From an uncultured Verrucomicrobiota bacterium (lineage in GTDB: Bacteria > Verrucomicrobiota > Verrucomicrobiia > Limisphaerales > UBA9464): a DNA stretch of 64,000 bases. The notes under the pieces were generated by a model that made no database searches, was not told the DNA's origin, and worked only from the letters and a program-made list of their open reading frames with translations. How positions within the stretch are numbered: position 1 is the first letter of the stretch; the number at the start of each line of letters is the position of its first letter. The position numbers and the translations under genes are program-made. The stretch lies in NCBI GenBank assembly GCA_903939515.1, contig CAJAHH010000076.1, positions 1 through 64,000 on the forward strand, read 5' to 3'. This document shows positions 1 through 64,000 of this stretch, in pieces.

Positions 1-213
1 GGGACAGGCTGCTGGGAGGGCGCCAAATGTTTTAGGGACAGGCTGCTGGGAATAGGCGGGCTTTTCGTTGAGATACTAATAGCTGGGGCGGGCTGCTGGC
101 TTCAGTTCGGGCTCTGCTGGGGTTGGTGAGGTGTGGCTTCCCGAGGCGTCGGTCGTTGGGAAACTGCCGGGCCCGGCTTGACCTGAGGCCTGTTTTCCCG
201 GACACCGGGTGCG
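1..213. repeat. Left edge: 17-bp direct repeat, no gene seen
   Basis: A 17-base word beginning GGGACAGGCTGCTGG occurs at 1-17 and again at 35-51, a spacing of 34 bases, with a weaker GGGCTGCTGG near 90. The first copy touches the window edge, so the array may continue to the left. No convincing open frame precedes the gene at 214. I cannot say whether this is a remnant of a larger repeat or leader sequence of the exonuclease gene. Confidence 0.4.
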
Positions 214-747
214 GTGAGGAACATCGTCTATTTTGATCTCGAGACGCAGAAGTCGGCCGACGAGGTGGGGGGGTGGTCAAATATCCGGGATATGAAGATG
301 AGCTTGGGGGTGACTTATTCCACGACTCGCGGTGGCTATGAGATCTATGCCGAGAATCGGGTCGATGACCTTATCCGTGAACTCCAACGCGCGGACTTGG
401 TGGTGGGCTTTAATAATCTGCGCTTCGATTATGAGGTGCTCCATGGGTACACGGTGTTCGATCTCACTCAGTTGCCTACCCTCGACATGCTGGTGGCTTT
501 GGTGGAGAAGCTGAAACATCGGGTTGCGCTCGATTCGATTGCCGAGGCGACCTTCGGTCTGGGGAAAACGAGTGAGGGACTTCAGGCCATCGAATGGTTC
601 CGCGAGGGAAAGATGATGGAGATCGCTGAGTACTGCTGTTTCGATGTGAAGATCACTAAGATGGTCCACGAGTTCGGACTCTCTCAGCGTCAACTGTTCT
701 ACAAGAATCGGTTCGGTGCGAAGTTGAGTGTTGCCGCTCCGTGGTGA
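214..747 (+). CDS. DEDD-family (DnaQ/RNase H-fold) 3'-5' exonuclease-like protein
   Basis: This 177-residue protein has the three signatures of a DEDD exonuclease. FDLET carries Asp8 and Glu10 (Exo I), GFNNLRFD carries Asp72 (Exo II), and YCCFD carries Tyr140 and Asp144 (Exo III, the DEDDy form). Such proteins remove nucleotides from 3' ends with two metal ions. The length fits the stand-alone YprB-like ribonuclease H-like domain rather than a polymerase subunit. The start is GTG at 214; there is no upstream ATG in frame. It stands alone, with a long repeat-bearing gap downstream. Substrate (DNA or RNA) cannot be told from sequence. Confidence 0.8.
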   Translation: MRNIVYFDLETQKSADEVGGWSNIRDMKMSLGVTYSTTRGGYEIYAENRVDDLIRELQRADLVVGFNNLRFDYEVLHGYTVFDLTQLPTLDMLVALVEKLKHRVALDSIAEATFGLGKTSEGLQAIEWFREGKMMEIAEYCCFDVKITKMVHEFGLSQRQLFYKNRFGAKLSVAAPW

Positions 748-831
748 GCGCTAGGCCCATTCGGGAGACGTTGCTGAAGGCGTTGCTGCGAATCGTGGGT
801 CAGATCTGGATGCGGTTGGCTGAAAGAGAAA

Positions 832-1098
832 TGTCAGTGACGGTGTGAAAACCGCTGAAACCGGCCGGTGTGAAAACCACTGAGCCCAGAAACTCAACGG
901 ATCATCGATCCGGCCTGAGTTGGTCGGTTGGCCCAACGAATTCTGATCAACTCTGGTGAGCCTCCGACGTATTCGGCTTCATCTGGAAGAAGGAAGAAAC
1001 GCGGGCGCTGATTCGGAGAGAAAACGGATCCGAGGATCCGGCAAAACCGCAGTTTTCAAACCGGCCACTTTCCGTGGATTCTGGAACGTTGCTGAGAG
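832..1098 (+). repeat. 267-bp dispersed repeat, copy 1
   Basis: The segment from TGTCAGTGAC to GTTGCTGAGAG is matched nearly end to end by 18375-18640 on the same strand, with mostly single-base differences and an overall identity that looks well above 80 percent by eye. Near its ends lie inverted 15-mers: GGCCGGTGTGAAAAC at 863-877 and GTTTTCAAACCGGCC at 1052-1066, 14 of 15 bases complementary. It has no coding frame of its own. The size and inverted subterminal repeats suggest a non-autonomous mobile element. Here it lies in the gap between the exonuclease gene and the 3' end of the gene at 1167. Confidence 0.75.
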
Positions 1099-1125
1099 AG
1101 AAGACAGGCGCTGGATTTCAGCGCG

Positions 1126-1162
1126 GTTGTATCGATCGCGTTGTCGATCGCGTTGTCGATTC
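1126..1162. repeat. Short tandem repeat, 12-bp unit
   Basis: The word GATCGCGTTGTC is repeated twice with a third partial copy just beyond the stop codon of the minus-strand gene at 1167. It is non-coding here and its role is unknown. Confidence 0.5.
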
Positions 1163-1166
1163 CGTT

Positions 1167-3278
1167 TCAGCGGTTTGGGTTTGCTTCGAAAAAGACCTGA
1201 AATTCTTGGCGATCGAGCTCTTGGTCGCCGTTCTGATCCCAATCTCGGAGGTCCGCTTTGGGGCCCTGCCAAAGTCTCCACTCTACGAGGTTGATCTTGC
1301 CGTCGCGGTTGAGGTCCCGGCGTTGCAGGGCCAGTGCTGCCGGATTGCCAGGCACTCGGGTGTTGGGAATCGGTGGGGTGTTGGTCCGTGGGGGCAATGG
1401 GGGACGGGTGGTCGAGGACGGGCTTGCAGAGTTTGTCGAGAGGGGCGAAGCCACCAGGGGTGCGGTGGTGAGGGGTTGGGCGGGAGCGGAGGCTGGCGGG
1501 GAGGTGACGGAGGTCACAGGAACGGGAACGGGAACGGGAACGGGAACGGGAACGGGCGGAGGCACGATCGAGGCTGGGGGCGCCAGATTGAAGGGCGGTG
1601 GTGGCGTCTGAATTGGGCTTGGGCTTGGAATGGGGGCCGCGGTCGGGGTCGTCGGTGTGCCGGGTGAAGGGGCGGTCGACCCTGTTCGTTCCAAGAGCGC
1701 TGTGGCTAAGCCGGTGAAGACGCTGTCGGGATGCCGGATGATGAGACGGCGGAGGTTGAGGGCCAATTGATCCGATTGGTTCAAGCCGATGGGATCGAAC
1801 GACATGGCCCGGAGGAACCATTGCTCATCCGTCAGGGAGTCGCCTTCGGTCCAACGGAGGACGTTGGCGTAGTCTCCGGAGAAGAATGCGAAGACGGTTC
1901 GTTCAGGAATAGGCAAGGCCGCCACTTTCATGCGGATGTCTTCGGCATCCAAGGTGTCGGGACTCCAGCGGGTCGATGGGATGGAGAGTAATGCCGATTT
2001 CTCGACGGCGTAGAGCGGTGTGGCCCGGGCAAACTGAGTGTCGGCACCGATCCACAAATAACGGTCATCGACCGCCAGGGTGGTGACCGGAAAACCGAAG
2101 GCGAACCAACCAACCCATTTACGACTGCCCGGGTGGAAGAGGAGGATTCGGGAACGCATCGGAAACACCGGGTCGGCCGTTGCAACCCAAAGGAATCCGT
2201 GGTCCATGGCCAATGCCCGGACTCCGCTTGGGATTCGGCTCAGGGGAGTGACGGCATCGATAGGGCGCCCGGATTCGCGGGCGTTGCGTGCCAGTCGCGA
2301 TCGCAGCTTCATGCGTTCCCGGATGCCGTCAGTCACTCGTTCCCGGGCTGCTTCGATGGCGGCTGCGGTGGGTTGCATGCCCGCTGCGATGGGGATTCCG
2401 AGGCCTCCAGGAACACTCACCGTGCCGGCGCGTTCGCGGAATTGAGAGGTGCCCGTTTCGGCGTGGAGGAATCCGAGCCCGGCATCGCTGCCAATCCAGA
2501 ACCCGCCCTCGGCATCGGGACAGACGGCGAAGAGGCGGATGGGGTCGAGTTCGGGCGAGCGGGGCTTGAGGGCGGTGGGCAGGGTGGTCCAGCGCGGGGC
2601 ATCGGCCTGGCGGACGGCCACTCGCCGGTCGGTGGCCGCCAGTAGCCACTCGCCCGAGCCCGCCAAGAAGCGCCAGGCGGAGGTGTCGCGGGTGTCCGGG
2701 GTTGGAGGTGAGGCGTCGAGCCGGAAGAAGGTTCGCTCATCGGGCGACAAACGGAACAGCGCCCCGGAGTCGCCCAGGGCGAAGAACCCTCGCCGGGTTT
2801 CGGCCACGGCCGGAGGTTGTGGGCTCGTGATGCCTTGGGCGGAGCCGAACGGGTCCACGGCGAAGGTGGTGGCGTCCATCCGCGCCAGGCCTCCGTCGAT
2901 CATCAGCCAGAGCTGCTTACCGCGGGTCTGTAAGCCCGAGACCGCATGGACCTCGAGAACTCCGGTGGCCGGGTCGATGCGGTTGTCTCCGGGGAGGAAG
3001 CTCCACAGGCGGCCGGCCGTCGGAGGGAGGTTGGTGTCGCTGAAGGGGTGGGCGGAGATCCATAAACGCTCTCCGGCTGTGGCCAGCGCATGGATGTAAC
3101 CCATTGGCTTGGTATCCGGGAAAGCCACCGGAATGACCCGGACTTGCGGAACCGAGGGAATCCATTCTAAGGGGCGCAGTGCAAAGACATCTCGGGGAAC
3201 CTGGGGCGAGTTGGCGGGGGCCGCTCGGAGACCTGTGGCTCCGGCTGCCATAATCAGAATGAACAGCAGCAAGGTCAT
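1167..3278 (-). CDS. Exported propeller-like protein with C-terminal EF-hand pair
   Basis: The 703-residue product begins with a signal peptide (hydrophobic residues 2-17, cleavage near LRAAPA). Residues 40-480 contain repeated LWISA/LWVAT/LWIGADT-like strands typical of ligand-sensor beta-propellers. A Pro/Thr/Ser-rich linker follows (about 540-650), including a run of six Val-Pro pairs encoded by a hexanucleotide repeat. The C-terminus carries two EF-hand-like loops (DLNRDGKINLVE and DQNGDQELDRQE), so calcium binding is likely. It is probably a secreted or envelope protein. Its ATG overlaps the rsmE stop by 4 bp, so it is co-transcribed downstream of rsmE. No specific function is recognised. 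Confidence 0.75.
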   Translation of the reverse strand: MTLLLFILIMAAGATGLRAAPANSPQVPRDVFALRPLEWIPSVPQVRVIPVAFPDTKPMGYIHALATAGERLWISAHPFSDTNLPPTAGRLWSFLPGDNRIDPATGVLEVHAVSGLQTRGKQLWLMIDGGLARMDATTFAVDPFGSAQGITSPQPPAVAETRRGFFALGDSGALFRLSPDERTFFRLDASPPTPDTRDTSAWRFLAGSGEWLLAATDRRVAVRQADAPRWTTLPTALKPRSPELDPIRLFAVCPDAEGGFWIGSDAGLGFLHAETGTSQFRERAGTVSVPGGLGIPIAAGMQPTAAAIEAARERVTDGIRERMKLRSRLARNARESGRPIDAVTPLSRIPSGVRALAMDHGFLWVATADPVFPMRSRILLFHPGSRKWVGWFAFGFPVTTLAVDDRYLWIGADTQFARATPLYAVEKSALLSIPSTRWSPDTLDAEDIRMKVAALPIPERTVFAFFSGDYANVLRWTEGDSLTDEQWFLRAMSFDPIGLNQSDQLALNLRRLIIRHPDSVFTGLATALLERTGSTAPSPGTPTTPTAAPIPSPSPIQTPPPPFNLAPPASIVPPPVPVPVPVPVPVPVTSVTSPPASAPAQPLTTAPLVASPLSTNSASPSSTTRPPLPPRTNTPPIPNTRVPGNPAALALQRRDLNRDGKINLVEWRLWQGPKADLRDWDQNGDQELDRQEFQVFFEANPNR
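1521..1556. repeat. Hexanucleotide microsatellite (AACGGG x6) inside coding sequence
   Basis: Six perfect AACGGG units lie within the exported-protein gene and encode Val-Pro pairs on the minus strand. Because the unit is 6 bp, gain or loss of units changes the linker length without shifting frame. Confidence 0.9.
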
Positions 3279-4090
3279 GTCAGGCTGAGGCGGCGGCCAG
3301 TGCGTTCGAGGGAGGCGAGGGGAGCCATTGGGGCCGATAGATCCAAACTTCTGGAATAATCTCCCAGAATGGCTGCAGCGGCGATCGCTGCGGTCTCTGC
3401 GCGAAGGATCAATGGGCCTAGCGAGACGGGTTGTGCGCCGAAGGCTCGGAACTGATGCAGTTCTGAGGGACTGAAATCGCCTTCGGGTCCGATGGCGATG
3501 GCCAGCCGACGGTCGGCAGTGGATCTTGAGAGAGACTTCAGTGCTTGGCCCAGAGGTGGAACCCCGGGTTCTAGGGATGCAACCCAGAGCCGGGTTGTGT
3601 CGGAGGGAGCTGAGTGCGCCAACGCATCAGCCAAAGATATTGGGCCGAGAAGTTCCGGGAGCCAGGCGTTGCGCGACTGTTTGGCCGCTTCGATGAGTGT
3701 CTGGGTCCACATCGTTCGCTTTCGGTCTACCTCGGCGGCGGGCACCCGTGCCACGCACCGTTCGGTGTCGAGTAAGACCAACTGTTCTACGCCCAATTCC
3801 ACGGATTTTTCCAGGAGGGTATCCAAGACCTTGCCCTTTAGCAGGGATTGCAACAGCACCACGCCGGGACGGGGCCTCGGCTGGATCTGACGTTGGATGA
3901 CCCGTACCTCTACGAATTTCCGCCCCGAGCTGAGGATCTCCGCCTCGATGAGAGTGCCTTGGCCATCGAGTATTTCCACCCGGTCGCCCGGTTCCAGGCG
4001 CAGTACCTGGGACGCATGACGTGCCTCAGATTCGCACAGTGTGAAGACCGACGCTGAACACCGGTCCGGGGGGGCGAAGAATCGGTGCAT
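3275..4090 (-). CDS. rsmE: 16S rRNA (uracil-1498-N3)-methyltransferase RsmE
   Basis: The 271-residue protein matches RsmE, a SPOUT-class enzyme that methylates U1498 of 16S rRNA using S-adenosylmethionine. An N-terminal PUA-like part (about 1-75) is followed by the knot domain, with the signature IGPEGDFSPSE near residue 197 and SLGPLILRAETA near 225, both diagnostic of the family. It starts with ATG at 4090, 57 bp after dnaJ ends, and overlaps the next gene by ATGA. An rsmE gene following dnaJ is a common bacterial arrangement. Length is normal. Confidence 0.95.
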   Translation of the reverse strand: MHRFFAPPDRCSASVFTLCESEARHASQVLRLEPGDRVEILDGQGTLIEAEILSSGRKFVEVRVIQRQIQPRPRPGVVLLQSLLKGKVLDTLLEKSVELGVEQLVLLDTERCVARVPAAEVDRKRTMWTQTLIEAAKQSRNAWLPELLGPISLADALAHSAPSDTTRLWVASLEPGVPPLGQALKSLSRSTADRRLAIAIGPEGDFSPSELHQFRAFGAQPVSLGPLILRAETAAIAAAAILGDYSRSLDLSAPMAPLASLERTGRRLSLT

Positions 4091-4108
4091 GAAAAAAGGA
4101 GGGCTAGC

Positions 4109-4140
4109 CCGGTGCGAAGGACGGCAGTCCGTCGCACCGG
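4109..4140 (-). terminator. Hairpin between dnaJ and rsmE
   Basis: An inverted repeat pairs CCGGTGCGAAGGAC with GTCCGTCGCACCGG around a 4-base loop (13 of 14 pairs). On the minus strand it lies just after the dnaJ stop and is followed about ten bases later by a TTTTTT run. It could end or attenuate grpE-dnaJ transcription before rsmE, or be a REP-type repeat. Confidence 0.5.
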
Positions 4141-4147
4141 TTTGAAC

Positions 4148-5323
4148 CTATTTAAAGAAGGCGCGCGCCTTCTCGAAGAAGCCCTTGGATTGCGGATTGA
4201 CGTTCTCGTCGCACAGGGCGGCGAACTCTTCGAGTTTGGCGCGCTGTGCGGCATTGAGACGTTGTGGAATCTCCGCCCGAACGGTGACGAGCAAGTCTCC
4301 TTGGCCACCGCCCTGGAGATCTTTCACGCCCCGCGTCTTGAGACGAAAGGTGCTGCCAGATTGCGTACCGGAGGGAATGGCAATGCGTGCCTTGCCCGTG
4401 AGGGTGGGGATGTCGATTTCGCCCCCGAGGGCGGCTTGCACGAAGCGGATCGGCACTTCGCAGGTGAGGTCTCGGCCGTTGCGGCCAAAGATCTCGTGTT
4501 CTTGCACATGGATCATGACGTGCAGGTCGCCATTGGGCGCACCTCGGACACCGGCGGCCCCATTGCCGGAGGAACGCAATCGAACCCCGGTGTCGACACC
4601 CGCGGGGATGCGGATGCGCACGGAGGTCTTCTGGTTGACACGACCTTCGCCGCTGCAAGTGCGGCACGGGCGCTCGATGACCTTGCCAGCTCCGGAACAC
4701 CGGGGGCAGGTCTGGCGCATCATGATGATGCCGGCATTGCGCGTTACTTGGCCGCGACCGCCGCAGGTCTGGCAGGGCACTGTCTTCGAGCCCTTCTCAG
4801 CGCCACCGCCGCTGCACGGCTCACAGCGCATTGGCTTGCTGAAGCTGAGCTCCTTTTCGGTGCCAGTGACGGCCTCTTCGAGAGTGATCTCTAAATCGTA
4901 CCGGAGGTTCTCGCCTTGGGTGGGGCCTTCATCGTCACCACCGCCACCACCACCGCCGAAGAACTGCTCAAAGATGCTGCCGCCGCCACCACCACCACCG
5001 CCTCCGAAGACTTCTCGGAAGATGTCGCCCGGGTCATGGAAGCCACCGCCACCGCCGCGGGCTCCTCCGGCCCCGGCCCGCATGCGCGGATCGAAGGCCG
5101 CATGGCCATACTGATCGTACGCGGCGCGTTTCTGGGGGTCGTTGAGGGCTTCGTAGGCCTCGCCCAATTCCTTAAACTGCTCTTCAGCTTCTTTGTTGCC
5201 CGGGTTTTTGTCCGGGTGGTATTGGACGGCCAATTTTCGGTAGGCCTTCTTCATCTGCTCTGGCGTGGCATCGCGTTCCACACCGAGCACCTCGTAATAA
5301 TCCCGCTTCTTCGAGGCAGCCAT
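4148..5323 (-). CDS. dnaJ: Chaperone protein DnaJ (Hsp40)
   Basis: The 391-residue protein is a full type I DnaJ, the co-chaperone that stimulates DnaK ATPase activity. The J domain spans 1-70 with the HPD motif at 36-38. A strongly Gly-rich G/F region (about 82-130) has several poly-Gly runs. The zinc domain holds four CxxCxGxG-type motifs ([32 protein letters not shown], about 157-215), followed by the substrate-binding C-terminal domains. It lies 3 bp after grpE, so the two form an operon. The poly-Gly stretches are longer than usual but in frame. Confidence 0.98.
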
Positions 5324-5326
5324 GGT

Positions 5327-5893
5327 TCAGGATTCGCTCGAAGTGTTCGCGGTGGTGGAGCCGGGCTTGCGGGCGACGACCACGGCTGCAGGCCGCAGGA
5401 GGCGGTCCTTCATGCGGTAGCCCTTGCGATTTTGGGAGATCACCAAGCCCTCGGCGACTTCGGTGGTTTCCTGCTGGGAGAGGGCTTCGTGCAGTGCGGG
5501 GTCAAACGGCTTGCCCATCGCATCAATTTCTTCGACGCCATAATCGGCGACCGTGTTGCGCAATTGCCCTTGGATCATGGACACGCCGGCCTTGAGCGAC
5601 TCGAGGTTGGTGTTGGGTTGAGCCGCGGCTTGCATGGCCATTTCGAAGGTGTCGAGCACCGGAAGCAATCGGCCGAGGACGGACTCGGTGGTGGACCGGC
5701 GTACTTCATCTCGCTCGCGGGCGGCGCGTTTCTTGAAGTTCTCGAAATCGGCATACAGGCGGACATACCGCTCCTGCACTTCGGCCAGTTGGGCCTGCAC
5801 GGGATCCAGGCCGGATGCCTCTGTCGCAGGGCCGTTGGCAGTGGCGGTCTCGTTCGGATTGATGGGCGTTTCAGCAGACGGGGTCTCACTCAT
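5327..5893 (-). CDS. grpE: Nucleotide exchange factor GrpE
   Basis: This 188-residue protein is GrpE, which releases ADP from DnaK. The first 45 residues are acidic and low in complexity. A long coiled-coil follows (LAEVQERYVRLYADFENFKK), then the C-terminal beta domain, where YGVEEIDAMGKPFDPALHEA is the family hallmark. It is first in the grpE-dnaJ pair and has a plausible sigma-70 promoter about 30-58 bp upstream. I looked for a CIRCE (HrcA) operator in its leader and found none. Confidence 0.95.
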   Translation of the reverse strand: MSETPSAETPINPNETATANGPATEASGLDPVQAQLAEVQERYVRLYADFENFKKRAARERDEVRRSTTESVLGRLLPVLDTFEMAMQAAAQPNTNLESLKAGVSMIQGQLRNTVADYGVEEIDAMGKPFDPALHEALSQQETTEVAEGLVISQNRKGYRMKDRLLRPAAVVVARKPGSTTANTSSES

Positions 5894-5922
5894 GGTTGCA
5901 ATAGTCTCTAATCAGGTCAGGG

Positions 5923-5951
5923 ATCTTAGAAGCCGCGGCCTTCTCGGGCAA
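5923..5951 (-). promoter_or_regulatory. Candidate sigma-70 promoter for grpE-dnaJ
   Basis: Read on the minus strand, TTGCCC and TAAGAT (4 of 6 consensus bases each) are separated by exactly 17 bases, and the grpE ATG follows about 23 bases after the -10 box. The call rests on pattern only. Confidence 0.4.
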
Positions 5952-6028
5952 TACCCGCAGGCGCGGTCGGAATATTTTAACTCTCTCCCCAATCGGAGCA
6001 TCCTCCGAGGTGCGGGATCGAGGGTGTA

Positions 6029-7102
6029 TCAAATTAATCCGGTCGTTTCCGGGAATCCACAGATCAGGTTCAAACTCTGGACTGCCTGACCGGAGGCTCC
6101 TTTAAGAATGTTGTCTTCGGCGCTCATGACGATGAGTCGGCCGGTCCGAGGGTCGAGCCGCCAAGCGATTTCCACCACGTTGGTGCCCACTACGTTCTTG
6201 GTGTCGGGCAAGGCCTTGCCCTCCAGCAGGCGGACGAACGGCGCGTTGGAGTAGGCCTTGGCGTAGGAGGCGGAGATTTGCTCTCCCAGGGAGGTTACCT
6301 CTTCTGGGCTGGAGAGATGATGGCAGGGGGCCAGATAGAGGGTGGTTAGGATGCCTCGGTTGACGGGGATCAGGTGGGGCGTGAACTGGATGACGACGGG
6401 GCTGCCTGCCACGGCCGAGAGCTGCTCTTCAATTTCTGAGAGGTGACGGTGCTTGGGGACGCCGTAGGGTCGCACACTTTCGTTGCACTCGCAGAACAGG
6501 TAGTCGACATCGGCCTTTCTGCCAGCCCCGCTGACGCCACTCAGCGAATCGGCGATGATGCCGGTCGGCCGGATTAATCCATCTCGTAGGAGCGGGAGTG
6601 TCGGCAAAAGAATACTGGTGGGATAGCACCCCGGCGACGCTACCAAGCGGGCGCTTCGGATCGCCTCCCCGTGAACCTCCGGCAAGCCATACACCGACTG
6701 TGCCAAGAGTTCCGGGGCAGGGTGGTCGTGGGCGTAAAATTCTTTGTACACGGCCGCGCTCTTGAGACGGAAGTCGGCGCTCAGGTCGATTACCCGGCAG
6801 CCGCTTCGCAACAGCGGGATCGCAAATTCAGCGGCCACGCCATGGGGCAGGGCTAGGAAAACGATTTCTGCCTGTTGAGCCAGAGTGGCCGTGTCGGGAT
6901 CGCTGAACTTCAACGAACGAGCCACGGGGTTCGTGGCAAACTTGGGAAACACCTGTGCGATGGTTTGCCCGGCACTTTGACGCGAGGTGACCGCCACGAG
7001 TTCGACTTGGGGATGGCGCAGGAGCAGGCGTACAAGTTCTTCGCCTGAGTAGCCAGAGGCTCCGACGATGGCGACGCGAACGGATTTGGAATTGGAATTC
7101 AT
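6029..7102 (-). CDS. argC: N-acetyl-gamma-glutamyl-phosphate reductase ArgC
   Basis: The 357-residue enzyme performs the NADPH-dependent third step of arginine synthesis, reducing N-acetylglutamyl phosphate to the semialdehyde. The Rossmann motif GASGYSGEEL is at the N-terminus. The catalytic cysteine lies in SPGCYPTS (about residue 158), and HRHLSEIE and PHLIPVNRG further on are typical of type 1 ArgC. An ATG at 7102 is preferred to a TTG two codons earlier. The gene stands alone; no other arg gene is in view. Confidence 0.95.
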   Translation of the reverse strand: MNSNSKSVRVAIVGASGYSGEELVRLLLRHPQVELVAVTSRQSAGQTIAQVFPKFATNPVARSLKFSDPDTATLAQQAEIVFLALPHGVAAEFAIPLLRSGCRVIDLSADFRLKSAAVYKEFYAHDHPAPELLAQSVYGLPEVHGEAIRSARLVASPGCYPTSILLPTLPLLRDGLIRPTGIIADSLSGVSGAGRKADVDYLFCECNESVRPYGVPKHRHLSEIEEQLSAVAGSPVVIQFTPHLIPVNRGILTTLYLAPCHHLSSPEEVTSLGEQISASYAKAYSNAPFVRLLEGKALPDTKNVVGTNVVEIAWRLDPRTGRLIVMSAEDNILKGASGQAVQSLNLICGFPETTGLI

Positions 7103-7252
7103 GGACAACGCAACCGGGGTGGAACTCTACAGAACGCGTCCGCAGGGGGCGAACAGGGATTTTAGCGGACTCGGAATGGGGGTTGGCAATGGGGACGAGG
7201 GATGGGCGTTTTGAAAGAGCACCGGCCCCGCTGCCCTTTGGGTTGTTAAAAT

Positions 7253-7288
7253 AAAAACCCCACCGAAACCAAATCGGTGGGGTTTTTG
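7253..7288 (-). terminator. Rho-independent terminator of the rplM-rpsI operon
   Basis: AAAAACCCCACCGA and TCGGTGGGGTTTTT form a near-perfect stem of about 14 bp around a 7-base loop, flanked by A and T runs on both sides. It lies 68 bp after the rpsI stop on the minus strand, where the stem is followed by TTTTTATTTT. It should terminate in both directions. Confidence 0.9.
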
Positions 7289-7355
7289 TCGAAACTTGTC
7301 GAATGCAAGTCGCGAGACAGTGAAGCCTCGAGTGCCTCTGTGAGGCTCCAGCCGA

Positions 7356-7751
7356 TCAGCGCTTGCTGAACTGGAAGCGCTTGCGGGCGCCGGGCTGACC
7401 GTACTTCTTGCGCTCCTTCATACGAGGATCGCGGGTCAGCAGGCCGTCGGCCTTGAGCAACGGGCGCAGGGCCGCGTCGGCCTCAATGAGGGCGCGAGCG
7501 ATGCCGTGACGGACCGCTCCGGCCTGACCGACAGGGCCGCCGCCAGCGACGTTGATGAACACATCGTACTTGCCCGACGTTGCGGTCGTCACGAAGGGCT
7601 GTTGGACAGCCATGCGCTGGGACTCGAGAGGAAAGTACACCTCGAAGGTGCGACCATTGACATGGATCTTGCCGGAGCCGGCAGAGATGCGGACCCGGGC
7701 CACGGAAGTCTTGCGGCGGCCGGTGCCAAGGAATTCGTTGGAGTTCGTCAT
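7356..7751 (-). CDS. rpsI: 30S ribosomal protein S9
   Basis: The 131-residue protein has the S9 core ([14 protein letters not shown] near the N-terminus) and ends with the basic tail [14 protein letters not shown], which reaches the ribosomal P site. [19 protein letters not shown] in the middle is highly conserved in S9. It lies 18 bp after rplM, the standard bacterial rplM-rpsI order, and is followed by a strong terminator. Confidence 0.98.
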
Positions 7752-7769
7752 GGTGGAGAGGAAAGGGGA

Positions 7770-8204
7770 TTAGCCGACGTACTTCATGTCGCGCGGTTCC
7801 TGCGCGGAGTGCGGGTGATTGGAACCGGAGTACACTTTGAGCTTGGTGAGCAACTGGTCACCCAAGCGATTCTTCGGGAGCATGCCCTTGACGGCGTGCA
7901 TCACGAGGCGCTCGGGATGTGCGGCACGAACCTGAGCCACGGAGCGATATTTTTCGCCACCCTTCCAACCAGAGTAAGACATAAACAGCTTGTCCGACTC
8001 TTTTGTCCCGCTCAGGACAATCTTCTCGGCGTTGATGACGACCACAAAGTCACCGGCATCGAGGTGGGGGGTGAACACGGGCTTGTCTTTGCCGCGCAGA
8101 GCGTCAGCAACTTGGACAGCGAGGCGGCCGAGGATGGCGCCGTTGGCGTCGATCACACGCCACGCACGGCGCTGCACGTCGACTTTGGGCAGATAGGTCT
8201 TCAT
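7770..8204 (-). CDS. rplM: 50S ribosomal protein L13
   Basis: From ATG at 8204 the product is 144 residues and begins MKTYLPKVDVQRRAWRVIDA, the normal L13 N-terminus; upstream in-frame codons would add residues not found in the family. GAILGRLAVQVADALRGKDK and MLPKNRLGDQ are L13 hallmarks. It opens the rplM-rpsI operon, and no Shine-Dalgarno sequence is visible. Confidence 0.97.
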   Translation of the reverse strand: MKTYLPKVDVQRRAWRVIDANGAILGRLAVQVADALRGKDKPVFTPHLDAGDFVVVINAEKIVLSGTKESDKLFMSYSGWKGGEKYRSVAQVRAAHPERLVMHAVKGMLPKNRLGDQLLTKLKVYSGSNHPHSAQEPRDMKYVG

Positions 8205-8227
8205 CAAATATCCGAAAAGGAGGGCGG

Positions 8228-8255
8228 TTTCTATCAAACGATCACACCACGTCAA
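8228..8255 (-). promoter_or_regulatory. Candidate promoter for rplM-rpsI
   Basis: On the minus strand TTGACG and TAGAAA are spaced 16 bases apart, about 23 bases before the rplM ATG. A second TTGACA lies further upstream (about 8345) without a good -10 box. The rest of 8256-8492 shows no gene. Confidence 0.35.
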
Positions 8256-8492
8256 TCATTGAATTGGTTTTTGATTCTCGGCGGCTCTCGATTTTCACTT
8301 CGATAAGCACTCCGATCACCGTGAGAAACCCGTTGTGGACAGCTGTCAAGAAAGGTTCTTTGCAGCTTCTTCAACGGTTCTTTCTCCGACCCAAAGATCA
8401 ATTCCGCTGAGAGTGCCTAGGGAAAGTTCAATTAGCAAATGAATGGAGCGTGGGCTTGACCCTAGGGGTCGGTGTGATTGCATCGCAGCGTA

Positions 8493-8870
8493 ATGAACAA
8501 GTTTCTGACCGTCTCCGCCCTGTTGATCGGCCTCGCGAGCTTCACCGGTTGCTACCGGACCCAAGAAGGTCGCGTGAAGGTAGGTGTGCCTTTCGCCTTG
8601 GATTACATCGAAAGCCGCTATGAGCGACCGGCCTCCCAGTTGTTCGAGGCGTCCAAGGCCACACTGGTGTTTAACGGCACGCTGACTTCCGAGGATGTTG
8701 TCCGTAAGACCCTCTCGGCCAAAATCGAGAACCGCACCCTGTGGATTCGCGTCGAGGAGTTGGAGCCCAACGCCAGCCGCATTTTCGTCCAGGCTCGGCA
8801 GTCCAATGGCAAGGCCGACATTCTCTTGGCCAGCGAGCTCGATAAGCAGATCGCGCTTCGCCTCCGCTAA
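8493..8870 (+). CDS. Small exported lipoprotein, about 125 residues
   Basis: From ATG at 8493 the product starts MNKFLTVSALLIGLASFTGC, a type II signal peptide ending in a lipobox with Cys20. The mature part of about 105 residues has mixed alpha/beta composition, with a segment reading ALDYIESRYERPASQLFEA and a strand pair ending VFVQARQSNG-like. It resembles small conserved verrucomicrobial lipoproteins of the DUF3568 kind, but I cannot confirm that assignment. It is probably anchored to a membrane facing the periplasm. The CLC gene starts 48 bp later and may be co-transcribed. Confidence 0.75.
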   Translation: MNKFLTVSALLIGLASFTGCYRTQEGRVKVGVPFALDYIESRYERPASQLFEASKATLVFNGTLTSEDVVRKTLSAKIENRTLWIRVEELEPNASRIFVQARQSNGKADILLASELDKQIALRLR

Positions 8871-8918
8871 TCTTGGTCCTCGTCATCGCAAGGCCGCGGG
8901 CCATTCCCGATCGTCGTC

Positions 8919-10172
8919 ATGACTCCGGCCTTGCCGTCCCCGCAACTGCGGTCTCCTGAGCGCCTGCTCGCGGGCCTGGGGATTGCGGCGTTGGCAGGGC
9001 TGGGCTCCGGGTTGACCAGCGCGTTTTTTTTGACCGCGCTCGATGCGGTCACCGCGACCCGTTGGCGGTACCCGTGGTTGTTGTTTTTGTTGCCGGTGGC
9101 GGGTCTCCTCATGATCCGCGCCTACGCAGCGTGGGGACCCGGCTCCGAACGAGGCGTGAGTCTACTGCTCGACGTGGCTCACCGGCGTTCGCCGGGTGTG
9201 CCTTGGACCATGGCGCCGCTGGTGTTGGGGGCGACACTCTTGAGCCACTTGTGTGGTGGTTCGGTCGGTCGGGAAGGCACGGCCGTGCAAATGGGGGCGG
9301 CGTTGTCTCACGTATGGGGGCGGCGCTTGAGTGCCTTTGTTCCGGATCCCTCCGTCGCCGTGTTGGCGGGCATCGCCGGCGGATTTGGTGCCGTGTTCGG
9401 GACTCCGTGGGCGGGGGCGCTGTATGCGATTGAATTGCCGGTTCTCGGGCGATTCCAGTGGCGCAGAGCGCTGCAGTGTCTGGTGGCGTCTTGGCTGGGG
9501 CATGCAACGTGTTTGGCTCTCGGCGTCCATCACACCGTTTATCCGTTGGCTCGGGCCCTCCCGCTCCAACCGGCAGGAGGACTCTGGCAGTGCGCGCTGG
9601 CGGCGTTGGTCTTTGGCCTAGCGGCCCGGCTGTTCGTGGGCTGCCTCCGCGGATGGGGCCGACTCTTTGAGCGACTGGCCATTCCACGGTGGGCCCTACC
9701 GGTGGCGTCGGCCTTTGTGGTGATCGCACTGACTCAACTCTTGGGTACCGATGCGTACTTGGGAATTGGTGTCACCGGTCGATTGCCGGGCGATCCTTCG
9801 CTCATTCGTTGCTTTGAAGTGGGAGGTGTCACGGCCTGGAGTTGGGGATGGAAGCTGCTCTTCACCACAGTGACCTTGGCCGGTGGATTCAAGGGGGGCG
9901 AAGTCACGCCGCTCTTCTTTGTGGGGGCAGCCCTCGGGCACGCCATTGCGACGTTGGCTGGTTGGCCTGTGCAGGAATTTGCTGCGATGGGATTTGTGGC
10001 AGTGTTTGCCGCCGCCAGTCACACGCCGCTGGCCTGCGCGGTTCTGGGTTGGGAATTGTTTGGGCCCGAACTCCTCCTGCCAGCGCTGCTGGCCTGCCTG
10101 GTGGCCAATGCCGTCGCGACGGGCACGGGTCTCTACGATGCACGGACCCAATCGGACCGGGTCTCTGAGTAA
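8919..10172 (+). CDS. CLC-family anion/proton antiporter, fluoride-type (CLC-F) signature
   Basis: This 417-residue polytopic protein has the CLC fold. The motif GGSVGREGTAVQMG (about 113-126) contains the gating glutamate, Glu119. It reads GREGT rather than the GREGP of chloride transporters, and the usual GSGIP region is replaced by GSERGVSLLLDV. Those two changes are what I recall of the bacterial CLC-F branch, which exports fluoride in exchange for protons. FKGGEVTPLFFVGAALGHA near 325 and the C-terminal helices are typical, and there is no C-terminal CBS domain. No fluoride riboswitch was seen in the short leader. Confidence 0.8.
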   Translation: MTPALPSPQLRSPERLLAGLGIAALAGLGSGLTSAFFLTALDAVTATRWRYPWLLFLLPVAGLLMIRAYAAWGPGSERGVSLLLDVAHRRSPGVPWTMAPLVLGATLLSHLCGGSVGREGTAVQMGAALSHVWGRRLSAFVPDPSVAVLAGIAGGFGAVFGTPWAGALYAIELPVLGRFQWRRALQCLVASWLGHATCLALGVHHTVYPLARALPLQPAGGLWQCALAALVFGLAARLFVGCLRGWGRLFERLAIPRWALPVASAFVVIALTQLLGTDAYLGIGVTGRLPGDPSLIRCFEVGGVTAWSWGWKLLFTTVTLAGGFKGGEVTPLFFVGAALGHAIATLAGWPVQEFAAMGFVAVFAAASHTPLACAVLGWELFGPELLLPALLACLVANAVATGTGLYDARTQSDRVSE

Positions 10173-10224
10173 CAACCGTTGGACCGGGGCAGGGTGTCCG
10201 CGGGTGCTTAAGGAAAACTCTGGC

Positions 10225-11610
10225 CTACAGGTCGTGCAGTTCGAACTCGTGAAGTTTGCGATGCAGCGTTCTGCGACTGACTCCCAGCTTCAAGGCCGCC
10301 TCGGTTCGGTTGCCGTCGCATTCCTTGAGCGCATGGATGATGAGCTGCTTCTCGGCCTCTCGCAGCGAGAGCCTGCCAGGAGCCAGATTTGCTTGCGGAA
10401 CGGGTGTGATAAACGCGGCCTCGATGAGGGGTTCACGCACCGAGGCGGGGAGGTCCCGGGGCAGGACTTGATCGCCGCGACACAGGACCACTGCGTGTTC
10501 GATGGAGGCCCGCAGTTCGCGGACGTTTCCGGGCCAGCGATATCGGAGCATGAGCTCCATCGCTTCGGTGCTGAAGGCGGTGACCTTCTTGTCGTTTTCA
10601 CGGGCGAATTCTTTAAGAAATGAGCTGATGAGGAGCGGGATGTCGGCGACCCGTTCGCGCAATGGGGGCAGGTGGATGGGCACCACCGCGATCCGGAAAT
10701 AAAGGTCTTCGCGGAAGGTGCCGGCCCGGACCAGCGTTTTAAGATCTTTGTTGGTGGCGGAAAGGAAACGCACATCGGCGCTCTGCGTCTTACCGGAGCC
10801 CAAACGCTCATAAGTGCGTTCGCCGATCAGACGCAATAATTTGACCTGAGTGGTGGCGTCGATCTCGCCGATTTCATCGAGAAACAGCGTCCCTCCCTGG
10901 GCTTGTTCTACTCGTCCGATGCGGCGTTCATTGGCTCCGGTGAAAGCTCCCTTTTCGTGACCGAAAAGTTCGGCCTCAAGCAGCGTGGCGGGCAGCGCGG
11001 CACAGTTGACGGTGACCAAGGGACCTCGGGCGCGGCGACTGAGTTGGTGGATGGCCTTAGCGACAAGTTCTTTGCCGGTGCCGCTTTCTCCGGTGATGAG
11101 CACCGTGGCGGTGGAGGGACCGATTTGCTGGATTTGTTCGAACACCTCCCGGATGGATGGAGTTTCGCCGATGAAGCTCTCCAAGCCGAAGCGTTGATCG
11201 AGACGCTGATGGAGTTGCTCGTTTTCGCTTTCAAGTCGGTTGCGTCGGAGGGCCCGTTGAATGCGCAATTCCAGTTCATCGATTTGCAGGCGACCCTTGC
11301 TGATGTAGTCGTCAGCGCCTTGCTTCATGGCCTCGACGGCCAGGTCTTCGGAACCATAGGCCGTCATCAGGATACAGACCGGAGGTTTCGGTAGAGCCTT
11401 CGCTTTGCGGATGAGTGCCAGTCCGTCGTCGCCGGCCATGCGGAGGTCTGTCAGCAGCACATCCACGGGTTCCTTTTCCAACAACTGCCAAGCTCCCGCC
11501 GCATCCGGAGCCGCATAGACGTCAAATTTGTCTTCGAGCGCCGTCCGCAGCCCATCGCGGGTCGACTTCTCATCATCCACAATCAGCAACGTCGGAGTCA
11601 CAAGAGCCAC
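10225..11610 (-). CDS. NtrC-family sigma-54 activator / response regulator
   Basis: About 461 residues with three domains. A receiver (about 5-120) has acidic Asp12 and Asp13, phospho-acceptor Asp55 in LLTDLRM and the Thr of MTAYGS. A central AAA+ domain has Walker A GESGTGKE, the sigma-54 contact loop GAFTGA and Walker [13 protein letters not shown] Fis-type helix-turn-helix at the C-terminus includes [20 protein letters not shown]. It activates RNA polymerase holding sigma-54 when phosphorylated. No histidine kinase is adjacent. Possible starts are GTG at 11610 or 11601, or TTG at 11640. It is divergent from flhA, which has a good -24/-12 site. Confidence 0.93.
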
Positions 11611-11841
11611 ACTAGATTCCCCCAACGATCCGGTCTCCAATTTTGTAGCGACTCTCTCATGGACGCGCGGGCGGGATCGAGGCGGTCCGGGGTAGGGTGA
11701 GGTGTCACTTTGTCGATGACGCGACTGCGCGGCGACTGCCTGTGCGGTCGAAGCAATTCGGGTTCTAGTGAACCGGCAGAGTTTGCCGGATCTGGAGTCG
11801 AAAACTCAATAAAACCCAGTAAAAACGGCATAAAATCAACT

Positions 11842-11857
11842 TGGATCGAGAGTTGCT
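11842..11857 (+). promoter_or_regulatory. Sigma-54 (-24/-12) promoter in front of flhA
   Basis: TGGATCGAGAGTTGCT matches the consensus TGGCACG-N4-TTGC(A/T) at all but two positions, including the essential GG and GC spaced by ten bases. Transcription would start near 11868, 15 bases before the flhA ATG. The rest of the gap from 11611 to 11882 has no gene. Confidence 0.6.
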
Positions 11858-11882
11858 TTTGGTCGGTCCTGAAACGGACGCG

Positions 11883-13997
11883 ATGACAAAAACAAAGGAC
11901 AGTTGGTTGGTTCGCCTGAGCCAGATGGACCTCTGGTTGGTGGTGGGCGTGTTTGGCACGGTGCTGCTGCTCATTCTGCCGGTGCCGCCGCTGCTGCTGG
12001 ATTTGCTCTTGGCGGTCAGCATCGCTTCGTCGCTGCTCATCTTGCTGGTCATCCTCTACACCGAGGATCCGTCGGAGTTCACCGTGTTTCCGTCCCTGTT
12101 GCTCTTCGTCACCTTGTTTCGGTTGGCCCTCAATGTGGCCACCACTCGGTTGATCCTCATCAACGGCGATGCCGGACATATTATTGAGGCCTTTGGTAAC
12201 TTTGTCGTCGGTGGCAATTACGTGGTGGGTATCGTCATCTTCGCCATCCTGGTGATCATCAACTTTGTGGTCATCACCAAGGGTGCTGGCCGTATCGCTG
12301 AAGTGGCGGCCCGTTTTACCTTGGACGCCATGCCGGGCAAGCAGATGGCCATCGATGCGGAGTTGGGCGCTGGGATTATCAATGAACAGCAGGCGAGGGC
12401 CCGCCGGCGTAAGGTGGAGCAAGAAGCCGACTTTTACGGAGCCATGGACGGTGCTTCGAAGTTTGTTCGAGGTGATGCCGTGGCGGCGGTGATCATCACC
12501 GTGGTCAATATCGTGGGCGGTTTTGCCATCGGCATGGCCCAGCGGGGTATGAGTTTCACTGACGCGCTCTCGCGCTACACGCTGCTGTCCATTGGTGACG
12601 GACTGGTTTCGCAAATTCCGGCCCTGGTCACATCCATGGCGGCGGGCCTTCTGGTGACTCGGGCCGCCTCGAAAAATAACTTAGCCGAAGAATTGGGGCG
12701 TCAGCTCACGTCGTACCCTCGGGCGCTGGTCATCCTTTCGGGGATGCTGGCGTTCCTCGCGTTGGTGCCAGGGTTGCCGATGTTGCCATTCCTGGTTCTT
12801 GCGGTCGTCACTTGGTTCATTGGTAAGAATCTTAAGATCCGGCCAGCCACGGCTGCAGATGCGTCGCGCAAGGCCGACGGCAAAGCTGCCAAGCCGGGTG
12901 AATCCGCCGCGGCCTCGGCACCGGGGGCCGCGGGGGCCGCCTCGCCCGGCGCGGACAAGCTGGAGAACCTCTTGGGTGTGGATGCCATGCTCATTGAGCT
13001 GGGATTTGGATTGGTCTCCTTGGCGGACAGTCGGAAGGGGGGCGACTTGCTCGAGCGCGTCACGGGTGTGCGTCGGCAGTTTGCCCAAGAAATGGGCCTG
13101 CTCATTCCTCCCATCAAGCTTCGTGACAATTTGCAGATCGGGGCCAATGAATATCGGTTCCTACTCAAGGGAAATGCGGTGGCCACCGGTAACCTCATGC
13201 CGGGCTATTCACTGGCCATGAATGCCACCAACAGCCGGGTGACTCTCAAGGGGATTCCGACGACCGAGCCTGTGTTCCAATTGCCCGCAACCTGGATCAC
13301 GGAAGTGGAGCGCAAGACGGCCGAAATCGCCGGATACACCGTGGTCGACGCATCGAGCGTGCTCATCACCCACCTCACCGAAGTGGTGAAGCATCAGAGC
13401 CATGAGATCCTTTCACGGCAGGATGTGCAGCAGTTGCTCGATCATCTCAAGACCACGCATTCCACCGTGGTGAATGAATTAATCCCCGCCCAACTCAATG
13501 TGGGTCAGGTCCAGCGCATCCTTCAAAACCTTCTGGCCGAGGGTATTTCGATCCGGAACTTGGCGAGCATTCTGGAGAAGGTGAGTGACTTTGCGGGGGT
13601 TACAAAAAATCCGGATGAGCTCAGCGAACATGCGCGGCGTGCGCTGGGTCCGCAAATTGTGAAGCCTTACCAGGACGATCGTGGGGTGCTCAAGGCCATC
13701 ACCTTGGACCCTCGTTTGGAGCAGGAAATTGCCAAGGGCGTGAGGCAGTCGCAGACGGAAATTGCTCTCCTCCTAGAACCCCGCCTGGCTCGTCATTTAG
13801 TCGAAAGTCTCTCGAAGATGATCCAGGGGTTGCTGGCCTCGGGTCAGGCTCCCGTGGTCTTGTGCGGACCGCATATTCGATTGGCGTTCCGGCGATTCTT
13901 CGAAGCCACCTTCAGCGACCTGACCGTCTTGAGTTACTCGGAGGTGCCCAGTCGGGTGGACATTCAAAGCGCCGGGACCCTCGTGGTTCCGGAGTAA
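11883..13997 (+). CDS. flhA: Flagellar export apparatus protein FlhA (FHIPEP family)
   Basis: The 704-residue protein has an N-terminal block of about eight membrane helices and a cytoplasmic domain from about 340. The FHIPEP signature RIAEVAARFTLDAMPGKQMA is exact. LFRLALNVATTRLIL and LSIGDGLVSQIPALVTSMAA are further marks. VVIIxFVVITKG-type wording (INFVVITKG) favours flagellar FlhA over its type III secretion homologue SctV, but the two families are close. FlhA forms the nonameric export gate. The start is ATG at 11883; an in-frame TTG at 11841 would overlap the sigma-54 promoter. No other flagellar gene is in the window. Confidence 0.88.
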   Translation: MTKTKDSWLVRLSQMDLWLVVGVFGTVLLLILPVPPLLLDLLLAVSIASSLLILLVILYTEDPSEFTVFPSLLLFVTLFRLALNVATTRLILINGDAGHIIEAFGNFVVGGNYVVGIVIFAILVIINFVVITKGAGRIAEVAARFTLDAMPGKQMAIDAELGAGIINEQQARARRRKVEQEADFYGAMDGASKFVRGDAVAAVIITVVNIVGGFAIGMAQRGMSFTDALSRYTLLSIGDGLVSQIPALVTSMAAGLLVTRAASKNNLAEELGRQLTSYPRALVILSGMLAFLALVPGLPMLPFLVLAVVTWFIGKNLKIRPATAADASRKADGKAAKPGESAAASAPGAAGAASPGADKLENLLGVDAMLIELGFGLVSLADSRKGGDLLERVTGVRRQFAQEMGLLIPPIKLRDNLQIGANEYRFLLKGNAVATGNLMPGYSLAMNATNSRVTLKGIPTTEPVFQLPATWITEVERKTAEIAGYTVVDASSVLITHLTEVVKHQSHEILSRQDVQQLLDHLKTTHSTVVNELIPAQLNVGQVQRILQNLLAEGISIRNLASILEKVSDFAGVTKNPDELSEHARRALGPQIVKPYQDDRGVLKAITLDPRLEQEIAKGVRQSQTEIALLLEPRLARHLVESLSKMIQGLLASGQAPVVLCGPHIRLAFRRFFEATFSDLTVLSYSEVPSRVDIQSAGTLVVPE

Positions 13998-14097
13998 ACT
14001 CCTCGGCCGCTCCGTGGGCAAAAAAGCGAGGACGCAGTGAACTGCATCCCCGCCGCTCACCGCCTTGCCCAAACCAGAATTCCCCAGCCGCAGAACA

Positions 14098-14124
14098 CCT
14101 CCCCATTTTCAGACAGGCTTTTAG
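14098..14124. repeat. 27-bp motif at a convergent junction, copy 1
   Basis: CCTCCCCATTTTCAGACAGG and the seven following bases match 62387-62413 at 25 of 27 positions. Both copies lie between the ends of two convergent genes (here flhA and the outer-membrane protein). On the other strand it reads AAGCCTGTCTGAAAAT, which resembles insertion-sequence termini. That origin is only a suggestion. Confidence 0.55.
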
Positions 14125-14151
14125 CGATTTGTGCTCAGAACGATGGTTTGC

Positions 14152-15309
14152 TCAGAACCACCGCGAAACCGAAACGGTCACCAGATAATCCGCGAAGGCA
14201 GCATCGCCACGAGTTCCCTTTTGGAGGTTCCAATAACTGCGCTCGCGTTGGGCTTCTAGACGCCAGGGCACCGTGATGGCCACATTCCATTTCCCGGGCA
14301 TCCAGTTGATTCCCGGTTCAATGGCAATGGCGTAACCCGGGCGACGGAAGCCCTCCTCATTCCCCGCGTTGCCGTTGAGATCCTCCACGGGGATGCCCTC
14401 CATGCGGCCGCCCAGGGAGACGGAGAGGTTGTGCTTCTCGCTGACCACCTTGGAGAAGCCGGCGCGGAACATGTACTGGTCGGTAATGGACATGCCGTTG
14501 TCGATGTTCTTGCCCGCAATCGTGGGGCCTGCATCGCTCCGCGCAGTGGGGCTCTTCACGCCATTCACATTTTGCGGATTGAACAGGTAATACGCCTGAG
14601 CATAGGCGAAGAAGCCCTTGGTCAACTCACGGTAGCCGTTGAGTTCCCAACTGACACCCCAACCGCCGTCACCGGGTTGGATGGACTGATCCACATTGCG
14701 TCGCACCGGTTGGATGTTCACGCCGGAGGTGGGATCCTGGTCCTGGAAAAACGTGTCGTCGGCCTGGTAGTCGCCACTGGGAGCCTTGCCACCGAGGCTG
14801 ACCTGCAGGTTGCCCTTGGGCTGGGTTTTCGGATCCCAGAGCCAATAGCCCACCACGGCTCGGACGTCGCCGATGCCTGTGGCTCCGGTATCGCGTCGGA
14901 CACCGCTGTGTTCATAGGGCGCTGAACGGATGTGATGCACCCAAGGCAGGACCAGCGATGCGGACAAACGCGGGCTGAATTGGTAGGTCACACTGGTGTC
15001 GATGAACTGGGAGTAGTTAATGACTTCGGTGCCTTGTTGGAAGCGATCGAGTCCGGCGGCATTCCGGGATTCATTGCCGCCGATGAAGTGGCGATCTGAC
15101 TTGAAGAATCGGTAGCCCACCGATGCCAACCAAGGACCGTGTTCGGCGGCGTCCTCTCCCGTGCCCGAGTGGTTCATGGTGCACATGCCGCCGCCGCGGA
15201 CCGCGACGCAGCCTTGGGCTTGGGCTTGCTCAGTCCAGATGGCTTGCAGGCAGAAGACGGCCGAAGCCAGAACTGTGGCGGATTGGGCAATGGAGGGAGA
15301 CCGATTCAT
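14152..15309 (-). CDS. Outer-membrane beta-barrel protein (Phenol_MetA_deg-like)
   Basis: The 385-residue product has a signal peptide (1-32, ending EQAQAQG). It then shows alternating hydrophobic strands typical of a beta-barrel and ends in VTVSVSRWF; a C-terminal aromatic residue is the outer-membrane assembly signal. Repeated patterns such as TSVTYQFSPRLSASLVLPWV and GIGDVRAVVGYWLW match the family often labelled MetA-pathway phenol degradation, whose real role is unknown. GDYQADD and PGDGGWGVSWELNGY-like loops are present. The neighbours give no functional clue. Confidence 0.75.
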   Translation of the reverse strand: MNRSPSIAQSATVLASAVFCLQAIWTEQAQAQGCVAVRGGGMCTMNHSGTGEDAAEHGPWLASVGYRFFKSDRHFIGGNESRNAAGLDRFQQGTEVINYSQFIDTSVTYQFSPRLSASLVLPWVHHIRSAPYEHSGVRRDTGATGIGDVRAVVGYWLWDPKTQPKGNLQVSLGGKAPSGDYQADDTFFQDQDPTSGVNIQPVRRNVDQSIQPGDGGWGVSWELNGYRELTKGFFAYAQAYYLFNPQNVNGVKSPTARSDAGPTIAGKNIDNGMSITDQYMFRAGFSKVVSEKHNLSVSLGGRMEGIPVEDLNGNAGNEEGFRRPGYAIAIEPGINWMPGKWNVAITVPWRLEAQRERSYWNLQKGTRGDAAFADYLVTVSVSRWF

Positions 15310-15402
15310 TGCTCTGGACTGTAAACAGAATGCGTATTCAAACCCTGCCTTTGGGGTCGAATGCGGGTGCTCTGGGGTGAACTGCTGGTTTTGAGGGGTG
15401 GG

Positions 15403-15665
15403 TTAGACTGAGTGGCAGGCGACGTGCCGACCCTTGCCTAGATCTCGCAGGACCGGAGCTTCGACGCGGCACTGGGGCTACACAACCGGACAGCGGGGGT
15501 GCGGAGGTGGAACGGTCAGCCGGTGGGGGGCGATGGGCGTTGAAGCACATCGAGGGCGGGGCCCTCTTCCACGACCTGCCCAGCGTCCATCACACCGACC
15601 CGGTCGGCGATGTCGCTCACGAGACCTGGATTTTGGGTGATGCCATGAAAGAAGCCCTGATCGAG
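15403..15665 (-). pseudogene. Decayed C-terminal fragment of an oligopeptide ABC ATPase (OppD/DppD-like)
   Basis: On the minus strand one frame (about 15665 to 15515) reads ITQNPGLVSDIADRVGVMDA followed by GQVVEEGPALDVLQRPSPPTG and a stop. This is the post-Walker-B end of an OppD-type ATPase (ITHDLGLVSEIADRVAVMYAG in intact members, then HPYT). The next frames give FHPRC-like HPRCPVV, a stop, then CRVEAPVLRDLGKGRHVACH and a stop at 15403, matching the oligopeptide-specific C-terminal tail. At least one frameshift and one in-frame stop separate the pieces, and the N-terminal Walker A half is missing. It abuts the lipoprotein gene ending at 15666. Confidence 0.75.
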
Positions 15666-16169
15666 TCACGGTTTGGGTGGGGAATTGCCGAGGGTTTCCC
15701 GGGTTTTTTCAGCCAGCTTTCGGGCTTGTTCTTCGGCTTTTACAGCGGCCTTGGTCGCCAGTTCCGAAGCTTCCTTGAAGGCCAGTTCAGCTTGGGTACG
15801 GGCCGCTGTGGCACCGGCTTGGGTCTGGGTTCGGAGCTGCTCGAAGGCATTGGTGCTGGCTGTCTTGATTCGCTGGGCCGTTTGGCTATGGGCGGCGGCT
15901 TCGGCGGCCCGGCGGGTTTCTTCTGCAGCGCGCTTAGCCAACAACTCGGCTGTGTGCGTGGCTTCGCGAGCGGTTTCCCGGGCTGATGCCGCCGCCGAGG
16001 CCGCCCCTTGTTGGATACGTTCTCCCGCATCCTTGAGCACCTTGCGGGTTTCTTCCGCCGTGGGCGGTGGTGATTCGGGGGAGCACCCGGTGACCAGCAA
16101 ACCAAGTAGCAGCACAGGCAGCAGTCGGTGGACGAGCTCGGCCCATCCGGGAAAATTCCGAGGATCCAT
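15666..16169 (-). CDS. Ala-rich helical lipoprotein
   Basis: From ATG at 16169 the 167-residue product begins MDPRNFPGWAELVHRLLPVL, then LLGLLVTGC, a type II signal with lipidated Cys30. Residues 40-160 are an Ala/Glu/Lys/Arg-rich helix with heptad-like periodicity (AAASARETAREATHTAELLA, EEARRAAEA-type repeats), likely an amphipathic coiled-coil. A longer frame to 16349 exists but would run into the start of the divergent gene at 16342 and lose the lipobox position. It is probably an envelope spacer or anchor. No enzyme motif is seen. Confidence 0.7.
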   Translation of the reverse strand: MDPRNFPGWAELVHRLLPVLLLGLLVTGCSPESPPPTAEETRKVLKDAGERIQQGAASAAASARETAREATHTAELLAKRAAEETRRAAEAAAHSQTAQRIKTASTNAFEQLRTQTQAGATAARTQAELAFKEASELATKAAVKAEEQARKLAEKTRETLGNSPPKP

Positions 16170-16341
16170 GCCCCAATGTTGCGGAGGAAGCGGTTTGGGA
16201 CAACACCCGCTTGGGGTGCTTTGAATAAAAGTGGCCTTAGCCCTCGGATGATCGCTGCTGCGGTTCGAGAGAGAAATTGCCCTGGACTCACCGATACAGC
16301 AGCCTTGCCGCATTCCCAGCACATCCTCTAACGTTGCCAAC

Positions 16342-17250
16342 ATGTCCACCTCGTTGAGCCGCCGCCGGTTTATAGCCTCTTCCGCAGCGCTCGGTACTTT
16401 GGGGATGAGCCCGCTCCGGGCGGTCGAGCCGTTTGTGCGTTCCTCGCGTTCGCGGTTGCGGTTGTCGTTGGCGGCCTATTCCTTTGGAGATCAGTTTAAG
16501 GCAAGCAAGGACGGGAGCCCGGCCCGCATGGACATGAAGAAGTTCTTGGACTATTGCGCGGATCACGCCTGCGGCGGGGCTGAGCTGACGAGTTATTATT
16601 TTCCGGAAAAGGTCACTGATGAGTATCTCCGCGACGTGCGTCGCCACGCTCACCTGCGCGGAGTCACGATCAGCGGGACCGCCGTGGGCAACGACTTCTG
16701 TCATCCCCTTGGCCAGAAGCGCGATGCCGAGATTGCCTCGGTAAAGGAGTGGATTCGCAAGGCTGCTATTTTGGGTGCTCCGCACATTCGCGTGTTTACC
16801 GGAGGTCCGCACGGAAACACGGAGGCTGAGGCAACTAAACTCGCCATCGCCGCTCTGGAAGAATGCGGTGAGGAAGCGGGCAAGGCGGGAATCTTTCTGG
16901 GGGTCGAAAACCATGGTGGCATCGTTCGTCGTGCTGAATCCTTGGTTGAAATTATTCAGGCCGTCCGCAGTCCGTGGGTGGGAATCAATTTGGATACGGG
17001 TAATTTTTATTCCACCGATCCTTACCGCGAGTTGGCGTTGTGCGCGCCGTGGGCGGTGAACGTTCAGTTCAAAGGCAAGGTTCACGTGGGCGGCAAGTCC
17101 GCCATCGAGAAGGCCGATTATGCCCGCACATTCAAGATTCTGCGGGATGCCCACTATCAGGGGTTTGTCGCCTTGGAGTACGAATTCAAGGAGGACCCCT
17201 TTGTTCGCGTCCCTCAGATCCTCGAGGAGATGCGCCCGCTCTTGGATTGA
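16342..17250 (+). CDS. Tat-exported sugar phosphate isomerase/epimerase-like TIM-barrel protein
   Basis: The 302-residue protein begins MSTSLSRRRFIASSAALGTL, a twin-arginine signal. The mature part is an AP-endonuclease-2-type TIM barrel (xylose-isomerase-like family) with metal-ligand candidates in GVENHGGI, NLDTGNFY and ALEYEFKE. Members isomerise or epimerise sugars or inositols, and exported versions abound in Verrucomicrobiota and Planctomycetota. It is divergent from the lipoprotein gene, with 172 bp between the two starts. The substrate cannot be inferred. Confidence 0.88.
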   Translation: MSTSLSRRRFIASSAALGTLGMSPLRAVEPFVRSSRSRLRLSLAAYSFGDQFKASKDGSPARMDMKKFLDYCADHACGGAELTSYYFPEKVTDEYLRDVRRHAHLRGVTISGTAVGNDFCHPLGQKRDAEIASVKEWIRKAAILGAPHIRVFTGGPHGNTEAEATKLAIAALEECGEEAGKAGIFLGVENHGGIVRRAESLVEIIQAVRSPWVGINLDTGNFYSTDPYRELALCAPWAVNVQFKGKVHVGGKSAIEKADYARTFKILRDAHYQGFVALEYEFKEDPFVRVPQILEEMRPLLD

Positions 17251-17378
17251 CCGGGCTAAAATAAGGCAACCCGGCGCTCGAGGACGTGGTGAGTCGGATT
17301 CCGGTTCCGACTTTGGGTCCGGTTGCTTCGCCAAAAATCTGTTCTCCAAGCGCGGGCGTCATTAGCTTTTCATCCCCA

Positions 17379-18215
17379 ATGAACACGTCACCCACTCCGG
17401 ACCTCATCTTTGATGTGGGGATGAACAATGGTGATGACGCGGCATTCTATCTCGAATGTGGTTTCAGAGTCGTTGCCGTTGAGGCCAACGAGGCCTTCTG
17501 TGGTCAAGTGGCGGCCCGTTTTCCAGAAGCTGTTCGCGATGGCCGGTTGGTGATTCAGAACGTGGCGGTGGCGGGAGAACCTGGCGAAGTGGAGTTCTGG
17601 ATCAACGAAGATCATCCGGAATGGAGCGCACTCGACGTGGCCAGCGCGGCTCGCGGCGGCCATCGGCATCGGAAGGTGACGGTGCCCGCCGTCCGCTTTG
17701 GAGATCTGCTGCGTCAACACGGGGTTCCGCACTACCTCAAAGTGGACATCGAAAGCGCCGACCATTTCTGCCTCGATGGACTTCGCGAAGTGGGTTTGCC
17801 CGATTACCTGTCGGTGGAGGTCTCGGATGTGGCCTTGGTCGATGCCTGTGAGGCGCTGGGCTACCGACGATTCATGCTGGTGGAGCAAAGTTCATTGCTT
17901 CCGATCGACGATTGGTCTGGGCCATTGGGTTGGACGGCACAATTTCCCAGAATCCTGACGGCGCATCGGGCGTGGCCGTATCGCCTCATCCGTAAACTGG
18001 CGGGTTATCAGCGGATCCGGACGTTGGGGCAGCGGTCCCGGCGGTTTCCGGGTCGTGATTTTCCGATCGGCTCCTCGGGCGATTTTGGATCAAACCTGAT
18101 GGGAACATGGGTGTCCGGTGATGCGGTCAAAGCCTTGTGGCACGTCCATTATCGGCACTGGACCTCCCATGGACGCGAGTTTTGGTGCGACCTTCACGCC
18201 TCGCGGGAGGAGTGA
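17379..18215 (+). CDS. FkbM-family SAM-dependent methyltransferase
   Basis: From ATG at 17379 the product has 278 residues. The SAM-binding motif is DVGMNNGDDAAFYLECGFRV (about 9-28), followed by the acidic VVAVEANE. HYLKVDIESADHFCLDGL (about 125) is the FkbM hallmark. Family members O-methylate sugars or polyketides. A C-terminal extension of about 90 basic residues (GYQRIRTLGQRSRRF) follows. The gap to the preceding isomerase gene is 128 bp, so co-transcription is possible. The target is unknown. Confidence 0.88.
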   Translation: MNTSPTPDLIFDVGMNNGDDAAFYLECGFRVVAVEANEAFCGQVAARFPEAVRDGRLVIQNVAVAGEPGEVEFWINEDHPEWSALDVASAARGGHRHRKVTVPAVRFGDLLRQHGVPHYLKVDIESADHFCLDGLREVGLPDYLSVEVSDVALVDACEALGYRRFMLVEQSSLLPIDDWSGPLGWTAQFPRILTAHRAWPYRLIRKLAGYQRIRTLGQRSRRFPGRDFPIGSSGDFGSNLMGTWVSGDAVKALWHVHYRHWTSHGREFWCDLHASREE

Positions 18216-18290
18216 TGCAGTGGGGAGCGATGCACTGGCCAGCAAACCAATAGGGGGCCGAAGGAGCGCGGCAAGAATGAGGTGAGCCCG

Positions 18291-18304
18291 TCGTCGATCG
18301 ACGA
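18291..18304. repeat. Perfect 14-bp palindrome
   Basis: TCGTCGATCGACGA is its own reverse complement. It lies in the gap after the FkbM gene. It could be a protein-binding site or chance. Confidence 0.5.
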
Positions 18305-18335
18305 AACCAGGATGTTTCTTTGCTGATTTCAGTGG

Positions 18336-18365
18336 GTAGCACCCGCTCCCAAGTTGGGGAAGCGG
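18336..18365 (+). repeat. REP-like site: GTAG plus hairpin
   Basis: GTAG at 18336 is followed by CCGCTCCCAA, one base, and TTGGG-GA-AGCGG, an imperfect stem-loop with a two-base bulge. GTAG 5' of an imperfect palindrome is the layout recognised by RAYT transposases, and a RAYT gene lies 2 kb away. The 267-bp repeat copy 2 starts nine bases later. Confidence 0.5.
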
Positions 18366-18374
18366 CTTGGAGGT

Positions 18375-18640
18375 TGTCAGTGACCGTGTGAAAACCGATG
18401 AAATCTGCCGGTTTGAAAACCACTGAGCCCAGAAACTCAACGGATCATCAATCCGGCTGAGCTTGTCGGTTGCCCAAACGAATTCTGATCAACTCAGGTG
18501 GGCCTCAGTCGCATTAGGCCTCATCTGGAAGAAGGAAGAAACGCAGGCGCTCATCCTAGAAGAAAACGGGTCCGAGGATCCGGCAAAACCGCGGATTTCA
18601 AACCGGCCACTTTCCATGGATTCCGGAACGTTGCTCAGAG
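18375..18640 (+). repeat. 267-bp dispersed repeat, copy 2
   Basis: This matches 832-1098 in the same orientation from TGTCAGTGAC to GTTGCTCAGAG. It keeps the inverted subterminal words GCCGGTTTGAAA and TTTCAAACCGGC. It carries no open frame of note. Its ends fall between the FkbM gene and the PQQ-propeller gene. Confidence 0.75.
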
Positions 18641-18956
18641 GATGTTTATTATTCCGACCGGGCTTGATCCCAGACGTCGACAGCAGTTGGTTCGTTGCTC
18701 GTGAGAAGCGTCAAGGTTGCTTCAAGGAGTGTCTTAAGGTTAAGAAACCTATCAAAACCCAAGATTCCCGTGGGTCACGTATCGAAAGATCGGAGAATTC
18801 TCAACGCAGGCGAGACCGTCGTTCTCACCTTCCAAACTTCTGGTCTTGCTGGCCTTCAAGGCAATGGGAACTCCCGGTTGCTGGGAGCCACTGACCGTCG
18901 GAGGCAACCGATCCTGAAGGTCAACCCACCGGAAACGGCGAGGCCCCCCAGGATCA
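18641..18956. other. Non-coding stretch, nothing recognised
   Basis: This stretch of about 316 bases separates the repeat from the 3' end of the propeller gene. Short open frames exist on the plus strand, but none has a start context, a recognisable motif or sensible composition. It may hold relics of an older insertion. Confidence 0.4.
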
Positions 18957-20198
18957 TTACGGGGACTTCACATTGAAGCAGTGGATCAACTCCTGATCGC
19001 GCAGATAGAGTCGTCCGTTGACGACGACCGGGTGCGGCCAAATGCCTCCCTGAGGACTCCGTTTGGAGCTCAGCGGCGCCAGTTTGAAGCGACTCAACTC
19101 CTTCCATCCCTGAGTACTCGCCTCCACCAGAGCGACATCCCCATTGCGCTCATCGAGGCAGAAGAGCTTTCCATCGGCGTAGGTGACGGATCCCTTTCCA
19201 AAGCCCTTGTGGGACCAGATTTCTTTGCCAGTTTTGAGTTCTTGGCAGACCCAGCCAGCCCCGTCGGAGTGGCCGTAAAGGTATCCATCGACGCAAATAA
19301 CCCCGCCATGGTGATTTTTCATCACCTTGTTGGAGTAAAGTGGAGCGATTGAGTTATTGGTGCCCAAGCGAACCGCCTCACATCCCACACCATATCCAGC
19401 GGTCACATAAACGATCCCGTCCTCATAGATGGGGGTTGGAATGACGGCCACCCGTCCTGGAAAGTCTTTCTTCCATAGAACGGAGCCATCCTTGGGGGAT
19501 ACCCCGAAGAAGCGATTCATCACCAACTGGACGACCTGAGGTTGGCCGTCGTGTTGGATCAGGATTGGAGAAGAATACTGAGCCTTGTCCGTAAGCCCTG
19601 AAGTGCGCCATCGGACTGCACCGGAGGATTTGTCCAATCCGGCGAGAGTTCCCTGAGCTCCGCCCGGGGTGCAGATCACAGTATCGCCCACCACCAGTGG
19701 GGATTCCGTATAACCCCAATCTTGGAGCTGACCGCCCAAATCGGTGACCAGATTCTTAGACCAGATCAATTTTCCACTCTTGGCCTCGACGCAAATCAGC
19801 AGGCCCTGTCCACCGATGGCGAAGACTCGATCACCATCCACCGTCGGAGTCATCCGAGGCCCATCCCCCCAACCATTCGGGTATTTTTGGCCCGCTGCCG
19901 AGCTCCACAATTCTTTTCCGGTGGAAGCATCCACTGCTAACAGAAATTCCTGTCCATCCCGCAGACCCATTGTGAACAGAGAGTTTTTTGCGATCGCGAA
20001 GCCGGCATAACCCAAGCCTGCATTGGTGAACGACCAGACCTGTTTTGGCCCATCCTGAGGCCACTGGGCCAGCAAGCCCTTGTCTGGAGAATGGTCCCTG
20101 CGTGAATCACCCCGCCACTGAGGCCAATCCGCCCCAAAAGCGGACAAAGCCAGCAACGAACCCAAAGCCCACGAAACCCAAGAATTTAAAACCCTCAT
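18957..20198 (-). CDS. Exported PQQ-type beta-propeller protein
   Basis: About 413 residues from ATG at 20198 (ATG at 20213 is also possible). A signal peptide (MRVLNSWVSWALGSLLALSA) precedes ADWPQWRGDSRRDHSPDKGL, the opening that typifies this family of exported PQQ-like outer-membrane-protein-assembly-type propellers. Repeats with WSS/WSK/WRT/WKK tryptophan-docking words recur about every 45-60 residues (GKELWSS, GKLIWSKN, GAVRWRT, GSVLWKKD, GKEIWSHK), giving seven or eight blades. PQQ itself need not be bound. These proteins are very frequent in Verrucomicrobiota and Planctomycetota. No partner gene is obvious. Confidence 0.88.
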   Translation of the reverse strand: MRVLNSWVSWALGSLLALSAFGADWPQWRGDSRRDHSPDKGLLAQWPQDGPKQVWSFTNAGLGYAGFAIAKNSLFTMGLRDGQEFLLAVDASTGKELWSSAAGQKYPNGWGDGPRMTPTVDGDRVFAIGGQGLLICVEAKSGKLIWSKNLVTDLGGQLQDWGYTESPLVVGDTVICTPGGAQGTLAGLDKSSGAVRWRTSGLTDKAQYSSPILIQHDGQPQVVQLVMNRFFGVSPKDGSVLWKKDFPGRVAVIPTPIYEDGIVYVTAGYGVGCEAVRLGTNNSIAPLYSNKVMKNHHGGVICVDGYLYGHSDGAGWVCQELKTGKEIWSHKGFGKGSVTYADGKLFCLDERNGDVALVEASTQGWKELSRFKLAPLSSKRSPQGGIWPHPVVVNGRLYLRDQELIHCFNVKSP

Positions 20199-20316
20199 AA
20201 AGTGAAGGATCATTCGATAGAGCACCAGTTCCCAACAGTCAACCAGTCAAACCCAAATAAAGTGACAGGTTCAATATTTTTGACTTACTGGGGTCGCGGT
20301 GTCTAGATTTCGAGAT

Positions 20317-21294
20317 ATGAGGCTGGCGCGGATCAAAGGGGAGTGTTCTGAGGGTGCTGTGTACCATTGCATTTCCAGGACTGTGGGCGGGCAGATGCTA
20401 CTGGATGATCTCTGCAAGGCTCGGTTGGTGGATTTGTTAATGCCGCTGGCACGGTTCTGCGGGTTGGAGGTGATCACTTATTGCATGATGGGGAATCACT
20501 TCCATCTGCTGCTGCGGGTTCCAGTGCCTGTGGCGTTGAGTGATGAGGAACTGTTCCGTAGGGCTGAGGGTTTTTACGGGTCGCAGGGGGTTTTGGTGGT
20601 CCAAGCTCGGGATGCGATGATGAGGCCAGGCAAGGGCAAGATGCCGGGCTACATCCGCCAGACGCTTCTAGGGCGAATGGGCGATGTGTCGGTGTTTATG
20701 AAGGAATTCAAACAGCGTTTCAGTCGCTGGTACAATCGACGGACGGAACGCTTTGGTACTCTTTGGGCCGAGCGCTTCAAAAGTGTGCTGGTGGAGGACT
20801 CTCTTGGGGCTTTGCGCACGGTCGCCGCTTACATTGATCTCAACCCAGTGAGGGCAGGTTTGGTGGGTGATCCTAAAGATTATCGATTCTGCGGCTACTC
20901 GGCGGCACTGGTGGGGCAAAGGGATTTGCAAAGAGGAATTATGGGGATCTTCTCGAAGCTGAATTGGGGGCAAGCGGCGGCTCGTTATCGGGAATCCATG
21001 TTTGTTCAGGCAGGGGTTGGTGGGCATAGCTCAAAGCGGGAATTGGATCGGGAAACCATTCGTGCAGTGCTCTTGCAGGGAGGAAAGTTGAGCGAGGCTG
21101 AAATTCTGCGGCTGAGGGTTCGACATTTGACGGATGGGGTGGCGTTGGGCTCTCGCAAGTTTGTGGATGCAGTTTTCTTCCGGTACCGTCCGTTCTTCGG
21201 GCCCAAACGCCGAGACGGGGCGCGTCCTATCCGAGGCACACCTTGGTCAGACCTGTCGACACTGCGAGATTTGCGGGTCGATGCGCTTGGATGA
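20317..21294 (+). CDS. REP-associated tyrosine transposase (RAYT, Y1/HUH family)
   Basis: The 325-residue product has an N-terminal Y1 transposase domain. GAVYHCISRTVGGQMLL opens it, the HUH metal site is in MMGNHFHLLLR, and FKQRFSRWYNRR carries the candidate catalytic tyrosine. RFGTLWAERFKSVLVED and AYIDLNPVRAGLV are standard RAYT words. RAYTs nick REP hairpins and are normally single-copy, domesticated genes. ATG at 20317 is preferred to GTG at 20299, because homologues begin with a basic MRxARIK-type sequence. The C-terminal 100 residues look like an added helix-turn-helix region. Confidence 0.9.
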   Translation: MRLARIKGECSEGAVYHCISRTVGGQMLLDDLCKARLVDLLMPLARFCGLEVITYCMMGNHFHLLLRVPVPVALSDEELFRRAEGFYGSQGVLVVQARDAMMRPGKGKMPGYIRQTLLGRMGDVSVFMKEFKQRFSRWYNRRTERFGTLWAERFKSVLVEDSLGALRTVAAYIDLNPVRAGLVGDPKDYRFCGYSAALVGQRDLQRGIMGIFSKLNWGQAAARYRESMFVQAGVGGHSSKRELDRETIRAVLLQGGKLSEAEILRLRVRHLTDGVALGSRKFVDAVFFRYRPFFGPKRRDGARPIRGTPWSDLSTLRDLRVDALG

Positions 21295-21354
21295 GTTTGT
21301 TTATGAATTGCTGATGGGCACTTGCTGCTGAGATTGAGGACCTCTGCAGCAATC

Positions 21355-21386
21355 GGATTGGCACCGGTGGTCCCGTAAATGCCAAT
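21355..21386. repeat. Inverted repeat after the RAYT gene
   Basis: GATTGGCA and TGCCAATC form a perfect 8-bp stem around a 16-base loop that itself contains CACCGGTG. It lies 60 bp after the transposase stop and lacks a T run. It could be a REP-type site or a transcription end. Confidence 0.4.
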
Positions 21387-21449
21387 CAGGCTTGGCGTGA
21401 GAATCCTCTGGCAATGGGTTGATCGGGTGCCGTCTCCTGTCCGAAGACA

Positions 21450-22193
21450 ATGGCAATGCGTACAAGACGGGTGTTGTTGGTAGATTCGGTGATTTGGCCC
21501 CCGGGCTTGGAGCCGGATCCCCGTCGCGATGTCTGCGGTTGGTTCACCCGGTGGACTCCCAGATCCATCCCGGTGGAGTGGTGCAGGGTCGGTGTCGAAT
21601 CGGATATCAACCCGTTGTATTCACCGGCGGAATGGGATGGGGTCATTCTCAGTGGTTCGCCCCGAGATGCTTGGAATGACGACCCGGTCAACGTGCAGTT
21701 GGGCGAGTGGATCCTTCGATGCCGGGATGCCGGGGTGCCGGTCCTTGGGGTGTGCTATGGTCACCAACTCATGGCCCGAGTTTTGGGAGCGACGGTGGAG
21801 CCGCACCCGCAAGGCCTGGAGTTGGGAAATACTCCGGTGACGCTCACTGCTGCCGGCCGGATGTCGAAGTTGTTTGATGGGATTCCAGACAGCTTTGACG
21901 TGCTGTCGAGCCATTCCGATGTGGCGTCCGACATTCCAATCGGGGTGACCCATACGGTGGCCGGCACCTTTGCGCCGATTCAGGGAATTCAAGACTCCAC
22001 GCAACTGCTCCATGGGGTCCAGTTCCATCCAGAGACGGATCCTGAGGTGCTTCGCTCAATTTGGAATCCACGACGCGAGTTGTGGCGCCCGCGTGTCCGT
22101 TTTAATTTGGACGAGGTGTTGGACAACTTGCAACCGACACCCTGGGGTCCGCAAATTTTGCACAATTTTCTGCACCATTTCGTTCAGGGATGA
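21450..22193 (+). CDS. Class I glutamine amidotransferase-like hydrolase
   Basis: The 247-residue protein is a stand-alone class I GATase. The nucleophile elbow is GVCYGHQLMA with the catalytic Cys near residue 104, and the His-Glu pair lies in QFHPETD near 190. GVILSGSPRDAWND supplies the oxyanion part. Beside a glutamine-synthetase-like ligase and two dehydrogenases, the natural role would be hydrolysis of a gamma-glutamyl amide, as done by PuuD-type enzymes. It could also be a GMP-synthase-like amidotransferase. It is the first of four co-directional genes with gaps of 28-49 bp. The alternative start is ATG at 21456. Confidence 0.85.
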   Translation: MAMRTRRVLLVDSVIWPPGLEPDPRRDVCGWFTRWTPRSIPVEWCRVGVESDINPLYSPAEWDGVILSGSPRDAWNDDPVNVQLGEWILRCRDAGVPVLGVCYGHQLMARVLGATVEPHPQGLELGNTPVTLTAAGRMSKLFDGIPDSFDVLSSHSDVASDIPIGVTHTVAGTFAPIQGIQDSTQLLHGVQFHPETDPEVLRSIWNPRRELWRPRVRFNLDEVLDNLQPTPWGPQILHNFLHHFVQG

Positions 22194-22242
22194 CCCTTGG
22201 CCCAATGACCTGATTGCAACAATCTCTTTCGATCTAAACAAC

Positions 22243-23397
22243 ATGAGCCTGACTGCCTTTTCTTTCCCAACGCGAACTCTCTATGGCGCTGGCGCGCTGG
22301 CTGAATTGCCGGCCGCCCTAGTTAAACTTGGTGTGCACCGTCCGCTCGTGGTCACCGATGGGGGACTGGTGAAGACCGATGCATTCGCACAACTCGCTGC
22401 GGTACTCGGTGCCGACGATCAAGGTAAGAAGTGGTTCGTCTTTGATGGGGTGCATCCCAATCCGGTTGAGGAAGATGTGCGCCAGGCGGCCGCCGCGCTG
22501 AGGGATCATCAGTGCGACGGGGTGATCGCTATTGGCGGTGGAAGCCCTTTGGATGCCGGTAAGGCCGCGCGTCTGTTGGCACTTCGCCCCGGCTACGATC
22601 TTTCGAAGTTCTACGACGAGTCCGACTGGAGTGGCCTGCTGCCGCTGGTGGCCATCCCCACCACCGCGGGCACTGGTAGTGAGGTGGGTCGCAGCTCGGT
22701 GATCACCCTCGATGCCACCCATCGCAAGGCGGTGCTCTTCAATCCCGAAATGTTGGCCAAACTGGTGATTCTAGATCCCGCGCTGACGGTGGGCTTGCCG
22801 CCTCACCTGACCGCTGCGACCGGGGCCGATGCGTTGACGCACTGCATCGAAAGCTTCACCTGTCCGTCTTTCCACCCGATGTGCGATGGCATTGCTCTCG
22901 AGGGGGTTCGGTTGATCTTTGAAGCGCTTCCCAAGGCGTATCGCGATGGCAAGGACCTGGAAGCCCGCGGCCATATGCTCGTGGCGGCAGCCATGGGCGC
23001 TGTGGCTTTTCAGAAGGATCTGGGAGTGGTCCACTCATTGGCTCACCCGCTGTCTTCCATTTGCGGAATGCACCATGGATTGGCCAATGCCCTTTGCCTG
23101 GTGGCCAGCCTGCGATTCTGTAGTGCGCGCCGTCCGGGAATATACCGACGTGTAGGACAGGCCGCTGGGCTGGAGGTAGTCAAACTCTCCGACGTTCAAG
23201 CAGACCAAGTTACGATTGCGTTCGTGGAGTCCTTCTTGGCGGGGTTGGGCTTGAATAAGAAGCTCTCGCAGCACGGGGTGCGCCCCGAGCATCTCGACGC
23301 ACTGGTGGCCCAGGCCTGGGAAGACCCCTGCCACCGGACCAATGCCGTACCAGTCACCATCGAAGACTTGCGCGCTCTGTACCTCGAAGTCCTCTGA
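22243..23397 (+). CDS. Iron-containing alcohol dehydrogenase
   Basis: The 384-residue protein is a group III Fe-alcohol dehydrogenase. IGGGSPLDAGKAARLLAL binds the nucleotide, and PTTAGTGSEVGRSSVI is the classic family motif. Metal ligands are expected in DALTHCIESF and in the His-rich HSLAHPLSSICGMHHGLANAL-like block. ATG at 22243 gives the normal length; the frame stays open upstream but is out of family there. It lies between the amidotransferase and an aldehyde dehydrogenase and may oxidise a gamma-glutamylated amino alcohol to the aldehyde. A general alcohol or 4-hydroxybutyrate dehydrogenase is the alternative. Confidence 0.92.
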   Translation: MSLTAFSFPTRTLYGAGALAELPAALVKLGVHRPLVVTDGGLVKTDAFAQLAAVLGADDQGKKWFVFDGVHPNPVEEDVRQAAAALRDHQCDGVIAIGGGSPLDAGKAARLLALRPGYDLSKFYDESDWSGLLPLVAIPTTAGTGSEVGRSSVITLDATHRKAVLFNPEMLAKLVILDPALTVGLPPHLTAATGADALTHCIESFTCPSFHPMCDGIALEGVRLIFEALPKAYRDGKDLEARGHMLVAAAMGAVAFQKDLGVVHSLAHPLSSICGMHHGLANALCLVASLRFCSARRPGIYRRVGQAAGLEVVKLSDVQADQVTIAFVESFLAGLGLNKKLSQHGVRPEHLDALVAQAWEDPCHRTNAVPVTIEDLRALYLEVL

Positions 23398-23446
23398 CAA
23401 ACGACGCTCCATACCTGCTTCCCCAATCCTTTTCCCATCTCCTCCC

Positions 23447-24874
23447 ATGATTCCTCACCAATTGTTTCTGGACGGCCGCTACATCGGGGTCGACGGCACT
23501 CCGAAGACGCGACTGATTAATCCTGCCACGGCCGAAGTGTTCGCAGAAATCGATGCCGCCACGGCGAGGGAAGTCGAGTATGCCGCTGCCTCCGCCAACT
23601 TCGCTTTCGAGTTTGGTTGGCGCGATCTGGCCCCGGGCAAGCGAGCCTCGGTGCTTTTTAAGATCGCCGCTGTGATCCGAGAAAATGCCGAGGAGTTGGC
23701 TCGGCTAGAGGTTCTGCAGGTGGGCAAGCCACTGGCCGATGCCCGTGATGAAGTCGCTCTGGGGGCGCGGGTTTTTGAATATTACGCGGGAGGCATCAGC
23801 CGGTTCTACGGTCAGACTATTCCGGTCGCCCGCGGAGGGCTCGATTTCACTCTGCGCCAACCGCTGGGAGTCATCTCGGCCATCGTGCCGTGGAATTTCC
23901 CCTTTGCCATCGCCTGTTGGAAGGTGGCTCCGGCGCTGGCCGCCGGGAATGCCGTGTTGCTGAAGCCAGCCTCCATTTCGCCGCTCACCGCGCTGAAATT
24001 GGGAGAACTGGCCCACGCGGCCGGGCTGCCGGCGGGCGTTCTGCAGGTGATCACGGGTCCTGGTGGAACCTTGGGTGACGCGCTGGTCACCCACCCGCTG
24101 GTGCGTAAGGTGTCCTTCACCGGTTCTACCGAGGTGGGGCGCCGGATCATGGAGCTAGCCGCGCGGAACTTGACTCGGATCTCGCTCGAATTGGGTGGCA
24201 AGTCTCCCAACATCATCTTCGCTGATGCCGACTGGGAGAAGGCGGCCGATGCCGCGCCGATGTCCGTCTTCGCTAACACAGGCCAAGACTGCTGCGCCCG
24301 GAGCCGTGTTTATGTCGAACGCCCGGTGTACGAGAAATTCGTGGAACGATTCGCGGCGGCCACCCGCAAGCTCATCGTGGGCGATCCTTTGAATGAGGCA
24401 ACTCAACTGGGCCCTTTGGTCTCCTCCGCGCAGCGGCAGGTGGTCGAAGATTATCTGGCAGACGCACGACGGTGCGGCAGCACGGTGGTGTGCGGGGGAG
24501 GGCGCTTGCCCTCGGCTGGCTTCTATCTGGAGCCCACGATCCTCACGGGCGTCGCTCCCGAACACCGCTGCTGGCGCGAGGAGATTTTCGGCCCGGTTGC
24601 GGCGGTGGTTCCGTTTGATGACGAGGCGGCGATGCTGATCGATGTGAACGCATCGCCCTATGGCCTGAGCGGCTCGGTCTGGACGAACAACCTCTCACGC
24701 GCGTTTCGGGTGACCCGAGCGGTCCAAAGTGGCGTGCTCTCTATCAACAGTCACAGCAGCGTTCATGTGGAGGCTCCGTTCGGAGGCTTCAAGCAGAGCG
24801 GGCTGGGCCGCGACCTCGGCATGGCTGCGATGGAAGGCTACTCAGAGGTTAAGAACGTGTACGTGGCCGAATAA
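23447..24874 (+). CDS. NAD(P)-dependent aldehyde dehydrogenase
   Basis: The 475-residue protein is a typical ALDH. The nucleotide site includes IVPWNFPFAIACWKVAPALA and SFTGSTEVG. The general base Glu is in LELGGKSPNIIF, and the catalytic Cys in NTGQDCCARSRV (about 278-279). PFGGFKQSGLGRDLG near the C-terminus is typical of the betaine/aminobutyraldehyde group. It starts with ATG at 23447, 49 bp after the alcohol dehydrogenase. In context it would oxidise the aldehyde made by that enzyme to the acid, as PuuC does for gamma-glutamyl-aminobutyraldehyde. Confidence 0.93.
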   Translation: MIPHQLFLDGRYIGVDGTPKTRLINPATAEVFAEIDAATAREVEYAAASANFAFEFGWRDLAPGKRASVLFKIAAVIRENAEELARLEVLQVGKPLADARDEVALGARVFEYYAGGISRFYGQTIPVARGGLDFTLRQPLGVISAIVPWNFPFAIACWKVAPALAAGNAVLLKPASISPLTALKLGELAHAAGLPAGVLQVITGPGGTLGDALVTHPLVRKVSFTGSTEVGRRIMELAARNLTRISLELGGKSPNIIFADADWEKAADAAPMSVFANTGQDCCARSRVYVERPVYEKFVERFAAATRKLIVGDPLNEATQLGPLVSSAQRQVVEDYLADARRCGSTVVCGGGRLPSAGFYLEPTILTGVAPEHRCWREEIFGPVAAVVPFDDEAAMLIDVNASPYGLSGSVWTNNLSRAFRVTRAVQSGVLSINSHSSVHVEAPFGGFKQSGLGRDLGMAAMEGYSEVKNVYVAE

Positions 24875-24902
24875 CTCGCAGCACTTCCCACTCATATTCC
24901 TA

Positions 24903-26249
24903 ATGACTCTCCAAGAGCTCAAGGCCCAGGTTAAATCGGGCGCCGTCGACACGGTCCTCGTGGCCATCCCCGATCCGTTTGGCCGACTCGTGGGCAAGCG
25001 TTTCCATGCAGGCCATTTTCTGGAGTCGGTGGTGTCCCACGGAACCCATGGCTGCAGCTACTTGCTCACGGTCAACCTCGACATGGATCCGTTGGATGGG
25101 TTTGCCGTCGCCAATTGGGATTCGGGTTTCGGTGATTTTGAGATGCTGCCCGATACGGCCACGTTCCGGCTGATGCCCTGGCTTCCCGGTTCGGCGTTGG
25201 TCCTTTGCGACTTCCGGCACGCCAACGGGTCGCCCGTGGCTGAAGCCCCGCGCTCGGTGTTGCGCCGCCAGTTGGATCGGCTCAAGGAACGCGGCCTCAC
25301 CTGCTTCTGCGCCAGCGAGTTGGAGTTTTATCTCTATGAGCAGACTTACGGTGCTGCCTTCGAAGCCGGTTATCGGAACCTCAAACCTTCGAGCGATTAC
25401 CGCATCGACTACCACTTGATGCAGCCCGGCCGCGATGAACCGCTGATGCGGGCCATCCGCAACGGACTCACGGCCGCGGGTGTGCCGATCGAGAGTAGCA
25501 AGGGCGAGTGGAGCCGGGGCCAGCATGAGATTAATTTCACCTACGGCGAGGCCATGGAGATGGCCGATCGACATGTCGTCTTCAAGCAGGGGGTCAAAGA
25601 GATCGCCGGACAGCACGGCAAGTCGGTGAGCTTTATGGCTAAGGTCGCACCGACCGAGGCGGGGAACTCCTGCCATATTCACATGAGCCTGTGGAAGGCC
25701 GGCCGCAACTTGTTCTGGGATCCGAAGGCCAAGACGGGTTCCACACTGTTCCGGCAATTTTTGGGCGGGTTGCTGAAATATTCTCCTGAGTTGTGCCTGT
25801 TCTACGGTCCGACGATCAACAGCTACAAACGCTATCAGGCCGGGAGTTGGGCTCCGACCCGCATGGCTTGGGCCCAGGACAACCGGACCACCGGGTTCCG
25901 CGTGGTGGGGCAGGGTAATGGTTACCGCCCGGAGAACCGCATGCCCGGGGCCGATGCCAATCCATACCTGGCTTTTGCGGCCATGATCGCGGCCGGTTTG
26001 GCGGGCATCGATGAGGGGCTCGACTGCGGTGAGCCGTATTCCGGCAATGCCTATATCGATCCGAACTTGCCGCGTCTGCCCTCAAGTCTAATCGCGGCAG
26101 CCGACCTCTTCAACGGGTCGCGGTTGGCCCGCGAGGCCTTCGGCGACGGGGTTGTCGACTTTTCAGTGCACCACGCCCGCCTTGAACATCAGGCTTTTAG
26201 CAACGCGGTGACCGACTGGGAAAAGCAGCGCTACTTCGAGCAAATCTGA
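24903..26249 (+). CDS. Glutamine-synthetase-like gamma-glutamylamine ligase
   Basis: The 448-residue protein has the GS fold. ASELEFYLYE holds the metal Glu ligands, KVAPTEAGNSCHIHMSLW the His region, and NSYKRYQAGSWAPTRMAW with DNRTTGFRV the nucleotide and substrate loop. GADANPYLAFAAMIAAGLAG closes the barrel. It lacks a canonical adenylylation site and looks like the GS-like ligases (PuuA, GlnA3/GlnA4, IpuC) that join glutamate to amines. The alcohol and aldehyde dehydrogenases beside it suggest an amino alcohol such as ethanolamine as substrate. True glutamine synthesis is less likely. It ends the four-gene set, 28 bp after the ALDH gene. Confidence 0.87.
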   Translation: MTLQELKAQVKSGAVDTVLVAIPDPFGRLVGKRFHAGHFLESVVSHGTHGCSYLLTVNLDMDPLDGFAVANWDSGFGDFEMLPDTATFRLMPWLPGSALVLCDFRHANGSPVAEAPRSVLRRQLDRLKERGLTCFCASELEFYLYEQTYGAAFEAGYRNLKPSSDYRIDYHLMQPGRDEPLMRAIRNGLTAAGVPIESSKGEWSRGQHEINFTYGEAMEMADRHVVFKQGVKEIAGQHGKSVSFMAKVAPTEAGNSCHIHMSLWKAGRNLFWDPKAKTGSTLFRQFLGGLLKYSPELCLFYGPTINSYKRYQAGSWAPTRMAWAQDNRTTGFRVVGQGNGYRPENRMPGADANPYLAFAAMIAAGLAGIDEGLDCGEPYSGNAYIDPNLPRLPSSLIAAADLFNGSRLAREAFGDGVVDFSVHHARLEHQAFSNAVTDWEKQRYFEQI

Positions 26250-26282
26250 GTTTCAGATCAGCTCCTTAGACGGGCTGAAAAC

Positions 26283-27179
26283 TCAGTCTTTTTTGAGGCT
26301 CACCTTCAGGCCCGCATTGTCGGGCTTGAGGATGTGGACGGCGGCCTTGGGCATTTTTCGCTGCATGGCCGCTGCGATGGCTTCGGGGTTGTCCAAGGCC
26401 AAGCACATCAAGGTGGAGCCGCTGCCGCTGAGCCAGCCACCGATGGCTCCCGCTTTCACGCCGGCCGCCAGAATGGCGTCCATGCCTGGAATGAGCGCCG
26501 CCCGATAGGGTTGGTGAATGCGGTCATCGAAGCAGCCTCGGAGGTTCTCGAGTCGGCCCGTGGCGAATGCGGCGGTGACCAGAGAGGCACGGTTGAGGAT
26601 GTGAATCGTGTCGGCCTTGGAAAAGGTCTGCGGGACCCGCTTCCGGGCCTCCGGCGTGCTGACCTCGAAGTGCGGAATCAGGGTCACCAAACGGATCCGA
26701 CTCGGGAGTGGTACCCGAATGCATCGGACCTCAGAACCGACAAATCCCGCGGCCGTGAATCCGCCAAAGACCGCCGGAGCCGCGTTGTCGGGGTGGCCTT
26801 CCAGAGCGGCCACGACTTCTAGCAATCCTTGTCGGTCCAGCGGGCTGCCTGCCAGAGCGTTGAGTCCGGCCACGCAGCCGAGTCGGGCGGTGACGCTAGA
26901 TCCGAGCCCCCGCGCGATCGGCACGTCGCCGGCCAAGTGAAGATCCACCCCAAAGCGTTGGGCGCGAGTCTTTTTGAAGAACGCCGTTGCAGCCTCCTCC
27001 AGCATGGCAAGGGCTCCGGCCCGGGCATCCTCGGCGATGGGAGAAGTAATCTCGACACGTCGGTCGTCCCGGCGGCGGACTGTGGCCCGGTTGTAGAGCG
27101 CGACGGCCAGTCCCAGAGTATCGAAGCCCGAGCCCAAATTGGCGGTCGTCCCCGGAATGCGCACGGTGGCGGATGTCAT
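26283..27179 (-). CDS. thrB: Homoserine kinase ThrB (GHMP family)
   Basis: The 298-residue enzyme phosphorylates homoserine in threonine synthesis. It has the GHMP-kinase ATP loop PIARGLGSSVTARLG (about 90-104). The N-terminal motif is VRIPGTTANLGSGFDTLGLA and the C-terminal glycine motif GGWLSGSGSTLMCLA. Substrate words such as EGHPDNAAPAVFGGF are specific for ThrB. It is convergent with the GS-like ligase, with 33 bp between the stops. No thrC or hom gene is in view. Confidence 0.95.
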   Translation of the reverse strand: MTSATVRIPGTTANLGSGFDTLGLAVALYNRATVRRRDDRRVEITSPIAEDARAGALAMLEEAATAFFKKTRAQRFGVDLHLAGDVPIARGLGSSVTARLGCVAGLNALAGSPLDRQGLLEVVAALEGHPDNAAPAVFGGFTAAGFVGSEVRCIRVPLPSRIRLVTLIPHFEVSTPEARKRVPQTFSKADTIHILNRASLVTAAFATGRLENLRGCFDDRIHQPYRAALIPGMDAILAAGVKAGAIGGWLSGSGSTLMCLALDNPEAIAAAMQRKMPKAAVHILKPDNAGLKVSLKKD

Positions 27180-27335
27180 TTGGGGGATGAAACGGTAAAA
27201 CCGGACTCGATCTCAATGGATTACAGCAGAGGGAAAATCGCCAGACGACTGGAACAGGATCGGGATGGCCCCGACGCCTTCGCTACCAGAGCGCCTGATT
27301 TTTCATTCCGAGTATTTTTTTGGAGTAGGGCTCAG

Positions 27336-27511
27336 CCGGAACGATTCCATTGGATCGGTCGTGCCGGCTGCGTCTTCTTCCGCAAGAGTATCGTGGTTCG
27401 CTCGTTACGGGCCTCAATCGCAAGCCTCAGTGCGGCCCGCGCCTCGTTCTCGCCTCGTCTTGCGAAAGAATCCGCGGCGCGGTCCCTTTCTTCCCAACCG
27501 AATCGTTCCGG
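27336..27511 (+). mobile_element. 176-bp MITE-like element, copy A
   Basis: It is bounded by perfect inverted repeats CCGGAACGATTC (27336-27347) and GAATCGTTCCGG (27500-27511). With flanking AG and CT the match extends to 14 bp. The interior aligns without a net length change to the reverse complement of 59241-59416 and is roughly three quarters identical by eye; GTTGGATCGGTCGTG-like and GTTCGCTCGTT words are shared. It has no transposase or credible gene. Its right end is 15 bp before the ATG at 27527, so it supplies the leader or promoter of that gene. Confidence 0.8.
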
Positions 27512-27526
27512 CTTAGTCTTAAGGCG

Positions 27527-28300
27527 ATGATCGGCTTGATTAACGATTTGATGCAGTTGTCCCTGGAGAACCCTCTCCTGCTGATCGGGGCTGCTTTTCA
27601 GCTTTGGATGATGGTGGATGCCTTGCGCCGCGAAGAGTGGATTTGGGCGGCGTGTATCATCTTCTTCAGCGTCTTCAGCGCGGTGTTTTATTACTTCATG
27701 GTGTATCGGGCGCAGGCATCGGCCAGCGGCGGAATGGGACTCCGAGGCTTCGAATTACCGGGTGCGGCCGATCGCCGCCGGATTAAGGAACTGGAGAGCC
27801 GCATTCATCACCTCGACAAGGCTCGCGACCATTTGGATTTAGCAGATCTTTATTTCTCGCAGGGCAAACTGACCAAGGCCGAAGCGTCTTACCGTCGGGC
27901 CTTGGAGCGGGATCCAGAGGATGACGACACCGTTAGCCATTTGGGGCAGTGCCTCTTGCGACAAGGCAAAGCCGCCGAGGCCAAGCCCCTCTTGGAGAAG
28001 ATTCTGAAGTCCGACCCGCGACACGATTTTGGCTACACACTCATGGCCTTGGCTGAGACCCAGACGGCCCTCGGCGAAGTGGATGCCGCTCTTCTGAACT
28101 GGAAGCGCGTGCTCGAAAACAACAGCTATCCGAGGGCTCGCGTCCAGTATGCCGAGTTGCTCGCCTCGCGAGGGATGGTCGATGAGGCCCAGGCTGAAAT
28201 CGATGAAGTGCTGGCCGACCAAAACCACTCCCCGGCCTTCGAGAAATCTCGCAATGCAGTGTGGATTCGCCGCGCCCGAAAACTGGAGAGCCGATTGTGA
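27527..28300 (+). CDS. Membrane-anchored TPR protein
   Basis: From ATG at 27527 the product has 257 residues. Two N-terminal hydrophobic helices (about 14-30 and 38-58; LLIGAAFQLWMMVDALR and IFFSVFSAVFYYFMVY) anchor it. After a short linker, TPR repeats run from about 95 to 245 (LADLYFSQGKLTKAEASYRR, LGQCLLRQGKAAEAKPLLEK and further). It probably scaffolds protein contacts at the inner membrane. It overlaps the next gene by GTGA. Translation further upstream would enter the repeat element, so the ATG after it is preferred. Confidence 0.85.
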   Translation: MIGLINDLMQLSLENPLLLIGAAFQLWMMVDALRREEWIWAACIIFFSVFSAVFYYFMVYRAQASASGGMGLRGFELPGAADRRRIKELESRIHHLDKARDHLDLADLYFSQGKLTKAEASYRRALERDPEDDDTVSHLGQCLLRQGKAAEAKPLLEKILKSDPRHDFGYTLMALAETQTALGEVDAALLNWKRVLENNSYPRARVQYAELLASRGMVDEAQAEIDEVLADQNHSPAFEKSRNAVWIRRARKLESRL

Positions 28301-31300
28301 AAGATTCTTCACACTGGAAGCTCTGGTGGGTGGCCTTGCTGTCCGCTGTGTTTCCCGTGTGGTTGTTGGCGCAGCCCCTCCCGCCGACTATCCTGCGCGA
28401 GTCGATTCAGAGTTCCGCTGGCAAAGGGTTTGTTTTCGAGTTTACGGCCAATTCCGATGACCCAAAGGCCCATCGGGTGCAAGTCGCCGCCGGGTGGCAA
28501 ACCCCGATGGTGTGGTCGCTGGACTCCACGGCCACGGTGAACGAGTCGGCACTGGGTCGCTTCCAGGTGCTCATTCCGTCACCCGCAGCAACAACGCCCC
28601 TCTTCTACCGCATCCTGACCGAGGGTTCCGTCGCGGGGTTGCTTCAGATCACCGAGGTGATGAGCGACAACTCGGCGGTGTTTCCTGATGCCTCCGGAGC
28701 CTTCTGGGATTGGATCGAGGTGTCTAATCCCCAGGACCGCGCCCTCGCGTTGGTGGGATTTGCTCTCTCAGATGACCCGCTGAAGCCGGGGCGATGGCGA
28801 TTCCCGGACCGGTGGATCCAGCCCGGGCAATCCCTCGTGATCTATGCGTCGGGTCTCGACCGCATTGGGCCCAGCAACGAGTTGCACACGGATTTTCGCC
28901 TCGATGCCGCCGGCGAGACGGTGACGTTGAGCGATCCCATTGGACGAACAGTAGATCAGGTGGTGGTGCCTCGATTGGGCCCCAATGAGTCGCTGGGCCG
29001 ACCTCCCAATCCAGAAGCTGGGGAGTGGACGGTGTATTCCAAGTCGCAGGCGACACCCGGTGCTGCCAATGGCGTCGTTTCGCTGGGGCCTCCGGTGCCG
29101 CCGCCGGTGTTCTCGGTAGATTCGGGTTTCCATGCCGCGGGTGCCGAGGTGGTGCTGGAACTGCGCGGATCCCCGACCAACGCCTTGATTCGCTACACGA
29201 CCAATGGCGACCCCGTCACGGTTGTCTCGCCGACGTGGACAGGTCCGCTGCGCATCCAACGCTCTCAGGTGGTTCGGGCTAAGGCTTATTTGGAGGCGCG
29301 TTCCAGTGCGGAGTCGCTGCGAAGTTATTTTTTCGGGGTTTCCCACGATCTGCCCGTTATCTCGCTGGCGGCGGCGGCCTCGAACTTCGACTTCAAGAAC
29401 GGCTATCTCATTGGCATGGGCACCAGTGTGCTGAACACCAGCGGACAGGTGCTTCAGAGTTATCCGTACTCGGGGTCCAACGCCTGGAAGGATCGGGAGA
29501 TCGAGGTGGGTTTCGAATTCTTCGACACCGACCGCCGGTCCAAGGTTCGTCAAAAGGTGGGGATGTCGGTGTATGGCGGATGGGGTTCGCGGGGTTATCC
29601 GCAGAAGTCCTACGCGCTTTCGGCACGGGCCAAGTACGGGGATGGCAACCTGGCGTACCGCTTCTTTCCGGACCGCCCGATGGACCAGTTCGAGGCTTTG
29701 GTGCTGCGCAATTCTGGTAACGACAACCAGAGCACCCACCAGACGGCGGTGCGGTCGCCCATCACCCAATTCGGGCCGGTGACTTCGTATGGCAGTTACT
29801 TCGTGAACGGCCAGTTCACGCTCATGCGCGACGCGATGATGGAGCGCCTGATCGCGGACACCGGCCTCGACACCCAGGCCTACCGGCCAACCGTGGTGTA
29901 CCTCAATGGCGACTACTGGGGAATTCACAACCTGCGTGAGAAGCTCAATGAGCATCACATCATCGGGAACCATGAGGTGCCACGCGGTGGGCTCGACCTG
30001 ATCGAGGGCTACGGCACCGTGATTGCCGGTGACAGCCAGACTTACACGGCGATGCGCTCGTTCGTGTCCTCGAAGGACCTGACCATCCAAACTAATCTCC
30101 AAACGCTCCTCGACCGGTACCTCGATTTGGACAACTTCCTCGATTACCAAGCCTCGCTCGTCTACTTCCAAAACTTCGACATCGGCAACATCAAGTGCTG
30201 GCGCCCCCGGGTTCCGAACGGGCGCTTCCGATGGATCGTCTACGATCAAGACTACGGCTTCAATTTGTGGAAGCCCGAGGTCTACGTGCCGGCCATGGCC
30301 CGCGATTACGGGAACTATGACAATATCTTCGCCTTCTCGACCGCCAGCACCGGTTCCGGAACGGGTTGGCCCAATGAAGGCGGCCGCACCTTGATGCTCC
30401 GCCGGTTGCTCACCAACGCCGGGGTGCGAACCCGCTTCATCCAGCGTTGCGCAGATTTTCTGAATGGTCCGTTCCGGGAAGAGCGCGTCGAGGCAACCCT
30501 TCGATCGATGGCCGCGGTGATCCGGCCCGAAATCCCGCGGCATCTCCAACGGTGGAGCTTCGCCGAATTGCAGAAGCGCGGTTACGGCAAGCCCTACCAA
30601 CTGGAGTACGAACCCTTCACGGCGGCGACCTGGGAAAAGAACCTCGATTCATTGAGCGACTTCGCTCGCCGGCGCCCCTCCAAGCTCCGGCAAGATTGCC
30701 TCGATCACTTCGGTCTGAAGTCGGGGTTGGCGCAACTGCAGGCGGTCGTTTCGCCGGCCGGTGCGGGGCAGGTGAGGTTGAATCGCACGGTGTCGGCACC
30801 ACCTCCCTGGGTGGGGACCTTTTTTCGGGACGTGCCCGTGGTGGCCACAGTGATTCCCGCACCGGGATTTCGAGTCGTCGGTTGGAGCGGCTGGGGCAAC
30901 GAAGTTTCGCTGGCTCGTTGGGAGTTCAATCCGCCATCCGGCACCAACACTCTCACTGCCCATTTGGAGACCTACTCACCGGTACCCCCGGCGCGTCCTC
31001 CGGTGATTTTGAGCGAGATCCAGTATCACCCGGCCTCTGCGGCTAATTCTGGCGATTGGTTCGAGTTGCACAATCCTGGCACCGCACCGGTGGACCTCAC
31101 CGGGTGGATTGTGCGCGATGACACCGATTCGAATGTGAGCGTGCTGAGCGGAGGAGTGATTCCGCCGGGCGGCTACGTTGTCCTTTGCCAGGATTCCCTT
31201 CGGTTTCAACGGGCCTTTCCGGCAGGTCCCACACCGTTGGGTGAGTTCAGTTTTGGTCTGGGCAATGGCGGCGATACGCTGCGGATCCACGCCGCCGACG

Positions 31301-31470
31301 GCGCTCTTGTGCTCAGCCTTGCCTACGACGATACCGCTCCGTGGCCGGTGGACGCCGATGGCGGCGGGGCGACGTTGGCGCTCAAGAGTGTTGGAGCCTA
31401 CTCTGATCAACCCACTGCGTGGAAAACGTCGAGTCGGCTCGGAGGCTCGCCGGGGGCTGCCAATCCGTAG
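28297..31470 (+). CDS. Large exported CotH-kinase / lamin-tail-domain protein
   Basis: About 1057 residues from GTG at 28297, which overlaps the preceding stop as GTGA. A signal peptide (LWWVALLSAVFPVWLLAQ) is followed by a lamin-tail domain (about 115-215; ITEVMSDNSA, DWIEVSNP). A chitobiase/FN3-like domain comes next (about 255-340; RYTTNGDPV). A CotH kinase domain (about 360-750) has YWGIHNLREKLNEHH and WIVYDQDYGFN. After a short beta region comes a second lamin-tail domain (about 895-1000; ILSEIQYHPASA, DWFELHNPG). CotH domains phosphorylate spore-coat or surface proteins. It is likely secreted or cell-surface, and its target is unknown. Confidence 0.9.
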   Translation: MKDSSHWKLWWVALLSAVFPVWLLAQPLPPTILRESIQSSAGKGFVFEFTANSDDPKAHRVQVAAGWQTPMVWSLDSTATVNESALGRFQVLIPSPAATTPLFYRILTEGSVAGLLQITEVMSDNSAVFPDASGAFWDWIEVSNPQDRALALVGFALSDDPLKPGRWRFPDRWIQPGQSLVIYASGLDRIGPSNELHTDFRLDAAGETVTLSDPIGRTVDQVVVPRLGPNESLGRPPNPEAGEWTVYSKSQATPGAANGVVSLGPPVPPPVFSVDSGFHAAGAEVVLELRGSPTNALIRYTTNGDPVTVVSPTWTGPLRIQRSQVVRAKAYLEARSSAESLRSYFFGVSHDLPVISLAAAASNFDFKNGYLIGMGTSVLNTSGQVLQSYPYSGSNAWKDREIEVGFEFFDTDRRSKVRQKVGMSVYGGWGSRGYPQKSYALSARAKYGDGNLAYRFFPDRPMDQFEALVLRNSGNDNQSTHQTAVRSPITQFGPVTSYGSYFVNGQFTLMRDAMMERLIADTGLDTQAYRPTVVYLNGDYWGIHNLREKLNEHHIIGNHEVPRGGLDLIEGYGTVIAGDSQTYTAMRSFVSSKDLTIQTNLQTLLDRYLDLDNFLDYQASLVYFQNFDIGNIKCWRPRVPNGRFRWIVYDQDYGFNLWKPEVYVPAMARDYGNYDNIFAFSTASTGSGTGWPNEGGRTLMLRRLLTNAGVRTRFIQRCADFLNGPFREERVEATLRSMAAVIRPEIPRHLQRWSFAELQKRGYGKPYQLEYEPFTAATWEKNLDSLSDFARRRPSKLRQDCLDHFGLKSGLAQLQAVVSPAGAGQVRLNRTVSAPPPWVGTFFRDVPVVATVIPAPGFRVVGWSGWGNEVSLARWEFNPPSGTNTLTAHLETYSPVPPARPPVILSEIQYHPASAANSGDWFELHNPGTAPVDLTGWIVRDDTDSNVSVLSGGVIPPGGYVVLCQDSLRFQRAFPAGPTPLGEFSFGLGNGGDTLRIHAADGALVLSLAYDDTAPWPVDADGGGATLALKSVGAYSDQPTAWKTSSRLGGSPGAANP

Positions 31471-31504
31471 CCGGGCGGGTAGACTCCCTAGGCCTCTCCG
31501 AGCC

Positions 31505-31759
31505 TCAGACCGTGTAGCCCAACCGGACCGCCCATGCCTGGAGTTCATCCGCGCCGAAGTCGGCCAACACATGGCCATCCCACTCCATGGACGGGGCTTT
31601 GGTCTGGCCGGTCAATTCACGCATCTCCGCGCGGGCAGCGGCATCGTGAGTCACGTCCAGTGTCTCGTACTGGATCTTGCGTGCATCGAGCCACTCGATG
31701 GCTTCATCACACCAAGGGCAACCGGGTTTAATGAAAAGACGAACGTGCTTGGGGGTCAT
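31505..31759 (-). CDS. Glutaredoxin-like protein
   Basis: This 84-residue protein has the thioredoxin-fold redox motif KPGCPWCDEA with two cysteines (Cys14 and Cys17). LTGQTKAPSMEWDGHVLADF carries the cis-proline region (TKAPSM). Glutaredoxins reduce disulfides or glutathionylated proteins. Its ATG overlaps the hisA stop by 4 bp, so the two are translated together. The CPWC form resembles NrdH/Grx-like proteins. Confidence 0.88.
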   Translation of the reverse strand: MTPKHVRLFIKPGCPWCDEAIEWLDARKIQYETLDVTHDAAARAEMRELTGQTKAPSMEWDGHVLADFGADELQAWAVRLGYTV

Positions 31760-32535
31760 GGGGAGGTCGGGGTCGAAACGGGGGATCGGTTGAATTCGAC
31801 GCAGTCGGTGTAGCGCACGTCCGATCCACCGAAGAGGTCCAGGGCTGAGCCGATGGTTAGGTGTATGCGACCGCCACCGACGCGTTCCACGGTTTTGAGG
31901 TCGTCGATAGATCTGGCGCCGCCGGCGTACGTCGCCGGGATGGGACACCAGCGGGCGAGCGACTCGACCAATCCAAGGTCGATGCCCCGGCACAAGCCTT
32001 CGACATCGACGGCATGGATGAGAAACTCGGAACACGATTGGGCTAGGTCGTGGCAGACCGCCTCATCGACCTCTAGCGAGGTGAATCGTTGCCAACGGTC
32101 GGTCACCACCCAATAGCGGCCATCGCGCTTGCGGCAGCTCAGATCGAGCACCAGGCGGTCCTTGCCGACGCGTTGAACTAGGTCGGCCAGGCGCTGGCGA
32201 TCAAGGAGTCCGTCGCGGAAGACCCATGAGGTGACGATCACCTGCGAGGCCCCGGCCTCAAGCCAGGTCGACGCGTTGTCGAGGTTCACGCCCCCGCCGT
32301 ACTGCAGGCCGCCGGGCCATGCACCGAGGGCCTCGCGTGCGGCGGCCTCGTTGCCCGGCCCTAAGGCGATGACATGCCCGCCGGTGAGGCCGTCCTTCCG
32401 GTAGAGTTCCGCATACCAGGAGGGCGGGTGCTCCGACTGGAAGCGAGTGAGCGTCGAGGTGCCCGCATCGTCGAGGGTTCCCCCCACGATCTGGACCACC
32501 TTCCCATTGCGCAAATCAATGCACGGCCGAAACAC
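31756..32535 (-). CDS. hisA: Eukaryote-type HisA (ProFAR isomerase)
   Basis: The 259-residue TIM-barrel isomerase catalyses the fourth step of histidine synthesis. Its sequence is not of the usual bacterial HisA type. FRPCIDLRNGKVVQIVGG, then LYRKDGLTGGHVIALG, GGLQYGGGVN, VIVTSWVF, LVLDLSCRKRDGRYWVVTDR and HAVDVEGLCRGID match the plant and yeast HIS6 pattern as I recall it. Acid-base candidates are the Asp of PCIDLR and the Asp of HAVDVEG. It starts with GTG at 32535 and overlaps the glutaredoxin gene. No other his gene is adjacent. This eukaryote-like form is known from a minority of bacteria. Confidence 0.85.
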   Translation of the reverse strand: MFRPCIDLRNGKVVQIVGGTLDDAGTSTLTRFQSEHPPSWYAELYRKDGLTGGHVIALGPGNEAAAREALGAWPGGLQYGGGVNLDNASTWLEAGASQVIVTSWVFRDGLLDRQRLADLVQRVGKDRLVLDLSCRKRDGRYWVVTDRWQRFTSLEVDEAVCHDLAQSCSEFLIHAVDVEGLCRGIDLGLVESLARWCPIPATYAGGARSIDDLKTVERVGGGRIHLTIGSALDLFGGSDVRYTDCVEFNRSPVSTPTSP

Positions 32536-32648
32536 AGGGGCGAACCCTAGGCATCAAACGTCTGGGAGGGAAGGATTGGGGAGGAATGGATCGTAGGGAA
32601 ATCGATCCATTCTTTCGGTCGTGTGGATGGGGACGATCGAAGGCCGAT

Positions 32649-33089
32649 TCAGTTGCCCCGAAACGGCACGATTTCAAAGCGACCGAAGCCTCGAAAATCC
32701 TGGCCGTTGTTGGTCACGATCCGGGTCACTCCAGCTTGAGCCATCAGGGCGGCCAGCATCGTGTCCAGCAGTCGTTTGCGCCCGAGGGAGTGACGGTTCA
32801 TCCAAGCCAGGAATTCCGTGACCGATGGGCCGTCAGGGAAGACCCGGATCACTTCCGCGGCCTGCCACCAGTGCTCCGCCCGTTGGAGGGCTTCGGACAT
32901 CGGCAGAGGGGTCGGCATCCGTTTCCCATCGGTCACCACATGCAGGAACTCCGCGAGGGTTTGTGGTGCTAAGGCTAGGTCATGCCCGCCATCCAGCAAC
33001 GATCGGAGCAAGGCGTCGGCTTCCCGGTGGAATGGGTGATCCCGGATCTCCAGCGCGACTAGGAAGTCGGTATCAATCCCGTAGGTCAT
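32649..33089 (-). CDS. vapC: VapC-type PIN-domain toxin
   Basis: From ATG at 33089 the product has 146 residues and is a PIN-domain ribonuclease. Acidic residues are spaced as in VapC: Asp6 in YGIDTDFL, Glu in TLAEFLHV, Asp in RLLDTMLAAL and Asp in TNNGQDFRGF. It overlaps the antitoxin gene by 17 bp, the standard VapBC arrangement. The target is probably tRNA or rRNA but cannot be told. The longer frame upstream is simply the antitoxin gene read in another frame. Confidence 0.88.
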   Translation of the reverse strand: MTYGIDTDFLVALEIRDHPFHREADALLRSLLDGGHDLALAPQTLAEFLHVVTDGKRMPTPLPMSEALQRAEHWWQAAEVIRVFPDGPSVTEFLAWMNRHSLGRKRLLDTMLAALMAQAGVTRIVTNNGQDFRGFGRFEIVPFRGN

Positions 33090-33315
33090 GCAGCATTTCT
33101 CCCAGCAAATCGTCTTCGGAGGTGATGGGTTGGATGGGGCCCCCGACGCTGGCGGGACGCCGATCTCGTAGCGAAGTCCGACGCAGCATGTGCTGTTGGC
33201 GGTAAGCTTCCATGGCCTCTCGGATGAGTTCGGAGGCCTTCCGATCCATTTTTTGGGCGAATCTCTGGAAATCCTCGTACACCGGTTCAGATACATTGAT
33301 TGTGATGGTCTTCAT
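33073..33315 (-). CDS. vapB: Ribbon-helix-helix antitoxin of the VapBC pair
   Basis: The 80-residue protein starts MKTITINVSEPVYEDFQRFA, a ribbon-helix-helix DNA-binding N-terminus. It continues with KASELIREAMEAYRQQHMLR and ends in an acidic toxin-binding tail (ITSEDDLLGEMLHDLRD). It should neutralise VapC and repress the operon. The inverted repeat at 33314-33333 overlaps its start codon. Confidence 0.87.
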   Translation of the reverse strand: MKTITINVSEPVYEDFQRFAQKMDRKASELIREAMEAYRQQHMLRRTSLRDRRPASVGGPIQPITSEDDLLGEMLHDLRD

Positions 33316-33333
33316 ACATCGATATTAATGTAT
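33314..33333 (-). promoter_or_regulatory. Candidate VapB operator over the start codon
   Basis: ATACAT and ATGTAT form a perfect 6-bp inverted repeat with an 8-base centre. On the minus strand TAATAT sits about 7 bases before the ATG and TTGACG lies further upstream (33348-33353), so a leaderless or very short-leader transcript covered by the operator is likely. Confidence 0.45.
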
Positions 33334-33453
33334 TAAATCCATCCCGTCGTCAACGTGTTCGCCCATGCAACCGGACTCAGCGGAGGGTTTGGTTCCAGCG
33401 ATGGGAGTTTTTCCCGCGTGACATGGGCGCGGTGGCCTTGTCCAAAGAAGGTG

Positions 33454-34047
33454 ATGATCGCGCCCGAACCCAAGGAGATCGCCTGCGTAGAGCAGGGGAA
33501 TGCTCCGGAAAATGGGGGCAGCGTGGGTGAACACGGAGAATTGTCGGCCGATTTCGAGGCGGTTTATGCCGCCCATGCGCAGCCGGTATATTATCTGGCG
33601 TTGCGGTTTTTGGGGGATGCGGCGCAGGCCCAGGACGCCGCCCATGACGTGTTCGTGAAGGCCTTCCAGAATTTGGGATCTTTCCGGGGTGACTCCGAGA
33701 TCCGGACCTGGCTCTACCGGATCACGCTCCATCATTGCACCAACTTGCGGCAGCGATGGTCTGCGCGAAATATCCACCTCACCGACGACACCTCGCTCTT
33801 GGAGTCTCAGCCTTCCATGGCTGGGGATCCTCTGCGGGCGCTTGAGACCAAGGAACTCGGGCAGCGAATTCAAACTGCCTTGGACTGCTTGCCGGAGGAG
33901 TATCGGTGCCTGCTGCTCTTGGTCGCGGATCAAGACTTGAGCTACGAACAGGTCGGCGAGATTACCCAACAGAGTTCCGATGCCGTCCGTGGTAAACTGC
34001 ACCGGGCCCGCCGAGCCTTCTCGGCTGCATTCGTCAAGACCGGCTAA
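33454..34047 (+). CDS. ECF-type RNA polymerase sigma factor
   Basis: About 197 residues from ATG at 33454, with GTG at 33451 also possible. Region 2 includes FEAVYAAHAQPVYYLALRFL and DAAHDVFVKAFQNLGSFRGD with RTWLYRITLHH. Region 4 includes LDCLPEEYRCLLLLVADQDL followed by SYEQVGEITQQSSDAVRGKL, a helix-turn-helix for the -35 element. No classical zinc anti-sigma follows; the next gene is an 82-residue protein of unknown type. It opens a run of ten genes on the plus strand and may control them. Confidence 0.93.
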   Translation: MIAPEPKEIACVEQGNAPENGGSVGEHGELSADFEAVYAAHAQPVYYLALRFLGDAAQAQDAAHDVFVKAFQNLGSFRGDSEIRTWLYRITLHHCTNLRQRWSARNIHLTDDTSLLESQPSMAGDPLRALETKELGQRIQTALDCLPEEYRCLLLLVADQDLSYEQVGEITQQSSDAVRGKLHRARRAFSAAFVKTG

Positions 34048-34071
34048 ACCCCTATTTTTGCCAATTCCCCC

Positions 34072-34320
34072 ATGAGCACCCCGTCCCAACGACTTCAAAC
34101 AGTCACTCAGGCGAACTTGGAAAGTACGTCCACTCAGCACACGGAGGCTCGGACGCCGGTCGACTTCGAGACTCCTGAGGCGCTGATCGCCTGGGACCGG
34201 TCCCAGACGCCGGTTCCGGAAGATTTGCGAGCGCGCGTGACAGCGAGTATTGCGAATCCGGCGGGTGTCACTCCGCCGATCGGTGCCGACTTAAAACCCT
34301 GGTGGAGGCAACTCTTTTGA
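34072..34320 (+). CDS. Small protein of unknown function after the sigma factor
   Basis: This 82-residue protein is Thr/Pro-rich. It has a central DFETPEALIAWDRSQTPVPE and ends in ADLKPWWRQLF. There is no signal, membrane helix or zinc motif. It sits 24 bp after the ECF sigma gene and overlaps the proposed GTG start of the radical SAM gene, so translation is probably coupled. It could be a non-classical anti-sigma factor, but nothing in the sequence proves that. Confidence 0.6.
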   Translation: MSTPSQRLQTVTQANLESTSTQHTEARTPVDFETPEALIAWDRSQTPVPEDLRARVTASIANPAGVTPPIGADLKPWWRQLF

Positions 34321-35270
34321 GCCTGTCTTCGGTCCAGGAACCGGGTTTGCGAGAGGGGTTTTATGTTGCGAGCCCGAGCCGCGGCCGGAACCCGATTCGA
34401 TGTGTTGGAGCCGGGCACTCGGAGACGGGTTCGCGTGCTGGATTAGCATCCCAACGGGCCGCCATCGCAGCCAAACAATTGCGTCAGTGTCATTGGTGCG
34501 CGCATCGCTGCGGGGTGGATCGTCTGGCCGGCCAAAGAGGCCCCTGTCATGCCGGTCCCGAGGGGCGCATTTTCAGTGCCCAGATCGAAGTGGGGGATGA
34601 ATCCGATTTGTGCCCTGTCTTCGCCGTGGCCTTCAGTGGGTGTGATCTCCGCTGTGATTTCTGCAACACCGGTCGCCAGAGTTGGGATGCGTCGGCGGGT
34701 TCCGTTCCCGAAGGGATCGAGCGGGAGGCTCTGCTGAGCCGTATCGGTCGGGCTTGGGAATCCGGCGCGGTGCGCAGCCTGATGATCCTCGGGGGCGAGC
34801 CGACGATTCATTTGGCTTCGGCTTTGGAACTGGTGGCGGCCCTTCCGGACGGATTGCCTGTGGTTTGGAAAACCAACGCCCACGGCACTCCGGAGTCCAA
34901 TGCCCTGTTGGATGGGGTCTTCGATGGTTGGGTGGCAGACCTCAAGTTCGGCAACGACGACTGCGCCCGGCGCATCGCCCGGGTGGAGAATTACTGTTCA
35001 ACCGTCCATCACAATTTGCGGTGGGCGGCGGGGCAAACTCGCCTAATTGTGCGGCACCTCCTACTGCCGGGGCACCTGGAATGCTGCTGGCGCCCGGCCG
35101 CGGCGTGGATGGCTGAGCACCTGCCTCAGGTGGAGGTGAGTTTGCGGACCGGCTTCTGGCCCGGTTGGTTCAGCAGCCGTCATCCGGAACTGAAGGCCCC
35201 GGGGAGATTGAGTGAGGCCCAGGAGGCCACTCGCATCGGGATTGAGGCCGGACTGCGACTCATCCAATGA
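34302..35270 (+). CDS. Radical SAM protein, PflX-like (COG1313 type)
   Basis: About 322 residues from GTG at 34302; a shorter start is possible because the first 45 residues look non-conserved. An N-terminal Cys cluster, QCHWCAHRCGVDRLAG then GPC, precedes the radical SAM motif SGCDLRCDFCNTG (CxxxCxxC, about residue 115) and the GGEP motif in LMILGGEPTIHL. This layout is that of PflX, an activase-like family of unknown substrate related to pyruvate formate-lyase activating enzyme. No glycyl-radical enzyme gene is nearby. It is flanked by two small proteins and precedes the Ycf46 ATPase by one gene. Confidence 0.85.
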   Translation: MEATLLSLSSVQEPGLREGFYVASPSRGRNPIRCVGAGHSETGSRAGLASQRAAIAAKQLRQCHWCAHRCGVDRLAGQRGPCHAGPEGRIFSAQIEVGDESDLCPVFAVAFSGCDLRCDFCNTGRQSWDASAGSVPEGIEREALLSRIGRAWESGAVRSLMILGGEPTIHLASALELVAALPDGLPVVWKTNAHGTPESNALLDGVFDGWVADLKFGNDDCARRIARVENYCSTVHHNLRWAAGQTRLIVRHLLLPGHLECCWRPAAAWMAEHLPQVEVSLRTGFWPGWFSSRHPELKAPGRLSEAQEATRIGIEAGLRLIQ

Positions 35271-35509
35271 ACTTTCGAGTTCCAGAACTCATGAATCCAT
35301 TACTTGAACGCTCGAACGATCCCAGTCCGTCGGAACCGTCCGGCCCACCCGTTCGCGATCCGGACTCGGTTCCGGTGGTTTCGGAGCTAATGCTGCTCAC
35401 CGACGGGCGCATTTTGGCCCACAACTTGACTCCGGAACTGGCGTTTTTTCTTCAGACTGCGCTGGATTCGGGCGACGCCTCCCCCTCCACTGAATCGACT
35501 TCTCCATGA
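35267..35509 (+). CDS. Small conserved-looking protein between radical SAM and Ycf46 genes
   Basis: The 80-residue protein has a disordered first half, rich in Pro and Ser. A compact segment follows, VVSELMLLTDGRILAHNLTP then ELAFFLQTAL. It overlaps both neighbours by 4 bp (ATGA), which is strong evidence that it is translated. It may be an adaptor of the AAA+ ATPase or a substrate of the radical SAM enzyme. Neither can be shown from sequence. Confidence 0.65.
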   Translation: MNFRVPELMNPLLERSNDPSPSEPSGPPVRDPDSVPVVSELMLLTDGRILAHNLTPELAFFLQTALDSGDASPSTESTSP

Positions 35510-37071
35510 CCTCCAACACGTTTGCCTCTGAACTCGAGGTGCTCATCCGAGCTCGGTATCCGCTGATTTACATCCAAACCAGCGAAGAGTTGCGCGTGAT
35601 CCCCATGGTGATGGACATCGCCGCCCGCCGGGGCAAGAAGGCCTTCGAGTGGTCTTACTCCACGGGCATCATAGCGGCGGGCACGAACATCCAAAGTCAG
35701 AAGGGGCGCTCGGGTGCCACCAAAGACCCGCTGGCCGCCCTGGATCAGGTGTTGGAGCAAGTGGAACCGGCGATTTTCCTCTTCAAGGATTTTCATCCGT
35801 TCCTGGCGAAGTCCAATTTCGCCGTCATCCGTAAGCTCAAGGACATCGCGCTGAACCTGAAGAACAGTTTCAAGACGGTCATCCTAGTGTCGCCACTGCT
35901 GGAGATTCCCGCGGAATTGGACAAGGAAATTACCGTCTTGAGTTTCCCGTTGCCCACCAAGGAAGACCTGGGCGCGTTGCTGGATCGAATTCTGGAGGAT
36001 GTGTGCTCCATCAAGGAGGTGAATATCGATCTGGACGCGGCGGGTCGTGATCGGTTGCTGCAAGCGGCCCTGGGTTTGACGCTCGGCGAGGCCGAGAATG
36101 TGTTCGCCAAGATCATCGTTAAGGACGCGCGCCTCTGCGGAGACGACGTCAACGAGGTGTTCGCCGAGAAGCAGCAAATTATCCGCAAGAGCGGCCTGCT
36201 GGAGTATTACGCCACCACCGAGAACTTCAGCAGCGTGGGTGGCCTGACCATTCTCAAGGACTGGCTGGTTAAACGGTCATCGGCCTTCTCGCCGGAAGCG
36301 CGGATCTTTGGTTTGCCGTTCCCCAAGGGAGTGCTGCTGCTGGGCGTGCAGGGGTGCGGCAAAAGCCTTTGCGCTAAGGCCATCTCGAGCCAGTGGCAGT
36401 TGCCGCTGCTGCGCTTCGACATGGGGCGGATGTTTGGAAGCCTGGTGGGCTCGTCGGAAGAGAACGTGCGCCGGGCCATCGCGGTCGCTGAGTCGGTTGC
36501 TCCGGCGATTTTGTGGGTCGACGAAATCGACAAGGCCTTTTCCGGTTCCCAGGGGAGTGGCTCGAGTGATGGGGGCACAGCCGCCCGCGTCTTCGGTACT
36601 TTTCTGACGTGGCTGAGCGAGAAGAATGCGCCGGTGTTCGTCGTCGCCACGGCCAATGACATCTCGCACTTGCCGGCGGAGTTGCTCCGTAAAGGCCGCC
36701 TCGACGAGATCTTCTTCGTGGATCTTCCGGCAGAACCCGAGCGCGCCGATATCTTTAAAGTCCACATCGGGCGGCGCGGTCGTTTTTCTGAAAACTTTAA
36801 TTTACCCGTCTTGGCGGCAGCCTCAACCGACTTCAGTGGTGCCGAGATTGAAGAAGCCATCAACAGCGCTTTGTATGAGGCCTTCTACGATGGGGGAGAT
36901 CTGACGACCGAGCATGTCCTGAATTCCATCCGTCAGACCGTCCCGCTGGCCCGCACCATGGATGAGCAAATCAACCGGCTTCGCAGTTGGGCCGAGGGTC
37001 GGGCGCGCAATGCCAGCACTCCCCGCAATGCGGGTCTGGGGGAACATTTGCCGAGAAAGATGGAGTTCTGA
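35506..37071 (+). CDS. Ycf46-type AAA+ ATPase
   Basis: The 521-residue protein has an N-terminal inactive-looking domain (LEVLIRARYPLIYIQTSEEL, about 8-260). A C-terminal AAA+ module follows, with Walker A GVQGCGKSLCAKA (about 281), Walker B ILWVDEIDKAF, sensor ATANDISHLPAELLRKGRLD with an arginine finger, and sensor 2 STDFSGAEIEEAIN. This order and these words are those of Ycf46, encoded in algal plastids and cyanobacteria and linked there to inorganic carbon use, and found in many other bacteria. Role here unknown. It is central to the gene run from 33.4 to 40.7 kb. Confidence 0.9.
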   Translation: MTSNTFASELEVLIRARYPLIYIQTSEELRVIPMVMDIAARRGKKAFEWSYSTGIIAAGTNIQSQKGRSGATKDPLAALDQVLEQVEPAIFLFKDFHPFLAKSNFAVIRKLKDIALNLKNSFKTVILVSPLLEIPAELDKEITVLSFPLPTKEDLGALLDRILEDVCSIKEVNIDLDAAGRDRLLQAALGLTLGEAENVFAKIIVKDARLCGDDVNEVFAEKQQIIRKSGLLEYYATTENFSSVGGLTILKDWLVKRSSAFSPEARIFGLPFPKGVLLLGVQGCGKSLCAKAISSQWQLPLLRFDMGRMFGSLVGSSEENVRRAIAVAESVAPAILWVDEIDKAFSGSQGSGSSDGGTAARVFGTFLTWLSEKNAPVFVVATANDISHLPAELLRKGRLDEIFFVDLPAEPERADIFKVHIGRRGRFSENFNLPVLAAASTDFSGAEIEEAINSALYEAFYDGGDLTTEHVLNSIRQTVPLARTMDEQINRLRSWAEGRARNASTPRNAGLGEHLPRKMEF

Positions 37072-37149
37072 TCATTGGCTCGATCCTGCGTGACGAATCT
37101 AAGTGAGCCCGGTCCAACCACATAACGTCCTGACATCCCCCAAAAAACT

Positions 37150-37623
37150 ATGAGTGCCGTCGCCATCATTGCTCCCATCGTCGTTAGTTCCTGGCCTGCC
37201 ATTAGCGCCGCGGTCGCCTCGGCTGCGGTCTCCATGGGCTTCAGTGTGGCCCGAGAGGTCGCCAACCAAGGTCTAAACCAGGACCTTCGTGCCGGTTCGA
37301 ATACCGTGACCCTCGATGTGCCGAACTGCTCGGCCGTGACGGGCACGCTGGGGCGGGATCAGCGAATCCAGATGGCCCGCGACGCAGTGACTGTCGAGTT
37401 CAGCCGCGATGCTCGCGGGCGTGATTCGGTGTGTGTCACCGGAGAGGGTTTCACCGACGTGCAACTGCGTGCCATTGGCGATGAGATCGCCGGCCGAACG
37501 GTTCAGCACTATGTGTTGGCGAAGCTCAAATCCGAGATGGCGGGCAAGGGAATGGATTTGGTCGAGGAGACCGTAGAACAGAATCAGTCCATCCGTCTCC
37601 GGGTCCGACATTGGCAGAATTAA
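37150..37623 (+). CDS. Ycf35/DUF1257-like protein
   Basis: The 157-residue protein starts with a hydrophobic Ala/Val-rich segment (IIAPIVVSSWPAISAAVASA). A strand-rich core follows (TVTLDVPNCSAVTGTLGRDQ). The tail GRTVQHYVLAKLKSEMAGKG with VEETVEQNQSIRLRVRHW resembles the end of Ycf35 (DUF1257), a family that travels with Ycf46 and DUF2997. The first half does not match that family, so the assignment is moderate. It lies 78 bp after the ATPase. Confidence 0.65.
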   Translation: MSAVAIIAPIVVSSWPAISAAVASAAVSMGFSVAREVANQGLNQDLRAGSNTVTLDVPNCSAVTGTLGRDQRIQMARDAVTVEFSRDARGRDSVCVTGEGFTDVQLRAIGDEIAGRTVQHYVLAKLKSEMAGKGMDLVEETVEQNQSIRLRVRHWQN

Positions 37624-37677
37624 GGTGCGGTCCTGACGCAGTCATCCCCCAGTAGATTCCAACCGACCAACAGTCCC

Positions 37678-37878
37678 ATGAAAGCGCGCGAATACGAAAT
37701 CACCATCGGCCCCACCGGAGAGGTCGAAATCCATGTCGAGGGATTCCAAGGCAAAGGGTGTGTCGAGGTCCTCCGGTTCTTCGAGCAGATGATCGGAAAA
37801 ACCCAAGAATTGCGGCACACCTCTGGATATTACGAACCGGACGAGGATGTGACCTTGCACAACAAGCAGCAGCACTGA
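37678..37878 (+). CDS. DUF2997 small protein
   Basis: The 66-residue protein reads YEITIGPTGEVEIHVEGFQG then GKGCVEVLRFFEQMIGKTQE and SGYYEPDED. This is the DUF2997 pattern: two strands, a Cys at the start of a helix and a Tyr-Tyr tail. DUF2997 genes are usually next to Ycf35/DUF1257 genes. The biochemical role is unknown. The gap to the preceding gene is 54 bp. Confidence 0.8.
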   Translation: MKAREYEITIGPTGEVEIHVEGFQGKGCVEVLRFFEQMIGKTQELRHTSGYYEPDEDVTLHNKQQH

Positions 37879-37899
37879 GGTTCCCAACTTCTTCGGCGG

Positions 37900-38856
37900 A
37901 TGGATTCCGAGACCTCAAGCTATTACCCGCCGCGCGCCGGGCGCCGGTGGATATCCCCGCGACTGGGCCAGTCGATCGATCGTCTCGGGCTGGCGCTCCG
38001 GCGGATGTGGAGGAGTAGCCCGCTAGGCCAATGGATGAGGTTGGTGACGGGATTCCAGTGGTTCTTGGCAGCCCTCATTCCGGGCCGAGGTTATGCGCTG
38101 TTGGGTCAGCGGACCTTGGGTCGGGTCTTCTTGGCGGGTTGGTGGCTGAGCGCGGTGGCTACCGTGATCCTGTTGTGCCATCCGACCATGGGATGGTTTT
38201 TGGGAGGCATGGCTTCCTGCCATTCCAGCGGACTGGCCTTCCTGATGCTGCGTCAGCATGAAGCGAACCAGGGCCACCCGGCCAGCCTCGCCGAGCGGAT
38301 CCTGCTGCCGCTGGTGTGCTGGGCGATTTATTACTGGTTGGTCTACCTGCCGGGCTTCGATCAGTTCCGGCTTCGCGTGGCCACCCCCTTGCGAATCACC
38401 ACTGAGGATCAAACCATGGCTGCGGTGTTCAACCCTCGGGTCCGGGTCTCCAAAGTGGAGCGCGGGGATTTGATCGCATTCCATCAAGAGGGGTTCCGCA
38501 TCCAACCTCAGGAGGAGATTGCCTGGGTTTTCGCGCCGGGCCCAACTTTCGGCAGGGTGTTTGGGCTTCCGGGGGATCGGATCGTCTTCACGCCGAAGTT
38601 GGTGCGAGTCAACGGTCGTGAGGTGCCGCGCCTGGAGGGCATGCCGATGGAGGGCGAGCAAGTGGTGGAACCCGGACAGTGGTTTGTTTGGCCCACGGTG
38701 CGGGTGCCACGGCAGGGCGTTATGGTCGGCGGAGTCCGCCGCAATGCCGAGGCACCCTTCGCAGAGGCCTTCCACCGCATGTCGGCGGTGCGACATTCCG
38801 ATTTCCTAGGTCGGGTCTATGGCCGATGGTTTTTCCACGATCAAACACAGCCATGA
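37900..38856 (+). CDS. Signal-peptidase-I-fold membrane protein lacking the catalytic dyad
   Basis: The 318-residue protein has three or four membrane helices in the first 155 residues. An S26-type domain follows. VERGDLIAF (box C), RVFGLPGDRIVF (box D) and GRVYGRWFF (end) are recognisable. Where active enzymes have Ser-Met in box B this has Thr-Met (DQTMAAVF), and the catalytic Lys of box D is replaced (TFGRVFG instead of YVKRVIG). It is therefore probably not a peptidase. The gap after DUF2997 is 21 bp, and the stop overlaps the next ATG. A structural or regulatory role is likely. Confidence 0.75.
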   Translation: MDSETSSYYPPRAGRRWISPRLGQSIDRLGLALRRMWRSSPLGQWMRLVTGFQWFLAALIPGRGYALLGQRTLGRVFLAGWWLSAVATVILLCHPTMGWFLGGMASCHSSGLAFLMLRQHEANQGHPASLAERILLPLVCWAIYYWLVYLPGFDQFRLRVATPLRITTEDQTMAAVFNPRVRVSKVERGDLIAFHQEGFRIQPQEEIAWVFAPGPTFGRVFGLPGDRIVFTPKLVRVNGREVPRLEGMPMEGEQVVEPGQWFVWPTVRVPRQGVMVGGVRRNAEAPFAEAFHRMSAVRHSDFLGRVYGRWFFHDQTQP

Positions 38857-39629
38857 GCCGCTTTGGGAAACTGGAATTTGAAACAGGGCCGGACTCTTCC
38901 GGGCAGCAGTCTCTGCGGCCGGCCGCCGGAGAGACACACTGGTCGTCGGAGGCCGCGCGCGCATTCAGCCTGGGTGACTTCGAATTGGCCCTGCGGCTTT
39001 TCGCCCGCGTGCTCGAGCACAATCCGACGAGCGTTCCGGCCTGGGCGGGGCAGGTGCGGTCTTTGATTGAGTTGGGCGAATTCCGTGAAGCCCGGTTGTG
39101 GGCCGACAAGGCCCTGGAGCGATTCCCGCAGGCGCCGGAGTTGTTGGCCGCGAAGGCCGTCGCTCTCGGGCGCTTGGGGGACCACGACAATGCCATCGCC
39201 TTTTCCGATGCCAGCATCGAGGAACGGGGGGATTCGGCCTACGTCTGGTTGGCTCGGGGCGATGTGTTTTTGTCGCGCCGCGAAAAACAGGCTGACCACT
39301 GCTTCGAACGAGCCCGCAGTATTCTTCCGTCCGACTGGACCTGCCTCTGGTTGATCGGGCGGATCCGCCGATTCCACGGCCAGTTCGCCAAGGCGCTGCA
39401 ATCGGCCCGCGACGCCTGCAGTCTGGCCCCGGGTGAGATTTCGCCATGGCTACTGGCGGGAGACTGTCAGCTTCTGCTGAGTTTCCATGACGAGGCCCGG
39501 GTTTCCTTCACTCAGGCTTGGCAAATCCAGCCGGATTCCCTGGCAGCGAGCGATGGTTTGAGCCGTTCTCAGCGCCCGGGCTTCCTGGAGCGGTGCACCG
39601 GTGTTTTCCGACGATTTCTTAGACCATGA
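38853..39629 (+). CDS. TPR protein
   Basis: The 258-residue protein has no signal peptide. It shows about five TPR-like repeats (ARAFSLGDFELALRLFARVL, GQVRSLIELGEFREARLWAD and on to about 230), ending in a basic helix (GVFRRFLRP). Both ends overlap neighbours by 4 bp. It probably bridges proteins, for example to the PilT-type ATPase that follows. Confidence 0.8.
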   Translation: MSRFGKLEFETGPDSSGQQSLRPAAGETHWSSEAARAFSLGDFELALRLFARVLEHNPTSVPAWAGQVRSLIELGEFREARLWADKALERFPQAPELLAAKAVALGRLGDHDNAIAFSDASIEERGDSAYVWLARGDVFLSRREKQADHCFERARSILPSDWTCLWLIGRIRRFHGQFAKALQSARDACSLAPGEISPWLLAGDCQLLLSFHDEARVSFTQAWQIQPDSLAASDGLSRSQRPGFLERCTGVFRRFLRP

Positions 39630-40708
39630 ACCCTCATATCGCCGACGCCATTCATTCCCGGATGGATCGACTGCTCATCGAAGCCGTGTCGATGGGTGCC
39701 TCCGATTTGCATGTGATCGTCGGAGTTCCGCCCGCCTTTCGGGTGACCGGCGAAATTCTCCTGGCCGATGAAGATGCCGTATCGCCCGAGGAGTGCGAAG
39801 TCATGGCCCAATCGCTCCTGACCGACTTGCAGCGGCAGAAGCTCGATCAGCTTTGGGAACTGTGTATTTCCATCCGCCACGCGGTGGCCGGTCGGATCCG
39901 GGTCACGTTCTACCGGCGCAATGGGGTCACCGAGCTGAGTTGCCGGTTCTGTGGAAAGCTCTTTCCGACTCGCGAGGAACTTGGCCTTCCATCTCGCATC
40001 GATGAACTGGCTCGTAAGACCAACGGGCTCATCCTGATCACGGGCCCCACCGGAGCGGGCAAGACCACGACCATGAACTACATGGTCGACCTCATCAATG
40101 GAGAGCGGCGCTGCAAGATCCTGACCATTGAAGATCCCATCGAACGAGTTCATGAAAACCGTCGGGCCATCGTGGTGCAGCAGGAAGTGCTGACCGATGT
40201 GCGTTCTTTCAACCATGCGCTCATCCATGCTCTGAGGCAGGATCCCGACGTTATTTGTATCGGTGAGATGCGCGACCACGAGACGATCCAGACCGCGCTC
40301 ACCGCAGCGGAAACCGGGCATCTTGTGCTGGCCACGCTCCATGCCCCCAGCGCGATGCATGCGCTGGAGCGGATCGTCGGGATTTTCGAAGGGAGTGCTC
40401 AGAAACAGGTCGTGCTGCAGTTGGCTAATTCTCTTCAGGGCGTCATTGCTCAGGATCTCATGCCTGCCATCGATCGGACTCGCCGAGTCTTGGCCTACGA
40501 ACTCTTGATGATGACTGCGGCCGCTCGGTCGGTGATTCGCGAGAATCAATTGCATCAACTGTACACGATTATGCAGTTGGGCGGCCGGGATGGTTCGGTG
40601 CTGATGGACAACTGTCTCTACGACCTCTATTCGAAGTGTCTAATTTCTTACGATGCCGCGATTTCGCGGGCCCGAGACCCCGATCGTTTCAAGCCGAACG
40701 GCAAATGA
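39626..40708 (+). CDS. PilT/PilU-type secretion ATPase
   Basis: The 360-residue protein is a type IV pilus retraction-type ATPase. SDLHVIVGVPPAFRVTGEIL opens the N-terminal domain. Walker A is GPTGAGKTTTMNY (about 143), the Asp box ILTIEDPIE, Walker B DPDVICIGEMRD and the His box ETGHLVLATLHAPSA. The usual AIRNLIREGK segment is replaced by AARSVIRENQLHQLYTIMQL, close to the family form. It lacks pilus genes beside it and instead ends the Ycf46 gene run. It may power pilus retraction or act within this cluster. Confidence 0.93.
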   Translation: MNPHIADAIHSRMDRLLIEAVSMGASDLHVIVGVPPAFRVTGEILLADEDAVSPEECEVMAQSLLTDLQRQKLDQLWELCISIRHAVAGRIRVTFYRRNGVTELSCRFCGKLFPTREELGLPSRIDELARKTNGLILITGPTGAGKTTTMNYMVDLINGERRCKILTIEDPIERVHENRRAIVVQQEVLTDVRSFNHALIHALRQDPDVICIGEMRDHETIQTALTAAETGHLVLATLHAPSAMHALERIVGIFEGSAQKQVVLQLANSLQGVIAQDLMPAIDRTRRVLAYELLMMTAAARSVIRENQLHQLYTIMQLGGRDGSVLMDNCLYDLYSKCLISYDAAISRARDPDRFKPNGK

Positions 40709-40716
40709 ATCTTGTT

Positions 40717-40740
40717 GTAGGCCCGGTGCCCTCACCGGGC
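40717..40740 (+). repeat. REP-like site: GTAG plus hairpin
   Basis: GTAG is followed directly by GCCCGGT, a 6-base loop and ACCGGGC, a perfect 7-bp stem. It lies just after the PilT gene stop and could also slow transcription. It fits the REP layout. Confidence 0.55.
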
Positions 40741-40854
40741 GGTCGGTGATCCGAAAACACCAATGTAACGTGCGGGCGTCTCGGAGATCCGCCCCCTTTC
40801 GCAAATGTCGGCTGAAGTCGGTCGAGGATTGGCGGGTTGGGTGCCTTTTCCCCC

Positions 40855-40882
40855 TTTACGCCAACGGGGCGGTGGCTAATAT
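40855..40882 (+). promoter_or_regulatory. Candidate sigma-70 promoter for tpiA
   Basis: TTTACG and TAATAT are 16 bases apart, and the tpiA ATG follows 16 bases after the -10 box. The stretch 40741-40854 holds no gene. Confidence 0.45.
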
Positions 40883-40898
40883 TCAGATTCTGTTTCGC

Positions 40899-41663
40899 AT
40901 GGATAAAGAGCGCAAATTAATCGTTGCTGGTAACTGGAAGAGCAACAAAACCAACTCCGAGGCCGTGGCCTTGGTCATGGACCTGATTCGCGAGCTGGCC
41001 GCGGTGAAGGAAGTGGATGTGGTGGTTTGCCCCGCATTCACGGCCCTTTCCGACGTCTCCAAGCTCGTGTTGGGTTCGAATATCCGTCTGGGTGCTCAGA
41101 ACCTCAGCGACTCAGGATACGGCGCCTTCACCGGTGAGATCGCCCCGGGCATGCTCCGTGAGTTGTCGGTTCGCTACGTGATTTTAGGTCACAGCGAACG
41201 CCGTCAGTTCCAAAAAGAGTCCGACGCCCTGGTCGCCAAGAAGGCCGCCAATGCCCACGCAAACAACCTGATCCCGATCGTTTGCGTTGGTGAGACCCTC
41301 GCCGAGCGCGAGGCAAACATTACTGAGAAGGTGGTCGAGACTCAGCTCCGCGGCAGCCTGGCAGGTCTTACGGCCGAGCAGGTGGAATCGACAGTGCTGG
41401 CCTACGAGCCGGTTTGGGCCATTGGTACCGGCAAGACGGCCTCCAGCGCTCAGGCCCAAGAAGTTCATGCATTCATCCGCAAGGTGCTCGTCTCGATGCA
41501 CGGTGAGGCCATTGCCCGCCGCGTCCGCATCCAGTACGGCGGCAGCGTGAAGGGCTCCAATGCCCGCGAACTGCTCCAGCAGCCCGACATTGACGGCGCG
41601 CTGGTCGGTGGCGCTTCTCTGGAATCCAAGGGTTTCGTGGAAATTATCAAAAACTCGATCTGA
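40899..41663 (+). CDS. tpiA: Triosephosphate isomerase
   Basis: The 254-residue glycolytic enzyme interconverts dihydroxyacetone phosphate and glyceraldehyde 3-phosphate. GNWKSNKT holds the catalytic Lys14, VILGHSERRQF the His and LAYEPVWAIGTGKTAS the catalytic Glu and the mobile loop. The phosphate grip is IQYGGSVKGSNARELL. ATG at 40899 gives the family length. secG follows 43 bp later, a common bacterial pairing. Confidence 0.98.
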   Translation: MDKERKLIVAGNWKSNKTNSEAVALVMDLIRELAAVKEVDVVVCPAFTALSDVSKLVLGSNIRLGAQNLSDSGYGAFTGEIAPGMLRELSVRYVILGHSERRQFQKESDALVAKKAANAHANNLIPIVCVGETLAEREANITEKVVETQLRGSLAGLTAEQVESTVLAYEPVWAIGTGKTASSAQAQEVHAFIRKVLVSMHGEAIARRVRIQYGGSVKGSNARELLQQPDIDGALVGGASLESKGFVEIIKNSI

Positions 41664-41706
41664 GTCTTTTCTCCGACTTCAACTTCTTCCCCAACTTTTT
41701 AATATC

Positions 41707-42111
41707 ATGGGTATCCTGATTGGTCTTTTGAGTTTCCTCCTCGTACTGGTGTGCCTCCTTCTGGGTCTGCTGGTTCTGATCCAGCTTCCTAAGAAAGAGG
41801 CTGGCATGGGCATGGCGTTCGGTTCCGGCGCAGTGGATACCCTGTTGGGTGCCGGTGCTGGTAGCGCGCTGACGACCATCACCAAGTGGACCGGCGGTGT
41901 TTTCCTAGGCCTCTGCATCCTTCTGGCTTGGTTGGGTAACATGAAGAACAGCTCTGGTTCCGCGGCTAAAGCGGTGCGCGAGGCAGTGACCCGCTCTGAA
42001 GCAGCAGCTCCTGCCTCTTCGGCTGCGTCCGCGGTTAATACTCTCATCACCCCGACGAACGCGGCCCCGAAGGCGCCGGTTTCTGCCCCTGCTGCCCCTG
42101 CTACAAAGTGA
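41707..42111 (+). CDS. secG: Preprotein translocase subunit SecG
   Basis: The 134-residue protein starts with a membrane helix (ILIGLLSFLLVLVCLLLGLL). It then has the SecG signature IQLPKKEAGMGMAFGSGAVDTLLG, split over residues 24-47, and a second helix (about 58-78). An Ala/Pro/Ser-rich tail of about 50 residues is typical of this phylum. SecG assists SecYE in export. It follows tpiA. Confidence 0.92.
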   Translation: MGILIGLLSFLLVLVCLLLGLLVLIQLPKKEAGMGMAFGSGAVDTLLGAGAGSALTTITKWTGGVFLGLCILLAWLGNMKNSSGSAAKAVREAVTRSEAAAPASSAASAVNTLITPTNAAPKAPVSAPAAPATK

Positions 42112-43796
42112 TCCCGAGTTTGGTTCAACAAAATGCCCTCGTCCGCAAGACGGGGGTTTTTTGTTGCCCGGGTTGGTGGGCCCGGCTGTTTGAATCCTTA
42201 AGGCCCGGGCTCTCAGTTCGCGCGCTCGGCCTGGTTTTGAGTTTGGGTGCGTGGGTTCTCACGAGTTGTTCGCCGTTGGAACGGGCCGATCTGGTCCTGC
42301 ACAATGGTCCGGAGCCGGAGACCATCGATCCGCAAATCCTCACAGGGCAGGCCGATGGCCGCATCGCCTCGGCGCTGTTTGAAGGTTTGACCCGGTTCAA
42401 TCCGACCAACGGTACGGCGATGCCGGGGTTGGCCTCGCATTGGGAAATCTCCGGCGATGGGTTGACCTATTTGTTCTTTCTGCGGCCGGAGGCGCGCTGG
42501 TCCACTGGAGAATCTATTGAAGCCAAGGAGGTTGTCTGGTCCTGGCGACGGGCTGTCACTCCGGCGACGGCGGCCGATTACGCGAGTCAGTTCTTCTGCA
42601 TTCGGAATGGCCGAGCCATCGTGAATGGTGAACTTCGCGATGCCTCCCAGTTGGGAGCCGAAGCACTCGATGCCCATACGGTTCGCGTCCACCTCGAGAA
42701 CCCCACGCCCTACTTTCTGGAATTGGCGGCTTCCCGGGTGTTTTTTCCGATTCCGCGCCGAGCGGTGGAACGTTTGGGAGATCAATGGATCCGGGCCGAA
42801 CCCTTGCCTTGCAGTGGTCCCTATCAGCTCTTGAGTTGGAGAGTGAACGATCGGTTCCGTTTGCGCCGGAATCCCCAGTATTGGGATGCCGCTCAGGTGA
42901 CGGCCGAACGCATCGACATCCTCTGTGGAGATAATCCGTCCACAGCGCTCAATTTGTTCCTCAACGGCGAAGTAGACCTCATTTCTGACCGGAAGATTAT
43001 CCCCGGCGAGCTGGGGCCGGAGTTGGCCACTCGCCCTGACTTCCACCGCTTCGATTACTTGGGTCAGGACTTCATTCGATTCAACACGACGCGCAAACCC
43101 TTTCAGGATGCCCGTGTTCGCCGCGCTGTGGCCATGGCCTTGGATCGATCCCGGATCACCGCCCGCATCACCCGGATGGGCGAGCGACCCAGCGCCGCGG
43201 TGACGCCAGCCGGAACCGGAGGCTACCACCCTTCGGCGGGGCTTTCCTACGACCCGGCGACCGCACGACGTCTCCTGGCCGAGGCCGGGTATCCAGAAGG
43301 GCGGGGGTTTCCAGCCATTGAATACACCTTCAATGTCGGGTCGAGGATCTACGAGCAGACCGGCGTGGAGATCCAATCCATGCTCCGGGAGCACCTGGGG
43401 ATCCGGGTCGAATTGCGCCCGCTGGAGTGGAAGACCTACCTCGCCGAGATGTCGGCGCTGAATTACGACTTCATCCGCGGATCTTGGGTGGGCGATTACG
43501 ATGATCCGATGACCTTCCTCGACTGCTTCCTCTCCGACAGCGGAAACAATCGGACGGGATGGAAAGACATTCGGTATGATCGACTGCTCCAAGCGGCGGC
43601 TGCCGAGGCCGATCCCCAGCGTCGACTCGGGATCCTTCGGGAGGCTGAGACCCTTCTCGTGGTAGAGGCCGTGCCGGTGACCGGCCTCTACAGTCATGTG
43701 GGACTTTACGCGGCCGATCCCCGGAAAGTCGGTGGAATCTGGCCCAATCGGATGGATGAGCACCCGTTCTTCTCCATGAGGAGGATCCGCCCATGA
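42108..43796 (+). CDS. Oligopeptide ABC transporter, substrate-binding lipoprotein (OppA/DppA family)
   Basis: Up to 562 residues. The core is an SBP_bac_5 protein: GPEPETIDPQILTGQADGRI opens it, then LFEGLTRFNP, AKEVVWSWRRA and DFIRFNTTRKPFQDARVRRA. A lipobox, GAWVLTSC, lies near residue 54. The start is unclear: GTG at 42108 overlaps the secG stop, but a terminator hairpin follows it, and no ATG or GTG lies in frame between the hairpin and the lipobox. It binds peptides in the periplasm and passes them to the two permeases that follow, with ATGA overlaps. Confidence 0.88.
   Translation: MIPSLVQQNALVRKTGVFCCPGWWARLFESLRPGLSVRALGLVLSLGAWVLTSCSPLERADLVLHNGPEPETIDPQILTGQADGRIASALFEGLTRFNPTNGTAMPGLASHWEISGDGLTYLFFLRPEARWSTGESIEAKEVVWSWRRAVTPATAADYASQFFCIRNGRAIVNGELRDASQLGAEALDAHTVRVHLENPTPYFLELAASRVFFPIPRRAVERLGDQWIRAEPLPCSGPYQLLSWRVNDRFRLRRNPQYWDAAQVTAERIDILCGDNPSTALNLFLNGEVDLISDRKIIPGELGPELATRPDFHRFDYLGQDFIRFNTTRKPFQDARVRRAVAMALDRSRITARITRMGERPSAAVTPAGTGGYHPSAGLSYDPATARRLLAEAGYPEGRGFPAIEYTFNVGSRIYEQTGVEIQSMLREHLGIRVELRPLEWKTYLAEMSALNYDFIRGSWVGDYDDPMTFLDCFLSDSGNNRTGWKDIRYDRLLQAAAAEADPQRRLGILREAETLLVVEAVPVTGLYSHVGLYAADPRKVGGIWPNRMDEHPFFSMRRIRP
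42135..42162 (+). terminator. Rho-independent terminator after secG
   Basis: CCCTCGTC and GACGGGGG pair (one G-U) around a short loop, followed by TTTTTT. It lies 25 bp after the secG stop but inside the open frame of the next gene if that gene starts at 42108. Confidence 0.7.
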
Positions 43797-44707
43797 GACC
43801 TTGGATGGCACGAGTGGCCTTAATTCCTGTCCTGCTTTGGGTGGTGGCGACGTTGAGTTTTTTTCTCCTACGGGCGGTTCCGGGCGGCCCCTTCGATCGG
43901 GAACGCGCCCCGGCTTCCCGCGAGGTCGAGGCGGCCCTGAAGGCACGCTATCACTGGGATGAACCCCTTTGGCGACAGTATGGGCGATATTTGGGCAATG
44001 TGATGCACGGAGACCTCGGGCCCTCGCTCAAGTACCGCAACCATTCTGTGAACGACCTACTGGGTCAGACGGTGCCAGTATCCTTGGCGCTGGGAGGTAT
44101 GGCCTTTGGTGTGGCTATCGGATTAGGGGTTCCATTGGGGGTTCTGGCGGCCTTGAAGCGGGGCGGTTGGGCAGATTACGCCGCAGCGGGACTAACTCTG
44201 GTGGGGGTTTGCGTGCCCGTGTTCGTACTTGGGCCTCTTTTGGTGTTGGTCCTTGGACTGTGGCTCGAGTGGTTTCCCGTGGCGCTGTGGGGGTCGTGGC
44301 AAAACGCGGTCCTGCCCACACTCACCTTGGGCCTCTACTTTGCCGCCCGCGTGGCGCGATGGATGCGCGAGGGGATGATCGAAGTTCTCCGGAGTCCTCA
44401 TGTGCAAACGGCTCGTGCCAAAGGGCTCAGTGAGACGGCGGTAATTCTGCGGCATGTGGTGCCCGTCGCTCTGGTGCCGGTGATTTCCTACACCGGGCCC
44501 ATGCTGGCTGATTTGCTCACGGGTTCCTTTGTCGTGGAGAATGTTTTCCAGATCCCGGGAACGGGAGCTTTCTTCATCAACAGCTTCTTCAGTAGGGACT
44601 ACACCATGATGATGGGCATGGTGCTGTTTTATTCTTTGCTGCTCCAGGTGCTGAACCTTTTTTCGGATCTCCTGCTGCGGTGGGTGGATCCTCGGGTTGG
44701 GTCATGA
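43793..44707 (+). CDS. Oligopeptide ABC transporter permease (OppB/DppB family)
   Basis: The 304-residue protein has six membrane helices. The N-terminal RAVPGGPFDRERAPASREVE is typical of OppB. The EAA loop ARAKGLSETAVILRHVVPVA (about 205) contacts the ATPase, and VVENVFQIPGTGAFFINSFF is the usual end. It overlaps both neighbours by 4 bp. Confidence 0.93.
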   Translation: MRPWMARVALIPVLLWVVATLSFFLLRAVPGGPFDRERAPASREVEAALKARYHWDEPLWRQYGRYLGNVMHGDLGPSLKYRNHSVNDLLGQTVPVSLALGGMAFGVAIGLGVPLGVLAALKRGGWADYAAAGLTLVGVCVPVFVLGPLLVLVLGLWLEWFPVALWGSWQNAVLPTLTLGLYFAARVARWMREGMIEVLRSPHVQTARAKGLSETAVILRHVVPVALVPVISYTGPMLADLLTGSFVVENVFQIPGTGAFFINSFFSRDYTMMMGMVLFYSLLLQVLNLFSDLLLRWVDPRVGS

Positions 44708-45627
44708 ACACCCTCTCTTCCAGTCCGGGGCGCCTGGCCTTGCGACGCTTCCTCCGCAACCGGACGGCGGTGAGCGGTCTGGTCTTCCTGCTCTTGGCCA
44801 CCGTGGTGTCGGTGTTTGGACCCTGGGTGATGGCTATCGATCCGAATCAGGGGAGCGGGTCCCCCTTTGTGTCGCCCGGAGCCTCGCATTGGATGGGCAC
44901 CGACATTCATGGCAGGGACCTGTTTTCCCGAGTGCTCGTGGGAACCCGCATTTCGCTCCTCGTCGGTGCGGTTGGAGCCGGGGTCAGCGTGTTGATTGGG
45001 GTGAGCTGGGGGCTGGTGTCGGGATGGCGGGGTGGGCGCACCGATGCCTGGATGATGCGCCTGGTCGATGTGCTCTACGCCTTGCCCACGGTGGTCTGGG
45101 TGATGCTCACCCTCACGCTCTTCGAGACCCGCTGTGTCGGATGGCTCTCGGAGCGGTGGCCTGCGTCGATTCCTGCCTTTCGATTGGCAGCGATGATGGT
45201 GTCTTTGGGTTCGGTGTCCTGGCTCACCATGGCGCGCATCGTCCGAGCTCAGGTGCTCAGTCTTCGGGAACGGCCATTCATCTTAGCCGCCCAGTCCATC
45301 GGGGTTTCCCCGGTCCGACTAATGCTTCGGCACTTCCTGCCCCATCTCGCCGGGGTGGTCATCGTGTACCTCACCCTGACGGTGCCGGCCGTGGTGCTCT
45401 ATGAGTCCTTTCTGAGTTTTCTCGGGCTCGGAGTGCGGCCACCCCAAGCCAGCCTGGGCACGTTGATCGCCGATGGAGCCTCGCAGCTCAACTCGGTACG
45501 GGTGCGCTGGTGGTTGCTGGTTTTTCCCGCTGGATTGATGACCTTGATGTTGGCCGCTCTGAACGGGGTGGGGGAAGGCCTTCGTTCCGCCTTCGAGCCG
45601 CGGGATGGAAACGGGGATCGAAATTAA
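44704..45627 (+). CDS. Oligopeptide ABC transporter permease (OppC/DppC family)
   Basis: From ATG at 44704, 307 residues with six helices. HWMGTDIHGRDLFSRVLVGT (about 67) is the OppC signature, and AAQSIGVSPVRLMLRHFLPH the EAA loop. FLGLGVRPPQASLGTLIADG completes the family pattern. No OppD/OppF ATPase follows; a terminator comes 2 bp after the stop. The importer must borrow ATPases encoded elsewhere. Confidence 0.93.
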   Translation: MNTLSSSPGRLALRRFLRNRTAVSGLVFLLLATVVSVFGPWVMAIDPNQGSGSPFVSPGASHWMGTDIHGRDLFSRVLVGTRISLLVGAVGAGVSVLIGVSWGLVSGWRGGRTDAWMMRLVDVLYALPTVVWVMLTLTLFETRCVGWLSERWPASIPAFRLAAMMVSLGSVSWLTMARIVRAQVLSLRERPFILAAQSIGVSPVRLMLRHFLPHLAGVVIVYLTLTVPAVVLYESFLSFLGLGVRPPQASLGTLIADGASQLNSVRVRWWLLVFPAGLMTLMLAALNGVGEGLRSAFEPRDGNGDRN

Positions 45628-45628
45628 A

Positions 45629-45659
45629 ACAGGCCGGATCCTTGGGGGATCCGGCCTGT
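45629..45659. terminator. Bidirectional terminator between oppC-like and aminotransferase genes
   Basis: ACAGGCCGGATCC and GGATCCGGCCTGT form a perfect 13-bp stem. On the minus strand it is followed by TTTTAATTT, fitting the end of the convergent aminotransferase gene 70 bp away. Confidence 0.8.
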
Positions 45660-45729
45660 CGAGACGCATTGAGATCGGTCGGGCGTGAACGGCGTATTTG
45701 CCGTTCGAGACGGAGACGAGACTCCGGGT

Positions 45730-46899
45730 TCAGAGCGAGCGTACGAAGCGGTCCATGCGGCCGAGGCCCTTTTCGATGTTGGCCAGGCTCGTGGCGTAGC
45801 TAATGCGGATGTAGTCGTCGGCGCCGAAGGCGATGCCGGGGACGGCGGCGACCTTTTCCTGCTCGAGCAACCGGGCGCAGAAGTCGGCCGACTTGAGACC
45901 GGTCTTGGAGATGTTGGGGAAGAGGTAGAAGGCTCCCTTGCTGTTCACGCATGAAACGCCGGGCATGGCGTTGAGCATTTCCCAGGCGCGGGTGCGGCGC
46001 TTGGCGTACTCCGCGAGCCAGCCCGGCAGGTGGGCCTGCGAGCCGGTTAGGGCCGCAACGCCGCCTTTTTGGGCGAAGGAGCAGGGGTTGCTGGTGCTGT
46101 GACTTTGGATGGCGTCGATGGCCTTGGCGATGGGTTCCGGTGCCGCCAGGAAACCCAGCCGCCACCCGGTCATGCTCCAGGCCTTGGCAAATCCGTGGAC
46201 GATGATGGTGTGGTCGTAGTGGGCCTGGCTGAAGCTGGCCACGCTCTTTACCTGGGCTCCGTCATAGGTCAGGTGCTCGTAAATCTCATCGCTCATGATG
46301 AGCACACCCTTCTCAACGCAAATGTCACCCAAGGCCTTAATCTCGTCGGGCGTGTAGACGCTGCCGGTCGGATTGCTCGGCGAGTTGAGGATGAAGAGGC
46401 GGCTGCGGGGCGTGATGGCCGCGCGCAGCTGGGCCGGGGTCACCTTGAACTCGGTCTGGTCGGTGGTCTCCAGAATGACCGGCAATGCACCCGCCAGCTT
46501 CACCATCTCCGGATAGCTCAGCCAATACGGCGCCGGGATGATGACTTCGTCGCCTTCCTGGCAGGTGGCCAGGATGACGTTGTAGCAGGAGTGCTTGCCG
46601 CCGTTGCTGACAATGATCTGCGAAGGCTTGTAGGTCAGGCCGTTCTCGCGGAGGAACTTGTCGGCGATGGCCTGCCGCAGTTCCGGGATGCCACTGCTGG
46701 GAGTGTACTTGGTGAAGCCCCCGGCCAGAGCGGCGGCGGCGGCATCCTTGATGTGCTGGGGCGTGTCGAAGTCGGGTTCACCGGCTCCGAAGCCGACGAC
46801 ATCCTCGCCTTTGGCCTTCATTTCCTTGGCCTTCGAATCAATGACGAGGGTGAGGGATGGAGACAGCGAGGCGGCGCGGCGCGCGATCGAATAGTTCAT
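45730..46899 (-). CDS. Aspartate aminotransferase (class I, PLP)
   Basis: From ATG at 46899 the protein has 389 residues. GAGEPDFDTPQHIKDAAAAA is the subgroup Ib opening. YWLSYPEMVKLAGA and NSPSNPTGSVY follow, and the PLP lysine is in GFAKAWSMTGWRLGFL (about 236). FGADDYIRISYATS holds the carboxylate-binding Arg. It transfers the amino group between aspartate and 2-oxoglutarate; related members also act on prephenate. The gene is single, with a terminator downstream. Confidence 0.95.
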   Translation of the reverse strand: MNYSIARRAASLSPSLTLVIDSKAKEMKAKGEDVVGFGAGEPDFDTPQHIKDAAAAALAGGFTKYTPSSGIPELRQAIADKFLRENGLTYKPSQIIVSNGGKHSCYNVILATCQEGDEVIIPAPYWLSYPEMVKLAGALPVILETTDQTEFKVTPAQLRAAITPRSRLFILNSPSNPTGSVYTPDEIKALGDICVEKGVLIMSDEIYEHLTYDGAQVKSVASFSQAHYDHTIIVHGFAKAWSMTGWRLGFLAAPEPIAKAIDAIQSHSTSNPCSFAQKGGVAALTGSQAHLPGWLAEYAKRRTRAWEMLNAMPGVSCVNSKGAFYLFPNISKTGLKSADFCARLLEQEKVAAVPGIAFGADDYIRISYATSLANIEKGLGRMDRFVRSL

Positions 46900-46980
46900 T
46901 TGAAAAATCGGGCGCGAGGTTGGGGTGAGCCAACGCCCGCGCAAGGCAGATTTTTGGGTGGGGTGTTTTTTTGGCGTGGA

Positions 46981-49900
46981 CTACTTCGGCAAGAGGATGC
47001 CCTTGAGGCGTGGATCTCGGGCGGCCTGCTTGCGCAAGTCGATGGCTTTAGGGTCTTGGGCGAGGCGGGCGTCGCTCAGAGCCAAGGCTTTCTGCAGAGA
47101 CTCCACACCGCTGTCCTTGAGGCCGGAAGCAATCCGGACGGCTGCCAAATCATACCACCCTTCGGGGCGGGTGGGTTCGGCCGAGGTGTATCGGGCTAGA
47201 GCACTTTCGACTTTGTCCACTCGACCGAGTTGACGGTAGCCATCGACCAGCGACAGGAAGACCTCGGGCCGGGTGCTGCTGTTGGTCAGCAACACTTCCA
47301 GAGCGTCCACGGCTTGGTTGCTTTGTCCTGCTGAGAAATACGCCGAGGCTAGATCAAACACGGACTTGGCGTCCGCATTGGGTCCGGAAGCCCTGGCTTT
47401 GGTTTGGGCGTTGGCGGTCGGTGCAGCTCCCTTTTGGATGCCTTCGAGTTGCTCGACGAGGTTGCGGATCCCGAGGTTGTCGGCATCGAAGATTTCACAG
47501 GTCTTGGCCACCGCGAGCGCGTCGTCGTAGCGGCCGATCGTGGCCAGCAATTGGGAGTAGTTGAAGACGGTCTCCGGGCTGTACGGGCAGAAGGCAAAAG
47601 CCTGCTTCAGGGCGAACTCAGCCTCTTTGATCATCCGCTGCTGGACCTGTGGGCTCGCGGCGGGCGTGTTGATCCGCGACGCGTAAATGGACTTGCCGAT
47701 GGCGTTGCGCAGTTTGGAGAAGGCCTTCTGGGCGTTGTCATCGCGGACAAAGGCCGGGTCGCCCTTGAAGCCAGTCAGGTCGCGTTGCAAATAGGTCTTG
47801 AGCGCCCAGTCGCAGACTTCACGGGCCGGGGTTTCATAGGTGATCCAATTGCCGATGAATCGCTCAGAATACTGGCTCCAGTACTCGTGGTCGCGACGGA
47901 CCATGTCCTCGGTGATCTCTGGCACCGGGTTCCGCTCGATCTTCATGATGATGCCGTAGGGCGTCAGGTGCGGGTACATCCAGTCGAGCGGGAAGGATTC
48001 TTCGATGTAGAACTCGTGCGTGGGGTTCTTGTCAAAGATGACCTTGGTGAGCAGGCCGTTGATTTGCATGACCGCCACCTGGCCCGAAACCGAGATGCGC
48101 CCGTCGGGCAGTGTGAATACCTGTTCACCGGGCTTCAGATTGTTGGGGTACCGCTTGGCCGCATCCATGGTGTACTCGGAGAAGGCCTTGCTCGCGTCTT
48201 CGGGGGTGGCCGAGAGGATTTCGCGGTCGGGGTAGAGCCCGCCGGGGCTAGCGGTGAAGAGGCCAGGGTAGGCGCTTTCCAGCAGCAGTCGGTTCAGGCG
48301 GATGCGATTGGGCGTCGGCGGGTTCTGGACGGCGAAGGCCTGCACATGGGGCGTGAGTTTCACCGTGGCGAATCGGGCGGAGTCTTCGGCCAGCGAAGGA
48401 CCGCGAAGGAGTTGGTTCAATTTGTCGGCGACCGCCTGCGGAGTGGAGGCTGCGCCCAGAGAAGCTTTCAGGTGCTTAGACAGCGGATCGGTGCCCGCAG
48501 TGACCTTGGCGGTGAATGCGGCGAAGTCCTTGAAGTGGTCGGCTTTGAAGAGGGACTCACCGGCCCGTCGGTCTTCTTCAATGGAGGCTCCGAGACCCTG
48601 GACCACGCGATCGAGCGGCGCGAAGAGCGAGGCCATCGTGTTGGTCTTACCCCGAGCCTCCGACTTCGTGTCGTTGAGCATGCCCAAGAAAAACGGCTTG
48701 TCGTACTGGTACTGATCGGAGCGGTTGTAGTGGGCGCGGATGTAGTCGAGGTAGGTGTTATCGGCCAGGGCGTTCTGGGTGATAATGTACACGTCACGGC
48801 GGTCGAATCCGGGATCCAAGCGGTGCTGGGCCGGGGTGAATGATTCGGCGAAGATCATGTACGTTGGGCAGAAGCGCCCTGGATCGGTGCCGCCGTAGAG
48901 GACGGCATGCGGGGCCATGGCGGGGTAGAGGGGAACACCATTGGTGCTCTTCGGCGTCTTACCGTGGCCGGCATCGCGGCCGGGCTCGAACATGTCATGA
49001 CCAAACCAGTAGCCGAAGAGGTGGCCGCGTTGCTCGTTGTCACCCCAGTGCGAGAGAATCGAGTCGAAGGGAATGAGCGCGAAGATGACTAAAACCGGTG
49101 CGATGCGAAGCTTCTCACGGTTGAGAACGACCCATCCGGTGAACGCTACGGACAGAGTCAAACTCAAGGCTCCTGCCACCCGCAGAATGGTGAAGTTAGT
49201 ACTTAGATAAATATCGACAAATTCGTACAGGTTGAAGGCACAAGCCACCGCACCGCCCACCCACATGAAGAAACGGGTGTTCCCCTTGTTGTATTGCGTT
49301 ACCAGCAATGCGGCCACGAGCGCCAGGCCGTAGCCGACGGCGAGCGCAATGACGGTGTGGGAAGTCGTGAAGAAGACCTTCACCAACTCTTTGGCCGACT
49401 TGTCGATGCCGGGGTTGAGGAGGATCAGCAACAGGACCGCCAGACACAGGTAGATGGCCGAGAGGCCGATGAGCCAAGCCCGTTCGCGGAGGCGCATCTT
49501 CTTGAGGAAGGCAAAGGGTACGAGACCCACGAGGAGATTAGCCCAGTTGAATTCTTCTCGGGCCCCTTGGGCGTACATCCACAACTGGCGGAAGATCACC
49601 ACCGGATCGGTACTCGGGTTGGTCTTTTCATACTGGCCCCGGGTAAAGGCATGCACGAAGCCCTCCCAGGTGCGCGGGTAACCCCAGTTCATGGGCGGGT
49701 TCGAGGCCGAGGCGATGGGCATGTACAGATAGAAGGCGGCACCCACAGCGAAGGCCGCGCCGGCTAACAGCACTACGTGAAGTTGGTCGCCGAGTTTACC
49801 GGTCTCCGATGCGAGCCAAAGCATGGCGGCCAACGATCCAAGGCCGACCAAATTGTAGATCATGAAGACCGGCAAATTGCCCTCGAACGTGTGAATCTTA

Positions 49901-50673
49901 CCAGCGAAGTGAGCCAGCAAGCCCAGAAGCCAGATGATCGTGTTGCCGAGGAAAAAGTCCCGACCCAGGCGCTTGTCAGCCGCCGCGATGGCCACCTCGA
50001 TGCCCATGGCTGCCACGATTAGGGTCTGGTGATTGCAAAGACACAGCCCGAAGAGGAAGAAGACCCAGTGCAGGTACCGGCGGCGGTCCGGTCGGTACAT
50101 CCACATGAGCAACAGACAGAACATGCCCATGAGGTTGAGCACTGCCAAAGTATACACCTCGACAATCACGCCCTGGCTCCAAATGAACCCATTGAAGCCC
50201 AGCAGCGATCCGCCGACCCAGGCCGCCACGAAGGTGATGGCGTTTTCAGTGCGGCGCGGCAGGTCTTTGAACAAGTCGATGCCCTCGAGGATCAGGCTTG
50301 ATCCGCGGGAGATGAGCAACGCGGTTAGGCCGGCCGAAAGCGCAGCGGCCACGGCCGAGGAAACCGCCACCCGCCATGCGATGCTCGAGAACGGGAGGAT
50401 CTTGGTGAAGAGCCAGGAGTAGATCGTCCACACCGGATAACCGGGAGGGTGGGGGACGCCCGCATACATCGATCCCACAGCCAATTCACCGGAGTCTTCC
50501 AGCGTGAGGTCGGGTGCCACGGTGTACAGGTAACCGGCCATGACAAACAGCGTCACCAAGACGAAGGTCAGCCAGTCCATGGGACGAAATAATCGACCGT
50601 TGGATTCGGCCGTCGTCGCGTTGGGGGCGAACTGGGCCGAGGTGGGCGGTCTGGAAGAATGTGGGGTTTCCAT
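46981..50673 (-). CDS. Giant DUF2723 membrane glycosyltransferase-like protein with TPR tail
   Basis: From ATG at 50673 the protein has 1230 residues. After a 30-residue Ser/Pro/Thr-rich leader, MDWLTFVLVTLFVMAGYLYT begins about twelve membrane helices (to about 600). VAPDLTLEDSGELAVGSMYA with GVPHPPGYPVWTI is the DUF2723 hallmark, holding the acidic residues typical of GT-C oligosaccharyl or mannosyl transferases. A soluble region of about 350 residues follows, then TPR-like repeats (about 1010-1220; ALKQAFAFCPYSPETVFNYS, VDALEVLLTNSSTRPEVFLS). It probably transfers a lipid-linked sugar to exported proteins, by inference from the fold. It is transcribed away from the gene at 50979. Confidence 0.88.
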   Translation of the reverse strand: METPHSSRPPTSAQFAPNATTAESNGRLFRPMDWLTFVLVTLFVMAGYLYTVAPDLTLEDSGELAVGSMYAGVPHPPGYPVWTIYSWLFTKILPFSSIAWRVAVSSAVAAALSAGLTALLISRGSSLILEGIDLFKDLPRRTENAITFVAAWVGGSLLGFNGFIWSQGVIVEVYTLAVLNLMGMFCLLLMWMYRPDRRRYLHWVFFLFGLCLCNHQTLIVAAMGIEVAIAAADKRLGRDFFLGNTIIWLLGLLAHFAGKIHTFEGNLPVFMIYNLVGLGSLAAMLWLASETGKLGDQLHVVLLAGAAFAVGAAFYLYMPIASASNPPMNWGYPRTWEGFVHAFTRGQYEKTNPSTDPVVIFRQLWMYAQGAREEFNWANLLVGLVPFAFLKKMRLRERAWLIGLSAIYLCLAVLLLILLNPGIDKSAKELVKVFFTTSHTVIALAVGYGLALVAALLVTQYNKGNTRFFMWVGGAVACAFNLYEFVDIYLSTNFTILRVAGALSLTLSVAFTGWVVLNREKLRIAPVLVIFALIPFDSILSHWGDNEQRGHLFGYWFGHDMFEPGRDAGHGKTPKSTNGVPLYPAMAPHAVLYGGTDPGRFCPTYMIFAESFTPAQHRLDPGFDRRDVYIITQNALADNTYLDYIRAHYNRSDQYQYDKPFFLGMLNDTKSEARGKTNTMASLFAPLDRVVQGLGASIEEDRRAGESLFKADHFKDFAAFTAKVTAGTDPLSKHLKASLGAASTPQAVADKLNQLLRGPSLAEDSARFATVKLTPHVQAFAVQNPPTPNRIRLNRLLLESAYPGLFTASPGGLYPDREILSATPEDASKAFSEYTMDAAKRYPNNLKPGEQVFTLPDGRISVSGQVAVMQINGLLTKVIFDKNPTHEFYIEESFPLDWMYPHLTPYGIIMKIERNPVPEITEDMVRRDHEYWSQYSERFIGNWITYETPAREVCDWALKTYLQRDLTGFKGDPAFVRDDNAQKAFSKLRNAIGKSIYASRINTPAASPQVQQRMIKEAEFALKQAFAFCPYSPETVFNYSQLLATIGRYDDALAVAKTCEIFDADNLGIRNLVEQLEGIQKGAAPTANAQTKARASGPNADAKSVFDLASAYFSAGQSNQAVDALEVLLTNSSTRPEVFLSLVDGYRQLGRVDKVESALARYTSAEPTRPEGWYDLAAVRIASGLKDSGVESLQKALALSDARLAQDPKAIDLRKQAARDPRLKGILLPK

Positions 50674-50978
50674 TCGAAGGATCGAATCGGTGGCCGTCCC
50701 GCTTGAGGAGCGATCCCCCCCTGCAGACTGACCCGATAGGCTGTAATTGGAGCGGTGGGAGCTTGGGTTTGTCGACGCGAAATTGACCCCGATGGACGAC
50801 TCGGTGTGTGCATGGATCTCGCGAGACTCAGGCTTTGTGTGCCCAAGTTTGATTTTGTTCAGAAAAATCTTCTCTGTGCACGGGCCTTGGAATCGGCAAA
50901 TGCTATTACTCCCAGTTAGGCTGGGAACAGACTTCCTCCATGCTGCAACCATTTGCCACATCCGGTGTTTCTGAGGAC
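50674..50978. other. Divergent intergenic region
   Basis: These 305 bases separate two divergent genes and must hold promoters for both. I see a small hairpin (CCCAG, 5 bases, CTGGG near 50918-50932) and AT-rich patches near 50845-50875, but no clear -35/-10 pair. No RNA gene is recognised. Confidence 0.4.
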
Positions 50979-51965
50979 ATGTCGATGTCCCAGCAGGGAG
51001 CCGTTCACAGGCAGCATCCTTGGATCAACCGAAGAGCCGCCATGGTGGCTGCTGGATTTCTTGCGGTCATGGCGTGTAATGTCCGGGCTGATAATGTCCG
51101 GGCTGAGGATTCGAAAGTCTCCGCTGATTCAGCGGCATCGACGTCGGCAGAGCCGATAGTGGAAGGGGTTTCCACCGGGCCCGAGGCATCGGTCGAGCCT
51201 GAGACAGCAGCAGAACCGGCGGCCTTGGCTCATCGGTATGCCCGAATTCCCAAGCGCAACGCCTTCGGTATCAAACCGCCGCCGGCCGCGCCGCCGCCGC
51301 CCGAGCCCGAAAAGGAACCACCGAAGGATCGACCGGATTTCTTCCTAACGGGTTTTACTAGCATTCGTGGCGAAAAGCGGGCCTTCGTGGCCTATCAGCC
51401 TAAAGGCAAACCAATCCAGTATCCCAGAGCCCTGATCTTGGATGATGAAGTAAACGTCGCTGATGGCGTGCTGAAGTTGATGTCCATCAATTCAGTCGAA
51501 AAGACGGTGCTCATCGCCTTCAATGGCGAAGACATCCCCCTTAATTTTAAAGACAATGCAGTGAAAGTGCCGGGCTCCAGTGGCGCACCCGGTGGGGCCG
51601 CTCCAGGGGCTCCGGGTCTTCCCCCGAGCGCATTGCGGGGAAACCAACCCCCTCCGCCGATTATGAACCAGCCGGGCAACAACACTGGCGCGATGAACGG
51701 TGGCTTCTTTCCTGGGGCGGTTCAGGGAGGCCAGATGCCCACGGTTATTGGTCGGGGTGGGGCTGTCCTGAGTGGGGGTCAAGGATTCGGCACGCTGCAA
51801 TCCACTCCGTTCGCTGCCAACGCCATTCAGGCGGGTGGGACGGCGGTCCATGGCGGCATCGAGGTGCCGTCGATATCCCCGTCTCCGGATCAATTGGGCG
51901 GAACAGTGCCAGCCAACCCTTCTCGCCCGCGCAACATCCAGCCCCCTCCATTCCCAGGCCAGTGA
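50979..51965 (+). CDS. Exported Pro/Gly-rich protein with a PilP/GspC-like core
   Basis: About 328 residues from ATG at 50979, with ATG at 50985 also possible. A signal peptide ends near FLAVMACNVRADN; a 15-bp in-frame duplication there repeats NVRA. An Ala/Glu-rich spacer leads to RYARIPKRNAFGIKPPP and a core (about 120-200; DFFLTGFTSIRGEKRAFVAY, NVADGVLKLMSINSVEKTVL) with the strand pattern of small PilP/GspC homology domains: a repeated turn, then IxFNGEDIPLNF-like words. The last 120 residues are Pro/Gly/Asn-rich and probably disordered. It is likely a periplasmic protein of a pilus- or secretion-related machine, but this is weak. Confidence 0.6.
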   Translation: MSMSQQGAVHRQHPWINRRAAMVAAGFLAVMACNVRADNVRAEDSKVSADSAASTSAEPIVEGVSTGPEASVEPETAAEPAALAHRYARIPKRNAFGIKPPPAAPPPPEPEKEPPKDRPDFFLTGFTSIRGEKRAFVAYQPKGKPIQYPRALILDDEVNVADGVLKLMSINSVEKTVLIAFNGEDIPLNFKDNAVKVPGSSGAPGGAAPGAPGLPPSALRGNQPPPPIMNQPGNNTGAMNGGFFPGAVQGGQMPTVIGRGGAVLSGGQGFGTLQSTPFAANAIQAGGTAVHGGIEVPSISPSPDQLGGTVPANPSRPRNIQPPPFPGQ

Positions 51966-52135
51966 TCCAGCCTTACCTAGGGAAGGGTGGGGCGGCTCAG
52001 AAGGCAGTGTAATTTCTCCGAAAGCGCCGCAGGCACTTGCCATCGCACAAAGATCCAGCCCTACCTGAAGAGGATGGAACGCCCTCTGCGAAAGTGCCAG
52101 GTCACGTGCGGCCGGCTCGGAGATTTAGCCCTCCC
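51964..52135 (+). repeat. Degenerate direct repeat, three units of 70-88 bp
   Basis: Units begin at 51964, 52052 and 52122 with GATCCAGCCTTACCT, GATCCAGCCCTACCT and GATTTAGCCCTCCCT. The first two also share CTCCGAAAGCGCC / CTGCGAAAGTGCC about 40-55 bases further in. The array fills the gap between two convergent genes and the third unit runs into the trpF 3' end. Confidence 0.6.
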
Positions 52136-52798
52136 TCAGGAAAGGCTGATTTCTGCCGCATCATCAGTTCGGGCAGATCGCGCCGCAGCGATGAGCCTCT
52201 GCACCTTCTCGGAATCTTTCCGTCCTGGAGAGAGTTCAACTCCGGAGGACACATCTACAGCAAAAGGGCGTACTTGCCGGACCGCATCTGCGATGTTCTC
52301 AGGCTTTAGACCGCCGGCGAGGATCAGAGGATGGCCCAGTTCGCGGGCTTGGACGGCGAGGCTCCAATCGAAGAGAGCGCCAGTTCCGCCGGCCGTTCCA
52401 GGCACATAGGCGTCTAAGAGCCACGCATCGGCCGATTCCCGGTAGTCCGGCAATCGCTGCAGCGTTTCAGGCCCCTGAACTCGGAAGGCTTGGATTACCC
52501 GCACCTGTCTCCGAAGCAACAACCCCACCTCCGGGGGTTCGTCTCCGTGAAGTTGAACCGTGTCGAGCCGCGCTTCGGTGAGGGTGTCTCGGATGAATGC
52601 GGGGTCGGCGTTGACGAAGAGCCCGACGCAACTCACGAACGGAGGCAGGTGCCGCGTGATGGCGGCAGCCCGCCCCGGCTCAATGAACCGGGGCGTGCCA
52701 GGAACGAAGACAAACCCCAGCGCGTCGGCGCCAGCGTCGACCGCAGCCCACGCATCCTCTTCTCGGGTGATACCGCAAATCTTAATGCGCAGGGCCAT
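52136..52798 (-). CDS. trpF: Phosphoribosylanthranilate isomerase
   Basis: The 220-residue TIM-barrel enzyme carries out the Amadori rearrangement in tryptophan synthesis. KICGITREEDAWAAVDAGAD contains the catalytic Cys8, and LLDAYVPGTAGGTGALFDW the catalytic Asp and phosphate site. ILAGGLKPENIADAVRQVRP with VDVSSGVELSPGRKD is standard. No other trp gene is beside it; ilvD lies upstream on the same strand, 38 bp away. Confidence 0.95.
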   Translation of the reverse strand: MALRIKICGITREEDAWAAVDAGADALGFVFVPGTPRFIEPGRAAAITRHLPPFVSCVGLFVNADPAFIRDTLTEARLDTVQLHGDEPPEVGLLLRRQVRVIQAFRVQGPETLQRLPDYRESADAWLLDAYVPGTAGGTGALFDWSLAVQARELGHPLILAGGLKPENIADAVRQVRPFAVDVSSGVELSPGRKDSEKVQRLIAAARSARTDDAAEISLS

Positions 52799-52836
52799 GG
52801 GGTTTGTTGAGGATTGGGGGTTTCTGAAGCAGGGCC

Positions 52837-54567
52837 TCAGAACTGCCGATCGGTGACCGCTCCCTCGCTGGCCGTGCTGACCGTGGCCGCATACTTAGCC
52901 AGAACTCCGCGGGTGTAATTGGGTTTGGGCTGTTTCCAGGCCTTGAGGCGGGAGGTCAATTCCTTGGCCGGGATGCCCAGGTTAATTTCACGCTTCTTGG
53001 CGTCGATGGTGATTGGGTCCCCGTTCTTGATCACGGCGATTGGGCCGCCGTCGAAGGCTTCCGGCGTGGTATGGCCGATGACGAAGCCGTGGGAACCGCC
53101 GCTGAAGCGGCCGTCGGTGATTAGGGCGACTTCCTTGCCCAGACCCTTGCCCATGATGGCGCTGGTCGGGGACAGCATCTCGCGCATGCCGGGTCCGCCC
53201 TTGGGTCCCTCGCCACGGATAATGATGACATGCCCGCTCTTCACCTTGCCGCCCAAGATTCCCTGAAGGGCTTTTTCTTCGTTTTCGAACACGATGGCCT
53301 TGCCGCTGAAGGTGAGGCCTTCCTTGCCCGAGATCTTGCCCAGCGCACCGCCGGGGCAGAGGTTGCCGCGGAAGACGACCAGATGGCTGTCCTTCTTAAT
53401 GGGGTTGTCGAAGCCGCGGATGATGTCTTGTCCGGCTGGGTAGTTCGGCGCATTGCGGAGGTTTTCGGCGAGGGACTTGCCGGTCACAGTCATGACGTCT
53501 CCGTGGAGCAACCCCTTGTCCAAGAGCATCTTCATCAAGGGCACGGTGCCTCCGATCTCGACCAAGCGGGCCATGACGTACTTGCCCGAGGGCTTGAGGT
53601 CGGCCAGCACCGGCACTCGCTTTCCGACGCGAGTCCAGTCGTCGATGGTCAGCTTCACGCCGGCGCAGTGGGCCATGCCGATGAGGTGCATCACCGCATT
53701 GGTCGATCCGCCGAGGGCGATCACCACCGTCATGGCGTTTTCGAACGCCTTCTTGGTCATGATGTCGCGCGGACGGATGTTTTTCTTGAGCAGGTTCAGC
53801 ACGGCCGCACCGGCGTCTTCGCAGTCGCGCGTCTTTTCTTGGGACACGGCGGCTTGTGCAGATGAATTCGGAAGACTCATGCCCAAAGCTTCGATAGCTG
53901 AGGCCATGGTGTTGGCCGTGTACATCCCACCGCAGGAACCGGCTCCCGGGACAGCCACCTCGGCGACGGCCTCGACCTCTTCGGCCGAGCAGGCGCCGGC
54001 GGCATTCTTGCCGACCGCCTCAAAAATGTTCACCAGGTCTACGTCTTTGCCGTGGAGTTCGCCCGGCAGGATGGTGCCGCCATACACGAAGATGCTGGGG
54101 CGGTTCAATCGGGCCATGGCCATGATGCAGCCCGGCATGTTTTTGTCGCAACCGCCCACCGCCACGAAGGCGTCGAAACCCTGGCAACCCACGACGGTTT
54201 CAATGGAGTCGGCAATCACCTCGCGGGACACCAGCGAGTACTTCATGCCCTCGGTGCCCATGGAAATGCCGTCCGAGATGGTGATGGTATTGAAGACCAC
54301 GGCCTTTCCACCGTTTTCATTAATGCCCTGGGTGACGCTCACGGCCAGTTGATCGATGTGCATGTTGCACGGCGTTACCATGCTCCAGGTGGAAGCCACG
54401 CCGATCTGAGGCTTCTGAAAGTCTTCCTTCGTAAACCCAGTGGCGTAGAGCATGCCGCGGCTGGGTGCGCGTTCGATGCCATCCACCACGATGGACGAGA
54501 AGGGGCGTGGGAGGGAGTCGTTCTGGGGCTTTTTGGTGGGAGCCTTGGCAGTCGATCGGCGTTTCAT
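52837..54567 (-). CDS. ilvD: Dihydroxy-acid dehydratase
   Basis: From ATG at 54567 the protein has 576 residues. It makes the 2-oxo acids of valine and isoleucine with an Fe-S cluster. Cluster cysteines are in VGGCDKNMPGC and GAGSCGGMYTANTM; PCNMHIDQLA holds a third. ITDGRFSGGSHGFVIGHTTP and GKISGKEGLTFSGKA are signature words. The frame continues upstream, but residues before MKRRSTAKAP are not of this family. It is divergent from accA. Confidence 0.97.
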   Translation of the reverse strand: MKRRSTAKAPTKKPQNDSLPRPFSSIVVDGIERAPSRGMLYATGFTKEDFQKPQIGVASTWSMVTPCNMHIDQLAVSVTQGINENGGKAVVFNTITISDGISMGTEGMKYSLVSREVIADSIETVVGCQGFDAFVAVGGCDKNMPGCIMAMARLNRPSIFVYGGTILPGELHGKDVDLVNIFEAVGKNAAGACSAEEVEAVAEVAVPGAGSCGGMYTANTMASAIEALGMSLPNSSAQAAVSQEKTRDCEDAGAAVLNLLKKNIRPRDIMTKKAFENAMTVVIALGGSTNAVMHLIGMAHCAGVKLTIDDWTRVGKRVPVLADLKPSGKYVMARLVEIGGTVPLMKMLLDKGLLHGDVMTVTGKSLAENLRNAPNYPAGQDIIRGFDNPIKKDSHLVVFRGNLCPGGALGKISGKEGLTFSGKAIVFENEEKALQGILGGKVKSGHVIIIRGEGPKGGPGMREMLSPTSAIMGKGLGKEVALITDGRFSGGSHGFVIGHTTPEAFDGGPIAVIKNGDPITIDAKKREINLGIPAKELTSRLKAWKQPKPNYTRGVLAKYAATVSTASEGAVTDRQF

Positions 54568-54700
54568 TGCGAGCCAATGGTCGCGAAGGGATCCTGCCGG
54601 CGGAAGACAGAAAATGAACAGCAGGAGGGGTGCCCAACTCCACCGTTGCGACTCCAAGGGTGGGTCTTTAACCTGACGAACAGGGGTGGATGCCCCGACA

Positions 54701-55678
54701 ATGAGACACTTTCTCGATTTCGAAAAACCCATCGCCGAACTCCAGCGCAAGCTCGACGAGTTGCGTTCCCAGCCGGCTACACCCTCATTGGGAATCTCTT
54801 GGGAAGAAGAGATTCACCTGCTGGAAGGCAAGATCCAGGAGGCCCAGCGGCAGCTGTATTCAAATCTAACGCCGTGGCAGCGAGTTCAGTTGGCGCGTCA
54901 CCCTCGGCGTCCGTATACGCTGGATTATCTTAAGACTGCGTTCACTGAGTTTGAGGAACTGCATGGCGATCGGCTCTACTCGGACGATCGGGCGATGGTC
55001 GCTGGGTTTGCACGACTCGGCAGCGAAAAGGTGGTGGTGATCGGCACACAGAAGGGCCGCGACACCAAGGAAAACATCTTACGCAACTTCGGCTCGGCGC
55101 ATCCCGAGGGGTATCGAAAAGCCCTTCGCCTGATGAAAATGGCCGACAAGTTTGGTCTGCCCATCGTCACTCTTATCGACACGGCTGGGGCTTACCCGGG
55201 CATTGGTGCCGAGGAACGTCATATTGCTGAGGCTATTGCCGTGAATTTGCGCGAAATGATGACCTTCGAGGTGCCTATCATCGCGTGTGTCATCGGTGAA
55301 GGGGGGTCCGGCGGGGCTTTGGGCATTGGTGTGGCCGACCGCGTCTTGATTCTGGAAAACGCCTACTACTCGGTGATTAGTCCAGAGGGTTGTGCGGCCA
55401 TTCTCTGGAAGGATCGCACGGCAGCCCCGAAGGCAGCGGCGGCGCTAAAGATCACGGCCAACGACCTGAGCTCTCTGGGCTTGGTGGATGAGGTGCTTTC
55501 GGAACCGTTGGGCGGAGCCCATTTGGATCTTGAGGCTACAGCCCTCACGCTGCGGCAGGGGCTTTTGCGTCACCTGGCCGAAGTTCAAGCCCAGACGCCC
55601 GCGGAGCGGTTGAAGAGTCGCTATGCCAAGTTCCGGGCCTTTGGTCACTTCACCGAACCCAACACCGCGGCGGCCTGA
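54701..55678 (+). CDS. accA: Acetyl-CoA carboxylase carboxyltransferase subunit alpha
   Basis: The 325-residue protein begins MRHFLDFEKPIAELQRKLDE, the AccA N-terminus. GRDTKENILRNFGSAHPEGY and LIDTAGAYPGIGAEERHIAE are signatures. GEGGSGGALGIGVADRVLIL forms the oxyanion site. It transfers the carboxyl group to acetyl-CoA in fatty acid synthesis together with AccD, which is not in the window. The stop overlaps the next ATG as TGATG. Confidence 0.97.
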   Translation: MRHFLDFEKPIAELQRKLDELRSQPATPSLGISWEEEIHLLEGKIQEAQRQLYSNLTPWQRVQLARHPRRPYTLDYLKTAFTEFEELHGDRLYSDDRAMVAGFARLGSEKVVVIGTQKGRDTKENILRNFGSAHPEGYRKALRLMKMADKFGLPIVTLIDTAGAYPGIGAEERHIAEAIAVNLREMMTFEVPIIACVIGEGGSGGALGIGVADRVLILENAYYSVISPEGCAAILWKDRTAAPKAAAALKITANDLSSLGLVDEVLSEPLGGAHLDLEATALTLRQGLLRHLAEVQAQTPAERLKSRYAKFRAFGHFTEPNTAAA

Positions 55679-56664
55679 TGTTAGAGACTCCCCTGGTTTT
55701 CAGGCCTCTGCCCAAGGAACGTCTTTGGGGAGGGCGCAAGCTGGAAGCGCAGTGGGGGAAATCCCTGCCAGTTGGCGTGATGGTTGGTGAATCTTGGGAG
55801 ATTTCTGATCGACCCGAGGGGCAGTCGATTGTGGCGGAAGGGCCTCTGGCCGGAACCTCGCTTCGGGACCTGATGGAGCATCATGGTCAGGAACTGATGG
55901 GTCGGCCTGTGGCGGCGGGCGAGCGCTTCCCGTGGCTCGTCAAAATCCTTGATTGCCGCGAAGATCTCTCTCTTCAGGTTCACCCTCCGGCGGAAAAGGC
56001 ATTGGCCCTAGGCGGTGAGCCTAAGACTGAGATGTGGTATTTCGCGGAGGCCGATCCGGGCGCTCAAATTTATGTGGGACTTCGCAGCGGAGTCACTCGT
56101 GCGGAGTTTGTTCGACGGTTGGATGACGGTTCTGTTGCTGAGAGCTTTCATCGCCACCCGATCCGGGCCGGTGATGCCATGTTCCTGCCCAGCGGCCGGG
56201 CCCATGCCTTAGGTGCCGGGAACCTGGTTTTCGAAATTCAGCAGAATTCTGACACGACCTATCGGGTGTTTGATTGGAATCGCATGGGCCTAGACGGAAA
56301 ACCTCGAGAGCTGCACCGGGAGGCCGCCCTGGAATCCATCGACTTTTCCGATACCCATTCGGAGCTCATCCCTGAGTTCTGGTCGGCCGTGGCACCGGGA
56401 GTGTCTGTTCGACCGCTAGTGCGCCATCGGTTGTTTTCGGTTGATTTGATTAGTCTGAAAGCAGGGGCCACCCGGGGCTCGGATTTGGAAAATGGGCCGA
56501 GGGTCCTGGGAGGTGTCTCGGGCATCACCCGAGTGCGAGTGGGAGAGTTTCAACGAGAAGTGCGACCGGGAGAATTTCTCCTAATACCCGCTGTCTTAGT
56601 TCCGCGGACGACGATCGAAGCAATCAGTGCTTCAAAAATCCTGATGGTTGCCGATATAGAGTAA
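55678..56664 (+). CDS. manA: Mannose-6-phosphate isomerase, type I (ManA)
   Basis: The 328-residue cupin enzyme interconverts mannose 6-phosphate and fructose 6-phosphate. Zinc ligands are in LSLQVHPPAEKAL (Gln, His) and KTEMWYF (Glu). A later His lies in LPSGRAHALGAGNLVFEIQQ. RLWGGRKLEAQWGK and GESWEISDRPEG are the usual opening. The length is that of the short Bacillus-type proteins. It is joined to accA (1-bp overlap) and to the next gene (no gap). Confidence 0.92.
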   Translation: MLETPLVFRPLPKERLWGGRKLEAQWGKSLPVGVMVGESWEISDRPEGQSIVAEGPLAGTSLRDLMEHHGQELMGRPVAAGERFPWLVKILDCREDLSLQVHPPAEKALALGGEPKTEMWYFAEADPGAQIYVGLRSGVTRAEFVRRLDDGSVAESFHRHPIRAGDAMFLPSGRAHALGAGNLVFEIQQNSDTTYRVFDWNRMGLDGKPRELHREAALESIDFSDTHSELIPEFWSAVAPGVSVRPLVRHRLFSVDLISLKAGATRGSDLENGPRVLGGVSGITRVRVGEFQREVRPGEFLLIPAVLVPRTTIEAISASKILMVADIE

Positions 56665-58539
56665 ATGATTTCTGGGACACCGGGTTCGTCAGGAACCCCG
56701 CCTGATCCGCTGGGTTCAAAGAAGCCCGATCTCGAAGAGGACAGTGTTGAACCCATTGAGAACAGTTTGCTGAGGGTTCTCGTCACTGACCGTTCATTTC
56801 GCTGGGCGGCGATCGCTGTGGCCCTGTTGGTAGGATCGGTCTTGGTGGCGGTGACCCCCTTGTTTGTGGTTTCTACTCCGGAAATCGACCCGCCGGACCG
56901 AGTCAGCCTGCTCGACAAGTTCCAATCTCGGGCATTGATCCGGACTGCGCGCGAGACCGGACTTGCAGGAAAGCTCCCCGAGTCTGTTACGGCCTGGAAG
57001 ACCGCCTTGGCCAACGACCCGGCCAGTTTGGAGGCTCGGCAGGGTGCGCTGGAGCTCCTTTCGGGAGCTCAGAAATGGACCCAGGAAGACGTGCGTTTTG
57101 GATATGCCTGCGGCGTGGAGTTGCTCAAACGATCGGCGACCAATTCTCTCGAAGCCGTGCGTTTTGCCCGGTTTCTTGACCATGTAGGTCACTACAACGC
57201 CACTGTGGCTCTGCTCCGAGATCTGGCCGCTCGCGACACCGGCGAATTGAACGGTTGGTTTGCCCGCTCATTGTTTTTGGCGCGGCGCATGGACCGCTTT
57301 GAGGAACTCTGGCATCGGCAAAAGCAGGCCCTCATGGCGACGGATCCTATGGCTCTTATTGGTCCAGCCTGGGAGGCTGGTTGGGGGCCTATCACCGGAA
57401 AGGCGGCGGCCCGCGATCGTTTGCTGGCCGCAGAGACCGATCCCCTGCGCCATGCGGAAGCCTCGCAGTTGTTGCTCATGGTGTTTGAGCAACTCGGGGA
57501 GGCCACTGGCTATGAGCAAACCCTTGCTCGCCGAATGGAGCGACACGAAGAATCACTGGCCGATCATCTGGGTCTTTGGCGCCTGCTGGCACGCACCGGC
57601 CGCTCCTCCGAGGTGATAAATCGCCTCAAATCGTTCCAGCGGGCTCCGGCCAGCCCAGGTGAGGCGACTGGATTGATGGAAGCCTTCCAGGCCTTTGGTC
57701 TCGCAGATCGATCCGTTGAATTGGGGTTGGAGCAGGTGAAGGTGTTTCCGTATGCCCCGGATCTGTGGTTGGCGACGGCCGAATTGCTCCTGCAGCGTCA
57801 GGACTGGAATCGTTTGCGACAAACAGCCATCGCCATGCGGGGTGAAAGTTCGCTGGCCGGCCGAATGAGCGCCTACAGTTGCTACCTAGACGGTCAAATC
57901 GACCTGAGCCTGAGGCGCGACTTGGATGCCGCAGCAGACTTCGCGCGGATCGCAGAATGCCCAACCCCGGACGCCGTACTGGTGGCGCGGATGGTCGCAG
58001 GCTTGCGTCGAGCCAGCCGTTCTCAGGAAGCCACGACCCTGCTGCGTCGGGTGGAAAAGGACTTTCTGAAGGACTCCACTTTTTGGTTTGAGTTAGCCAG
58101 CGTTGCCGCCGAGACCCAAGACATGGACACGCTGGCGGAGGCGGTGTCGCGCTCCTACCAGTTGGAACCCACCAACCCGGTGTACCGACACAATCATGCC
58201 GCCGTGATGATCGCCCTTGGACGGGAACCTGCAGAGACAGCTCGGCTGACTCTGGAGTTACTCAACCGGTCACCAGAGTCGGTTTCCTGTCAGATCAACC
58301 ACGCATTAGCCTTAATCAATCACCACCGTTTCTCAGACGCCGAGAGCTTGCTGGTGCGGATTCCGTGGGTGGGTCGAACTTCCGCCGAAGAGACCCAAGT
58401 CCACTATGCATGGATGCTGATTGACGAGGCGCGGCATCGGGGCGATTCCGCCCTAAGGCATGCTCGAGCGACCCGGGAATCGGACCTGCTGCCCCCGCAG
58501 CGTCAAAAACGGGCGGCGGTTCTGAGCGGACGGATCTGA
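56665..58539 (+). CDS. Membrane-anchored TPR-type repeat protein
   Basis: The 624-residue protein starts directly after the manA stop. A cytoplasmic leader of about 45 residues precedes one membrane helix (RWAAIAVALLVGSVLVAVTP, about 47-68). The rest is helical repeats of TPR type: LPESVTAWKTALANDPASLE, ALRDLAARDTGELNG-like and FSDAESLLVRIPWVG. No enzyme motif is seen. It resembles large verrucomicrobial tetratricopeptide proteins; partners are unknown. Confidence 0.78.
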   Translation: MISGTPGSSGTPPDPLGSKKPDLEEDSVEPIENSLLRVLVTDRSFRWAAIAVALLVGSVLVAVTPLFVVSTPEIDPPDRVSLLDKFQSRALIRTARETGLAGKLPESVTAWKTALANDPASLEARQGALELLSGAQKWTQEDVRFGYACGVELLKRSATNSLEAVRFARFLDHVGHYNATVALLRDLAARDTGELNGWFARSLFLARRMDRFEELWHRQKQALMATDPMALIGPAWEAGWGPITGKAAARDRLLAAETDPLRHAEASQLLLMVFEQLGEATGYEQTLARRMERHEESLADHLGLWRLLARTGRSSEVINRLKSFQRAPASPGEATGLMEAFQAFGLADRSVELGLEQVKVFPYAPDLWLATAELLLQRQDWNRLRQTAIAMRGESSLAGRMSAYSCYLDGQIDLSLRRDLDAAADFARIAECPTPDAVLVARMVAGLRRASRSQEATTLLRRVEKDFLKDSTFWFELASVAAETQDMDTLAEAVSRSYQLEPTNPVYRHNHAAVMIALGREPAETARLTLELLNRSPESVSCQINHALALINHHRFSDAESLLVRIPWVGRTSAEETQVHYAWMLIDEARHRGDSALRHARATRESDLLPPQRQKRAAVLSGRI

Positions 58540-58612
58540 GGGGAAGTAATTTCCTTAAAAAGTCCGGCTGATTCGGTTGCGCGGCGCGGCATCGCGTCCA
58601 CCCTTCCGCCGC

Positions 58613-59173
58613 ATGAGTATTGCCACCCGCACCGGAGATTCCGGAACCACTGGCTTGATGTACAACCGCCGGGTTTCCAAGGCCCATCCCCGGGTCGAGG
58701 CCTATGGTTCGGTCGACGAGCTAAATGCCGCCATCGGAATGGCTCGAGCGACTTCCGTCGATGCCTTCATTCGAGACAATCTTTTGGTCATCCAGAAAGA
58801 CCTGGTGATTTTGATGGGCGAATTGGCGACGGCCAAAGAAGACACGCAGCGCTACCTAGCCGACGGGTTCCAGGCGGTGACGCCGACCTTGACTGCCAAG
58901 CTCGATGTGCTGGTGGCTCAAATCGAGGCCCAGAGCATTACCTTCAAGGGATGGGCCACGCCGGGGATGACCCTCCACTCCGCGGCGCTCGACGTGGCCC
59001 GGACTACCTGCCGCCGCGCTGAACGGCGCGTCTTCGTGCTGCGCGATTCTGGGGAGGTGGAGAATCACGAGATCCTCATCTTCCTCAACCGTCTCAGCGA
59101 TTTGTTGTGGCTCATGGCCCGCTGGGTGGAGACCCACACCCCGGAATCACCGGCTACGATCCCCACGGCCTAA
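58613..59173 (+). CDS. ATP:cob(I)alamin adenosyltransferase, PduO type
   Basis: From ATG at 58613 the protein has 186 residues. RTGDSGTTGLMYNRRVSKAH with RVEAYGSVDELNAAIGMARA is the PduO signature for ATP binding. TTCRRAERRVFVL and FLNRLSDLLWLMARW complete it. It makes adenosylcobalamin from cob(I)alamin and ATP. No B12-dependent enzyme gene or B12 riboswitch is nearby. An in-frame upstream start at 58577 would add residues outside the family. Confidence 0.93.
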   Translation: MSIATRTGDSGTTGLMYNRRVSKAHPRVEAYGSVDELNAAIGMARATSVDAFIRDNLLVIQKDLVILMGELATAKEDTQRYLADGFQAVTPTLTAKLDVLVAQIEAQSITFKGWATPGMTLHSAALDVARTTCRRAERRVFVLRDSGEVENHEILIFLNRLSDLLWLMARWVETHTPESPATIPTA

Positions 59174-59240
59174 AGAGGGCGAACCCGAGGGTGGGTGGGA
59201 ATCAATGATCCGCGCCCACTCGGATTCCGCACCCGCTAAC

Positions 59241-59416
59241 CCGGAACGATTTCTGGCGGGAGAAAAGTAATGGCGTGTCGGATGCTTTCGCGAGACGGGG
59301 CGAGAACGAGGCTCGGGCCCAGCTCGGGCCCTCCTCAGGCCCACAACGAGCGAACAACCAAGCCCTTGCGCAACAAGGCGCAGCCAGCACGACCGATCCA
59401 ACAGAAATCGCTCCGG
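59241..59416 (-). mobile_element. 176-bp MITE-like element, copy B (inverted)
   Basis: It begins CCGGAACGATTTCTG and ends CAGAAATCGCTCCGG, inverted repeats matching at 14 of 15 positions. Its reverse complement aligns with 27336-27511 over the full and equal length. It lies in a 318-base gap between the adenosyltransferase gene and a convergent hydrolase gene. The flanks 59174-59240 and 59417-59491 show no gene. Confidence 0.8.
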
Positions 59417-59491
59417 CGAAGGCTGATCGAAGGATCGAGCGGTCTGCGTCTTGGACGGCCTGGTACTCTTCGTAAAGGATCCCCGAAATGC

Positions 59492-60277
59492 CTACAAGGT
59501 GACGGTGGGGCAGGGGGTGTCTTGGGAGGTATTCTCGAGTTGGACATGGTTGGCACCGGCCGCTTCTAGGGCGGCTCCGACCGTTTTGCGGGCCAGTTCT
59601 GGGGTGTTGCAGTCGCGGCTGAGGTGGCCTAGGTAAATGCGACGCAGGCCGTCATGCAGGATGGCTGTGGCCACTTCAGAGGCTGCGTGGTTGGACAAGT
59701 GCCCGTGCCGGCTGGCGATCCGCTGCTTGGTGCTCCACGGGCGTCGGGTATCGTCTTGCAACAGCTTCACGTCGTAGTTCGCCTCCAGTACCAGGAGGTT
59801 CGAAGGTTTCACTCGCTCGAGGATGAGCTTGGTGGCGTGTCCCAAGTCGGTCAGGAAGCCGATATTCCCGGCCGGGGTGGCCAAGAGGAATCCCACCGGA
59901 TCGGCCGCATCGTGGGGGACACTGAACGTGCGCACCTCGACATCGCCTAGGGTGAACGTGGCCCCGGTCTCGAAGGTGGCCGTATCGAGTCGTGCCGAGG
60001 AGAACTCCCGTCGAATGGCCTCGTGGGTGAAGCGGTTGGCATAAATCCGTGTGCCGGTTTTCTCGGCCAACGTTCCCAATCCCTTGATGTGGTCGCCGTG
60101 CTCGTGGGTGATGAGGATGGCGGTGAGACCCTCGGGAACCCGGCCAATTGAGGCCAACCGTTCCCGGATTTGCTTGGCGCTGAAGCCTGCGTCGATGAGC
60201 AATCGGGTTTCTCCGACCTCCAGATAAGCGCAATTGCCCGCAGACCCGCTGCCCAGAATCGTGAAGTGAACCGCCAC
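59492..60277 (-). CDS. Metallo-beta-lactamase-fold hydrolase (YycJ/WalJ-like)
   Basis: The 261-residue protein begins VHFTILGSGSAGNCAYLEVG, the opening of YycJ-type exonuclease-like hydrolases. The zinc motif is THEHGDHIKGLG (HxHxDH), with further ligands in SVPHDAADPVGF, FLTDLGH and YLGHLSRDCNTP. B. subtilis YycJ acts on DNA ends in repair, so a nuclease role is possible. Length is typical. Confidence 0.9.
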   Translation of the reverse strand: MAVHFTILGSGSAGNCAYLEVGETRLLIDAGFSAKQIRERLASIGRVPEGLTAILITHEHGDHIKGLGTLAEKTGTRIYANRFTHEAIRREFSSARLDTATFETGATFTLGDVEVRTFSVPHDAADPVGFLLATPAGNIGFLTDLGHATKLILERVKPSNLLVLEANYDVKLLQDDTRRPWSTKQRIASRHGHLSNHAASEVATAILHDGLRRIYLGHLSRDCNTPELARKTVGAALEAAGANHVQLENTSQDTPCPTVTL

Positions 60278-60360
60278 CCAGTGATCGAACCGTCAAATCG
60301 ACCGGCGCGACAGCAGAAATCGCCCTAGCTCCGAGGTGCGTGGGTAAGGCTGAGTTTGTA

Positions 60361-60383
60361 GTAGGACTCCGGGCTGCAGCCCG
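60361..60383 (+). repeat. REP-like site: GTAG plus palindrome (first of a pair)
   Basis: GTAG at 60361 is followed by the perfect 14-bp palindrome CGGGCTGCAGCCCG at 60370-60383. A second GTAG-hairpin follows 12 bases later. Confidence 0.55.
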
Positions 60384-60395
60384 ATGACCTCCGAG

Positions 60396-60420
60396 GTAGG
60401 GACCGATCTCCGAGCGGTCC
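60396..60420 (+). repeat. REP-like site: GTAG plus hairpin (second of a pair)
   Basis: GTAG at 60396 is followed by GGACCG, a 9-base loop and CGGTCC. Together with the site at 60361 it forms a tandem pair in the gap between two hydrolase genes. Confidence 0.55.
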
Positions 60421-60465
60421 ACCCGCAACTCGCGACGCCAAACCGGCCCAGTTGCAGAAGTTGGG

Positions 60466-61428
60466 CTAGAAACGCTCCGGGACACCCTCTTCCATCATGC
60501 GCACACGGTGCTCGAGGCGGTGCTCGCGGCTCAGGGATTCCATCCAGCGGGCCGGTTCGTCGAGCGATTCAAACGACAGCTTAAAGGTTCCGTGGTGCAT
60601 GGGCACCAACCACTGCGACTGGAGATCGTGGAAGGCCTGGACCGCCTGGTCGGGCCCCATGTGGACCTTGCGGAAGGATTCGGGGTGATAGGCTCCGATG
60701 GGCAGCAAGGCCAACTCAGGTTTGAGCCGCTGGCCGATTTCGTGGAATCCCGGGAAATAGGCGGAATCTCCCGCGTGATAAACCGTGCGCCCGCGGTACT
60801 CCAAGACGAACCCGCCCCAGCCCCGATGCTTGTCGGCTAGGGTTCGGGCTCCCCAGTGCTCGGCCGGAACAAGGGTCACTTTCCAGTCGTCATGGCCAAA
60901 ACTCTCCCACCACTTCAACTCGACGATGCGACCGAAGCCCAGGCGCTTGGCCAAGGGGGCACATCCCCAGGGCATGATGGCAATTTTGGGCGAGGGAATT
61001 TTGCGTAAGGTCGGTTTGTGGAAGTGATCGAAGTGCGCGTGGGTGAGCAGCACCAGGTCGATGGGTGGCAAATCTTTCACCCGGAGCCCGGGTCGCTTGA
61101 GGCGCTTGAGCAGGAAGAGCCAGTTGGCGAAATTGGGGTCGATGATGGCGTTGAGCCCTTCGAACTGGACGAGGAACGAGGCGTGACCGATCCAGGTCAG
61201 TGCCATTTGATCGTCCTTCAGGTGGGGAAAATTGGGAATTTTGACCGATCCAATGGGCGCGGTCTTGAGGGCATGCCAGACCATTTCTCTGAAGAAGGTC
61301 CGCGGATTGAAATGGTCTCCCGGAGTCAGATCTCGGAAGGACCTGGGTAGTTTCCGGCGATCGTGCCCCACGGGTTTGGGAATCGGTGGATGCGCCGGAA
61401 GGGAGGGAGGGTTCAGGAGCGGATCCAT
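60466..61428 (-). CDS. Metallo-beta-lactamase-fold hydrolase (NAPE-PLD/UlaG-like)
   Basis: From ATG at 61428 the protein has 320 residues. After a Pro-rich leader, LTWIGHASFLVQFEGLNAII is the entry to the fold. LLTHAHFDHFHKPTL is the HxHxDH zinc motif, VPAEHWGARTL and YHAGDSAYFPGF supply ligands, and MHHGTFKLSFESLDEP ends the site. This matches bacterial homologues of N-acyl-phosphatidylethanolamine phospholipase D. The substrate is not known. It is divergent from the esterase gene. Confidence 0.88.
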   Translation of the reverse strand: MDPLLNPPSLPAHPPIPKPVGHDRRKLPRSFRDLTPGDHFNPRTFFREMVWHALKTAPIGSVKIPNFPHLKDDQMALTWIGHASFLVQFEGLNAIIDPNFANWLFLLKRLKRPGLRVKDLPPIDLVLLTHAHFDHFHKPTLRKIPSPKIAIMPWGCAPLAKRLGFGRIVELKWWESFGHDDWKVTLVPAEHWGARTLADKHRGWGGFVLEYRGRTVYHAGDSAYFPGFHEIGQRLKPELALLPIGAYHPESFRKVHMGPDQAVQAFHDLQSQWLVPMHHGTFKLSFESLDEPARWMESLSREHRLEHRVRMMEEGVPERF

Positions 61429-61534
61429 CGAAGCTCCTTCAGTGTGGCTTTCGCAGAAGAGGGGCGCAAGTAGGGGAGGCCTCGGTTCGAGAGCGTGGGT
61501 TGTCACGGAGCCTAGCCTGTCCCTAGTCTTCGGG

Positions 61535-62356
61535 ATGCGCCCGTTCCGGACTGTTGAACTCTCACCCTCCTTGGCCGAATTCGGCGGCCTTCGATTTGCC
61601 ACCGTGCATAGCAAGCTGCTGGGCGGTCGGGCGGATGTGACGCTGTGGGCCCCATCGACGCCGAAGCCGGCAGACTTGCCGTTGGTGATCTTGTTGCACG
61701 GGGTCTATGGAAGCCATTGGGCCTGGGCTTTGAAGGGTCGGGTGCATCACACGGCGCGGCGGCTGATTGAAGCGGGCGAGATCCCACCCATGGCCTTGGC
61801 CATGCCCTCGGATGGATTGCGGGGCGATGGCACGGCCTACGTGCCCTTGGCCTCCGGGAACTACGAGCGTTGGATCGTCGATGAAGTGCCGCTGGTGGCG
61901 CGCGAGGCGGTGCCTGAGGTGACTGAGGCCTCGCCGCAATTCATTTCTGGCTTGTCGATGGGTGGCTTCGGGGCTCTCCGGTTGGGTGCACGCCATTCCA
62001 AGGTTTTCCGAGGCATTTCTGCCCACTCAGCAGCAACCTCGCTGAAGACCTTGTCCCCGTTCCTCGCGGAGCCCCTGCCGGTGGGCCAATCCACGGTGGA
62101 AGAACCGACCGCCCTAGAAGCGCTGGTCCGCAACCGTGCGTCGTTGCCGCCGGTTCGATTCGACTGCGGGGTGGATGATTTCCTGATTGGCCACAACCGG
62201 GACTTGCACGCGGCTTTGGATCAAGCCCAAGTCACCCATGAGTACGAGGAGTTCCCGGGCGGTCATACTTGGGAGTACTGGGAGCAAAATGTGGAACACA
62301 GCCTGCGATTCTTTGCGCGGATTCTCTCCGGAACGAGCAACGTGCTGTCGATTTGA
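61535..62356 (+). CDS. Alpha/beta-hydrolase esterase (esterase D-like)
   Basis: From ATG at 61535 the protein has 273 residues. VILLHGVYGSHWAWALKGRV supplies the oxyanion loop and SGLSMGGFGALRLG the nucleophile elbow (Ser about 145). The catalytic Asp is probably in VDDFLIGHNRDL and the His in FPGGHTWEYWEQ. The order fits the PF00756 esterase family, which includes S-formylglutathione hydrolase and antigen-85-like enzymes. No signal peptide is seen, so it is probably cytoplasmic. Confidence 0.88.
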   Translation: MRPFRTVELSPSLAEFGGLRFATVHSKLLGGRADVTLWAPSTPKPADLPLVILLHGVYGSHWAWALKGRVHHTARRLIEAGEIPPMALAMPSDGLRGDGTAYVPLASGNYERWIVDEVPLVAREAVPEVTEASPQFISGLSMGGFGALRLGARHSKVFRGISAHSAATSLKTLSPFLAEPLPVGQSTVEEPTALEALVRNRASLPPVRFDCGVDDFLIGHNRDLHAALDQAQVTHEYEEFPGGHTWEYWEQNVEHSLRFFARILSGTSNVLSI

Positions 62357-62386
62357 TCGGTGATCGGTGGTGAGTGCCGCAGGACC

Positions 62387-62413
62387 CCTCCCGATTTTCA
62401 GACAGGCTCTTAG
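62387..62413. repeat. 27-bp motif at a convergent junction, copy 2
   Basis: This matches 14098-14124 at 25 of 27 positions and lies, like that copy, between the ends of convergent genes (here the esterase and the DUF721 gene). Confidence 0.55.
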
Positions 62414-62447
62414 GGCCGCTCGGCCACCGATTCCCGCCGTGGGGCGA

Positions 62448-62891
62448 TTAACCCACCCGGAAGGAGATCTTCTGAACGACGGTTTTGCCCAAGGCCGTCT
62501 GAAGTCGCTCGAGAATTTCTTGCCGTCGATAGCGGACGATTTCGTTGAGCCAGACGCTGCTATCCACGTTCACGAACAAGGTGCCTTTGGCGAAGCCCGC
62601 CGGCTGCGCATGGGCCACCAGTGTGGGGTCTATGATCTGGGACCAGATGGTTTGTATTTTGGATTCATCGAGCCGTTGCTCCAGTCGGAGGTGGCCCAAG
62701 ACCCCAGGGAGGATGGTTTCGATGGATTTGGCTGGTGAACTCCAGGCCGTCTCGGCACTGGTGAAACCGCGCCCGCGCCACTGATCAATGGTTCTGGACC
62801 GGGCCGCTGAGGCCGCTCGACGCCGACGAGCCCGTTCCGCCGGGTCGGCGGGGGGCAACGGAATCTTTACCGTAGGAGCCTTCGGGCGCAT
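62448..62891 (-). CDS. DUF721 / DciA-like protein
   Basis: The 147-residue protein has a basic N-terminal region (ERARRRRAASAARSR). A DUF721 core follows: LRLEQRLDESKIQTIWSQII, DPTLVAHAQPAGFAKGTLFV and NVDSSVWLNEIVRYRRQEIL. DciA proteins of this family load the replicative helicase DnaB in bacteria lacking DnaC. The N-terminal extension is longer than in the shortest members. ATG at 62891 is preferred to a start four codons upstream. Confidence 0.82.
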   Translation of the reverse strand: MRPKAPTVKIPLPPADPAERARRRRAASAARSRTIDQWRGRGFTSAETAWSSPAKSIETILPGVLGHLRLEQRLDESKIQTIWSQIIDPTLVAHAQPAGFAKGTLFVNVDSSVWLNEIVRYRRQEILERLQTALGKTVVQKISFRVG

Positions 62892-62975
62892 GACGTCGAT
62901 CAACGCTGCGGCCGCTCTCGATGACGGTCAAGTCTCTGGCCATCCCCAAGTTGAATGGGCATGGTTTGGCCAGTG

Positions 62976-64000
62976 ATGGAACTGTTCGCCAGCGGGGAAT
63001 ACACCCTGTTCCAGTGGTTCAACCGCGGGATTGTCAATCCCGTGTTCGATGTGCTGATGCCAATCTTGAGCGGCAACCCGCTGTTCAAACCCGGTTTGGC
63101 TTTCCTCGCCTTGGCTCTGTTTTGGAAGGGGGGGCGTCGAGGAATTTGTTGTGCCTTGATGCTCGCCGCCACGTTGGCCGTGGGCGAGACCGGAACCGGC
63201 ATTCTCAAGCGGACCGTGGGTCGACCACGTCCGTATGCAACACATCCGGAGACCCGAATGCTGGCCGGGAAAGGGTTGAACGGATCCATGCCCAGCGGTC
63301 ACGCCGCGATCTGGGCCGGGGCGGCTCTAGTGGCTGCGGCCTATTACCCACGCTCACGGAAGGTGATGTTTCCGCTGGCTGCGGGCGTCGGGATTTCTCG
63401 GATGTATGTCGGCGTTCACTACCCGAGCGACGTTTTGGCGGGTTGGGCTTGGGGCGCCGTGTATGGGTGGTGTTTGCCAAGGTTCTTCGAGGCGGCGTGG
63501 CGAACCGTGGGGTCCCGATGGTTTCCTCTCTGGCACAGCCGCGTTCCGTCGTTGCTTCGGGTGGATGAGATACCCATTTCGCTGGGCGCCGCTGGCAGCG
63601 CTGCCGAGCTCGACGGCCATTGGCGACGCCTAACCTGGATAACTATCGGCGGGCTCTTGGCCGCCCGCTTCGGATACCTGGCCTCGGCCGTCATCGAATT
63701 GTCTGAAGACGAAGCGTACCAGTGGCTCTGGTCGAAGCACCTGGATCTCTCCTATTACAGCAAACCTCCGTTCATCGCCTATGCGCAATGGATTGGGACC
63801 CATTTGTGGGGCGACCGCGAATTGGGAGTGCGATTCCTGGCTCCGGTGCTGTCGGCCGCGACCGCGTGGGGATTGTCCGGGTTTGTGGCGCGGTTGGCGG
63901 GATGGCGCACGGGTTTCTTCCTGGTGGCCGTGCTCACCTCCATGCCGTTGTTGTCCGTCGGATCCATCCTCCTGACCGTGGATGCCCTGACTGTGGCCTT
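62976..64000 (+). CDS. PAP2 phosphatase fused to a GT-C (ArnT/PMT-like) glycosyltransferase, partial
   Basis: The frame is open to the window end (over 341 residues; ATGs at 62955 and 62961 are also possible). Residues 1-175 are a membrane PAP2 phosphatase: KRTVGRPRPYA, then SMPSGHAAIWAG, then GVHYPSDVLAGW, the three motifs of lipid phosphatases. After a linker, from about 225 the protein reads ELSEDEAYQWLWSKHLDLSY then YSKPPFIAYAQWIG, the opening of GT-C sugar transferases such as ArnT, with its catalytic acidic pair. One polypeptide thus joins a lipid-phosphate phosphatase to a lipid-linked sugar transferase. The C-terminus lies beyond the window. Confidence 0.85.
   Translation, partial: MELFASGEYTLFQWFNRGIVNPVFDVLMPILSGNPLFKPGLAFLALALFWKGGRRGICCALMLAATLAVGETGTGILKRTVGRPRPYATHPETRMLAGKGLNGSMPSGHAAIWAGAALVAAAYYPRSRKVMFPLAAGVGISRMYVGVHYPSDVLAGWAWGAVYGWCLPRFFEAAWRTVGSRWFPLWHSRVPSLLRVDEIPISLGAAGSAAELDGHWRRLTWITIGGLLAARFGYLASAVIELSEDEAYQWLWSKHLDLSYYSKPPFIAYAQWIGTHLWGDRELGVRFLAPVLSAATAWGLSGFVARLAGWRTGFFLVAVLTSMPLLSVGSILLTVDALTVA

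Follow-up and report, generated by a model that had tools for sequence, protein, structure and literature searches.

The window analysed here, a stretch of 64,000 nucleotides of DNA from an uncultured Verrucomicrobiota bacterium, carries four adjacent genes on its forward strand. The first (21450-22193) encodes a class I GATase-fold protein of 247 aa (PF00117, 3.3e-23), a putative gamma-glutamyl-amino-acid hydrolase for the last step of a pathway; it is followed by an iron-type alcohol dehydrogenase (Fe-ADH; 22243-23397, 384 aa, PF00465, 6.1e-49), a candidate gamma-glutamylethanolamide dehydrogenase, by an aldehyde dehydrogenase (ALDH; 23447-24874, 475 aa, PF00171, 2.1e-170), a candidate gamma-glutamyl-aldehyde dehydrogenase, and by a glutamine synthetase (GS)-like gamma-glutamyl ligase (24903-26249, 448 aa, PF00120, 1.5e-97), proposed to catalyse the first step. 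The gaps measure 49 bp (GATase/Fe-ADH), 49 bp (Fe-ADH/ALDH) and 28 bp (ALDH/GS-like), and both the ORF coordinates and the Pfam matches agree with the preliminary description, which had reported four same-strand neighbours separated by 28-49 bp. A longer mechanical ORF starting at 21970 was rejected as the Fe-ADH gene. In a consensus scan, neither terminator-like nor promoter-like sites were found in the three gaps, and a hairpin followed by a T-run lies 3' of the ligase gene (26272-26294, forward strand), a consensus match only; terminator-like sites numbered 12 against 7.5 (sd 3.6) in shuffles, near chance level. Co-transcription of the four genes appears likely. No Rfam match to a glycine riboswitch or other regulatory RNA was obtained up to E 0.1 between 20200 and 27400.

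The order of all four genes is conserved across families. Among the 80 loci retrieved it is kept in seven near relatives (L001-L004, L006, L008 and L009) and in the more distant L023 and L048; it is found additionally in L107, L178, L179 and L181, L180 being probably the same contig as L023. Differences from L006, L008 and L009 concentrate at third codon positions in all four genes (28/7/182 by codon position for the GS-like gene against L006), and by this codon comparison the four genes are under purifying selection.

The best PDB matches of the ligase by sequence are 11zs and 5dm3, and 5dm3, titled Csal_0679, is its best fold match (Z 48.0, rmsd 1.7, 375 residues aligned). By locus tag, Csal_0679 is the neighbour of Csal_0678, which is the ethanolamine-binding TRAP protein of Chromohalobacter salexigens according to the literature. 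The ligase is 46-50% identical to ligases encoded beside Fe-ADH, ALDH and ethanolamine-type transport genes on named plasmids, 39% identical to IpuC and 26.7% identical to PuuA. The operons of its kin read FGase-TRAP-GS-ALDH-FeADH in Paracoccus and Ruegeria, FGase-permease-GS-ALDH-FeADH in S. meliloti, GS-SDR-eat in Thermomicrobium and FGase-GS-ALDH-FeADH-glyA-serine ammonia-lyase in Salipiger, where the last two genes fit glycine as the product. Comparison of the pocket with GlnA4-type and PuuA enzymes, suggested in the preliminary description, shows Y179 and E327 of GSI replaced by Asp169 and Trp316, which sets the ligase apart from both GlnA and PuuA, while the residues for glutamate, ATP and metal are retained in the alignment. 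All 92 members of the clade carry Asp at the site of Y179. For GlnA4, the published replacements in the ammonium site are Asp or Val for Y179, with D186 at that site in one of two models, and Phe for E327; Asp169 agrees with one GlnA4 model, and Trp316 lies where GlnA4 has Phe. GlnA4 shares this flap Phe with the 11 ligases from Proteobacteria and 4 from Actinobacteria that were examined, and the Trp of the window ligase recurs in a sister group (Bacteroidota and others), in which the permease beside the ligase scored above the cut-off of TIGR00908, 'ethanolamine permease', in 9 of 11 cases scanned, the other two (L056, 371.5; L073, 364.0) falling just below 381.75. The ligase tree omits the near-identical L001-L005, and L010, with a match of 420 aa, was taken out of the alignment. 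Long branches lead to GlnA, PuuA, IpuC and a single Rhodococcus row in this tree, which leaves its deep order unsure. Domain (PF00120), fold and kinship together mark the protein as a predicted ligase of the ethanolamine gamma-glutamylase kind.

In the Fe-ADH, the metal-ligand columns Asp/His/His/His are conserved in 26 of 26 aligned proteins. It is 42-44% identical to the ADHs of five FGase-type plasmid operons (275-299 bits), against 197, 197 and 179 bits for YiaY, EutG and FucO and, by BLAST, 169 and 129 bits for two other Fe-ADHs of its own genome; the ADH tree has the three E. coli proteins as its only outgroup, the paralogues having been compared by BLAST only. Both the ligase and the ADH are kin to published ethanolamine enzymes. 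The ALDH has its catalytic residues (the GQxC cysteine C282, E248 and N150) and is about 50% identical to the ALDHs of two clusters, one on a plasmid with IpuC and the other around an Arthrobacter ligase, but only 30-35% identical to those of FGase-type operons; in the tree it belongs to a lineage separate from that of the published operons.

The product of the first gene is a member of the class I GATase fold, by triad and fold, encoded by a stand-alone gene. Its Cys-His-Glu triad (C102/H193/E195) is complete and does not vary across 18 aligned proteins, the best PDB match of its profile is gamma-glutamyl peptidase 1 (6.9e-42), and its model (pLDDT 92.2) finds its best fold match in plant gamma-glutamyl peptidase 1 (Z 25.9, rmsd 2.6, 233 residues aligned), with which 1o1y and 8khs tie within about 1 Z. 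Its identity to the GATases found in the Bacteroidota clusters is only about 20%. The published hydrolase of the gamma-glutamylethanolamide route is gamma-glutamylglycine amidohydrolase (PF05013), and no PF05013 protein (FGase) was found in the operon or in the genome, which is about 96% complete; because this hydrolase is absent, we regard the operon as a variant that would work like an FGase-type operon, and not as a member of that type.

We estimate a probability of about 70% that the operon serves the catabolism of ethanolamine or, less likely, of a near analogue, by a gamma-glutamyl route in which the amine is ligated, oxidised to glycine and relieved of its glutamate. The GS-like enzyme would join glutamate and ethanolamine at the expense of ATP, the Fe-ADH would oxidise the resulting gamma-glutamylethanolamide to the aldehyde and the ALDH would convert this to gamma-glutamylglycine, from which the GATase-fold hydrolase would release glutamate and glycine via a gamma-glutamyl-cysteine intermediate. 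Glutamate would be regenerated and a free small aldehyde never released. This order of steps is the expected one, since cleaving the amide before any oxidation would only return ethanolamine. The reading is favoured by the fold match and kinship of the ligase, the ethanolamine-type transport genes beside its relatives, the pocket Asp, the co-occurrence of the ligase with GATase and permease in the class sample described below, the intact permease gene of the genome and the negative searches for EutB and FGase. Points against it are the separate lineage of the ALDH, the Trp on the flap, the many ligase-bearing genomes that lack the GATase, the presence of a Peptidase_C26 gene as an alternative hydrolase, the low NCBIfam scores of the permease and the remoteness of the Bacteroidota GATases. 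The preliminary description had advanced the same sequence of ligation, two oxidations and hydrolysis; it is the best reading, and it matches the gamma-glutamylethanolamide route published for S. coelicolor (GlnA4), Phaeobacter and C. salexigens, a precedent that the description did not mention. The operon most likely represents an ordinary, known pathway, found here in a phylum that has been little studied and in a mosaic version whose hydrolase has been exchanged. The Eut (ethanolamine ammonia-lyase) route was rejected: EutB was not found in the genome by a search in which the E. coli control matched.

The same chemistry could act on another amino alcohol (alaninol, isopropanolamine or propanolamine), yielding glutamate and alanine or beta-alanine, which we consider unlikely though worth keeping in view. 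The closeness of the ALDH to that of the P. aurescens TC1 isopropylamine (IpuC) cluster points this way, gamma-glutamyl-alaninol being the published intermediate of that route, as do the flap Trp, also present in IpuC, and the model NF006562, the best in NCBIfam for both the window GATase and one TC1 amidotransferase, each below cut-off. However, IpuC is more distant from the ligase than the ethanolamine-linked ligases are and has Thr where the whole clade has Asp, ligases encoded next to TIGR00908 ethanolamine permeases have the flap Trp too, and no P450 was found among the ten window proteins scanned with Pfam. Without a Thr pocket and a P450 among these ten proteins, the Ipu isopropylamine route itself was set aside.

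A Puu- or Pau-like polyamine route, in which this operon would produce gamma-glutamylputrescine and a gene at another site would supply the enzyme that oxidises it, is improbable. PuuA, PuuC and PuuD fall in the same broad families as the window proteins, NF045547 gives the ligase 215 of 650 bits and the genome has a Peptidase_C26 gene; against this, PuuA is a remote relative, an alcohol dehydrogenase stands in place of the oxidase and has no role in that route, and no PuuB-type match was found in the genome (a search run without a positive control), in line with the absence of a Puu-type oxidase noted earlier. The Puu putrescine route was rejected on these grounds. Slightly less probable again, and also rejected, is a glutamine synthetase of the ordinary or the nitrogen-storage kind beside unrelated fermentation or detoxification genes: such an enzyme would account for the PF00120 domain and the retained glutamate, ATP and metal residues, but not for the Asp and Trp at Y179 and E327, the low scores with TIGR00653 (231 of 429 bits) and TIGR03105 (251 of 470), the four-gene order conserved across families or the catabolic nature of several kin operons.

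In a sample of 384 genomes of the class, the ligase occurs in 28, the GATase in 6, all of them among these 28 (5 adjacent to the ligase), and the permease discussed below in 13, of which 11 are among the 28 (hypergeometric p with the ligase 9e-8 for the GATase and 3e-12 for the permease, uncorrected for kinship). The GATase is missing from 22 of the 28, the one genome of the same genus included, and 20 of those 22 have neither GATase nor FGase. FGase was rejected as the hydrolase of these relatives, as it is present in only 2 of the 28 (beside the ligase in G470; a partial match on another contig in G497). Another hydrolase could do the job, because a PuuD-like Peptidase_C26 gene lies elsewhere in the genome studied and such genes occur in 23 of the 28, a set that holds no ligase-free genomes and so gives no pointer to a hydrolase role yet. 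We tentatively suggest, at somewhat less than even odds, that the GATase is a separately recruited hydrolase of gamma-glutamylglycine (or gamma-glutamyl-alanine) replacing the FGase-type enzyme in Verrucomicrobiota; that the pathway is modular, one fixed ligase being combined with exchangeable oxidising parts (Fe-ADH or SDR; two ALDH lineages) and hydrolysing parts (FGase, GATase or C26); and that the flap Trp/Phe reflects a genuine difference in the amines accepted, perhaps an amino alcohol other than ethanolamine.

Among the operon neighbours examined by Pfam scan, no transporter gene (EtoVWX or APC permease) was found. The likely permease of the pathway, judged by its relatives, is encoded elsewhere in the genome: an intact gene on another contig, 70-71% identical to the permeases of L013, L019 and L037, whose genes sit between ADH and ALDH. 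It scores far below all NCBIfam cut-offs (best TIGR00907, 229.9 of 598.3 bits). In L106 the permease gene is open; the stop in its match falls past the permease frame, and a shorter match has none.

Ethanolamine is a membrane-lipid head group and, released from phosphatidylethanolamine, a common nitrogen and carbon source. The Phaeobacter paper connects its use with the coupled marine cycles of P, N and C. If our reading is true, some Verrucomicrobiota share ethanolamine use by a microcompartment-free route that annotation by EutBC or FGase search would miss; the operon also suggests how a stand-alone class I GATase might be annotated, and Trp/Phe is a pocket difference within one ligase clade that is open to testing. 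Our literature search, limited to open-access texts and so no proof of absence, returned no paper that describes the route from Verrucomicrobiota, or a version of it in which a GATase takes part.

Compared with known systems, E. coli Puu shares the logic of ligation, oxidation and hydrolysis and a GATase-clan hydrolase, PuuD (C26), but has the oxidase PuuB where the window has an ADH, and a ligase only 26.7% identical. The Ipu clusters of P. aurescens TC1 share a GS-like ligase, the ALDH (50%), an alcohol dehydrogenase (an SDR in TC1) and GATase-type amidotransferases as hydrolases, whereas their ligase is 39% identical with a pocket Thr, a P450 system is present and no Fe-ADH appears in the TC1 stretch shown. 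The S. coelicolor glnA4 cluster (SCO1611-SCO1615), whose GlnA4 was tested in vitro and by deletion, has the same set of ligase, dehydrogenase, ALDH and hydrolase, and GlnA4 shares with the window ligase the Asp at the Y179 site (in one model) and the loss of E327; it differs in its flap Phe, in the formylglutamate-amidohydrolase-type SCO1615 in place of a GATase and in the adjoining regulator EpuRI, which the window operon lacks. For C. salexigens and Phaeobacter MED193, whose pathway parts are given as ETAGA, GAADDH, GETADH, GGAH and EtoVWX, the hydrolase is a PF05013 protein and not a class I GATase, the ALDH is of another lineage, and the window operon has no adjoining TRAP genes and a different gene order (hydrolase-ADH-ALDH-ligase). 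Shared with them are the GS-like ligase, with Csal_0679 as its best fold match, the ALDH family, same-strand adjacency and the Fe-ADH, which is nearer to theirs than to the other Fe-ADHs compared.

The four genes lie on the forward strand in a Verrucomicrobiota genome (G000) of 4.7 Mb and about 96% completeness, and Pfam assigns them to a GATase (21450-22193), an Fe-ADH (22243-23397), an ALDH (23447-24874) and a GS-like ligase (24903-26249), separated by gaps of 49, 49 and 28 bp. The adjacency on one strand with gaps of 28-49 bp, as given in the preliminary description, is thus confirmed by open reading frames, Pfam and the order kept in relatives. This order, GATase-ADH-ALDH-ligase, is found in the seven close relatives whose contigs reach far enough to show the whole set (L001-L004, L006, L008 and L009), and also in L023, L048, L107, L178, L179 and L181; in L006, L008 and L009 the differences from the window fall mostly at third codon positions in all four genes. 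A site scan found nothing promoter-like or terminator-like inside the three gaps; 3' of the ligase gene it marked a hairpin followed by a T-run, such sites being near chance level; downstream of the ligase lies a convergent homoserine kinase gene. Directly upstream of the GATase is an IS200-like (Y1) transposase gene (20299-21294), which precedes the GATase in the same seven relatives (partial in L004) and so is an old resident and not a fresh insertion.

Other arrangements were also observed. The set of genome G246 is split over two contigs (GATase-ADH-permease on L175 or L176, ALDH-ligase on the other), L182 has ADH-ALDH-ligase without a GATase, L183 and L184 carry a permease between ADH and ALDH, L177 has the published type of operon, in the order FGase-ligase-ALDH-ADH, and the usual order of the Bacteroidota-type loci is permease-ligase-SDR-ALDH-GATase. 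In one relative, an Asparaginase_2-family gene (L048:4580-5614) stands immediately upstream of the GATase.

All four proteins score far below the cut-offs of the NCBIfam equivalog models, so that no model names the enzymes outright. A PDB sequence search with the ligase gave 11zs (465 bits) and 5dm3 (412 bits) as the best matches, the next entry scoring 190 bits. In a fold search, its AlphaFold model (pLDDT 84.8) matched 5dm3 with Z 48.0 (rmsd 1.7, 375 aligned) and 11zs with Z 46.9, other glutamine synthetases among the matches listed reaching at most 43.8. The entry 5dm3 is titled Csal_0679 of Chromohalobacter salexigens; PMC10132767 describes Csal_0678 as a homologue of the ethanolamine-binding TRAP protein EtoX, and a Phaeobacter operon induced by phosphorylethanolamine as close kin of the C. 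salexigens and A. tumefaciens genes shown to function as an ethanolamine route. The first ten named plasmid ligases examined are 46-51% identical to the window ligase, IpuC of P. aurescens TC1 is 39% identical, and PuuA and GlnA are 27% identical.

The metal, glutamate and ATP residues of the ligase are intact in the alignment, while GSI Y179 and E327 are replaced by Asp169 and Trp316. Asp occupies the first position in all 92 ligase clade members; at the flap position, 77 of them carry Trp (51 verrucomicrobial-group, 26 other) and the remaining 15 carry Phe (11 proteobacterial-group, 4 actinobacterial), a clean split that may mark amine specificity. Six records titled Akkermansia muciniphila or Klebsiella pneumoniae (L006, L014, L016, L025, L043, L044) have ligases nested among Pedosphaera-type Verrucomicrobiota in the tree, and these labels look wrong.

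The window ADH is nearer to the ADHs of FGase-type operons (275-299 bits) than to YiaY (197), EutG (197), FucO (179) or two further Fe-ADHs of its own genome (169 and 129). The ALDH, in contrast, shares only 30-35% identity with those of FGase-type operons and about 50% with those of the TC1 IpuC cluster, Arthrobacter U41 and the Acidimicrobiia locus L056; the ALDH tree has two well-separated groups.

The catalytic triad of the GATase is intact in the alignment. Its profile search ranks gamma-glutamyl peptidase 1 of Arabidopsis highest (6.9e-42 and 3.7e-40; next protein 9.8e-24), and the best folds for its model are four entries of the same peptidase (Z 25.2-25.9), followed by 1o1y (24.9) and 8khs (24.8), which makes gamma-glutamyl hydrolysis plausible. 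An intact APC permease gene (L106:3155-4609, equal to G000 C125:17154-18608) is unlinked to the run. Its product is far below every NCBIfam cut-off, is orthologous to permeases within ADH-permease-ALDH-ligase operons of relatives (70-71% identity to those of L013, L019 and L037, about 45% to that of S. meliloti), and is the probable uptake partner of the operon. Of the permeases of Bacteroidota-type loci, a family of 15 members, 11 were scanned; 9 of these score above the cut-off of TIGR00908, the ethanolamine permease model, and those of L056 and L073 fall just short of it.

Related ligases occur in 167 plasmid records at E 1e-40 (59 at 1e-60), of which 17 were examined, three being without annotation. 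On plasmids of Paracoccus, Ruegeria, S. meliloti, Aminobacter and Salipiger the ligase gene is grouped with those for FGase, ALDH and Fe-ADH, and three of these five sets also include a TRAP or amino-acid permease; the Salipiger set has additional glyA and serine ammonia-lyase genes and the Aminobacter set adjoins beta-hydroxyaspartate genes, neighbours that fit glycine as product. Thermomicrobium combines a ligase with an SDR and a gene called eat, Allomeiothermus has a permease, aminotransferase, ligase, SDR and ALDH, and in Arthrobacter sp. U41 a single run (L092:5962-10263) holds a ligase, C26-type hydrolase, ALDH and SDR. The U41 run, yet another hydrolase/dehydrogenase combination, lies near a choline kinase-like gene. 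Different or incomplete sets occur in Robbsia, Rhizobium CB3171, R. opacus, Streptomyces and Paenarthrobacter YJN-5, so the wider ligase family serves more than one purpose. The R. opacus plasmid carries two GS-like genes in tandem amid SDR genes (L103:4682-7362), a putative further amine pathway.

Among 384 genomes of the class, 28 have the ligase, 6 the GATase, 13 the permease and 46 PF05013, many of the latter by weak matches. All six GATase genomes, from six different families, and 11 of the 13 permease genomes are ligase-bearing (hypergeometric values, ignoring kinship, of 9e-8 and 3e-12), while PF05013 coincides with the ligase in two genomes against 3.4 expected. Evidence against a single fixed system is that 20 of the 28 ligase-bearing genomes have neither GATase nor FGase and that 23 of the 28, including G000, have a Peptidase_C26 gene, so that the hydrolase of the pathway may differ or be redundant.

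Taken together, ethanolamine is the likely substrate, with a probability of about 0.7. The ligase would join it to glutamate with ATP, the Fe-ADH and ALDH would oxidise the resulting gamma-glutamylethanolamide to gamma-glutamylglycine, and the GATase would release glutamate and glycine; if ethanolamine is the substrate, hydrolysis should come last, because earlier cleavage merely returns the amine. The interpretation proposed earlier, with ligation, two oxidations and hydrolysis, is supported. In our literature search, limited to open-access papers, no description of the GATase variant in Verrucomicrobiota was found. The pathway itself has been described before; the novelty lies in its occurrence in Verrucomicrobiota with a GATase replacing the FGase and with an ALDH from a different lineage.

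The pocket was compared with those of known ligases, as suggested in the preliminary description. For GlnA4, PMC6529630 gives V189 in one model and D186 in another, together with F331; Asp169 resembles D186, and Trp316 stands in place of F331. The residues at the two sites are Val and Tyr in PuuA, and Thr and Trp in IpuC. An amidotransferase has also been proposed as the hydrolase of the TC1 isopropylamine route (PMC6776027), though its presumed place there is before oxidation. The review PMC9397018 gives PF00120, PF00465, PF00171 and PF05013 as the set for the gamma-glutamylethanolamide route; the operon has the first three and lacks PF05013, and would therefore work like the published pathway as a variant and not as a plain member.

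Follow-up and report, generated by a model that had tools for sequence, protein, structure and literature searches.

A MITE family inserted at CTNAG sites in an uncultured Verrucomicrobiota bacterium and its candidate IS1380-family transposase

Two 176-bp elements and their neighbours

The window analysed here—a 64,000-nucleotide stretch of contig CAJAHH010000076.1 from the genome of an uncultured Verrucomicrobiota bacterium—holds two short elements that a sequence-only reading had described as inverted copies of a MITE-like family. Copy 1 occupies positions 27336–27511 on the forward strand and, exactly as that reading had it, begins with CCGGAACGATTC at 27336 and ends with the reverse complement GAATCGTTCCGG at 27511, a span of precisely 176 bp. 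Its left terminal inverted repeat, CCGGAACGATTCC (27336–27348, forward strand), is also the end of IS1380-family elements, while the right one, CCGGAACGATTCG, lies on the reverse strand at 27499–27511. Target-site copies adjoin it on the forward strand at 27331–27335 (CTCAG) and 27512–27516 (CTTAG), the middle base of the right copy being unlike that of the left; the orthologue in the sister species G001 (locus L132) has TTA on both flanks.

To the left of copy 1 lies a divergent thrB-like gene (26283–27179, minus strand) and to the right a TPR-protein gene with an ATG at 27527, these and the following gene names having been read from the sequence. An open frame from a TTG at 27350 crosses the element into the TPR gene, relatives of which begin at the ATG equivalent to 27527. 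The claim that the element lacks coding capacity therefore stands in effect, as it has no gene of its own, although this frame does pass through it.

Copy 2, at 59241–59416, is likewise 176 bp long and lies in the opposite orientation, on the minus strand; its outermost 15 bases, CCGGAACGATTTCTG and CCGGAGCGATTTCTG, form the 14/15 inverted match reported earlier. Identity between the copies is 75% across their whole length, in agreement with the description of equal lengths and diverged interiors. The adjoining target-site copies, read on the element (minus) strand, are GTTAG at 59236–59240 (CTAAC on the forward strand) and CTTCG at 59417–59421 (CGAAG on the forward strand; TTAAG in the relative G017), and neither window copy has exact duplications (CTCAG/CTTAG for copy 1, GTTAG/CTTCG for copy 2). 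Copy 2 lies between two convergent genes, one adenosyltransferase-like (58577–59173) and the other metallo-hydrolase-like (59492–60277). No transposase gene occurs in either window copy, so the copies are not IS1380 elements themselves.

A scan of the window for CCGGAACGATTY, allowing up to one mismatch, returned six matches against 1.0 expected, a count reached by none of 100 shuffles, and four of the six were the ends of copies 1 and 2.

Family, target sites and orthologous loci

The window's genome (G000; 4.7 Mb in 160 contigs) yielded 42 BLAST matches to copy 1, about 28 of them near full length (156–192 bp). Mean pairwise identity among 28 near-full copies was 74%, and three copies at separate loci were 97–99% identical, which indicates that the family is old, yet has moved more recently too. 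Copies were found in 11 of the 18 sampled congeners; the other seven gave no match, nor did the other genera sampled from the window's taxonomic family, and G035, from another taxonomic family of the same order, contained 20 diverged matches. In public genomes, the exact end pattern occurred at no fewer than—that is, at least—117 loci, and the matches listed were mostly labelled Verrucomicrobiota. The genome search and the copies in congeners thus bear out the proposal of a MITE-like family, with both further copies and conserved ends beyond the two in the window. The defining features of a MITE that were tested are all present: terminal inverted repeats, target duplication, many dispersed, gene-less short copies and empty sites.

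As a separate observation, 35 of the 42 matches in G000 are on the minus strand of the contig concerned, even though contigs should be oriented arbitrarily; the strand distribution in G003 and G007 looks even, unlike that in G000.

When copies are aligned, conservation starts near CCGG and C-T-N-A-G flanks the element at both sides. Across 74 de-duplicated loci, flank bases x1, x2, x4 and x5 are nearly invariant, whereas x3 varies freely (on the left, 23 T, 19 C, 17 G and 15 A). The left N equals the right in 41 of these 74 loci, against 18.6 expected from shuffled left/right partners (sd 3.8, z = 6); an earlier set of 76 loci, with orthologues included, gave 45 against 20.6. Agreement beyond chance at this position indicates that the target is duplicated at the CTNAG site. 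A 5-bp CTNAG and a 3-bp TNA duplication would fit equally well, the two being inseparable because CTNAG is nearly invariant outside N: a 3-bp TNA with outermost G...C predicts the same sequence as a 5-bp CTNAG with CCGG...CCGG ends, and under the 3-bp reading the inverted ends simply grow by one base each (G...C). The 5-bp reading would suit the IS1380 family, given that in IS1247, a member of that family, the inverted repeats are 16/13 and the direct repeat is 5 bp long (PMC3281130).

The copy 2 site shows presence/absence polymorphism: it is filled in G017 and empty in G005, G014 and G018, where the flanks are joined at exactly the spacing predicted if the element and one duplication are taken out; at these empty sites the three target bases differ, with GTT or GAT in place of TAA. 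Copy 1 is present as a full element in G001, internally deleted in G002, reduced by deletion to about its last 33 bp in G005, G017 and G007, and represented in G014 by its first ~50 bp followed by an unrelated tandem repeat. A full copy in the sister species together with remnants elsewhere indicates that copy 1 was inserted before the species split and has decayed since. Empty sites in relatives, a comparison suggested in the sequence-only reading, were accordingly found at 59241, but 27336 proved to be an older, shared insertion.

Two other features of such loci are recorded here. A second repeat family of the genus, GGGACCGATCTCCGAGCGGTCC, occurs once in the window (60399–60420) and elsewhere in tandem, with a spacing of 48 or about 130–163 bp (L072:2663–2780, L058:1212–1559, L049:1755–2042 and L097:42–245); in G014 it adjoins the truncated MITE at the copy 1 site. 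At L161 (G014:C230) and L011:1746–1848 (G000:C133), a MITE directly follows a radical-SAM-like gene, the stop codon TAG of which lies within the CTNAG target; at this site G000 and three relatives have lost the 5′ half of the MITE.

Size variants of about 28, 44, 78, 94, 123, 145, 163, 176, 190–196 and 205 bp have their ends alone in common, the shortest being about 28 bp (L060, L251) and 44 bp (L021). As the variants are alike only there, the ends alone appear to be required, as expected with a transposase acting in trans. Tandem copies a few bases apart were seen in G000:C133, G001:C92, G003:C98, G007:C9/C27 and G014:C182, which would be explained by existing copies recreating CTNAG at both sides. 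MITE dimers lie at L011:3668–3997 (G000:C133), at L121:2495–2786 (G003:C98) and in L125/L126 (G007:C9, C27). Relatives have single copies at two of the dimer loci, and the second copies start with GCCGGAACGATGCGATGGG or nearly so, after a junction of CA or CGA. Comparison of these sequences suggests that dimers arose when an element inserted next to an existing copy, or through gene conversion between copies already present.

Candidate partner elements and competing explanations

The search for a partner considered pairs of perfect ends within the public loci listed. Among the matches listed, four end-to-end intervals measured ~1.5 kb (L229, 1504 bp; L270, 1489 bp; L275, 1489 bp; L285, 1522 bp), each with one long gene of 464–477 codons. 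The four encoded proteins, mutually 49–77% identical, scored 231–253 bits against the NCBIfam model transpos_IS1380 (cut-off 180), and that of L229 also matched Pfam DDE_Tnp_1_4 (2e-38). When 196 genomes of the order were searched at the protein level, 22 proved to contain relatives, and two more complete elements with MITE-type ends emerged: L333 (1487 bp) and L336 (1509 bp), the latter from the window's taxonomic family but another genus. All six complete elements (1487–1522 bp) come from other Verrucomicrobiota genera and carry the terminal 13 bases CCGGAACGATTCA at both ends, matched 13/13 in five and with one mismatch per end in L336. All six are flanked by CTNAG on both sides, with identical 5-mers in five, and their similarity to the MITEs is confined to the terminal 17–20 bp. 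Among L229, L285, L333 and L336, ends and CTNAG target are kept even at 46–50% protein identity; end sequence and target choice thus appear strikingly conserved across the IS1380 elements of the order.

A transposase with matching ends, which the sequence-only reading had proposed to look for, was therefore found in other Verrucomicrobiota but not in the window's own genome. No intact IS1380 transposase above the family cut-off was present in 19 genomes of the genus, represented by draft assemblies of a kind that often lose multi-copy insertion sequences, and the pairing of MITE and transposase consequently lies between genomes. Within the genus, G003:C58 retains a 64-residue remnant of an IS1380 transposase, 70% identical to L275. 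Short-read assemblies frequently lack insertion sequences, and the final codons of the IS1380 element are found at contig ends in other genomes (L198, L206, L246, L250, L259, L274), so absence from the genus is no proof of loss.

Three other candidates were set aside. G016:C150 holds a degraded IS1380-like gene that is only 26% identical and is without MITE-type ends; ends 1.1 kb apart at C111:95795–96912 of G000 lie in ordinary genes and represent a chance pairing rather than an autonomous element; and partial copies 1.5 kb apart around an Xer-type recombinase gene in G001:C145 are two separate decayed copies.

We consider it highly probable that the 176-bp elements are type I MITEs moved in trans by an IS1380 transposase that has since been lost or was left unassembled. 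Each MITE is a non-autonomous DNA transposon made up of a terminal inverted repeat, CCGGAACGATTCARTTG, at each end and a non-coding, partly palindromic interior; a DDE transposase of the IS1380 family, supplied by a distinct insertion sequence of 1.5 kb that shares these ends, would recognise those ends, mobilise either its own element or the MITE and join it to CTNAG, with duplication of the target. That an IS1380 transposase, rather than another enzyme of the same specificity, moved the window copies is what we infer from the common ends and target, and the source element would then have been lost from the window's genome or missed in its assembly. The earlier MITE interpretation is supported, and mobilisation in trans, which it had put forward as a possibility, now has a named candidate transposase.

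The MITEs could instead have been moved by a different transposase with coincidentally the same ends and target, for example an IS5-type enzyme: such transposases occur in the genus (a 964-bp element in G001:C33), and the 3-bp TNA duplication typical of some IS5 subgroups would suit the MITE flanks. However, none of the fetched PF13586, PF01609 and PF13340 transposase loci of the genus has MITE ends, the G001 element ends instead in AGAGCCCGTCCGAAAAC, and the MITE ends recur exactly on five of the six IS1380 elements, so we regard this explanation as quite unlikely. We think it hardly credible that the copies are REP- or BIME-type palindromes moved by a RAYT (Y1) transposase: they are short, palindromic, intergenic and sometimes tandem, as such repeats are, but have long terminal inverted repeats, a duplicated target base and partners that carry a DDE transposase between matching ends. 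Movement by a RAYT would not be expected to duplicate the target, and the duplication contradicts this origin.

The interior fold bears on another possibility, that the repeat is a structured RNA or ERIC-like regulatory repeat kept for its function, with transposition incidental. Both strands of copy 1 form an end-to-end fold stronger than that of shuffles, as RNA (z −4.4 and −6.2) and as DNA (z −3.4), and copy 2 does so less strongly (z −2.9). Over 35 copies, 83% of cells retain their pairing, against 31–46% when the pairing is slid, and changes on both sides affect 24 cells against 7.9 in shuffled data, slid versions giving up to 22. Against this, RNAalifold gives a covariation term close to zero, with no net covariation, and Rfam covariance models at gathering score found no match in seven copy-bearing loci; moreover, a MITE is expected to be a long imperfect palindrome anyway, orthologous copies decay through internal or end deletions (G002, G005, G007, G017) and presence differs among close relatives. 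These results show a long palindrome to be conserved, with weak evidence at best of selection on an RNA, and we judge a functional repeat of this kind very unlikely. An elaboration of the IS1380 reading strikes us as unlikely: the MITE would have outlived its IS1380 source genus-wide and still be moved by a transposase arriving transiently through horizontal transfer, with the fold-back interior selected for mobilisation or for its effect on neighbouring transcripts.

Relation to described systems

As mobile DNA the family is well supported but of an ordinary kind, and it would work like a type I MITE. Its closest described counterpart found is MITEPye1 of Paracoccus yeei, which is likewise short and gene-less, with inverted repeats matching an insertion sequence, flanking direct repeats and a long stem-loop, and is likewise proposed to be mobilised in trans by the transposase of its IS family (PMC11578231); MITEPye1, however, is matched to the IS1182 family and has 1–3 chromosomal copies, whereas the window family pairs with IS1380 and numbers tens of copies per genome. 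Like IS1247 (PMC3281130), the partners belong to the IS1380 family, with IS1380/DDE_Tnp_1_4 transposases and a compatible 5-bp duplication, but the window copies measure about one-tenth of the length of these partners, lack a transposase and have only the terminal 17–20 bp in common with them. Anabaena sp. 90 contains 147 complete or partial MITEs of 77–541 bp, mostly intergenic, which also have inverted ends and predicted secondary structure and were assigned to type II because no insertion sequence of that genome has matching ends (PMC3542288); unlike these, the window family has a matching insertion sequence, though in other genomes. Neither an IS1380-linked MITE nor a MITE described in Verrucomicrobia was found in the literature searched, a scope that left aside most subscription papers and ISfinder.

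For a dispersed repeat of uncultured Verrucomicrobiota, a partner family (IS1380) can thereby be named and a target (CTNAG) defined. The IS1380 family includes ISEcp1-like elements, which move adjacent genes, so that the lack of a MITE linked to it in the papers searched is of some interest. Insertions of the family provide presence/absence markers between species, and the family may account for contig breaks in these Verrucomicrobiota draft genomes. A further, different insertion sequence, about 98% identical across G005:C261, G014:C164 and G000:C47 (L175, L177, L179), has ends GGCCATATGCGTTAACC in G005 and lies at a contig end in G000; it has probably been active recently.
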